A stretch of DNA of 33,965 nucleotides from a virus. Location of the stretch: positions 1-33,965 of the IMG/VR virus record IMGVR_UViG_3300020183_000265; one strand, 5' to 3'. Every line of letters begins with the position of its first letter. Positions within the stretch are counted from its first letter, which is position 1. A program made the translations under genes and the position numbers. The notes under the pieces are model-generated. The model was not told the origin of the DNA. It made no database searches and worked only from the letters and a program-made list of their open reading frames with translations. Positions 1 to 33,965 of the stretch are shown piece by piece.

Positions 1-2
1 TG

Positions 3-1079
3 ATATCAAAATACAGAGACTCTACTGTAGGAATTCTAAGAGATGGAATTACTCTTGGAAGCACTAATCTTCCTCCGGGTGTAATTAGTTTAGGAAAGTT
101 TGAGACAGGAACCACGGAAGATATAAGCAGAGAATATCCTGCTTGGAACGCATATTACGTAGAGGGATTGCTTACTAGCGTTGCAAAAGTCCTAGACACC
201 GTGCCAGACACAGGCGCTGCTTTTCCATTTCTTTTTGATCCAACAAGGCCTATTGCAATAATACTGACAGAGCTTTCTGAAATATTTGCACCAATAAACT
301 CAATTCTAAGCTCTCCAATAACAGATATTATAATCTCTCAAATTGACGTCTTTTTGTCAAAAGGGGAAGAGATTGCCTCGAAATTAAAAGAGATAGTTGA
401 TTCTCTTTCTGAAGGAATAGATGAAGCCCTGGCAAAAGCCGAAGAATTTTTTGAGATAATAAAGACTGCAATCGGAGAGGCACTAGACCGTGCCGGAGAG
501 GCATTCGAAGAAGTAATTTCAAAAATAGAAGAAGCAAAAGACTCAATTACACAGAAAATTGTTGAAATTGCCGAAAATATAAAAAATTCTGCACTATCTT
601 TAATTCCAGATTTTAGTCTGCCTGTTCTTGATATTTCTTTCCTGGATCCTTCACTGAGCATCGCGCCTCTTTTTGCAACTGTTGAAAGAGATGGACAAGA
701 TGGAATTGCTACAAAGTTCATAAAGCTTATGACGGCATTCCTAAAAATACCATCAGAAATTATCCAAACTGTAACTGGAGTAATAACTGGAGCAATAAGC
801 GAAGCAACTGAATCTATTCTGCAGCTAGTTGATGCTATCAACAAAATTTTTACTGATATAGTTCAAGCAGTAAAAGACATGCTTCAAGCTCTCCTTGGCC
901 TTGTCTGGGAGAGAATTAGTGCAACTATTGACATTAATCCAAACGCCATACTTGAGATTGCTTCAACAATTAGCGTTGTAATATTTTTTGTCAAAGCATT
1001 CATTGTTACTCTTGTTGGATTTGTATTAGGGTCTGGGCTTGTGGCTTTTGCTGTTGCAAAAGCTCTGAGCATAATTTGA
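3..1079 (+). CDS. Unrecognised virion-region protein, 5' partial, helical with hydrophobic C-terminus
   Basis: The reading frame is open from the first bases of the window, so the gene starts upstream; a TTG at 168 is in frame but is not needed as the start. 358 residues are visible. The first 55 (around GILRDGITLGSTNLPPG) look like an ordinary globular part. About nucleotides 351-587 encode a long, charged amphipathic helical stretch (KLKEIVDSLSEGIDEALAKA and onward) with coiled-coil or apolipoprotein-like character. The last 43 or so residues (about 948-1076) are strongly hydrophobic and Gly-containing (VIFFVKAFIVTLVGFVLGSG), enough for one or two membrane segments, ending in ALSII. It lies 46 bases upstream of the gp25-like gene, so a tail or baseplate part is inferred. 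Helix plus hydrophobic segments is also seen in tape-measure proteins and membrane-inserting ejection proteins. I do not recognise the family. Confidence 0.75.
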   Translation: MSKYRDSTVGILRDGITLGSTNLPPGVISLGKFETGTTEDISREYPAWNAYYVEGLLTSVAKVLDTVPDTGAAFPFLFDPTRPIAIILTELSEIFAPINSILSSPITDIIISQIDVFLSKGEEIASKLKEIVDSLSEGIDEALAKAEEFFEIIKTAIGEALDRAGEAFEEVISKIEEAKDSITQKIVEIAENIKNSALSLIPDFSLPVLDISFLDPSLSIAPLFATVERDGQDGIATKFIKLMTAFLKIPSEIIQTVTGVITGAISEATESILQLVDAINKIFTDIVQAVKDMLQALLGLVWERISATIDINPNAILEIASTISVVIFFVKAFIVTLVGFVLGSGLVAFAVAKALSII

Positions 1080-1112
1080 TTGTCTCATAGCACAATGCAT
1101 ACTTACGTTTTG

Positions 1113-1120
1113 TATAATTA
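1113..1120 (+). promoter_or_regulatory. Candidate late promoter or -10 element ahead of the gp25-like gene
   Basis: TATAATTA lies in a 46-base gap, the second largest in the window. It is a consensus sigma70 -10 hexamer and also close to the T4 late element TATAAATA. It ends 5 bases before the ATG at 1126, so a transcript from it would begin at or next to the start codon. No Shine-Dalgarno site precedes the gene, and I see no convincing -35 box. Confidence 0.35.
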
Positions 1121-1125
1121 GTAAC

Positions 1126-1626
1126 ATGGCAACATCGACAACAACTGTTTCTAAACCTGCTAGAACCTTTAAAGGAGGTTCATCTCCACTTACGCAACAA
1201 GTCAATGCACAACCTGTTAGGTCTCCTGCACCATTTTCTATCACTACACCGCTTAAATTTCCTTCAACGATTGGTGAGACATTTAAGACAACATCTGATA
1301 TTGCCGATGGTATCATAGATGATTTTAAGAATATGCTTTTGACAAATTATGGAGAGCGACTCGCGAAGCCTGATTTTGGTGCTAATTTAAGCTCTCTATT
1401 AAGTGAGAGGCTGTCTTCTGACAATTGGAATACACGTGCGTCAAGCACGATAAGAAACACTACACAGAAGTACATGCCATACATTTCTATAAGTTCTGTC
1501 TCATCTATAGAATTACCTCCTAGAAATGATGGTTTTTCTCGAGTTCAAGTTACTATAATTTTTTCAATTGCAAAACTTGGAATTCAAGATAAAAGACTGG
1601 ATCTAACACTTACCAATTTGAGTTAA
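1126..1626 (+). CDS. 25: Baseplate wedge protein, gp25-like
   Basis: A 166-residue member of the GPW/gp25 family, the small wedge component at the centre of contractile tail baseplates (also the TssE-type protein of type VI secretion). The hallmark is visible at about residues 76-88: NYGERLAKPDFGANL, matching the family pattern of GER followed by P, a hydrophobic residue, G and L. The C-terminal half continues with alternating strands (RVQVTIIFSIAKL). T4 gp25 is about 132 residues; the extra length here is a Ser/Thr/Pro-rich N-terminal arm of roughly 45 residues. The gp6-like partner starts 2 bases after its stop, the classical neighbour pair. The ATG has no visible Shine-Dalgarno site, but an AT-rich promoter-like element ends 5 bases upstream. 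Confidence 0.9.
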   Translation: MATSTTTVSKPARTFKGGSSPLTQQVNAQPVRSPAPFSITTPLKFPSTIGETFKTTSDIADGIIDDFKNMLLTNYGERLAKPDFGANLSSLLSERLSSDNWNTRASSTIRNTTQKYMPYISISSVSSIELPPRNDGFSRVQVTIIFSIAKLGIQDKRLDLTLTNLS

Positions 1627-1628
1627 TC

Positions 1629-3479
1629 ATGTCATCATTTAATATCAAAAAATCATTGACACAAAAACGTGATAGATCATATCTCAACAGAGATTTTGAG
1701 TCCTTTAAGGCGGAGTTGCTTCGATATTCTACTACTTACTATCCTGACAAGATCCAGGATTACACAGATGGATCGCTAGGCGGGATGTTCAATGATTTGG
1801 CATCATATGTCGGTGACGTTATGTCTTTTTATCTCGATCACCAGTTCAATGAGCTGAATCTTGAGACTGCAGTCGAACCTAACAACATAGAACGTCAAAT
1901 ACGTTTAGCAGGTGTAAAGATAACGGGCGCCGCGCCTGCACTTTGCGATGTAAGTTTCTACATAAAAGTAGAGTCAGAACTCAGCGATGGGACATACCGG
2001 CCGAAAATAGATTATTTGCCTATCATTAGGTCAAGAACAAAGTTACAAGCAAATAATGGGACTATTTTTGAACTTTTAGATGACTTAAATTTTGCTGAAC
2101 TAGATGATTCTGGAAACTTGTTAGCGAGTACTCAGGTTTTTTCATCAGATTCATCAGGAAATCCTTTAACTTATGTTTTAACACGTACGGGTCTCTGCTC
2201 ATCGGGCGAGACAATTGAAGAAACTTTTGCCATACCTGACACATTTGTTCCATTTAGAAATGTGACACTATCTAGAAGCAATGTCTCAGAAATACTCCGT
2301 GTTATTGACACCGATCTAAACGAATATTATGAAGTTTCATCGCTTAGCAACGATGTTGTGTTTAAAAGAACAATAAACGTAAATGCAGATTCTACAGAAG
2401 TCCCAGATAGCCTCTTGATCGTTCCGGCACCTTACAGGTTTGTTTCTAGGACATCGCTTAATACATCGCTAACAACTATGGTCTTTGGAACCGGTCGTGC
2501 AGACTCTCTAGATGACGATATCATTCCTGATCCGAGCGATATTGCACTTCCACTTTACGGAGATAGAAAAACTTTTTCAAGAGTTGCAATAGATCCAAAC
2601 TCTTTACTTGAAACTTCAAGTCTCGGAATTTCTCCTGTTAACACTAATTTAACAGTAACATATAGAGCAGGTGGAGGCTTAAGTCATAATGTTGCAGCAA
2701 AGACAATAAGAACAATTTCTTCTTTGCTTACCAAGTTTAACCAAAATGTCCCGCAGACAAAAATAGCTCAAATAAGATCTTCTCTAGAAATCAATAATCT
2801 TGATGTTGCACAAGGCGGAGAAGATACACCTACACTTGATGAATTTAGATCAATTGCACTTAATTATAGAAACGCTCAATCAAGAATTGTAACTAGACAA
2901 GACTTGATTGCAAGAGTCTTCTCAATGCCGCCTAACTTTGGCAGAGTGTACAGAGTCAGTTCAAGGCCTAGTCCAACTAATAGCCTTGCAACACAGCTGT
3001 TCATAACAAGCAGAGATTCATCAGGTTATTTGACAATTTCGCCTGACTCATTAAAGAAAAACTTATCTAAGTACTTAAACCAATTTAGACTGACATCTGA
3101 CGCAATAGATATACTAGACTCACAAATAGTTAACTATCAGCTTTATTACACGGTTGCTTTAGATGAAAGTGTTGATAAGACTACCACTTTGGCTGTTATC
3201 AATAAGAAGATATCTGACTATTTATCTATCAAAAATTTCCAAATAGACCAGCCGATTGTTATAAGTGATTTAGTCAATCTAATGCTTAATCAAGATGGTG
3301 TCATATCTCTTGAAAAGTATAGATTTGAAAATGTTATCAACACTGTTTCTGATCGCATATATTCAAGTGTTAGTTATAATTTGACCAGAAATACTTTCAG
3401 AGGAATCATAAATCCGCCGCCAGGCGGTATCTTTGAATTGAAATATCCTAACTTTGACATAATCGGCAGCGCAGTCTGA
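1629..3479 (+). CDS. 6: Baseplate wedge protein, gp6-like (baseplate J family)
   Basis: A 616-residue protein that would form the inner ring of the baseplate by dimerising around the hub. The N-terminal region has the family signature: a tract reading LLRYSTTYYPDKIQDYTDGS, then GGMFNDLASYVGDVMSFYLD, then NELNLETAVEPNNIERQIRL and a Gly at the pattern position. The middle and C-terminal parts are beta-rich with repeated RT/RS segments and end with GGIFELKYPNFDIIGSAV. Length is close to T4 gp6 (about 660). It begins 2 bases after the gp25-like gene and is followed after 7 bases by the next structural gene. The start has no clear Shine-Dalgarno site, so translation is probably coupled to the gene before it. 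Confidence 0.88.
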   Translation: MSSFNIKKSLTQKRDRSYLNRDFESFKAELLRYSTTYYPDKIQDYTDGSLGGMFNDLASYVGDVMSFYLDHQFNELNLETAVEPNNIERQIRLAGVKITGAAPALCDVSFYIKVESELSDGTYRPKIDYLPIIRSRTKLQANNGTIFELLDDLNFAELDDSGNLLASTQVFSSDSSGNPLTYVLTRTGLCSSGETIEETFAIPDTFVPFRNVTLSRSNVSEILRVIDTDLNEYYEVSSLSNDVVFKRTINVNADSTEVPDSLLIVPAPYRFVSRTSLNTSLTTMVFGTGRADSLDDDIIPDPSDIALPLYGDRKTFSRVAIDPNSLLETSSLGISPVNTNLTVTYRAGGGLSHNVAAKTIRTISSLLTKFNQNVPQTKIAQIRSSLEINNLDVAQGGEDTPTLDEFRSIALNYRNAQSRIVTRQDLIARVFSMPPNFGRVYRVSSRPSPTNSLATQLFITSRDSSGYLTISPDSLKKNLSKYLNQFRLTSDAIDILDSQIVNYQLYYTVALDESVDKTTTLAVINKKISDYLSIKNFQIDQPIVISDLVNLMLNQDGVISLEKYRFENVINTVSDRIYSSVSYNLTRNTFRGIINPPPGGIFELKYPNFDIIGSAV

Positions 3480-3486
3480 GGTATAC

Positions 3487-4989
3487 ATGTATAGAATTAT
3501 TCAACCTGACAAAGACGCTTACATTACTAACAAAATTGTCGGACAGATTCGCGTTACTGATGCTAATGTTGGTCAGGCAGGAACAATTGATATATTCAAG
3601 TTATATGATGAGAATTCTATTACAGGTGAGACGTTTCCCATAGAACTTTCGAGAGGTTTAATCTATTTCGATTTAGCTCCCATTAGATCATTGACTCAAA
3701 CAACACTTGATATCAATAATACATCATTTAAATGTGTTCTAAAACTTTCAGATGTTTATGCAGGTCAAACAGCTCCTTCTAACTTTACGCTGGTTGTTCA
3801 CCCACTTTCAAAATCATTTGATGAAGGATTAGGTAGAGATGTTACAAGGTTTGAAGATCTTGACGTGTGTAATTTTATTACGTCATCTGTCATTACAACA
3901 CCTGTTACTTGGAGCCTATCAGGAGCTAACAAGGAAGGATTTTTAGGTAGTAGTGATATAGACATAATCGGTTCAGGAAACTTGAATGATGGAAATGGCC
4001 AGGTTTTTCTTTACGTCACACAATCGTTCCCGCTCGGGTCAGAAGATCTAGAAGTTGATATAACAAAAATCATTTCAGGCACTATTGCAGGACTAATTCC
4101 TGATCATGGATTTAGAATTGCCTTCTCAGGATCACAAGAGACAGATTCTAAGACGCGATTCGTCAAGAGGTTCGCGTCAAGAAATACTACGAATACGGCT
4201 AAAAGACCCAAGCTTATTGTGACATACAATGATACGATACGAGATGATCATAACCTATTTTACTTTGATCTCACGGGTTCAATATTCCTCAACAATTATC
4301 ATAGAGGCTACCCGTCTAACATCCTTTCAGGAGCTGCAGCCACCTCGATATCAGGCGATAATTGCTTAATTGTGACGCTAGTATCAGGTGTTTTCTCTCA
4401 GTCTTATTCTGGGTCGCAATTTAAAATAGGTGACAATTATCAAATAGGCGTCTATTCATCATCTTTCGCTTTGAGCCAGTTTAATCCTACAATCAAGAAT
4501 TTATTGTCTAATTCTAGTTCTATAACTTTTGATGAAATATGGGGTTCTACAGATAGAACAGTAGGTTATTATACCGGATCGCTTGAAATCAAACGCGTTG
4601 AAAGGACGTCATTCTCTCAGACGCCTGAAAGATTTTTTGTTAATATCACAAATATGCGTGCATCTTACAAATCTAGCGAAGACTTTAGATTTAGAACGTT
4701 TATACAGGATTTTAACACAGACGTGAGATATTCTAAAGTACCTATTGAAAATACAGGCATAGTTGTAGACAAATGTTTCTATCGCGTTAGAGACTTTGAA
4801 AGTGAAGAAATAATCATTCCTTTTCACGACCCGGGGACGCAGACCTCAAACGATGCAACTTCACATTATTTTGATTTCTACATGTCTTCTCTTCCAAAAG
4901 GTAGAACCTACACTTTTGACTTCAAGATAATTAATAAAGGGCTTGAGATCATAATCAATGATGTCGCCGCAAAATTTAGAGTTGAGTAA
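3487..4989 (+). CDS. Virion protein with CBM96/DNRLRE-like beta domain
   Basis: 500 residues. The N-terminal 250 follow the layout of CBM96/DNRLRE-type beta-sandwiches: PDKDAYI at the start, a strand with LIYFDLAPI, a central Trp region (TPVTWSLSG), a DVTKII-like helix, a GF.I strand (HGFRIAFSG), and a closing FASRNTTNTAKRPKLIVTY. In other proteins these domains act as carbohydrate-binding or structural modules. The C-terminal half is a further beta-rich part (RTSFSQTPERFFVNITNM; GRTYTFDFKIINKGLEIIIN). It follows gp6 by 7 bases with a GAGG site that overlaps the gp6 stop, so it is probably a baseplate or fibre component where T4 has gp7 and gp8. I do not recognise it as either. Domain call by eye only. 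Confidence 0.7.
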   Translation: MYRIIQPDKDAYITNKIVGQIRVTDANVGQAGTIDIFKLYDENSITGETFPIELSRGLIYFDLAPIRSLTQTTLDINNTSFKCVLKLSDVYAGQTAPSNFTLVVHPLSKSFDEGLGRDVTRFEDLDVCNFITSSVITTPVTWSLSGANKEGFLGSSDIDIIGSGNLNDGNGQVFLYVTQSFPLGSEDLEVDITKIISGTIAGLIPDHGFRIAFSGSQETDSKTRFVKRFASRNTTNTAKRPKLIVTYNDTIRDDHNLFYFDLTGSIFLNNYHRGYPSNILSGAAATSISGDNCLIVTLVSGVFSQSYSGSQFKIGDNYQIGVYSSSFALSQFNPTIKNLLSNSSSITFDEIWGSTDRTVGYYTGSLEIKRVERTSFSQTPERFFVNITNMRASYKSSEDFRFRTFIQDFNTDVRYSKVPIENTGIVVDKCFYRVRDFESEEIIIPFHDPGTQTSNDATSHYFDFYMSSLPKGRTYTFDFKIINKGLEIIINDVAAKFRVE

Positions 4990-4998
4990 GAGCAATTC

Positions 4999-7900
4999 AT
5001 GAGATCACGCACTGGTATTAGACCAAGCTTTAAATCCTCAACGAGGCTATCTAATCGTGCTTATAGGACTATTTTTAAAGATGTGAAAAATGAAGATCTT
5101 AAAAGTAAGACTTCAATAACAGAAAATGATTTTTCACTTGATGCTGAGAGTGCTGGCTTAAAATCGACACAAGAGCTACCAATTGACTACTCTAGGTTTG
5201 AAAATCACACATTTTTTAACTCTGCCAGGGCAAAAGTTGACATATCTTTTGACAAGATTATAAATTATTTCCCTTTTGATAAGACACACGCAGAAATCCA
5301 GCGTTTTTTAAACCTACTGACAGGTTTTGAAAAATTTGTTTTTGACTCATTTCCTAAAAATACAGGTTATCTGAAATTTTCAGGGTCAGCAGGCAATGAT
5401 GGATCTTACATTAAGGTATTTGACGCTAAATCATACAATTTTCCATCTTTAAATAAGGCGGATTATGGTGTCCAGGTTTTAGATCCACTGACATCTCCAT
5501 TTGACATTGAGGTGTTTGTCAATATTCCTGAGCAGATAAATGACAATCAAGTCATAGCACAACGACTTTCATCAAATGGTGCAATGACTCTTGCACTTTC
5601 ATCCTCGACAGACGCGAGCAAGTGTCATCTTGTCTTTCTCGTTTCGTCGGCATCAGATTCATATTTAGTTGCATCAGGCACAATGTCTAAAGGTGATTGG
5701 GTGCACATCGCAGCACAGGTTGAAGAAGAAAATGGAGCAAAGAAAACATCAATCTATCTCAACCAGACGCTTTTTTACACTTCATCAGATTCACAAGACT
5801 TCGGAAGTTTAACTTTCGCAGGACAGCCTCTTTACCTTGGTTCAGGATCGACTCACACAATTTTGGACTACACATTTGTTCCTAAAGAGACGCTCTCGGC
5901 TTCACTTGATGAGTTTAGATACTATAAATCATCAAGATCAATCGAAGAAATTGGTGAATACCTGCGACAAGAAGTTTATCCTGATGATTTCTTGACTCTT
6001 TATTTTAAGTTCAATGAACCAACAGGATCTTACACAGGTAATGAGTATGTCCTTGACAGCTCGGGTAACAAGCTTCACTCTAAAATTTTTAATTTTAATG
6101 TTGATTTAAGAAACACAGGATCATCACCGACGCCGCTATATTATGAGAATGTAAATTATTCACCTATACTTTTTGCAAATCATCCAGATGTCATTAGTTT
6201 AAATGATGATCTACTCGATGATGCATCATCTTTTGATGATGATAATCCTAATTTCATATTAAAATTAATTCCTAATCACTATTTCCAGTTGGGCGCACAA
6301 TCAGAAGGTTTAACTTATTTTGATCAGAATTTAGGCGATAGATATGTGGCAACATCTATTCCTGGGACAGGAATCTTGCCAAAACCACAACTTATGGTCG
6401 TGTTTTTGCTAACATATGCTAAGTTCTATGATGAACTAAAGATGATGATTGATTACTTCTCACATGTTAATTACGTAGAGCTAGATGATCCAGAATCTGC
6501 CATAGATAAGTTCCTTCCTCTTGTTGCTCAATACTATGGTCTAAATTTACCTAACTTTTTTGGAAATTCAACACCTGACCAGTTCTTCTATGGAAAGACA
6601 CTAGGTGACAATTATGGATATGGTAAAAAATCTCTTAAAGAAGTTAGATACCAGATTTGGAGAAGAATTCTTGGCAATATTACTGAATTAATTCAAGCAA
6701 AAGGAACCCGATCATCTATTAGGTCAGCAATTCTTTCAACAGGCATTATACCTGAAAATTTCTTTAACATACGAGAGTTTGGTGGCCCTGCGGTAGTAAA
6801 TTTAAAAAATCTTAGACAGCAAACGCAGGAAAAATCAACGCTTCTAGACATGTCAGGAACCTTGGCCGCCGCAGGAATTTCACCTGATGCGCAGGGTATC
6901 TTTTCAAATATACCTACAATTATTTCACCTTTCCTTTCTGCGTCTAGGCCCGAACCTGGATCTCCTAGTATTGCGGGATCTATTGTCAATGGTGCCTCTA
7001 ACAATCCAAATGACGGCCTTATGACATCTGGGTCATTCTCTATTGAGACTATCGTAAAATTTAAAACAACGTCTGCGCACCAGGTAGATCAAAGTTTAAT
7101 ACGATTGCAGGCTACTGGCTCAACTTCATTGACTTTAGCATCACAACCTTGCTTCCTCAATGTTGTCTACAATTACGTAACGACATCTGGATCTGGAGAT
7201 TTACACTTGCTTGTGAGATCAAGCGATGAGTCAACAGCACCTAAACTTGATCTTGTCATACCTGATATTAATATGTTCAATGGAGAAAAGTGGTATGTAA
7301 CAACAGGTCGAACTAGAGGTGACTTAACAAGTAGTCTATCTTCATCGTACTTTCTGAGGTGTGGGTTTGTTGAAGATCAAACGACATATACATACTTCAC
7401 TACGTCGTCATACTTCTCTGAGACACTTACAGGTGATTCTTCACATGACATGTTTCAAACCATTTCTTCTAATTTCAACACCTCAGGTACATTTTTAATA
7501 GTAGGCTCACAAAGTTTAGATACGGCGTCTTCTAGATTTTTGAATAATAACATTGTGACCCATTTTGATGGTCTCACGGGACAAATCAGGTTTTGGTCAA
7601 AGGCATTGTCAGAGACAGAGACGCTGGAACATCTTAGAAATTATTCATCTCGCGGTGTTGAAGATCCGCGTTTCAATTTTAGTTTTGATACCGAATCATC
7701 GGGAACATTTGAGCGTTTGAGATTAGACGCTTCCACAGACCAGGCAACAACAGGATCGAATTCTTTAGGAAGATTTACCGTATTTGATTTTAGCCAAAAC
7801 AACTTACACATGCAAGGGCAAGGGTTTGAATCGAACAAAGCCTTGCTCAAGAATGAACTATTTCAAATAAATAGAATCTCACCTAATATAGATCTCCTAC

Positions 7901-8433
7901 AGACAGATGAGAAAGTTCGCGTGAGAAGCCTGTTCAACATCGCAGAGACAGATGATATTTCTTACCCAGCACCCTTATATCAGCTAGGACCCGAATCGGC
8001 TATAAACGATGATAACAGGTTTTCTGTTGAATTTTCTGCCTATAAGGCGCTCAATGAAGATATGATTGGAATTATTGGTGATACACAGTTTCTAGACGAT
8101 GCTTTAGGACAAACTTCTTCAATCTTTGACGAGATATACCCAGATCTTGAAAAAGTTTCCAAAGTATATTTTGAACGCCTCACAGACCCGCTTGACGCTC
8201 GAAGGTATTTAGAGTTATTCAAGTGGTTTGATGCATCGCTTACGGACCTAATTGAGCAATTACTTCCTAGAAAAACCAAATTCTTAGGCGTTAACTTTGT
8301 GATAGAATCACACTTACTAGAAAGAAACAGGTACAGATATCCTATTGATAGGATGTATTTGCTTGATGAACGCCCGCAGAGGTCAACAGATTTATTCCTC
8401 ACAGCGTTGACAGCAACACTTAGGAGAATGTAA
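4999..8433 (+). CDS. Large baseplate/fibre protein with two LamG-like domains
   Basis: 1144 residues. Approximate order: N-terminal region 1-160; first LamG/concanavalin A-like jelly roll at 165-345, with the typical GDWVHIAAQ strand, IYLNQTLFY, LYLGSGS and SLDEFRYYKSSRS; a middle region 420-600 with a helical block reading IWRRILGNITELIQAKGTRS and ending IREFGGP; a second LamG-like domain at about 675-915 (GSFSIETIVKF, LIVGSQS, GQIRFWSKALSETE); and a C-terminal part with FKWFDASLTDLIEQLLPRKT and LGVNFVIESHLLERNRYRYP. The middle and C-terminal blocks resemble, from memory, conserved structural proteins of marine T4-like phages, but I cannot name the family. LamG folds commonly bind glycans. 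An AAGAG site precedes the ATG by 6 bases. Encoded in the tail cluster, so a baseplate or host-contact role is inferred. Confidence 0.75.
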   Translation: MRSRTGIRPSFKSSTRLSNRAYRTIFKDVKNEDLKSKTSITENDFSLDAESAGLKSTQELPIDYSRFENHTFFNSARAKVDISFDKIINYFPFDKTHAEIQRFLNLLTGFEKFVFDSFPKNTGYLKFSGSAGNDGSYIKVFDAKSYNFPSLNKADYGVQVLDPLTSPFDIEVFVNIPEQINDNQVIAQRLSSNGAMTLALSSSTDASKCHLVFLVSSASDSYLVASGTMSKGDWVHIAAQVEEENGAKKTSIYLNQTLFYTSSDSQDFGSLTFAGQPLYLGSGSTHTILDYTFVPKETLSASLDEFRYYKSSRSIEEIGEYLRQEVYPDDFLTLYFKFNEPTGSYTGNEYVLDSSGNKLHSKIFNFNVDLRNTGSSPTPLYYENVNYSPILFANHPDVISLNDDLLDDASSFDDDNPNFILKLIPNHYFQLGAQSEGLTYFDQNLGDRYVATSIPGTGILPKPQLMVVFLLTYAKFYDELKMMIDYFSHVNYVELDDPESAIDKFLPLVAQYYGLNLPNFFGNSTPDQFFYGKTLGDNYGYGKKSLKEVRYQIWRRILGNITELIQAKGTRSSIRSAILSTGIIPENFFNIREFGGPAVVNLKNLRQQTQEKSTLLDMSGTLAAAGISPDAQGIFSNIPTIISPFLSASRPEPGSPSIAGSIVNGASNNPNDGLMTSGSFSIETIVKFKTTSAHQVDQSLIRLQATGSTSLTLASQPCFLNVVYNYVTTSGSGDLHLLVRSSDESTAPKLDLVIPDINMFNGEKWYVTTGRTRGDLTSSLSSSYFLRCGFVEDQTTYTYFTTSSYFSETLTGDSSHDMFQTISSNFNTSGTFLIVGSQSLDTASSRFLNNNIVTHFDGLTGQIRFWSKALSETETLEHLRNYSSRGVEDPRFNFSFDTESSGTFERLRLDASTDQATTGSNSLGRFTVFDFSQNNLHMQGQGFESNKALLKNELFQINRISPNIDLLQTDEKVRVRSLFNIAETDDISYPAPLYQLGPESAINDDNRFSVEFSAYKALNEDMIGIIGDTQFLDDALGQTSSIFDEIYPDLEKVSKVYFERLTDPLDARRYLELFKWFDASLTDLIEQLLPRKTKFLGVNFVIESHLLERNRYRYPIDRMYLLDERPQRSTDLFLTALTATLRRM
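8422..8426 (+). promoter_or_regulatory. Shine-Dalgarno site that fixes a TTG start
   Basis: AGGAG lies at the end of the 1144-residue gene, 7 bases before the TTG at 8434. The TTG comes directly after that gene's TAA stop, and no ATG stands at a comparable distance in the frame, so this site supports a true TTG start for the next gene. Confidence 0.7.
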
Positions 8434-9156
8434 TTGAAACCATTTGTTGACAAAGCTATTGCTAAAATAGAGCGATCACAAGCAATTATTATTGGTGCAC
8501 CATCTAGTGATACAATTGCGTTTGACCCATACAGGCAAGGCGTAGAAGTTTTAAGAGTAAACTATTTTCTTAGATCAAACTTACCGTTTGTGAGTAGCAA
8601 AGGTATTAATCAGAGATCACCTAATGAACTTATTAGTCATGAACTTGATTACAATAATCTAGGCCAAGGTTTAAATCTTGTTGGATTTAAACCTTTTCAA
8701 GACCAATATGAGATCAAGGACGCCACTGTAATTCTAAAAAATAACATCATTCAATCAGATGAGGACCCGTTTTTTGGAAAATCTGCGCAGGATGGTGAGA
8801 TTGACGTATTTAGTGACACTGGGAAAAGGAGCCTTTTACCAAACACAAAATACATTAAAAGCAAGGGTGCAAACGCCTCATTGATGACTTTTGGTGGGTC
8901 TTACTTATTCAATAAGGCTACTAACGATTGGTTTCTTGACGCCGCTGATTCTTCATTAGGTATACTTGTTCCAGGATACGCCGGTAATGATGTATCATTT
9001 TCGCCTTTTAGTGATACAATAAATATGAATGCTTTCGGAACACAGCTGGAATACACATACATCGGTCCCAATGAAAAGAGCCCAACAACAGGCCAAGATT
9101 ATTATGGGTCAAGTGCCGGAACCGATTCAATTGCATATGGTGGTTTTCTAAGATGA
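8434..9156 (+). CDS. Unrecognised virion protein, TTG start
   Basis: 240 residues. It starts at a TTG immediately after the stop of the upstream gene; AGGAG 7 bases upstream makes this start convincing. The N-terminal 120 residues look globular (IAFDPYRQGVEVLRVNYFLR; LVGFKPFQDQYEIKDATVIL). The C-terminal half is rich in Gly, Ser, Asp and Asn (GSYLFNKATNDWFLDAADSS; GPNEKSPTTGQDYYGSSAGT), typical of extended virion or fibre-attachment segments. No signal peptide or membrane segment. The last bases overlap the next ATG (ATGA), so the two are translationally coupled and probably interact. Function unknown; a structural role follows only from its position between large tail-type genes. Confidence 0.65.
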   Translation: MKPFVDKAIAKIERSQAIIIGAPSSDTIAFDPYRQGVEVLRVNYFLRSNLPFVSSKGINQRSPNELISHELDYNNLGQGLNLVGFKPFQDQYEIKDATVILKNNIIQSDEDPFFGKSAQDGEIDVFSDTGKRSLLPNTKYIKSKGANASLMTFGGSYLFNKATNDWFLDAADSSLGILVPGYAGNDVSFSPFSDTINMNAFGTQLEYTYIGPNEKSPTTGQDYYGSSAGTDSIAYGGFLR

Positions 9157-11678
9157 GCAAAAGTACAAGAGTTTTAAACATATCACCAAAGGCGCAGCTA
9201 GCTATCACTGATAATATTGGCAGTGTTTATCCGTCTATATTGAGAACGGGAGATGAACGAACGCTAGGAAATTACAAATCTATTTATGACGACTCCGGAG
9301 TCCAGGTTTTCTCAAAACAAAATGTTTTAATGCCTTACAATGCTGAGAAGAAGTTTATTGATAATCTAGGATTTCTTACAGGTTCAATCTATCTTGAAAA
9401 AGCGCCAACGCCCGCATCACAGTTTTTGACTCCGTATAAGGATGAAAAATATAAACCGTATGACGAGGCCAGAAATCAATCATCGTTTTTCGAATCAGTT
9501 TCTGTCAGAAATGAAGGTTTTGACGAGAATCTTTACCAGGGATTTACGTCTCCCATATCGTCAAAAATTGCCATACCAATAGACATAAGCATAAAGCAGA
9601 ATGTTAATGTTAAAATTGTAGGTGATGCTAAAGACGGCGTTACCTCTTCTCCTTTTGTTTATTATAACTTTGACAATCAGACGTGGGATGAGATAGGGCC
9701 TACAGACCCTGCAACAGGAAAGTTGACTGGGTATGTTCATTTAATAGACGGTTTCTTGTACACAGAAGGAGCTAGCACATGGATTTCTGCAAGTAATTCA
9801 ACTAACAACGGGGTCAGGAGGATTGTTAAACAATTTACATCGTCACCTGGCATAGGAACAGAGATAACATCGTTTATTGGACTTGTCAATCAAGGCTATT
9901 CAAAAATAGGTTATCCTACATCATTTTTTGAGGCTCCTACGGCCAAAAAATACCATGCAAAGAAAACTCAAAGTTTAAAATTATCAAATTTTATAACAAG
10001 CCCATTTGTCTTGGAAAAAATACAAGTAAAACTTCCTGTCAAAAGTGAAAGATATCAGAATCCTACCTTCGCTGGGACCGATCCAAAAGGTGCCGGCCGC
10101 GATATTGATAATTGTGTGTTTTTTCTTTATAGACAGAATAGGCAGAGTTCATTTACAGACGCTGCGTTAGATGTGTCTTCAAGTGTAAGATCTTTGATTG
10201 GAAATGAATCATTTTGCTTTTATAATGAATTTTCTATGCCTGCTGGTTTAGGGCCAGGCACGCACCTGTCGCCAATACACGAAAATCAATTAGAAATTAG
10301 TTATGATGCTCCGATTACAGGACCTGGAAGCACAGGAACATATGTTGCAGGTCCTGTCATTCTTGATATGGTTTTTACGCCTAAGACTTATGAGCAGCAA
10401 TTTACTGCAGCATCTGCGATAGGTGTAAGAGTCGGCCTTGGAAACACATTTACGACTGGATACGTGCAAAACTACTGGGATGGTGGCCAGAAAAATGTCA
10501 AAAATTATACGACAGATTTAAGATCATTCCCAAAGATTCCTCAAGCAATAAGGACGTTTCACGCAAGAGGCAATAATCAGTTTTTGTACACGACAAGCTC
10601 CGGGCTAAACACGCCTGACTGCACATACCAATTTGACTCTAGAGTTTTAAGATCTTCAACTGCATTCACTTCGGTTAGAGAAATAAAATTTCCGTTTTCA
10701 TATTTTGGTAGCGCAACAACTTCTCCTAACATTGAGTACAGAAAAAATCTTTATGTTCTAATGCCTGAAGATGAATTAATCTTTGGAATTGATGCCGGTC
10801 ATTTCCCAACATATCGACAAGATCCCAGCGTAACAAATTCAGGTGCACCAAGTGATCTACCTGTCGGTTATCAAGATTTAATTTCAGCTATTGGTGACAT
10901 AGGAAAGTCAGGGACAGATACGATTAGTCAACTTACAATCCTCGCGGGCGAAGCCAAAGTAATATTGTATGGATCATTAATAAAAGAAAATTCTGAACTC
11001 TTGGGTTCATTAAATCAGAGGATGACGTCACCTGCAATCCACGAAGATATACATCAGGTTATTACAGATAATTTTCAAATTAATGAGACAAGCCTCTATG
11101 CAGGGTCATACATTTCTTATTCTGTAACAGGATCAATTGGTTCGATGTCTAATCCAAGAGGAAGATCATTTATACTTGACGGTACACTGTCAAGATTGGT
11201 AACACTTAGCAACTACGTTAACAATACTAATAATAGTGAGCTAGATCCTGCTGCATTAAATTTTGACGGATTAAGTTTTGCTATTAACAAGACAACAGCA
11301 AAACATCCTGTCTCAAAATTTAGATATGATAAATTTGGTCAATTTAGAGACATGTTAGAGCAGCGCAGAGATACTAAGAGCACAGAAGAAATTTTAGTTT
11401 CAAAGAATTTTTCCATTCCAAATTTTGTCAAAACATTTGGCAGCGCGCCTTTTAATAGTCCGGTCATGGTTTCATTCGTTTCACAATCATCAACTACGCC
11501 TGCACTTCCAATTGAAACAAGGTCTGGAAATTTAAGCTTCGAGTGCACGTCATCCATTCCTTATGTAGATGATGGGATTCCAAGAAATAGACCAGACATC
11601 ATCTTCGGTAAAAATCCTCCGTTCAGTGTGAAAACAATTATACTTGGAAAAGGATCGTCGCTCTTGTCTACGACGTGA
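9153..11678 (+). CDS. Large unrecognised virion structural protein
   Basis: 841 residues starting in an ATGA overlap with the preceding stop and lacking a strong Shine-Dalgarno site, so probably coupled. The sequence is beta-rich with many Ser, Thr, Asn and Gly. Recognisable blocks are FFEAPTAKKYHAKKTQSLKL followed by SNFITSPFVLEKIQVKLPV, and RDIDNCVFFLYRQNRQSSF, which resemble conserved stretches I recall in unnamed structural proteins of other large myophages. Nearer the C-terminus is a long run of small strands (GSYISYSVTGSIGSMSNPRG; LVTLSNYVNNTNNSE). No enzyme motif, coiled coil or membrane segment is visible. It sits centrally in the tail/baseplate block, so a baseplate periphery or fibre role is a reasonable inference, not an identification. 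Confidence 0.65.
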   Translation: MSKSTRVLNISPKAQLAITDNIGSVYPSILRTGDERTLGNYKSIYDDSGVQVFSKQNVLMPYNAEKKFIDNLGFLTGSIYLEKAPTPASQFLTPYKDEKYKPYDEARNQSSFFESVSVRNEGFDENLYQGFTSPISSKIAIPIDISIKQNVNVKIVGDAKDGVTSSPFVYYNFDNQTWDEIGPTDPATGKLTGYVHLIDGFLYTEGASTWISASNSTNNGVRRIVKQFTSSPGIGTEITSFIGLVNQGYSKIGYPTSFFEAPTAKKYHAKKTQSLKLSNFITSPFVLEKIQVKLPVKSERYQNPTFAGTDPKGAGRDIDNCVFFLYRQNRQSSFTDAALDVSSSVRSLIGNESFCFYNEFSMPAGLGPGTHLSPIHENQLEISYDAPITGPGSTGTYVAGPVILDMVFTPKTYEQQFTAASAIGVRVGLGNTFTTGYVQNYWDGGQKNVKNYTTDLRSFPKIPQAIRTFHARGNNQFLYTTSSGLNTPDCTYQFDSRVLRSSTAFTSVREIKFPFSYFGSATTSPNIEYRKNLYVLMPEDELIFGIDAGHFPTYRQDPSVTNSGAPSDLPVGYQDLISAIGDIGKSGTDTISQLTILAGEAKVILYGSLIKENSELLGSLNQRMTSPAIHEDIHQVITDNFQINETSLYAGSYISYSVTGSIGSMSNPRGRSFILDGTLSRLVTLSNYVNNTNNSELDPAALNFDGLSFAINKTTAKHPVSKFRYDKFGQFRDMLEQRRDTKSTEEILVSKNFSIPNFVKTFGSAPFNSPVMVSFVSQSSTTPALPIETRSGNLSFECTSSIPYVDDGIPRNRPDIIFGKNPPFSVKTIILGKGSSLLSTT

Positions 11679-11688
11679 TAAAAAGAGG

Positions 11689-11696
11689 AATAAATA
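11689..11696 (+). promoter_or_regulatory. Candidate T4-type late promoter
   Basis: AATAAATA fits the NATAAATA form of the T4-type late element and lies in a 24-base gap. It ends 6 bases before the ATG at 11703, which would put the transcript start at the initiation codon. An AGAGGA site at 11684-11689 lies too far upstream (13 bases) for ideal use and overlaps the element by one base. Confidence 0.4.
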
Positions 11697-11702
11697 TAGA
11701 AT

Positions 11703-12653
11703 ATGGCAGGAATACTTGACAGCAAGGCGAGAGTCATGGACGTCGTCGTCACAAATGAGGGGAAGCGCCAGATAGGATCAGGCGACTTTAAAATCGCTTA
11801 TGCGACATTTACCGATAGAAGTACGTTTTACGATAAGTCATCAATTACAGGATCCTTTGATTCAGCCTCACAGCGCCCGTTTATAGAGGCTGTCTCGTAC
11901 GCCTTTGACAATATTACGATCGAGAAAGACGATAACGGGGCAGTAATACCATTTGCAACAACTTACGATGCCGATGGGAAAAGAGTCAATCTAAAGGCAG
12001 GAACAATTGTTGCAAATGGAAAAATTTCTAATAAGTTAAATTCTAAGACTAATTTCCCTGCAATAAATCAGATTCTTTCAGCGCCTATAGACAATTTTAA
12101 GAAGCAGATGATTATTGCGTCAAGAGACCCTTTAGATGATTCTGAGAAATTTGAATTATCAAAGAATACGATAACTTTCAATTACGGTAATCGAGGCCCA
12201 ATCGTTGGAAGCGATCTGATCTCTACAGTTGATCAAGCGGCGTCTGTTTTTACTGATAAAAGATTTTCAAATGCTGTAAACTTTATGTTTATGCCACCAG
12301 TTGCCAAGACGCAGCAAGGAGATGTGTCATTGGGGCAATACACAGACGTAAGAGAAGTTGAAGAATACACATTTGACAATGTAATTCAGGATGTCGTGGG
12401 AAGTGTTCCTGATCAACCTGTATGTCCTTATGCTGAGGTGTTCTTTACGCAAACGTCGGCAACAAATGATATTTGCATACAAGCATTTGAAATAGGACCG
12501 TATCTAAGGAAACTTGACATGGTTGATTTTGGTGATTATTATGTAGCAAACGATGAAAATCCAAATAAGCATGTCGTCTTTTTAGGAAAGACTTTTGTTG
12601 ATAGCTATGGCGCTACAAATTTTGCAAACATTTTTACCATAATACTTGAGTGA
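11703..12653 (+). CDS. Virion protein with shared DxVxT...GDF N-terminal module
   Basis: 316 residues. Residues 13-38 match, with identical spacing, residues 14-39 of the 230-residue protein encoded at 19650: D, V, T, G, then GDF, I and a closing D (here DVVVTNEGKRQIGSGDFKIA). I recall this N-terminal pattern from phage structural proteins. After it come a mixed alpha/beta region (QRPFIEAVSYAFDNITIEKD) and a part with EVEEYTFDNVIQDVVGSVPD, ending in a hydrophobic strand-rich tail (NFANIFTIILE). Four cysteines occur, but in no metal-site pattern. It may have its own promoter, since a late-type element precedes it. The next gene starts 3 bases after its stop. A tail or baseplate attachment role is inferred. 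Confidence 0.68.
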   Translation: MAGILDSKARVMDVVVTNEGKRQIGSGDFKIAYATFTDRSTFYDKSSITGSFDSASQRPFIEAVSYAFDNITIEKDDNGAVIPFATTYDADGKRVNLKAGTIVANGKISNKLNSKTNFPAINQILSAPIDNFKKQMIIASRDPLDDSEKFELSKNTITFNYGNRGPIVGSDLISTVDQAASVFTDKRFSNAVNFMFMPPVAKTQQGDVSLGQYTDVREVEEYTFDNVIQDVVGSVPDQPVCPYAEVFFTQTSATNDICIQAFEIGPYLRKLDMVDFGDYYVANDENPNKHVVFLGKTFVDSYGATNFANIFTIILE

Positions 12654-12656
12654 CAT

Positions 12657-14603
12657 ATGCCAAAAGTTGTTGTTCAGAAAAATAGTCCAATAACATTTGC
12701 AACCGACCCTTTTGTTGTCTTTGATCATGACGTCATTGAAGGTGTGTATTATTACAAATACAGAGTCAACCTAATAATCACAGATGCACAAACAGCGCTT
12801 AGCAACACATACGAGATGAGAATCACACGAGAGCCTCCGTACACAAATCGCCCAAACATGTTCAAGAATGTACCTGTTCGTAGTAGTCAAGAGTTTACGA
12901 ATACGATAAGCGGATATGACAGTAAAAGAGCAAACACCTTTAAGCGAAAGACCCAGGTTATTAAGTCAATTCCAATACTTTACAGAGATATGCTTAGAGG
13001 CTTTATCGAGTTTACTATGAAAGGCACAGGTAGCCAAGAACTATTTGCAACTCTCACACAGATAAATCAGAATGTACCACTTTCAGGACAAGTTATAAGT
13101 TTCAACAGCGACCCGCTTGTTCGTCTTTATGCACTTCCTCGAGCAGATTTCGTTATTGGTGAAGGGCCTGTTTTTAGGAATAAGACAAGATTAGCAATTA
13201 CGCCTAAAGATAAGAGAATATCAAAATTTGAAGTTAGAATTTCTAATGTTGTTGACAATAAAGCAATACCTGATTCTAATTCTAAAACAGTCATAGCTTT
13301 GGTATCAAATGACGGTGTTGCAAGATTGGACATTAGTGACACAGGAGATTTCAAGAAATCGGTAAAAATTACTCCTGTGTCATTTTATAAGAATATAAGC
13401 AGTGCTGAATACAAAGATGTCACCCTAAACGCTAATTTGGTCTACAATAATCAAATTATACTTTACCCTATTGAAAACTTCGGTTCAGCCGCGTCTTTTA
13501 AAGTTTTATCAATACCTTCGGGTGTCATATATGTAAGGTTGCTTCGTAAGAATCTCACTAAATTAGATAGAAAATACACGGTTGTGAGCGAAAAGAGCGT
13601 AAATAACGATAATCTCACAATGTCTGATGAGTCAAAGCAAACATATGACACTTATCAATATAAAGTAGAACTTGAATTTAAGGATGGAACCAGAACACAG
13701 TCTGCTGCGTCATATACGCTCCAGCCTAAGCTTCTCGAATCTTCTCTCACATTTGATGTTTTTGAAATTGAAAGAAGCGCTAGCGACTCTGATATATCAA
13801 AGAGATATACTGCTAATGTCAAATATAACAATACATCTACAACACAAAACCTTTTAAATGATTTAAAGACGCTTGGCATAGACAACATTTTTCCTAATGA
13901 GATAAAAAATCTATCTACACAATTAGACCCAATAACAGCCGTGGCTGTGTCCAAGATTAGTTTAGTATCATGTGTAGAGGAGTTTATTGGCATCTTTAAA
14001 CCAGGCGACATCGTTTTAGATATCACCGAAAATTCGCCATACGTTCTGATCTTTGAAGCGGTCATTAAAACTGCCGTTGAAATGATTGAGGATATTGCAT
14101 CATCTAGAGATTTTTATGAGGCAGGAAATTCAATATCGATTGGCGATCCTATGATCGCATCTAGGGCATTAGGTTTAACAACTTTTTCTAATAGTGAGAA
14201 TTTCACACAAAAATTTTTTAATAAATCAGCACTTTACTATGGCACTCTTCGCTATGGCAAGTCGTTAGGAAGTAATCAGGCAGGAATTGAGAGTGGGAAA
14301 ACAGGAAATTTTAAAACATTGATTGTTTATCCTAGCCTTGCCTCACCTCAACTAGGCTTTGTGAATGTCAAATTAAGACCTACTGATAAGATCATAACGT
14401 GGAATGCAACAAATCTTTCTAATGTTAAAGATTTTTTAATATATGACAGCAGTGATTCAAGTAACGTCAAGTTAATAGCAAAATCAGTTGCAGACAATAA
14501 TCGACTTGATTTTTCTTTGCCTATTTCTAAAAACGTGTCTAAGGTTTTAATTGTTGCCAATATAATAGGAGAGAGCAAGATATCCATCGAGGCAAACGTA
14601 TGA
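12657..14603 (+). CDS. Beta-rich multi-domain virion protein
   Basis: 648 residues. The N-terminal 330 or so look like several small beta-sandwich modules (ISKFEVRISNVVD; ARLDISDTGDFKKSVKITPV; YVRLLRKNLTKLDRKYTVVS; YDTYQYKVELEFKDGTRTQS), reminiscent of FN3-like repeats though not clear enough to count. A helical part follows at roughly 400-480 (LLNDLKTLGIDNIFPNEIKN; EAVIKTAVEMIEDIASS), then another sandwich near the end (KLRPTDKIITWNATNLSNVK; LDFSLPISKNVSKVLIVANI). It overlaps the next gene by 4 bases (ATGA), and that gene is followed by a third with a 1-base overlap, so the three large products at 12657-19602 are probably made together and may form one assembly. No catalytic motif seen. Family not recognised. 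Confidence 0.65.
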   Translation: MPKVVVQKNSPITFATDPFVVFDHDVIEGVYYYKYRVNLIITDAQTALSNTYEMRITREPPYTNRPNMFKNVPVRSSQEFTNTISGYDSKRANTFKRKTQVIKSIPILYRDMLRGFIEFTMKGTGSQELFATLTQINQNVPLSGQVISFNSDPLVRLYALPRADFVIGEGPVFRNKTRLAITPKDKRISKFEVRISNVVDNKAIPDSNSKTVIALVSNDGVARLDISDTGDFKKSVKITPVSFYKNISSAEYKDVTLNANLVYNNQIILYPIENFGSAASFKVLSIPSGVIYVRLLRKNLTKLDRKYTVVSEKSVNNDNLTMSDESKQTYDTYQYKVELEFKDGTRTQSAASYTLQPKLLESSLTFDVFEIERSASDSDISKRYTANVKYNNTSTTQNLLNDLKTLGIDNIFPNEIKNLSTQLDPITAVAVSKISLVSCVEEFIGIFKPGDIVLDITENSPYVLIFEAVIKTAVEMIEDIASSRDFYEAGNSISIGDPMIASRALGLTTFSNSENFTQKFFNKSALYYGTLRYGKSLGSNQAGIESGKTGNFKTLIVYPSLASPQLGFVNVKLRPTDKIITWNATNLSNVKDFLIYDSSDSSNVKLIAKSVADNNRLDFSLPISKNVSKVLIVANIIGESKISIEANV

Positions 14604-17600
14604 TAGGAAAACCATTTGTCAATACGATTACAGAGTCAGGACGGCTTTCACAGATAGTCCGTGAAATTGCATCAGATAGAAACATCTTGCCAAACGCACA
14701 AGATGTTGTTACTGCAGATGACTTTTATACTGTCGTACAAACGTCATATGACACTAATCTAATTGATAAAGGCATGTGTTCATCAACGCCTATAACAATT
14801 GCTGTTATTCCTTTTACCAAGCTGACACAGGATAATAATGCTGAAGCTGACATATTGAATATTCAGAGAAATCTAGACACAGTTTCAATAAGCAATGTAA
14901 ATGATGTTATAAATTCTTTGACTGGAACGCTTTCTTCTGACGTAAACACATCGCTAGACGATAGAAGCCAAATTGACTCACTAAGGTCAGCAACATCAAA
15001 AATAACTTCTGCATACAACGCTAAAGCGTCTTATATGACTCATCTTGCAGGACCCTACGAGATTGAGACAAACTCTGATTTTGATAATTCTTATGGTGAA
15101 GGCAGTCTACCTGCGTCAATTCCTATTACTAAAATCACCTCTTTTGAGAAGAAAGTTGACTGGATTGAATCTTATCTTAATGTAGACAGTTCAACATTGA
15201 ATTCTGGTTATAACATCAAGAATTTATTGCAAATATTGAGAAACTCATTTGCAAGAAAAATTTATGGACCCAACTTTTATACTTCAGGCCAGACGTCATC
15301 TCTATATGTAAGACCTCTGAATATTGATGCATATAACACGGCCGCCACTTATTATTTTGGAGATTTGACAAACGTAAGTGATGCAAGCACTTTAAATTTG
15401 AGCGATGAGAACACAGATATTTTAATTATAGCTGATTCTAAATCAATTTCTTACACACGTGCTGGTACAAATTTTGAGAGTGAGGCATCGACGCTTATAG
15501 GGGATCTTACTGCATATACAAGCGGTTTAAGCTTATCCAAATCAACAAACGCAGGTTCTTTTTCCAGCCTCTTGCAGTATGAAGACGAAGGCAAATCTGT
15601 TCTACCGTTAGACGTCAATATTGCAGATCAAGCAACATTAAGCTCATATGAATCAGCTGATGAATTTTTTCTTGGAGTGCCGTTAGCGAACGATAGGACT
15701 CAATTGACTTCTAGGGCAAGTAGATTTTCAACTGATACAACATCAATTGAATCATCAATTTTGGCAAACATTGAGTCCTTAATAGCACCTGCCGAATCTG
15801 ATCTTTTCACATTAAATGTTTTTCTCGCACAAATGCGATCCATGTTGGAAGACTCTTTCTACACAACGAATAATACAACAAGCATCATGCGTTTCGCACT
15901 TTTGATGGCGGCACTTAACGATACCGAAACAAGAAAGCGCATTTTTAAAGTCATGATGCTCCGTGATAGACTGATAAATGCATCAGACTATGTTGATTCA
16001 AATGAAAAGTCAGCATTCGAATCGTCTGCAAGAATTGCGCTTGATACTGAGGTTTTTAATCTCATCAAGCATGTTGTTCCCGAATATGCAACACGAAATA
16101 CGACGTCGTCTGATGATGACATCATAAATACGATGAATCTTTCGTTAGGTAGGTCGTTAAAGGCAGAAACTTATAATAGTGATGATGTACCTGTAGAATT
16201 TGATGTTCGTTCAGATTCTGCAGGAGAAGAATTACTTGATGAATTGATTACTGGGCTTAATGACCCGTCTTCACACCAGTGGGACAACTTTTTTAAGGCT
16301 GCAAGAAATGTTGAATCAGTTTCTAATAAATTTTTAAAGATGTCTCCAGCGTCTACCGGATCGAGATCAGGTGCTAGCGTCTTAAATTATAAAGTTGGTA
16401 TAGCGACAACTTTAACTAAGCTTACGAGAGATGAAAGAGCCTTTCTTTTTTTTAACAAGTGGATTTCAATAATAGATGATTTTCCATTCAAAATTGAATT
16501 CATTGAGGGAGAGTATCCAAGAAGCGATTCTAGCGGAGACACTTATTATAAAAGAAAGATAGACATTAAAGCATATTACTCTAATTCTGACTATGCAGAT
16601 CTTAAGAATTCCTTAACGCTTACTCTTTCAGAATACACGCCTGCACAATTCACGTACTACATTGAGTACGTACAGCCAATTGCAAGAAATATCTTGCAGG
16701 ACACACAAGTCTTTTATGACGGCATAGACTACGTATACAGGTTTATTATGCAAGCGTCTTCGTTGCTAAGCGACGCATCAAATCTTGCGTTTGCGTATGA
16801 ACCTATTTTTGGTGAGAGTTTATCTAATCACTACACATCAAATGCCGTCCTCAACTTAAATCGTCAGTCAAAGCTTGCATTTTCCAGAGATTCTACGTAT
16901 CAAAATTTCTCCAAAGATCAATACAAAAATTCAAATGTTCTAAATGGGTTTTTAAGATACATCCAAGAAGATGATGAAATTTCTACAAATGAGGACAGCA
17001 TAATAGTTGTATGTGGAATACCATATGGAATGCTCGATCGTCTTGGTGCATTTAATCAAAAGAATCTAGGATATGTTGATGTCACAGTGACGCTTAAACC
17101 TATTGGCGGCAGCTCGATAGGAGATGTCATTGTCACAAAGTCTTATCCTATAAGTGGCTACATTGAACATCAATATTTGAGTTATGATTCAACATCTAAT
17201 GCATCATACCAGCAAGTACTTGATGCTACGTCGTTGTACGAATTAAATTCTAATAGAACACTCACGGTTAATAAACAATTTGATGAGACATCCAAGAAGA
17301 ACGAGTTGCAATCGACTGCATTATTAAATTATCTACAGCTTTTTTATGGTCTAACATTTGATTATGCTATCACCAGTCAGGTTATTCTCAGTGATATAAC
17401 AGATGCAAACACACAATCAGCAATTGAAGTATTTAAGAATGCAATTTACGATTATAGATTTGATGAGCTTGTAGAGACAAGGTACGTATCGACAGGAGTG
17501 AATAGCCTTCGTTTTTCTCGAAGCAACATAATCACAAAAGCGCTTGGCGGAAGTGTGTTTGATAAAGTTGTTGCAATACCAATAGATAGTGCTACTATAA

Positions 17601-17800
17601 AAGGTATGAGTGACGGATATCTGGTAGATATTTTACTAGGTGTGTCTACAAGATTTGTTGAAAGAACTGAACCTGTTATAACTAGAACGGCTACAAAGGT
17701 AGGCTCTAATCTTGTATCAAATTTACAGAGTACTATTAGCCAGAGTGTAACATCGACTGTAACAACATTGGCGAACCTTAACGTCAGAGGATCATCATAG
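14600..17800 (+). CDS. Very large unrecognised virion protein
   Basis: 1066 residues, starting in an ATGA overlap with a GAGG site 7 bases upstream. The composition is Ser/Thr/Asp/Asn-rich with many helices in the N-terminal half (DVINSLTGTLSSDVNTSLDD; LFTLNVFLAQMRSMLEDSFY; FALLMAALNDTETRKRIFKV) and more strands later (YVDVTVTLKPIGGSSIGDVI; YPISGYIEHQYLSYD). Towards the C-terminus is a Ser/Thr-rich tail (LVSNLQSTISQSVTSTVTTL). No membrane segment, signal peptide or enzyme motif is visible. It is second in the tightly coupled trio at 12657-19602. Size and context suggest a baseplate or tail-fibre scaffold, but this is inference and no family is recognised. Its long helical regions make it unlike the beta-rich neighbours. 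Confidence 0.65.
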   Translation: MIGKPFVNTITESGRLSQIVREIASDRNILPNAQDVVTADDFYTVVQTSYDTNLIDKGMCSSTPITIAVIPFTKLTQDNNAEADILNIQRNLDTVSISNVNDVINSLTGTLSSDVNTSLDDRSQIDSLRSATSKITSAYNAKASYMTHLAGPYEIETNSDFDNSYGEGSLPASIPITKITSFEKKVDWIESYLNVDSSTLNSGYNIKNLLQILRNSFARKIYGPNFYTSGQTSSLYVRPLNIDAYNTAATYYFGDLTNVSDASTLNLSDENTDILIIADSKSISYTRAGTNFESEASTLIGDLTAYTSGLSLSKSTNAGSFSSLLQYEDEGKSVLPLDVNIADQATLSSYESADEFFLGVPLANDRTQLTSRASRFSTDTTSIESSILANIESLIAPAESDLFTLNVFLAQMRSMLEDSFYTTNNTTSIMRFALLMAALNDTETRKRIFKVMMLRDRLINASDYVDSNEKSAFESSARIALDTEVFNLIKHVVPEYATRNTTSSDDDIINTMNLSLGRSLKAETYNSDDVPVEFDVRSDSAGEELLDELITGLNDPSSHQWDNFFKAARNVESVSNKFLKMSPASTGSRSGASVLNYKVGIATTLTKLTRDERAFLFFNKWISIIDDFPFKIEFIEGEYPRSDSSGDTYYKRKIDIKAYYSNSDYADLKNSLTLTLSEYTPAQFTYYIEYVQPIARNILQDTQVFYDGIDYVYRFIMQASSLLSDASNLAFAYEPIFGESLSNHYTSNAVLNLNRQSKLAFSRDSTYQNFSKDQYKNSNVLNGFLRYIQEDDEISTNEDSIIVVCGIPYGMLDRLGAFNQKNLGYVDVTVTLKPIGGSSIGDVIVTKSYPISGYIEHQYLSYDSTSNASYQQVLDATSLYELNSNRTLTVNKQFDETSKKNELQSTALLNYLQLFYGLTFDYAITSQVILSDITDANTQSAIEVFKNAIYDYRFDELVETRYVSTGVNSLRFSRSNIITKALGGSVFDKVVAIPIDSATIKGMSDGYLVDILLGVSTRFVERTEPVITRTATKVGSNLVSNLQSTISQSVTSTVTTLANLNVRGSS

Positions 17801-19602
17801 TGTCAAGTAATTTTACATTTGCTTCACTTCCTGCTATCGCTGCAGGACTTAGCAACGCCGAGGTCATAGACGCGAAGTTTGTATACAATTTTTTCACTCC
17901 TGATGAGCGCATCAATGAGGAGTATTCTACATTTCCTGTTGATGGAGTCACGGACCAGGCATACTATGCATCAAGAATAGGGCAGGCACCTAGACATGTC
18001 AGGATAAACTTTAATGCGCCTAGTGTCTCAAGGACAATAACGGGATTACCTAAACTGCAACAGCGCATTGACGCCGGAGAGCAGATTATCTTTGAAAATG
18101 CACCCTTCAATTGCAATTTCTCGGCAATTGAAGTCGCAGACACGCTGGTTGACAGCAGATGTTATGAGATAACCTCAGCATCATTGAATTTTAGTACTGT
18201 ACCTGAAGATACGGGTGTCACGCTCGCGATTCCACAAATTTCTACAGAAGCTGTGATCAATTCAAAGTCACTTATCTTCAATTCTTTAGGTAACATCCAG
18301 TCAGCAGGCCTCAGATATGCGAGAACAGACGTTAGAGAAGAAGTCAAATCACAATACCTGAGAGATGTCAGAGCTTTCTGGACAGGTGTCACGATTAATA
18401 ACCTTCTAATTGCTGACGTGTCGAACCAGATAATCAAAGATCAAAAATCAATATTCGCAGATGAATTTGCTGCAATACTTGATAGTGCAAATAGCATCCA
18501 GGATATTTCTAGGCAAAATTCAACTCCACTCAAGATAATGGCAGATGCATATGACTATACCATTCCAACGAATAATGTAGTCATTCTTGACGCAGATTTA
18601 TATGATACTCTCCCGCCACCACAGTACCAGCTTGTCGGTTATGTTGCTCAAAAGTTCTCACAACAAGCAGATGGTTCTGTAAAGATATATGACGATCTTA
18701 TCTTTGATACAACACAGACATATCTCGTAGATGAAGGTGTAAGATACGGTGGAATATACTCATATCAAATTCGTGCAGTCTACAACGTCAGATTGTATGT
18801 TTCTGCACAAGATGTCAAAGGAAGAGGAACAGGCGTCGCACAGGTAGATATGCTATTTGCAACGGCAGGATCTAATATTGACGTTGATTGCATAGAGACA
18901 GTCCCACCACAGCCTCCTGAGGATTTATATTTTAAGCTTGAAAATGACGCAAGTTTATTTATAGGTTGGCGTTTTCCGCTAAACAAACAGCGAGATATTA
19001 AAAAATTCCAGATATTTAGGAGACCAGCACTTGATGAGCCATTTGAAATTTTAGCAGAATTAGACTTTGATGATTCGTTTGAGCCTTTTGTGTCTACTGA
19101 AGGAATACCTTCAAAGTACATTCATAAAAAGCGTTACCCCGCGACCTACTTTGTTGATAAAGATTACAACGTTAATTCAAAATTCATATATTCTATCGTG
19201 TCAATTGACGCTCACGGTTTGAGCTCTAATTACTCATCACAATTTGAAGTTTCTGTTAATCAATTTACAGAAAGTTTAAATGTTAAGCCTGTGTCAAGAT
19301 CAGGAGCGCCTAAACCTTATCCTAATTTGATGTTACTTTCTGATTTTTTTCCTGATTTGATCAAAGATTCAAATCACTCAAAAATGACGATATATTTTAA
19401 TCCAAGCTATACAGACCTGACTGACAACAATAATAATAGCTTGAAACTAATAACTTACAACACGAATGTACCATCATATAAAATTCAAATTCTTGAAACT
19501 AATCTCGCACAAGGCCAAGTGATAGATATAAACATGACGAACGACAAGATCGTAAGAGAAATACCTGCCTCAGAAGGTAAAATTTATACTCAAGTGATCT
19601 AG
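17800..19602 (+). CDS. Virion protein with fibronectin type III-like domain
   Basis: 600 residues from a GTG start whose G is the last base of the preceding TAG stop; AGAGGA lies 8 bases upstream and supports it. Residues 369-487 look like a FN3 domain: a Pro-rich entry (TVPPQPPEDLYFKL), the core Trp strand (ASLFIGWRFPL), IKKFQIFRRP, the Tyr strand (KFIYSIVSIDAHGLSSNYSS) and a closing strand. Residues 270-365 may be a second, less regular copy (YQLVGYVAQKF; GGIYSYQIRAVYNVRLYV). The N-terminal 250 residues are unrecognised. FN3 domains are common accessory modules in phage tail tip and fibre proteins, where they are thought to help with surface binding or spacing. The gene is the last of a coupled trio and is followed by a 47-base gap. 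Confidence 0.7.
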   Translation: MSSNFTFASLPAIAAGLSNAEVIDAKFVYNFFTPDERINEEYSTFPVDGVTDQAYYASRIGQAPRHVRINFNAPSVSRTITGLPKLQQRIDAGEQIIFENAPFNCNFSAIEVADTLVDSRCYEITSASLNFSTVPEDTGVTLAIPQISTEAVINSKSLIFNSLGNIQSAGLRYARTDVREEVKSQYLRDVRAFWTGVTINNLLIADVSNQIIKDQKSIFADEFAAILDSANSIQDISRQNSTPLKIMADAYDYTIPTNNVVILDADLYDTLPPPQYQLVGYVAQKFSQQADGSVKIYDDLIFDTTQTYLVDEGVRYGGIYSYQIRAVYNVRLYVSAQDVKGRGTGVAQVDMLFATAGSNIDVDCIETVPPQPPEDLYFKLENDASLFIGWRFPLNKQRDIKKFQIFRRPALDEPFEILAELDFDDSFEPFVSTEGIPSKYIHKKRYPATYFVDKDYNVNSKFIYSIVSIDAHGLSSNYSSQFEVSVNQFTESLNVKPVSRSGAPKPYPNLMLLSDFFPDLIKDSNHSKMTIYFNPSYTDLTDNNNNSLKLITYNTNVPSYKIQILETNLAQGQVIDINMTNDKIVREIPASEGKIYTQVI

Positions 19603-19619
19603 TTTAAAGTGACAATTTT

Positions 19620-19635
19620 TTGTAAATAATTACAA
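19620..19635 (+). promoter_or_regulatory. Inverted repeat overlapping a candidate late promoter
   Basis: A perfect 6-base inverted repeat, TTGTAA and TTACAA, separated by ATAA, lies in the largest gap of the window (19603-19649). The T4-late-like octamer TGTAAATA (19621-19628, one mismatch to TATAAATA) overlaps its left arm and loop. The AT-only stem is too weak for a classical terminator, so a promoter or protein-binding site is more likely than termination. The next ATG (19650) has AGGA 7 bases upstream. Confidence 0.35.
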
Positions 19636-19649
19636 GATAGGATGTAAAA

Positions 19650-20342
19650 ATGGGACTTCTTAGACAGGATACTACGAACATTGAGGTCGATGCAGTCATA
19701 ACAACGGTCGGGTCACAATATCTGGCTAGGGGAGACTTCTCAATTTATAGCTTTTCGCTAGGTGATGATGAGATCAACTATGGCCTGATAGAACAATATG
19801 GTCAAACAGTCGGTCGTGAGAAAATTGAGAAAAATACACCTGTTTTCGAAGCACTTAGGAACCCGGCGCTTTCTCTTAGAAGTAATCTCGTTTCTCTATC
19901 AAATCCTAACCAACTATATTTGCCTGTATTGTCTGTCAATGCAGGAAATCTCGTATCTACAAACTACATCGAGGTTTCTAGGCAATCAAGCATTAACGTC
20001 AATCTTTCACAGGCAATCCAGCAGGGCGCAGCTCAAATTCCTAGCGAGATTGTTGACAATCTTTATATTGTATTTGTAAATAGACTCTTCTTGTCGATTT
20101 CAAATCAGACACCTGTTAATAGCGATTCACTCGCATCTAATCCTGCGTTAAATACAGCGAGGTACGAAATTACATCCGGAGGCCCGACGGCAAACTTTAC
20201 ACTTGTCGCTAGGTCTATTCCTACAGCAACATTTGATACATACTCAGCCTTTTCTAGCGGTGTATACATCAAGACGTTTATGAGAATTATAGGTAGGAAT
20301 TCAGGCATAACAAAAGACATAGAAGTAAGAATAACATCTTGA
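19650..20342 (+). CDS. Virion protein with shared DxVxT...GDF N-terminal module
   Basis: 230 residues. Residues 14-39 (DAVITTVGSQYLARGDFSIY, then FSLGDD) repeat the N-terminal module of the 316-residue protein at 11703 with the same spacing. I recall similar starts in structural proteins of other marine or large phages. The remainder is beta-rich with a central segment PSEIVDNLYIVFVNRLFLSI and a final FMRIIGRNSGITKDIEVRIT. AGGA lies 7 bases before the ATG, and the upstream gap carries a candidate late promoter, so this gene may lead a three-gene unit with the 423- and 762-residue genes that follow. Function unknown; a surface or fibre-attachment role is inferred from context. Confidence 0.68.
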   Translation: MGLLRQDTTNIEVDAVITTVGSQYLARGDFSIYSFSLGDDEINYGLIEQYGQTVGREKIEKNTPVFEALRNPALSLRSNLVSLSNPNQLYLPVLSVNAGNLVSTNYIEVSRQSSINVNLSQAIQQGAAQIPSEIVDNLYIVFVNRLFLSISNQTPVNSDSLASNPALNTARYEITSGGPTANFTLVARSIPTATFDTYSAFSSGVYIKTFMRIIGRNSGITKDIEVRITS

Positions 20343-20362
20343 TAAAAAGGCAGGAACCTTAA

Positions 20363-21634
20363 ATGGCATTCTTCAAGACTTTAGACCCCTCCGACATAAA
20401 GACGTCAACATCATATCTCAATCAGCTGATTGACGTCCTCCAGGAGAGTATAAGCGGCTCAAACACTCGAAGAAACTATCAGGTCTTCGTTACTTCAAGC
20501 CAGAACGCACCCGCATCTATCACATATGCTGTTACAGGCGGTCTGTTTCAGACTGTCTATGATCAAGATTATACATTGGCGACAGCAAATCCTGTGTTTG
20601 ATATGACAATTGGGCTTTATGCAAGCTCATCAACAACTACCGGATCAACAGGGTATTCTGTAGATTCATCAGGCAAGCTGTTATTCAGTACAAACACGAT
20701 GATGATGAGAGAGAAAGTATCCATCTACAAAGAGTTTGCACAGATGCTGTTAGGAGATGCAGAATCTCAATTTAGCTCACCTTTTACAGGTGGCTCTTCA
20801 ACAGACCTAATTGATGAAGCTATATTTTTGGCATTTAAGCGACTTTTTGCAAGAGACAAGATTAAACCTGAAACTTTTGCAATGAAATTTTTCACATCAG
20901 GTGTCGTAGATGATACGACACCGGGCGGTGCAGATCTTGCAAACCTAAATACAACATCAACGTCAGGGTCAACAATCTTCTCAGACGTTGGTGCTGCATC
21001 CGAGATCGAGATATCGTATGGGGGTCAAGTAGGAGGCATAGTAGACACATCTTTGACAAGTCAGAATGTGGGCCTAGTCTTTTACGATGCCGGCATCGTT
21101 GTGCTCGATGCTAAGAAAATAATTTCTGGCTCACAACACGTGTCTGGCGTAATTGCAGCAGTCACAGGATCGGACGCGTCCGCTACCCCACCAAATTTAT
21201 CAAATCAAACTGTAATAGGCAGAAGTTCAATTGCTCTCGAAGGCTCTAATAGGCAGGCTAAATTCATACCTGATCTCTTTGTTTCAGCATCAATTGATGA
21301 TATTGTCAATCACTTTGCTACTTGTAGGTTTAGTTCGGGCTCAGACACGGCAGTAACCTTTCAAAACATCACCAATATTAACTCAACACTAGCATTCTGT
21401 CGTGCGACTGCAGATGAATTTAATTTCTCTACCAACACAACTTTTACTGATAATGAAGGGAGAATACGTGTTATTGATATTGGTGAAGAGACAACACAGA
21501 GATCGTTTGCTTTCGTGACTTCTATTGGCCTCTACAACGCAGCAGGCGACCTCCTGGCTGTTGCGAAACTTTCACGTCCTGTTGAAAAGAACGACGAGAG
21601 AGACCTAACATTCCGCGTAAGACTCGATTTCTAA
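20363..21634 (+). CDS. Virion protein with conserved 40-residue C-terminal module
   Basis: 423 residues with a good AGGA site 7 bases before the ATG. The N-terminal 100 residues begin with MAFFKTLDPSDIKTSTSYLN and contain strand-rich segments (YQVFVTSSQNAPASITYAVT). The centre is Gly/Ser/Thr-rich with a helical part (SIYKEFAQMLLGDAESQF) and a hydrophobic strand (VGLVFYDAGIVVLDAKKIIS). The last 40 residues end in FRVRLDF and align without gaps to the last 40 of the downstream 762-residue protein. The two genes are adjacent, so they share this module as tail-structure or fibre partners. I recall similar endings in other phage structural proteins, but no function is established by the sequence alone. 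Confidence 0.68.
   Translation: MAFFKTLDPSDIKTSTSYLNQLIDVLQESISGSNTRRNYQVFVTSSQNAPASITYAVTGGLFQTVYDQDYTLATANPVFDMTIGLYASSSTTTGSTGYSVDSSGKLLFSTNTMMMREKVSIYKEFAQMLLGDAESQFSSPFTGGSSTDLIDEAIFLAFKRLFARDKIKPETFAMKFFTSGVVDDTTPGGADLANLNTTSTSGSTIFSDVGAASEIEISYGGQVGGIVDTSLTSQNVGLVFYDAGIVVLDAKKIISGSQHVSGVIAAVTGSDASATPPNLSNQTVIGRSSIALEGSNRQAKFIPDLFVSASIDDIVNHFATCRFSSGSDTAVTFQNITNINSTLAFCRATADEFNFSTNTTFTDNEGRIRVIDIGEETTQRSFAFVTSIGLYNAAGDLLAVAKLSRPVEKNDERDLTFRVRLDF
21512..21631 (+). other. Shared C-terminal module, copy 1
   Basis: Codons for the last 40 residues of the 423-residue protein. Pattern: T.I.L, then A.L..P..K.D, then FR...DF. Twelve of 40 positions are identical in an ungapped alignment to copy 2 at 23812-23931, and most other positions are conservative. 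Confidence 0.75.
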
Positions 21635-21645
21635 GATTTAGATGA

Positions 21646-23934
21646 ATGTCATTTATATCAATAACACCAGACCTGATTGAGAATGTAACTCTTGCTTTGC
21701 ATCCTAAGAGAACGTTTGTCTCATCTTCGTCTGGTGTATCTGGTTCTATAAGATTAATCAATAGGCCTAGTGCCTTTATCAAAAAATTAAATCCGACCTC
21801 TTCTGTTTTCGCTGAAGGGACTTTGGACTCAATTAATAATTACCTATTGGCTGCATCACAAAAAATCAACAGGGGTTCAACAGATGTATCTGGCGATCTT
21901 GAAGCTTATTTAAGTTTTGTCAACAGCCAGGCACAAACAGGCCTTAATAACATCCAATTTTCACCAATTAGGTATGAACAACCTGTCAATTTCACAGATG
22001 ACAATGGTAGCCCATTTCTCTTAAAGACGGCAATTAAAGACGTCATGATGCCTTATTACAGGCATGCATATTCAATTTGTGATTTCTCATGTGGAAATTA
22101 CCATTCTCTAAACTTTTTCTCATCTAGTATGGGTAGCAATGATACTACTCTGATATACGCAAATGTTAGTAGTTCGTATGGGAAACAATACACCCCTACG
22201 GGCCCTTTTAGCATTGACTTTTTCATTAATCCAAGACGACTTGCAAAGTCTGGGTCTGATTATTCTCCTGGTACTATTCTCCACCTTAGCTCAACGTTTG
22301 CGGTTTCTCTCATCACCGGATCTAGCAAGGATAGTAATCAAAATACTGATAAGTTTAGAATACTTTTGCAACTTAGCCAAAGTGCCGATGTAAGTCCTGA
22401 TACACTTTCAATACCTAGTGTTGAAACAGGTCTTACATTTCCTAAAAATCTGATTTTTGTATCTGATGATAATACGCTAAGCTATAACACGTGGCACCAT
22501 GTAACAATTAGATGGGGCGGATCATCTAGGAGCGATGGTGAAGGCAGCATCGTCATAGATGATGTTCAAAAAAGCTTTAATATTCCATCAAGTTCAATCT
22601 CGACTCTGTTAAATTCAGACGCACTATTTGTAGGAAACTTTTATCAAGGTAGTGACTTAGTAACGAAGTTTTTCAACAGTACTATAGCCACGTCTGAAGG
22701 TGTTCCAGAATTTTCTGGTTATACAGCTGACCCGACAGGGTACACACTTGACAATCAGCTACAAGCTGAGGTTCATGATTTGAAAATTTACAGTCGTTAT
22801 CTGAGCGACAATGATATCAAACTTAATACCACACGCTCAAACTATAACGATGAGGATTTGTTATTTTACGTACCTCCAATGTTTAGCACAATTACACCTT
22901 CTAGAGGCGTTCTCGTAACACCCTTCCAGACTAAAAGTAAGACAACTTATAGCCCTTACAATGTCGATATGTCATTTGGAGTCAATGGATTCTACATGAA
23001 TTTAGAAAACTTTGTCAAGGAGTATGTAACAGGAAATATACCACGCCTGCTTAACCTAACAGCGTCAGTTAATACAGGCACAGTCATAAATCAGACTGCT
23101 GATGATCTCCTATATGCGAACACACAAGTTGCAAAAAGAAATCTATTAATTTTACCTAACGATAATGGAATCTTAAAGCAAGATTTTTCAATAATTTCTG
23201 AAGAATCATCAGACTTTTTTACTGATGATCTGGATTGCACTGATCATTCTATTATATCAATGAGTAGAATGTTGACAGGATCATTTTTTCCAGGCCTCTC
23301 GGGAGATTTTGATGCTATCGGAGGTGCGACTCCAGAAAGACCAGATACTGAGTTAGCATCTGGTCTTACACTTGCTCAAAGATTCAAGGATACAAGCTCA
23401 AACCGTGTTGTCCTCTTTGACATTTCTAATCTAGGTTATGGAAAAAACATACAGCCAGGAACGTTTAGGATAATTGATAACGACATGAGTGGATCTGCCG
23501 GAGCAGTGAAGATCACTTTGCAAGATGATGGTCATGGTTCAATTTACCGTTCAGATTCTTTAACACGTCATAGCAAATGGTCGTCTGTCGGTAACATATT
23601 TTACAACGAAGGTGTCGTAATTCTTACATCGCCTGCACTTTCACTTTTTGCCAAAGACCAAATGACATTATCATTCAAGGGTGAGCAAAGAACTCCTGTA
23701 ATGGTCTTGAATATACCCTGTCCTGCTGGCCTCATTAATTCGTCTTCTAATCCGACATATGAGCCTTTCCCAGTGACGCAATTTGTCAATGAAAGAGAAG
23801 ATAGGTTTGTCTATATCACAGGCATAAATTTACATGATGAGAATCTCAACGTTATAATGCGAGCAAACCTTGCGCAACCAATCGCAAAGAGAGACTCTGA
23901 TGAGTTTATGTTTAGAATCAAATTCGACTTCTAG
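21646..23934 (+). CDS. Virion protein with LamG-like domain and shared C-terminal module
   Basis: 762 residues. A LamG/concanavalin A-like jelly roll spans about residues 186-395: GPFSIDFFINPRRL at its start, NTWHHVTIRWGGSSRSDGEG with the characteristic W-H-H strand, SIVIDDVQKSF, ALFVGNF, and EVHDLKIYSRYLSDNDI at its end. Just before it is PYYRHAYSICDFSCGNYHSL, a stretch I associate with phage structural proteins of this type. The C-terminal 40 residues match those of the 423-residue protein upstream. LamG folds often bind carbohydrates, so a role in touching the host surface is plausible. The ATG at 21646 has no clear Shine-Dalgarno site. The end of the gene overlaps the RuvC-like gene by 35 bases. 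Confidence 0.75.
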   Translation: MSFISITPDLIENVTLALHPKRTFVSSSSGVSGSIRLINRPSAFIKKLNPTSSVFAEGTLDSINNYLLAASQKINRGSTDVSGDLEAYLSFVNSQAQTGLNNIQFSPIRYEQPVNFTDDNGSPFLLKTAIKDVMMPYYRHAYSICDFSCGNYHSLNFFSSSMGSNDTTLIYANVSSSYGKQYTPTGPFSIDFFINPRRLAKSGSDYSPGTILHLSSTFAVSLITGSSKDSNQNTDKFRILLQLSQSADVSPDTLSIPSVETGLTFPKNLIFVSDDNTLSYNTWHHVTIRWGGSSRSDGEGSIVIDDVQKSFNIPSSSISTLLNSDALFVGNFYQGSDLVTKFFNSTIATSEGVPEFSGYTADPTGYTLDNQLQAEVHDLKIYSRYLSDNDIKLNTTRSNYNDEDLLFYVPPMFSTITPSRGVLVTPFQTKSKTTYSPYNVDMSFGVNGFYMNLENFVKEYVTGNIPRLLNLTASVNTGTVINQTADDLLYANTQVAKRNLLILPNDNGILKQDFSIISEESSDFFTDDLDCTDHSIISMSRMLTGSFFPGLSGDFDAIGGATPERPDTELASGLTLAQRFKDTSSNRVVLFDISNLGYGKNIQPGTFRIIDNDMSGSAGAVKITLQDDGHGSIYRSDSLTRHSKWSSVGNIFYNEGVVILTSPALSLFAKDQMTLSFKGEQRTPVMVLNIPCPAGLINSSSNPTYEPFPVTQFVNEREDRFVYITGINLHDENLNVIMRANLAQPIAKRDSDEFMFRIKFDF
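23812..23931 (+). other. Shared C-terminal module, copy 2
   Basis: Codons for the last 40 residues of the 762-residue protein, ending FRIKFDF. It is the partner of copy 1 at 21512-21631; the shared positions are T3, I5, L7, A18, L20, P23, K26, D28, F34, R35, D39 and F40 of the module. Its last 32 coding bases, together with the following stop, also encode the start of the RuvC-like protein in another frame. Confidence 0.75.
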
Positions 23935-24478
23935 GTTCTTGGGGCTTGATATATCTACATCATGCACGGGAATCTGTATACTGAATCAAGATAAAGAGTT
24001 AGTCGTGCTTGACAACATCAGACTAGATAAATGCGCAGATTTCTTTCAGAAATGTGTTGAAGTTAAAAAACATCTTGAAGATTTGAAAAAGGATCATCTG
24101 ATACAGTATATCTTTATAGAACAAGATCTTCAAGCATTCAGGCCAGGTCTTTCATCAGCAGCAACAATCAATACACTTGCTAGGTTTAATGGGGCAATTA
24201 CTTTTATTGTGTATCAGACTTTCAATGTAAGACCTGACTTGATTAATGTCACTAAGGCACGTTCAGCAATAGGCTTAAAAATAGATCATAAAGATAAAAC
24301 ACGTTCAACTAAGCAGAAGGTCTTTGATTGGGTAAGACCCCAGATTGAGTTTGATTGGCCATTGAAAAAGACAGGTGATTATAAAGCGTCCTGTTTTGAC
24401 ATGTCAGACGCTTATGTGATATGTCGCGCTGGAATTGAATTACTTCAACAGGGTAAATTGAATGAAGACGAAGTATGA
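23900..24478 (+). CDS. RuvC-like Holliday junction resolvase
   Basis: 192 residues from the ATG at 23900, chosen because GAGAG lies 6 bases upstream; an upstream in-frame TTG at 23870 is less likely. RNase H-fold nuclease of the RuvC type: first acidic residue D17 in FLGLDISTSCTGICIL, the second E74 in YIFIEQ, and the C-terminal pair D167 and D170 in FDMSDAYVI. These would bind two metal ions and cut four-way junctions before packaging, the job done in T4 by the unrelated gp49 endonuclease VII. The gene overlaps the tail gene before it by 35 bases in another frame. The primase GTG follows 6 bases after its stop. A related non-resolvase RNase H-fold nuclease cannot be excluded. Confidence 0.8.
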   Translation: MSLCLESNSTSRFLGLDISTSCTGICILNQDKELVVLDNIRLDKCADFFQKCVEVKKHLEDLKKDHLIQYIFIEQDLQAFRPGLSSAATINTLARFNGAITFIVYQTFNVRPDLINVTKARSAIGLKIDHKDKTRSTKQKVFDWVRPQIEFDWPLKKTGDYKASCFDMSDAYVICRAGIELLQQGKLNEDEV

Positions 24479-24484
24479 TTAAAA

Positions 24485-25447
24485 GTGATTGCAACTTATA
24501 CAGAGCGTCTTCAGTTCATCCAGGCAAACTTTGGTAAAGGCCTTATTTCAAGAGATGGTAACGATGTCACTGTGTCTTGTCCATTTTGCAAAGATTCTTC
24601 TAAAAAGAAACTTGCAATAAGTCTAGAAACTTGGAAATATCATTGCTGGGTTTGTAGTGCAAGAGGTAATACGCTAGTCTCAGCACTCAAAAAGTTCAAA
24701 TCTAGAGACATTGTTGATTACTATCGCGTACACTTTTTAAACTCTTCTCTTCTAAGTGCAGACATAGAAGACGTTGAAGATAAAATTGAGTTACCCGAAG
24801 GTTATACACCTCTTGCCACCGTTGGCAAAACTAATCATCCAGATGTTAGAGCAGCTACTCGTTACCTTGAACGTCGCGGTATAACAGAACGAGAAATCTG
24901 GAAATTTAGAATAGGAATAACGACAGATGGTAAATTTACAAGACGTGTAATATTCCCTTCACTTGACTATTCAGGTGACTTGAACTACTTTTTAGGTAGA
25001 AGTATTGATCCAAAATCCAAATTCAGGTATATGAATGCCTCGACAGATAAGTCAAGTATCATATTCAATGATGTCGAGATTGACTGGGATAAGCCGCTCT
25101 ATCTCGTCGAAGGGATTTTTGATCATATTGCGCTTGCAGAGAATGGTACATGTCTGCTTGGATCGACATTAACAACAAACTCTCTACTTTTTAGGAAGAT
25201 TGTTGCTAACGAGACAGATGTTGTACTTTGCCTTGACAGCGACATGACTCAAAAAATTGGTAAAATCTCTGATTTATTGACATCGTATGGCTGCAATGTT
25301 AAAATCATGGATACATCATCAGCTAAAGATATAGCTGAGATGACACCTGAGCAACTCGACTATGCAAAAGCATCTATCGAAGACTGGAATATGAGGTCTT
25401 CTTTTAGATATAAAATCTCAAATATCAAAAGTGGCTCACTTTTGTGA
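24485..25447 (+). CDS. 61: DNA primase, zinc-finger plus TOPRIM (gp61/DnaG-like)
   Basis: 320 residues. An N-terminal zinc-binding module has C32 and C35 (CPFC), then H53, C54 and C57 (HCWVC), as in DnaG and T4 gp61 primases, which use it to recognise the priming site. The TOPRIM catalytic core shows E209 in YLVEGIFDHIAL and D251 and D253 in VVLCLDSDM. It would lay down RNA primers for lagging-strand synthesis with a replicative helicase that is not in this window. The start is GTG, the third codon after the in-frame TGA of the RuvC-like gene, with only a weak upstream GAAG. Length is close to T4 gp61 (about 340). No helicase domain is fused. Confidence 0.85.
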   Translation: MIATYTERLQFIQANFGKGLISRDGNDVTVSCPFCKDSSKKKLAISLETWKYHCWVCSARGNTLVSALKKFKSRDIVDYYRVHFLNSSLLSADIEDVEDKIELPEGYTPLATVGKTNHPDVRAATRYLERRGITEREIWKFRIGITTDGKFTRRVIFPSLDYSGDLNYFLGRSIDPKSKFRYMNASTDKSSIIFNDVEIDWDKPLYLVEGIFDHIALAENGTCLLGSTLTTNSLLFRKIVANETDVVLCLDSDMTQKIGKISDLLTSYGCNVKIMDTSSAKDIAEMTPEQLDYAKASIEDWNMRSSFRYKISNIKSGSLL

Positions 25448-25458
25448 TATTTAGGATT

Positions 25459-25731
25459 ATGGAAAAAGACCTTAGAAAATACGTTAAAGAAATTGCTCAA
25501 ATCCTCAATGATGAGGCCTTGTTTCACCAGCGCGAAGTTCCTGGCGATCAAGATGACTACGAGGACAGGAGCGTCATCGACCCAGGTCAGTCAAGGCACA
25601 TGCTTTACGTGTGCATCAATGAGATGATAGATGCATACGATAAGCTTGATGAGCGTTCATGTACAGGACAGATGAGTGAAGCGATTAAACAAATTAAGAA
25701 GGCGGTCGAGAATTTAAAGATGAAAATGTAG
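25459..25731 (+). CDS. Small protein with EIxxILxDE...H.R..VP motif, unknown function
   Basis: 90 residues from ATG 25459. A GTG at 25444, overlapping the primase stop (GTGA), would add five residues; AGGA lies only 2 bases before the ATG, so the start is uncertain. The protein is acidic to neutral and largely helical: EKDLRKYVKEIAQILNDEAL, a loop rich in Asp and Gly, then INEMIDAYDKLDE and a Lys-rich C-terminal helix. Residues 11-28 closely match residues 99-115 of the 279-residue protein encoded beside the portal gene. It sits between primase and the Mre11-Rad50 fusion, so a replication or recombination role is possible, but nothing in the sequence proves it. Confidence 0.6.
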   Translation: MEKDLRKYVKEIAQILNDEALFHQREVPGDQDDYEDRSVIDPGQSRHMLYVCINEMIDAYDKLDERSCTGQMSEAIKQIKKAVENLKMKM

Positions 25732-25740
25732 TCAAGTATG

Positions 25741-25748
25741 CATAAAAT
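25741..25748 (+). promoter_or_regulatory. Candidate promoter element before the Mre11-Rad50 fusion
   Basis: CATAAAAT lies in the 23-base gap and ends 6 bases before the ATG at 25755, the same geometry as the elements before 1126 and 11703. It departs from TATAAATA at several positions. No Shine-Dalgarno site is visible in this gap. Confidence 0.22.
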
Positions 25749-25754
25749 TATACT

Positions 25755-28700
25755 ATGAAGATTGCACACTTCGCTGATGTTCATTTTAGAGGCCTTGCTC
25801 GTCACACAGAATATAGAAGCTCTTTCTCTGACGCATTTGAGAAGCTTCGCAAGCTGAAGCCTGATGTCATCTACATCGGTGGAGACATAGTTCATTCAAA
25901 GACACAAGGCATCACACCTGAGCTGATTGAGATTCTCACGTGGTGGTTTAACGGTCTAGCTGACATCGCACCTGTCGATGTGATTCTAGGCAATCACGAC
26001 GGCCTCCTCCTCAACAAGGACAGACAAGACGCGATCACGCCTGTCATTTCAGCATTGAACAATCCTAGAATTCGTCTTTTTAAGAATTCAGGAGTTTATG
26101 ATGCGCCCATTGAGGGTTTTAAGTGGTGCGTCTTTTCACCTTTTGATGAAGAGGGTTGGAAAGATGTGAAGCCTGCAAGTGATGCCATCAATATTGCATT
26201 TTATCATGGTGCAGTTAGAGGATCAAAATCAGATAGTGATTATGACATCCAAGGTGAAGTGACTCTTGAGATGTTTGAAAGGTTTGACTTTTCTCTCCTC
26301 GGTGACATTCATCGTCGACAATTCATAAATGACGCGGAGACAGTCGCCTATTGTGGCTCGACAATCCAGCAGAATTATGGCGAAGATGTCGACAAGGGCT
26401 TCTTGTTTTGGGACATCAAGAGCAAGAACAAGTTTACGACAAAATTCGTGCCTGTCAAGAATGACTATCCTTTCCTAAACATTGACTGGGCCGGAGACGT
26501 CGCATCAACTATTACTAGACTCTCAAGATGTCCTGAGACAGCGAGAATTCGATTTAATCTACCTGCAGAAGCTTCTGACGTCGACGCAAGAAGCCTGCAT
26601 GACATGGCACTTAAACTTAAGAACTTCTCTGAAGTTGTCTTCAAGATTGACGCTAAGACCGAAAAGAAAGACGAGGTCATCATCACAGGCCTCAAGAGTT
26701 CTAATCTACGTGATAGAGATTCCATTAAAGGCGTCATTGAGGCTTATCTCAAAGAGAAGCAGGTTGATGATAAAAAGATCGCTCGCTCTCTCAAGGAGTT
26801 TGACAAGTACTTTGATGCCGTGACATTTGATGACGAGGTCGCCAGAAATGTCCTGTGGAGCCTAAAGAATATCGAGTTTGATAATGTCTTTGCTTACGGC
26901 AAGGACAATGTTATCAATTTTGAAAATCTGCAGGGCATCACAGGTATCTTTGGAAAGAATCGTGCTGGAAAATCTTCGATCATTGGCACGATTGTCTACA
27001 ACCTGTTCAACACGTCTGATCGAGGTGCAATGAAAAATTTGCACATCATAAACGCAGATGAAGAGTCGTGCAAGAGCCGTATAAACCTCGCTGTTGCCGG
27101 TGAAGATTATGAGATCACCAGAGAGTCCTTGAAGAACTACCCTAAGAAGGGTGAAGTTTGGGCCAACACTGTCTTGTCGCTCAAGAAGAAGAGTACAGGA
27201 GATGTGATACAGGATCTAAATGATGAGCAGCGTCGTGAGACCGAGAAGATCGTTAGAAAATTGATCGGAACGTCAGATGACTTCTTCTACACATGCCTTG
27301 CGCCACAGGGCCAGATGAACATGTTCATCAACGAGAAGTCCACCAGTAGAAAGCAAATTCTTAGTCGGTTCCTAGACCTTGACATATTTGACAAGTACCT
27401 CGAGTGTGTCAAACAAGATCTCAGCCCGCTAAAAGCATCAATAAAGATGACATCAAGTCTTGACGCGTTGAAACAGACACAAGCGCTGCTTATATCTGAG
27501 AAGACGCAACTTGAAGAAAAGTCTGATGAGGTGAAGAGTGAGATCGAATCCAAGCGAATTAAGCTTGCCAAGATGTCTTCATCTGATTCTGATAATATCG
27601 TCTCCGACACTGACATTGACAATCTAGAATCAAAGATTGAAAAGATTCGTAAGGAGATTGAAGGCCTCGAAGAGACGATTAGAAGTCATCAAGAGTCTAT
27701 CAAGACATATGATGAAAAGATCGAGAAGATCAAAGATGTGAGAGACGCATTTAGCATTGACCAGCTCCAAAAAGAGCACGACGCGATCACAGACCAAGAG
27801 ATGAAATATGCTATCAACGTCAAAGAGCTAGAAGCAAAAGACAAGGAGCTCGATAAGATAAGAAGAGACATCGAAGTCTTAAATTCAGTTCCTTGCGGAG
27901 ATAAGTTTCCAACTTGCGTCTTCATTAAAGACGCGCATAATAGCAAGAAAATTCTTGAGATTGAAGAGAACACAAGAGCGCTTGTGCAGAGAACGCTTGA
28001 CGTCCTTAAGGAAAAACTTTCTGAGACAAGCAGAGAAGACATCAAGGCAAAAATTGACAAGATTAATAAGCTTGTAACTCTTGAAAAGGACCTGGAAAAC
28101 AAGAAGATCTATGCTTCTTCACAGATCACTATTCTTAGTGAGCGTCTAGTCAACAAGCAGGCTATCAAACAGCAGCTAGACACGCAGCGTCTAGAACTTA
28201 AGAAAAAGTTAAAAGATCAAAATGAGAAAGGCCTGAGTGAGACACACCAGCAGTGCCTTGACCTAAGAGAGAGCATAAGTCGACTTGAGAACAATGCATT
28301 CTCAATTGCTTCATCACTAGGCAGAGTAACAGAAAAGATTTCTAATAATGAGCAGCAGATGTCAACGCTTAAGGACAATATCGAGCGCTTTGAAATTTTG
28401 ACCTTGCTTGAGAATTCTTTCTCCAAAAAAGGAATACCCCAGAATATTATTGCTAAAAATCTACCTCTTCTGAATAGTGAGATCGCCAAGATTCTAAGTG
28501 GAATCGCAGGATTTACCGTTGAGATTGAGTGCGATGATTCAAATTCAATTGAAATTTACATAAACTATGGTGATAGAAAGAGAATAATTGAGCTAGGTTC
28601 AGGTATGGAAAAGATGATCTCTTCAATTGCAATTAGAGTTGCGCTCACCAGCATTTCATCTCTACCTAAGTCTGACATGCTCATTATTGATGAAGGTTTC

Positions 28701-28871
28701 GGAGTGCTCGATGAAAGTAATCTTGAGTCTTGCGCGCGGCTCCTTCAAAACCTTAAGAGCTACTTCAGGAAGATAGTGATCATTTCTCACGTCGATGCAA
28801 TTAAAGACATCGTCGACAATGTCCTGTGTATAGACATGGTCGGGGGTAAGGCGAGAGTCAAACATGTCTGA
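25755..28871 (+). CDS. Fused Mre11-Rad50 (gp47-gp46) recombination nuclease/ATPase
   Basis: 1038 residues that join two normally separate proteins. Residues 1-365 are an SbcD/Mre11/gp47 nuclease with all metal motifs: D8 and H10 (FADVH), D44 and H47 (GGDIVH), GNHD at 79-82, H151 (FYHG) and H186 (GDIH). Residues from about 366 are an SbcC/Rad50/gp46 ATPase: KNIEFDNVFAYG, Walker A GKNRAGKSS at 400-408, Q-loop Q518 (APQGQ), a coiled coil at about 565-880 with a hook C714-C721, signature ELGSGMEKM, Walker B MLIIDE ending at 980, LDE 985-987 and H1012 (ISHVD). It would resect DNA ends for recombination-dependent replication. No in-frame ATG lies at the join near 26847. No Shine-Dalgarno site is seen before the start. 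Its visible codon choice is more GC-rich than in the tail genes. Confidence 0.92.
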   Translation: MKIAHFADVHFRGLARHTEYRSSFSDAFEKLRKLKPDVIYIGGDIVHSKTQGITPELIEILTWWFNGLADIAPVDVILGNHDGLLLNKDRQDAITPVISALNNPRIRLFKNSGVYDAPIEGFKWCVFSPFDEEGWKDVKPASDAINIAFYHGAVRGSKSDSDYDIQGEVTLEMFERFDFSLLGDIHRRQFINDAETVAYCGSTIQQNYGEDVDKGFLFWDIKSKNKFTTKFVPVKNDYPFLNIDWAGDVASTITRLSRCPETARIRFNLPAEASDVDARSLHDMALKLKNFSEVVFKIDAKTEKKDEVIITGLKSSNLRDRDSIKGVIEAYLKEKQVDDKKIARSLKEFDKYFDAVTFDDEVARNVLWSLKNIEFDNVFAYGKDNVINFENLQGITGIFGKNRAGKSSIIGTIVYNLFNTSDRGAMKNLHIINADEESCKSRINLAVAGEDYEITRESLKNYPKKGEVWANTVLSLKKKSTGDVIQDLNDEQRRETEKIVRKLIGTSDDFFYTCLAPQGQMNMFINEKSTSRKQILSRFLDLDIFDKYLECVKQDLSPLKASIKMTSSLDALKQTQALLISEKTQLEEKSDEVKSEIESKRIKLAKMSSSDSDNIVSDTDIDNLESKIEKIRKEIEGLEETIRSHQESIKTYDEKIEKIKDVRDAFSIDQLQKEHDAITDQEMKYAINVKELEAKDKELDKIRRDIEVLNSVPCGDKFPTCVFIKDAHNSKKILEIEENTRALVQRTLDVLKEKLSETSREDIKAKIDKINKLVTLEKDLENKKIYASSQITILSERLVNKQAIKQQLDTQRLELKKKLKDQNEKGLSETHQQCLDLRESISRLENNAFSIASSLGRVTEKISNNEQQMSTLKDNIERFEILTLLENSFSKKGIPQNIIAKNLPLLNSEIAKILSGIAGFTVEIECDDSNSIEIYINYGDRKRIIELGSGMEKMISSIAIRVALTSISSLPKSDMLIIDEGFGVLDESNLESCARLLQNLKSYFRKIVIISHVDAIKDIVDNVLCIDMVGGKARVKHV

Positions 28872-29097
28872 CATGCCTATGTTTTGTGAAGTCTGCAATT
28901 TTTCATTTGACTTCAGGTCTGACATTATGTACTTTACTAGATTTAAATGTTGCAGAAGTTGTGCAATGATGTGGGCAGAATCATCGCAGGAAAAATGGTT
29001 GCAAGGCTGGCGGCCCAGTCGTGCCGAGATTGATAAATATAGAAATGATAGGCTAACGCTAGCATTGCACGCCAAAAGGATGAAATATGACATTTGA
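28864..29097 (+). CDS. Small zinc-ribbon protein
   Basis: 77 residues. Cysteines C8 and C11 (FCEVC) and C29/C30 with C33 (CCRSC) form a likely four-cysteine zinc site, followed by a Trp-rich helix (EKWLQGWRPSRAEIDKYRND). The start at 28864 is favoured over the ATG at 28873 because GAGAG lies 6 bases upstream of it; this gives an 8-base overlap with the Mre11-Rad50 gene. The next gene begins within its last 11 bases. Small zinc-ribbon proteins in phages can be transcription or packaging accessories; there is no evidence here for either. Family not recognised. Confidence 0.7.
   Translation: MSDMPMFCEVCNFSFDFRSDIMYFTRFKCCRSCAMMWAESSQEKWLQGWRPSRAEIDKYRNDRLTLALHAKRMKYDI
29032..29039 (+). promoter_or_regulatory. 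Possible late promoter inside the zinc-ribbon gene
   Basis: GATAAATA matches NATAAATA and lies 47 bases before the ATG of the 125-residue gene. It sits inside coding sequence. The same octamer pattern also occurs deep inside other genes (7866, 16123), so this match may be chance. Confidence 0.2.
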
Positions 29098-29464
29098 AAA
29101 GATTAACGTACTAGGTCGGATATTAGACACTACATTTGGTAAGTCATCTACGACCAAGAGCTCAACTTTTTCTATCAAGACAAAGATGGCAGGTGACACA
29201 ATCACAGTCATGTACACTACAATCGTGAATCTGGTAACTGACAGAGTCATGAGAGACCAAGTAAAAGAAGAGGAACGTGTCTCTGAGAAATTGATTGGTG
29301 ACTTTGTCAGTGAAGTCAAAAAAGAATTCAAGCAAGTGTCAGGTGCAACCTTAAAATTAAAGAAAGGTGACTCCACAGACGAGATTGAACTTATATCAAT
29401 GTCAGCATACTCGCCAAAGAGAACTGCTTATTACAGGCGAAGGGCAGTTTATACTGTTGAATAA
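29087..29464 (+). CDS. Unrecognised 125-residue protein directly upstream of the large terminase
   Basis: 125 residues with an excellent AAAAGGA site 6 bases before the ATG; it overlaps the zinc-ribbon gene by 11 bases. The N-terminal part is Thr/Ser-rich (TTFGKSSTTKSSTFSIKTKM) and leads into strands (DTITVMYTTIVNLVTD), a charged helix (VSEKLIGDFVSEVKKEFKQV) and a basic aromatic C-terminus (SPKRTAYYRRRAVYTVE). In T4 the small terminase gene stands just before the large one, so position alone makes this a candidate, but I see neither a helix-turn-helix nor the long central coiled coil expected of small terminases. Compact predicted alpha/beta fold; function unknown. Confidence 0.68.
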   Translation: MTFEKINVLGRILDTTFGKSSTTKSSTFSIKTKMAGDTITVMYTTIVNLVTDRVMRDQVKEEERVSEKLIGDFVSEVKKEFKQVSGATLKLKKGDSTDEIELISMSAYSPKRTAYYRRRAVYTVE

Positions 29465-29473
29465 TGAATAAAC

Positions 29474-31072
29474 ATGGAAACGACTAATAAGTCACGGCAG
29501 GTAAGTGAAATTGTTAGGTGCGGTAGAGATCCTGCGTATTTTTTTAACAACTACGTAAAGATCCAACACCCGACAAAGGGAACAATACCTTTCAAGACTT
29601 TTCCCTTCCAGGACCAGTGTATCAAAGAGTTCATAGACAATAGATTCACAATTGTTGTTAAAGGACGCCAGCTCGGACTTTCAACTCTTGTCGCTGCTTA
29701 CGCTGTTTGGCTCGCACTTTTCCAGAAAGATAAGAACATTCTGATCATTGCAACAAAGTTGCAGGTCGCTCAAAACTTCATCAAAAAGTCAAAGACCATC
29801 ATCAACAATTTGCCTGCATGGCTTGTGCTCCCGACAGTCACAGCAAATAACAAGCAATTGGTCGAATTCAGCCATGGTTCAACAATCAAAGCCATACCGA
29901 CTTCTGAGGATGCGGGTCGTTCTGAGGCACTGTCTCTTCTCATTGTTGATGAGGCGGCATTTGTTAGAGACTTTGATACTCTTTGGACTGGTCTTTATCC
30001 TACGCTGACGACCGGCGGCCGGGCCATTCTATTGTCAACTCCCAACGGTGTAGGCGGGCAATATTACAAACTGTACAAAGATGCTGAGGCTGGTATTAAT
30101 GAGTTCAAGCCTGTCAAGCTTAATTGGGACGTTCACCCCGAGCGAGATCAAGCCTGGTTCGACAAGGAGACCAGAAATCTTACAATTCGTCAAATCGCGC
30201 AGGAGTATCTGTGCGATTTTGCCTCGTCAGGTGAGACATTTTTAGGTGATGACGATTTAAAGTGGCTGCATACCCAAATTCAGGCTCCTGTCATCCGCGA
30301 GGGATTTGATCGAAATGTCTGGGTTTGGAAGCAGCCTCTCGCAGAACACAAATATGTGATATCTGCAGACGTAGCTCGAGGTGACGGAAAGGACTACTCT
30401 GCATTTCACGTGTTTGATCTCATGACAGGTGAAATTGTCGTCGAGTACAAGGGGAAAATTGCACCTGATAGGTTCGGTGACTTACTCAATGATTACGGGC
30501 TAAAATACAACAAAGCCTTAATGTGTCCTGAAAACAATAGTTTTGGTTATGCAACGATTATTAGGCTGCGTGACCTAAATTATCCTAAGATGTACTATCA
30601 AAAGAGCCAAGCTGTGTACATTGGTGATTATGTCTCGCCAGGAGACACAACAACTGCAGGATTCAGTACGTCAGGAAAGACTCGCTCTTTGATCCTGACT
30701 AAGCTTGAAGAGCTTATAAGAAACAAACAGATTATATCTTACTCATCTAGGTTTTATGATGAGCTTAAGACTTTCGTGTGGAATGACAACAGAGTTCAAG
30801 CAATGAAAGGTGAGAATGATGACCTTGTCATGAGCATGGCGATCGGAGTTTGGTTATATGACGCTTCTGCTGAACATGGTAAGGACACAACGATCCTGAA
30901 CCAGGCAATGTTATTAGGGATGGCAATTAAGTCAAATACTTTCAATGGTGCAGCAAACGACATCATGTCAGGTGAGAGTCGTCGCAGAGTTGAAAGTCGA
31001 CGAGATCTCATCAACACGCGTAACATAAATAGATATAACATTCCACCTGAACTCATGTGGATCTACAAGTAG
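29474..31072 (+). CDS. 17: Large terminase, packaging ATPase/nuclease (gp17)
   Basis: 532 residues, close to T4 gp17 (about 610). The ATPase domain has an adenine-side FPFQDQCIKEFI, a Walker A-type loop VVKGRQLGLST (residues 61-71), Walker B LLIVDE (155-160) and a coupling motif LLSTPNG. The nuclease domain shows D299, D304 and D307 in ISADVARGDGKDYSAF, E353 in CPENNSFG, and D449/D450 in ENDDLVMS, matching the metal-binding acids of the RNase H-like terminase nuclease. It would dock on the portal and cut and pump the DNA concatemer. The usual Lys after the second Gly of T4 Walker A (RQLGKTT) is Leu here, with a Lys at the start of the loop. No intein or intron interrupts it. The ATG lacks a Shine-Dalgarno site. 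Confidence 0.93.
   Translation: METTNKSRQVSEIVRCGRDPAYFFNNYVKIQHPTKGTIPFKTFPFQDQCIKEFIDNRFTIVVKGRQLGLSTLVAAYAVWLALFQKDKNILIIATKLQVAQNFIKKSKTIINNLPAWLVLPTVTANNKQLVEFSHGSTIKAIPTSEDAGRSEALSLLIVDEAAFVRDFDTLWTGLYPTLTTGGRAILLSTPNGVGGQYYKLYKDAEAGINEFKPVKLNWDVHPERDQAWFDKETRNLTIRQIAQEYLCDFASSGETFLGDDDLKWLHTQIQAPVIREGFDRNVWVWKQPLAEHKYVISADVARGDGKDYSAFHVFDLMTGEIVVEYKGKIAPDRFGDLLNDYGLKYNKALMCPENNSFGYATIIRLRDLNYPKMYYQKSQAVYIGDYVSPGDTTTAGFSTSGKTRSLILTKLEELIRNKQIISYSSRFYDELKTFVWNDNRVQAMKGENDDLVMSMAIGVWLYDASAEHGKDTTILNQAMLLGMAIKSNTFNGAANDIMSGESRRRVESRRDLINTRNINRYNIPPELMWIYK
31024..31031 (+). promoter_or_regulatory. Possible late promoter ahead of the portal gene
   Basis: CATAAATA fits NATAAATA and lies in the 3' end of the terminase gene, 46 bases before the portal ATG at 31078, a distance that would leave a normal leader with its AGGA. 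It is within coding sequence, so chance remains possible. Confidence 0.3.
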
Positions 31073-31077
31073 GAAAA

Positions 31078-33075
31078 ATGGCAAAGAAAGACGACAATCT
31101 TTTTTCTAGACTTACGACGCTCTTTAGAAGCGGACCGATAGTCAAGCGTAGAGTCAAGGACTTCGTCCCTAGCGCAAAGAATACGTCTGCATTTGAACTC
31201 TTTAGAAAGACGCAGAGCCACGTCTATAGCTCGGCAATGTCAGCATACGGATCATACGATCGAATGGCAAGGTATTCTGACTTCCAGGAGATGGAATACA
31301 CTCCTGAGATCGCCTCGGCTCTTGACATCTATGCAGAAGAATCTGTTGCTCCCGATGAGATGGGTAATGTGTTGCACATCTACTCAGAAAACTCTGCTAT
31401 AAACAGGATCTTGAATGAACTTTTCTATGACACATTGAACGTTAACTTCAATCTGACCGCTTGGGTCAGAAACATGTGCAAGTACGGAGACTTCTTCCTC
31501 TTCAATGACGTCTCACCTGAACAGGGTGTCATTAACGTCTACCCCATCGCGGTAAATGAGATCGAGCGCGAGGAGGGATTTGACAAGGATGATCCACTTG
31601 CCGTTAGATTTAGATGGATGACTCAAGGCAACCAGATTCTAGAGAACTGGCAGGTAAGCCACTTTAGAATCTTAGGAAATGACGCATTTCTACCTTATGG
31701 AACGTCAGTCCTCGAAGCTGCCAGAAGAATCTGGCGTCAGCTGATCCTCATTGAGGACGCGATGTTGGTGTATAGAATTGTCCGCGCACCAGATCGTCGC
31801 GTCTTTTATATTGACGTAGGTAATATTCCTCCAGAAGAAATCCCAAATTACATGGAGCAGGCGCAGGCACAGCTCAAGAAGAACCAGGTCGTCGACAGGA
31901 ACACGGGCAGAGTCGACCTTCGTTACAATCCTCTGTCAGTTGATGAGGATTACTTTCTTCCAGTCCGCGGCGCCGCAACTGGTACAAAGATTGACACTCT
32001 TGCCGGCGGATCTAATGCCGCAGCAGTTGAAGATGTGCAATATATCCAGAAAAAGTTATTCGCTGCTTTAAAGATTCCAAAGGCTTATTTGGGTTATGAT
32101 GAAGGCCTCGGTGCAAAGGCGACCTTGTCTCAAGAAGACATAAGGTTCTCAAGGTCAATCAATAGAATCCAGAGAACAATCCTGTCTGAGCTCAATAAAA
32201 TTGCCATCATTCATCTACACGCACACGGTTTTGATAGCACAGATTTGCTTGATTTTGAACTCAAGCTTACAAATCCGTCTACAATTGCACAACAACAAAA
32301 ACTCGAGCTCTATAACACAAAGTTCACAATCGCACAATCCGCTTCAGGTGTCGAGAATCTTGTCGACAAGAAGTGGATTAGAAAGAACATCTTTATGATG
32401 TCTGATGAAGAGATTAGAGGAATTGAGAAGGGTCTTGTGAAGGACAAGGAGTTGTCGCTCAAGATCGAGGCAGTTGCGCTACCCGAAACTAAGACTCCTG
32501 AAGGCGGTGAGTCTGAGGAAGAGCGCGGAAGAGACTTAGGTTTGCCAGGCACAGGAGAAGATACATCAACTACAGATCTTGGAGGAAGCCCAGGCGGTTT
32601 ACCTCCAGGATTAGCCGAACTTGACTTTGACGATGATATAGACACAAACGTAATTTCTTTGCAAGGTAAACCAATTAAAGCAAGGTCTCAGTTATCGCTT
32701 AAAAAGAGCCTCCTGAGTGAGACAGCACCAGGACCAAACTATGTTGAAAGAGAGAAGAAGAACAAATCTAGAAGAGTTAGTCCACTTAACCAGCAAACAG
32801 ATCACTCTCGGCTTGTTTCTCACGATAAAAAGAAACAGTCTGATTCAATAACACATCCGTTTGGTGCAAAAAGCGATCTAATAAATCCGTTTAAAAACCC
32901 AATGTCAGAATCAGACGATGATGATTTTGATTATGTTGGCGAATATTTAGATGAGAAAGGAACGCTCGGTGATACAAGAAAATCAGAAATTTCCTCAATC
33001 ATTAGCAACCTTAGAAAGAGAAAACTAAAAATCTCTGAGTTAGAGAATACATCAGGGGATCAAGATGAGTCATAA
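31078..33075 (+). CDS. 20: Portal vertex protein (gp20)
   Basis: 665 residues from ATG 31078, chosen because AGGA lies just upstream and it leaves 5 bases after the terminase stop; an in-frame GTG at 31057 would overlap that gene. Portal features: TPEIASALDIYAEESVAPDE in the wing, WRQLILIEDAMLVYRIVRAP then DRRVFYIDVGNIPPEE at 236-254 (the best-conserved gp20 block), KIDTLAGGSNAAAVEDVQYI, and FAALKIPKAYLGYDEGLG. It forms the dodecameric ring through which DNA enters the head and to which terminase and neck bind. T4 gp20 is 524 residues; here a low-complexity tail from about 470 to 665 is rich in Gly, Ser, Asp, Lys and Pro. It overlaps the next gene by 11 bases. Confidence 0.92.
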   Translation: MAKKDDNLFSRLTTLFRSGPIVKRRVKDFVPSAKNTSAFELFRKTQSHVYSSAMSAYGSYDRMARYSDFQEMEYTPEIASALDIYAEESVAPDEMGNVLHIYSENSAINRILNELFYDTLNVNFNLTAWVRNMCKYGDFFLFNDVSPEQGVINVYPIAVNEIEREEGFDKDDPLAVRFRWMTQGNQILENWQVSHFRILGNDAFLPYGTSVLEAARRIWRQLILIEDAMLVYRIVRAPDRRVFYIDVGNIPPEEIPNYMEQAQAQLKKNQVVDRNTGRVDLRYNPLSVDEDYFLPVRGAATGTKIDTLAGGSNAAAVEDVQYIQKKLFAALKIPKAYLGYDEGLGAKATLSQEDIRFSRSINRIQRTILSELNKIAIIHLHAHGFDSTDLLDFELKLTNPSTIAQQQKLELYNTKFTIAQSASGVENLVDKKWIRKNIFMMSDEEIRGIEKGLVKDKELSLKIEAVALPETKTPEGGESEEERGRDLGLPGTGEDTSTTDLGGSPGGLPPGLAELDFDDDIDTNVISLQGKPIKARSQLSLKKSLLSETAPGPNYVEREKKNKSRRVSPLNQQTDHSRLVSHDKKKQSDSITHPFGAKSDLINPFKNPMSESDDDDFDYVGEYLDEKGTLGDTRKSEISSIISNLRKRKLKISELENTSGDQDES

Positions 33076-33904
33076 CAAGAAAAGAAATGTCGGCGTAATC
33101 TATGAACTTTTAGTACGTGCTGTTTCTGCGTACTTAATTGAAAATGATAGAGAAAGAGCACAACAAGCACTAGATATTATTTCAAACTATTACAGCAGGA
33201 AAACAGAGCTTTACAAAGAATTTAGACTATTGAATGCTTTGGCTAAATCTTCTGTTAAAGATACATCTGTAGCAGCAGCGATACTCTCTGAGTCAAAGAA
33301 TGCATCTAGGCGATTTGATGCAATTAAGCTTGATAAAGAAAAATCAAATCTAATTCGTGAGATTAATCACATTCTTGTTGATGAAGACTTTTATCATAGG
33401 CGAGTGCCTGACTATAAGGCATATGCCACAATTCAGACATTGTTAAATTATTGGCGTGAAGGTGATAGGTCCAATCTTTCAGAAGTCGTCCTCATGGAAA
33501 CAAAAATGATTGAGTGGCTCACATCAGAAAGAGAAGAAGTCAAGGTTGAAGAAGGCGTTGATAAAAACGTTGACACTCTCGTCGTGAAATTGATGAGTGA
33601 GAAATTCAATACAAAATACGACAGTAAGCTTTCACCAGATCAGAAAGACCTGATTAAGGAATACGTCTTTTCAATTCAACATGACGACGGTGTCAGAATA
33701 GCAAGTACTGCAATTAAAATCCAAAATGATGTCCTGGCTGAGATTGAAAAGCTTAAAAAGATAGAGAAAAACAGCATCATTCTTGAAAAAATTGAAGTTG
33801 TTAAGAAAAAAGTTAAAGAACTCCAGCTCACACAAATAGATGATAGTAAGCTTGCAAAATTAATGTCTTTGACACAACTCATTAATGAGATGAGAGGAGC
33901 TTGA
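33065..33904 (+). CDS. Unrecognised 279-residue helical protein of the head gene cluster
   Basis: 279 residues with AGGGGA 5 bases before the ATG, overlapping the portal gene by 11 bases. Predicted almost wholly helical: NVGVIYELLVRAVSAYLIEN at the start, RAQQALDIISNYYSRKTELY, a charged middle, and a long Lys/Glu helix near the C-terminus (LAEIEKLKKIEKNSIILEKI) that may form a coiled coil, ending KLMSLTQLINEMRGA. Residues 99-115 (EINHILVDEDFYHRRVP) match a motif in the 90-residue protein at 25459. T4 has small prohead core genes (67, 68) between portal and protease, so a scaffold or core role is possible by position; the sequence does not confirm it. Similar starts (NKRNVG, YE.LVR) are in my memory of other marine phages as unnamed proteins. 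Confidence 0.7.
   Translation: MSHNKKRNVGVIYELLVRAVSAYLIENDRERAQQALDIISNYYSRKTELYKEFRLLNALAKSSVKDTSVAAAILSESKNASRRFDAIKLDKEKSNLIREINHILVDEDFYHRRVPDYKAYATIQTLLNYWREGDRSNLSEVVLMETKMIEWLTSEREEVKVEEGVDKNVDTLVVKLMSEKFNTKYDSKLSPDQKDLIKEYVFSIQHDDGVRIASTAIKIQNDVLAEIEKLKKIEKNSIILEKIEVVKKKVKELQLTQIDDSKLAKLMSLTQLINEMRGA
33895..33899 (+). promoter_or_regulatory. Shine-Dalgarno site for the last, truncated gene
   Basis: AGGAG, preceded by AG, lies 6 bases before the ATG at 33906. It is one of the best-spaced sites in the window and shows that a new gene starts 1 base after the preceding stop. Confidence 0.65.
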
Positions 33905-33905
33905 A

Positions 33906-33965
33906 ATGGACATGACACTTCTTAGAGAGTGGACACCTCTAAAATATTCATCTGACGTCATTAAA
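33906..33965 (+). CDS. Start of a gene, possibly prohead protease (gp21), 3' partial
   Basis: Only 20 codons are visible before the window ends, reading MDMTLLREWTPLKYSSDVIK. The ATG has AGGAG 6 bases upstream. In T4-type genomes the prohead core protease gene 21 follows the portal gene and its small neighbours. Proteases of this family can begin with a short LLRE-type leader, which fits, but 20 residues cannot prove it; a scaffold gene (gp22-like) is the alternative. A second in-frame ATG lies two codons later. Confidence 0.45.
   Translation, partial: MDMTLLREWTPLKYSSDVIK

What the first reader, a model, noticed from the sequence alone, without database searches (positions are those of the whole stretch)
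25755..28871. Mre11-type nuclease and Rad50-type ATPase fused in one polypeptide
In T4 and in bacteria the nuclease (gp47/SbcD) and ATPase (gp46/SbcC) are separate genes, usually adjacent. Here one 1038-residue frame holds every nuclease motif (D8/H10, D44, GNHD 79-82, H151, H186) followed by every ATPase motif (Walker A 400-408, Q518, Walker B, D-loop, H1012). The start-like gp46 sequence NIEFDNVFAYG follows the nuclease directly, with no in-frame ATG at the join. A fixed 1:1 covalent complex would change how the M2R2 assembly forms and is regulated.
Basis: partly seen in the sequence, partly recalled or inferred. Interest (0 to 1): 0.7.

Follow-up and report, generated by a model that had tools for sequence, protein, structure and literature searches.

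The report
Ordinary Mre11-Rad50 fusion in phages
A phage gene joins the two halves of a DNA-break-processing enzyme into one protein; the join is real, but this kind of fused protein has been known since 2011 and is the fixed, ordinary form in this whole group of phages (some relatives have since been cut in two again at a different place).

Summary
Window 25755-28871 is one uninterrupted 1038-aa frame with a complete Mre11/SbcD-type nuclease followed by a complete Rad50/SbcC-type ATPase. It is not an assembly error: two other assemblies are base-identical across the join. Of 140 distinct related loci that carry both flanking domains, 139 have them in one reading frame; the exception has a nonsense codon elsewhere. 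The type is also published: 'Mre11/Rad50 fusion proteins', Yoshida et al. 2011 (PMC3175470), who suggested that many aquatic metagenome homologues of Mimivirus R555 belong to phages. The window protein carries both R555 active-site substitutions (GDxxH; GDIH in place of GHxH). Its best viral fold matches are giant-virus fused repair proteins. The model shows a helix-loop-helix domain, a 9-residue linker, then Rad50. The hook is a conserved CX6C, not CXXC. Most likely job: DNA-end processing for recombination and replication, encoded between RuvC-like/primase genes and the terminase. Relatives held something more unusual: 30 of 144 are split again inside the nuclease domain, with conserved acidic/basic tails and a decaying homing-endonuclease cassette.

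The parts
25755..28871 (+). Fused Mre11/Rad50-type protein (1038 aa), R555-like MRfp
25755..26369 (+). Mre11-type phosphodiesterase domain, residues 1-205; ligands D8, H10, D44, N80, H151, D184, H186 (GDxxH and GDIH variants)
26394..26651 (+). Mre11 capping domain, residues 214-299
   Evidence: structure model; fold match to SbcD nuclease plus capping domain 7dog
26715..26825 (+). Helix-loop-helix (predicted Rad50-binding) domain, helices 321-334 and 339-357
   Evidence: HLH role from PMC3175470
26826..26852 (+). Linker, residues 358-366 (9 residues); the surrounding stretch 340-372 is 33 residues long in 123 of 139 loci
26853..27449 (+). Rad50 ATPase N-lobe and first coiled-coil turns, residues 367-565 (Walker A 400-408, Q-loop Q518)
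27894..27917 (+). Hook at the apex of the coiled coil: C714-x6-C721
   Evidence: C714 in 62 of 65 and C721 in 65 of 65 sequences; apex position in model
28515..28868 (+). Rad50 ATPase C-lobe, residues 921-1038 (SGMEK signature 949-953, Walker B/D-loop 976-986, H1012)
23870..24478 (+). Neighbour: RuvC-like protein (named from sequence pattern only)
   Evidence: homologue upstream in 96 of 119 loci
24485..25447 (+). Neighbour: DnaG-type primase-like protein with N-terminal zinc ribbon (named from sequence pattern only)
   Evidence: homologue upstream in 113 of 119 loci
29474..31072 (+). Neighbour: terminase large subunit-like protein (named from sequence pattern only)
   Evidence: homologue downstream in 50 of 54 loci

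Best explanation
This is a phage-encoded Mre11/Rad50 fusion protein of the Mimivirus-R555 type. Shown: one polypeptide holds a phosphodiesterase domain, capping domain, helix-loop-helix domain, 9-residue linker and Rad50 ATPase with a short coiled coil (about 165 residues per arm) and a CX6C hook; this layout is fixed in its phage group and sits between recombination/primase genes and the packaging terminase. Inferred: it works like T4 gp46/gp47 and SbcCD. The two Rad50 heads close on ATP, the tethered Mre11 domains dimerise beside them, and the assembly processes DNA ends to give 3' single strands for recombination-dependent replication, and perhaps degrades host DNA. The fusion mainly guarantees 1:1 synthesis and co-transfer of two proteins that act together anyway.
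For: Domain hits; one ORF in 139 of 140 relatives; identical DNA across the join in three assemblies; metal and ATPase motif positions conserved in relatives, including both R555-type substitutions; AlphaFold model with HLH 321-357 and linker 358-366; fold matches to Mre11-Rad50 and SbcCD structures and, at full length, to giant-virus fused repair proteins and Tenacibaculum phage fusions; conserved neighbourhood of RuvC-like, primase-like and terminase-like genes; published precedent and its 9-12-residue linker estimate.
Against: I found no biochemistry for any R555-type fusion. The His-to-Asp change at motif V alters a metal ligand, so activity or metal preference could differ. Overall pTM is 0.47, so the placement of the nuclease relative to the ATPase is not reliable. 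The window is a 34-kb fragment, so separate gp46/gp47 copies elsewhere in the genome cannot be excluded.
Confidence: 0.88

Rival explanations
1. The fusion is an assembly or sequencing artefact: a missed stop or frameshift joins two neighbouring genes.
For: Such artefacts exist: the Listeria phage LMTA-57 'fusion' is one base shorter than sister records that are otherwise 100% identical and annotated there as two genes.
Against: L002 and L003 are base-identical to the window across the join, and relatives at 82%, 60%, 45% and 30% identity keep the frame open. 139 of 140 loci are one ORF, and the 340-372 segment is 33 residues long in 123 of 139.
Confidence: 0.01
2. Besides the fusion, a stand-alone Rad50 (or cleaved halves) is made, by internal initiation near codon 356 (GTG) or by proteolysis, so the stoichiometry is not fixed.
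For: An in-frame GTG lies at 26820, 11 codons before the first Rad50 strand, with AAGGAG 21 nt upstream.
Against: The GTG is GTT or GTA in the 82% and 74% identical relatives. Only 6 candidate starts in 139 loci have an SD-like match. No conserved cleavage site was sought.
Confidence: 0.05
3. The nuclease half is a modified or structural module: the GHxH-to-GDIH and GDxxD-to-GDxxH changes alter the metal site so that it no longer cuts like Mre11, and the protein mainly bridges DNA ends.
For: Both substitutions are fixed in 64 of 65 sequences and were reported in Mimivirus R555.
Against: All other ligands are invariant or nearly so, and Asp and His are both common metal ligands in phosphoesterases (general knowledge), so a working site is more likely.
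Confidence: 0.08

Closest known systems
Mre11/Rad50 fusion proteins (MRfp), Mimivirus R555 group (Yoshida, Claverie & Ogata 2011, PMC3175470)
   Same: Order nuclease then ATPase in one ORF; HLH region plus short linker; GDxxH and Asp-for-His active-site substitutions as reported for R555; phage primase genes on the same contigs, as that paper found for metagenomic R555 homologues.
   Different: Shorter (1038 aa against 1351 aa) with a shorter coiled coil; encoded by a tailed phage between primase-like and terminase-like genes. R555 itself was not aligned here.
T4 gp47/gp46 and bacterial SbcD/SbcC
   Same: Same domains and motif order; same place in replication/recombination biology (inferred).
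   Different: Separate genes; T4 keeps GDIFD and GHFH, and a CPTC hook.
Microcystis phage Mel-JY01 'AAA domain containing protein' (WWT39521.1)
   Same: Full-length fusion in one CDS next to a primase-like gene, 30% identity over 100% of the query.
   Different: Lacks the first hook cysteine in the alignment.
Genes in pieces made by homing endonucleases (Aeh1 nrdA/mobE, T4 gene 60/mobA; review PMC2988022)
   Same: Model for the split relatives: a protein cut in two by a homing endonuclease gene and presumably reassembled non-covalently.
   Different: Concerns relatives, not the window gene; here the pieces carry conserved acidic and basic tails, and most copies have lost the endonuclease.

Membership tests
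Mre11/Rad50 fusion protein (MRfp, R555 type) | Mre11/SbcD domain N-terminal and Rad50/SbcC domain C-terminal in one ORF | tested here: met
Mre11/Rad50 fusion protein (MRfp, R555 type) | Capping and HLH region retained, followed by a linker of about 9-12 residues | tested here: met
   HLH helices 321-334 and 339-357, linker 358-366; criterion
Mre11/Rad50 fusion protein (MRfp, R555 type) | R555-specific substitutions: GDxxH, and Asp for the first His of GHxH | tested here: met
   H47 and D184, each in 64 of 65 sequences; R555 description
Mre11/Rad50 fusion protein (MRfp, R555 type) | Clusters with R555 in a sequence tree | not tested
   R555 sequence not fetched; only structural similarity to giant-virus fused proteins was seen
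Mre11/SbcD nuclease | Seven metal-ligand positions occupied | tested here: met
   D8, H10, D44, N80, H151, H186 as usual; first His of motif V is Asp184
Mre11/SbcD nuclease | Mn-dependent nuclease activity | not testable with these tools
   needs purified protein
Rad50/SbcC ATPase | Walker A, Q-loop, signature, Walker B, D-loop and H-loop around a coiled coil | tested here: met
   GKNRAGKSS 400-408, Q518, SGMEK 949-953, LIIDEGFGVLD 976-986, H1012
Rad50/SbcC ATPase | CXXC zinc hook | tested here: not met
   CX6C at 714-721, C714 in 62 of 65 and C721 in all; T4 gp46 has CPTC. A variant hook at the same apex position; so it works like a Rad50 but is not a canonical one in this feature
T4 gp46/gp47 pair | Nuclease and ATPase on separate genes | tested here: not met

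The most novel reading that the evidence does not exclude
In this phage family the fused Mre11/Rad50 protein has been re-partitioned. A homing-endonuclease cassette, carrying its own pair of complementary protein tails (acidic strand on piece 1, basic strand on piece 2), has repeatedly cut the nuclease domain just after the GDIH motif. The endonuclease then decayed, leaving an enzyme made of an Mre11 catalytic core plus an 'Mre11 cap-Rad50' fusion held together non-covalently by a long beta-hairpin: a splicing-free counterpart of the split-intein 'fractured gene'. This concerns relatives, not the window copy.
Probability: 0.65. Interest if true: 0.5.

Novelty: new member of a known kind. Interest (0 to 1): 0.3.

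Why it matters
The fusion itself matters modestly: it gives a large, well-sampled phage source for the R555-like genes that Yoshida et al. saw in aquatic viral metagenomes, with complete genes and a fixed neighbourhood. It also offers a compact single-chain MR enzyme with an unusual CX6C hook and an altered metal site. The more testable point came from the relatives: natural versions of the same enzyme exist fused, and fused but cut inside the nuclease domain, so whether tethering or splitting affects MR activity can be compared within one protein family.

Tried and rejected
Assembly artefact: rejected by base-identical assemblies and by relatives. Conserved internal start for a separate Rad50: rejected. 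Listeria phage LMTA-57 as a second independent fusion: rejected as a probable one-base error in that record. My first split/fused counts from tblastn pieces misclassified same-frame splits as fused, because alignments ran across stop codons; they were redone with domain profiles on stop-to-stop ORFs, and the tree with them. Group I intron in L081/L083: no Rfam hit, and too little sequence lies outside the endonuclease ORF. Intein: the pieces are out of frame or stop-separated, and the tails are too short. Programmed frameshifting at the split: the relative frame varies among 0, 1 and 2. A viral scan with the L083 first piece found no relatives. The plasmid search gave only partial, distant hits. 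The genome scan gave 13 contigs, mostly metagenome bins, the full-length ones at 29-43% identity, probably binned phage.

Full report
CHECK OF THE OBSERVATION. Window 25755-28871 (+) is one open frame of 1038 codons with an ATG start and no internal stop. Pfam places Metallophos at 1-186, AAA_23 at 373-640 and SbcC_Walker_B at 943-998; PHROG_77, the SbcC-like family, matches 355-1035. An AlphaFold2 model built on 27 family members (mean pLDDT 81.5, pTM 0.47) shows in order a phosphodiesterase domain, a capping domain (strands and helices 214-299), two helices at 321-334 and 339-357, a 9-residue gap 358-366, the Rad50 N-lobe from strand 367, an antiparallel coiled coil of about 165 residues per arm, an apex at 712-724 and the C-lobe. 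The low pTM means that the relative placement of nuclease and ATPase is not reliable. Foldseek matches Mre11-Rad50 and SbcCD chains in the PDB.

IS IT AN ARTEFACT? No. L002 and L003, from two other metagenome assemblies, are base-identical to the window over 301 nt spanning the join, and the 82% and 74% identical relatives L004 and L005 keep the frame with substitutions only. Profiles of four segments (nuclease core, cap/HLH, ATPase N, ATPase C) were searched against all stop-to-stop ORFs of all loci fetched by then, and loci with the same protein were counted once. Of 140 distinct loci with both cap/HLH and ATPase-N segments, 139 have them in the same ORF. The exception, L136, has a single nonsense codon around residue 277, inside the cap, not at the join. 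The aligned segment 340-372 is 33 residues long in 123 of 139 loci and 31-34 in all. A true artefact looks different: the Listeria phage LMTA-57 'fusion' is one base shorter than sister records that are otherwise 100% identical and are annotated there as two genes.

Is there a second product? The only standard alternative start near the join is GTG at V356 (26820), with AAGGAG 21 nt upstream; in the closest relatives that codon is GTT or GTA. Only 6 candidate starts in 139 loci have an SD-like sequence nearby. I consider a separately made Rad50 unlikely.

WHAT IT IS. It is also a published type. Yoshida, Claverie and Ogata (2011, PMC3175470) described 'Mre11/Rad50 fusion proteins' in Mimivirus (R555), bacteria, plasmids, eukaryotes and a Bacillus phage. 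They showed that R555 homologues are abundant in aquatic viral metagenomes, often on scaffolds with phage genes such as primases, and suggested that some of these come from phages. They also estimated that 9-12 linker residues would bridge the about 28 A between the Mre11 C-terminus and the Rad50 N-terminus. The window protein fits closely. Its linker is 9 residues in the model. Its metal motifs show the two substitutions reported for R555: His in GDxxH (H47) and Asp for the first His of GHxH (D184, GDIH); each is present in 64 of 65 aligned sequences, whereas T4 gp47 has GDIFD and GHFH. Its best full-length viral fold matches are Tupanvirus, Harvfovirus, Yasminevirus and other giant-virus repair proteins, then Tenacibaculum phage fusions. 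A primase-like gene lies upstream in 113 of 119 loci with enough flank, a RuvC-like gene in 96 of 119, and a terminase-like gene downstream in 50 of 54. The neighbour gene names rest on sequence patterns in the translations; I did not run family searches on them. The isolate Microcystis phage Mel-JY01 carries a 30%-identical full-length fusion.

One feature departs from the textbook family: the apex motif is CX6C (C714, C721), with C714 in 62 and C721 in all 65 aligned sequences, in place of the CXXC zinc hook found in T4 gp46 (CPTC). Whether it binds zinc is untested.

HOW IT MOST LIKELY WORKS. Shown: domain content, conservation, gene order. From the known family: T4 gp46/gp47 contribute to resecting DNA ends for recombination-dependent replication (described in PMC3175470). 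Inferred: the fusion dimerises through its Rad50 heads and Mre11 domains into the usual assembly, with the HLH packed on the coiled-coil root, and does the same job. Covalent linkage fixes synthesis at 1:1 and lets both halves move together between genomes.

WHAT TURNED UP IN RELATIVES. Of 144 distinct loci with both the nuclease core and cap segments, 114 have them in one ORF and 30 do not. All 30 break at the same place, just after the GDIH motif. Piece 1 (about 215-235 aa in most, with all metal ligands) ends in a tail such as GDIHKMQFLAGRDVELEIDESELAKYPEAEVIA; piece 2 (about 860 aa, the rest of Mre11 plus Rad50) starts with a basic strand such as LSKRIKIRVKRPWVAYPGS. Net tail charge is negative in all 30, and the heads are basic in most; start and stop codons overlap by 4 nt (ATGA, GTGA, TTGA) in about a third of cases. 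L081 and L083 carry a roughly 300-aa zinc-finger nuclease ORF between the pieces: L081's has weak Vsr matches and clear phage homing-endonuclease matches, L083's matches a TnsA-like nuclease. DNA alignment shows a decay series: L081 whole endonuclease, L112 both ends only, L123 and L114 only the last tens of bases. Between L081 and L112, L123 or L114 the tail and head DNA is 89-100% identical while the flanks are 57-77% identical, so the cassette has probably moved horizontally. On the tree, 18 split sequences form one clade (support 0.96) and the others are scattered among fused ones: 9 changes, against a minimum of 21 in 300 label shuffles. Tail codon differences are synonymous 47% of the time, against about 20% expected for random single changes, so the tails look to be under purifying selection (pairs of related sequences are not independent). 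A model of L171 with the stop read as glycine, purely as a tether, has tail strand 187-200 and head strand 221-234 in the arrangement of a long hairpin (mean pLDDT 81.5); strand pairing was inferred from the strand positions, not measured, and the tether itself favours it. Homing endonucleases that cut phage enzymes into functional pieces are known (Aeh1 nrdA, T4 gene 60; PMC2988022). I found no report of this for Mre11/Rad50 in the open library, which is incomplete. The window copy is not split.

VERDICT. Real, well conserved, and a new member of a published kind; interest 0.3. The re-split relatives deserve their own examination.

Noticed in passing
L081:4983-9155, L083:2944-7169, and L112, L113, L114, L115, L123, L134, L143, L152, L163, L166-L168, L170-L174, L177, L182, L183, L190, L191, L195, L198, L201-L203, L210: The fused gene is cut again inside the nuclease domain right after the GDIH motif (30 of 144 distinct loci), with a conserved acidic tail on piece 1 and a usually basic head on piece 2, and stop/start overlaps in many. 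Tails look to be under purifying selection.
   Followed up: yes
L081:5668-6588, L112:5675-5810, L123:5645-5716, L114:2493-2533: Decay series of a homing-endonuclease-like ORF between the two pieces: whole, internally deleted, remnant. Flanking tail/head DNA is far more similar than the rest of the gene, pointing to horizontal spread.
   Followed up: yes
L083:3665-4582: In the 484-kb uncultured phage LR756508 an insertion at the same site carries a different nuclease (TnsA-like domain) but similar charged tails on the broken protein, perhaps independently.
   Followed up: partly
window 27894-27917 (residues 714-721): Rad50 apex motif is CX6C in almost all members instead of CXXC; whether it still binds zinc is unknown.
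   Followed up: partly
L086:2917-5943 (KJ591605.1, Listeria phage LMTA-57): The annotated 1009-aa 'recombination exonuclease' is probably a one-base error joining two genes; sister records have one more base and two genes. Its predicted structure sits in BFVD as a fused protein.
   Followed up: yes
L085:2992-6051 (Enterococcus phage phi EF14H1): Separate nuclease and ATPase genes lie in the same reading frame with only a stop and about 37 codons between them, a possible precursor or product of fusion.
   Followed up: no
L011, L023, L043, L052, L071 (downstream of the fusion gene): The portal-like match lies about 1.3-1.6 kb further from the terminase match than in other loci, suggesting an insertion in or after the terminase gene, or a partial portal match.
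   Followed up: no
L259-L268 (genome contigs): Full-length or partial relatives in metagenome bins named Halobacteriovorax, Methylococcaceae, Flavobacteriales and others, probably binned phage contigs; hosts of this phage group remain unknown.
   Followed up: no
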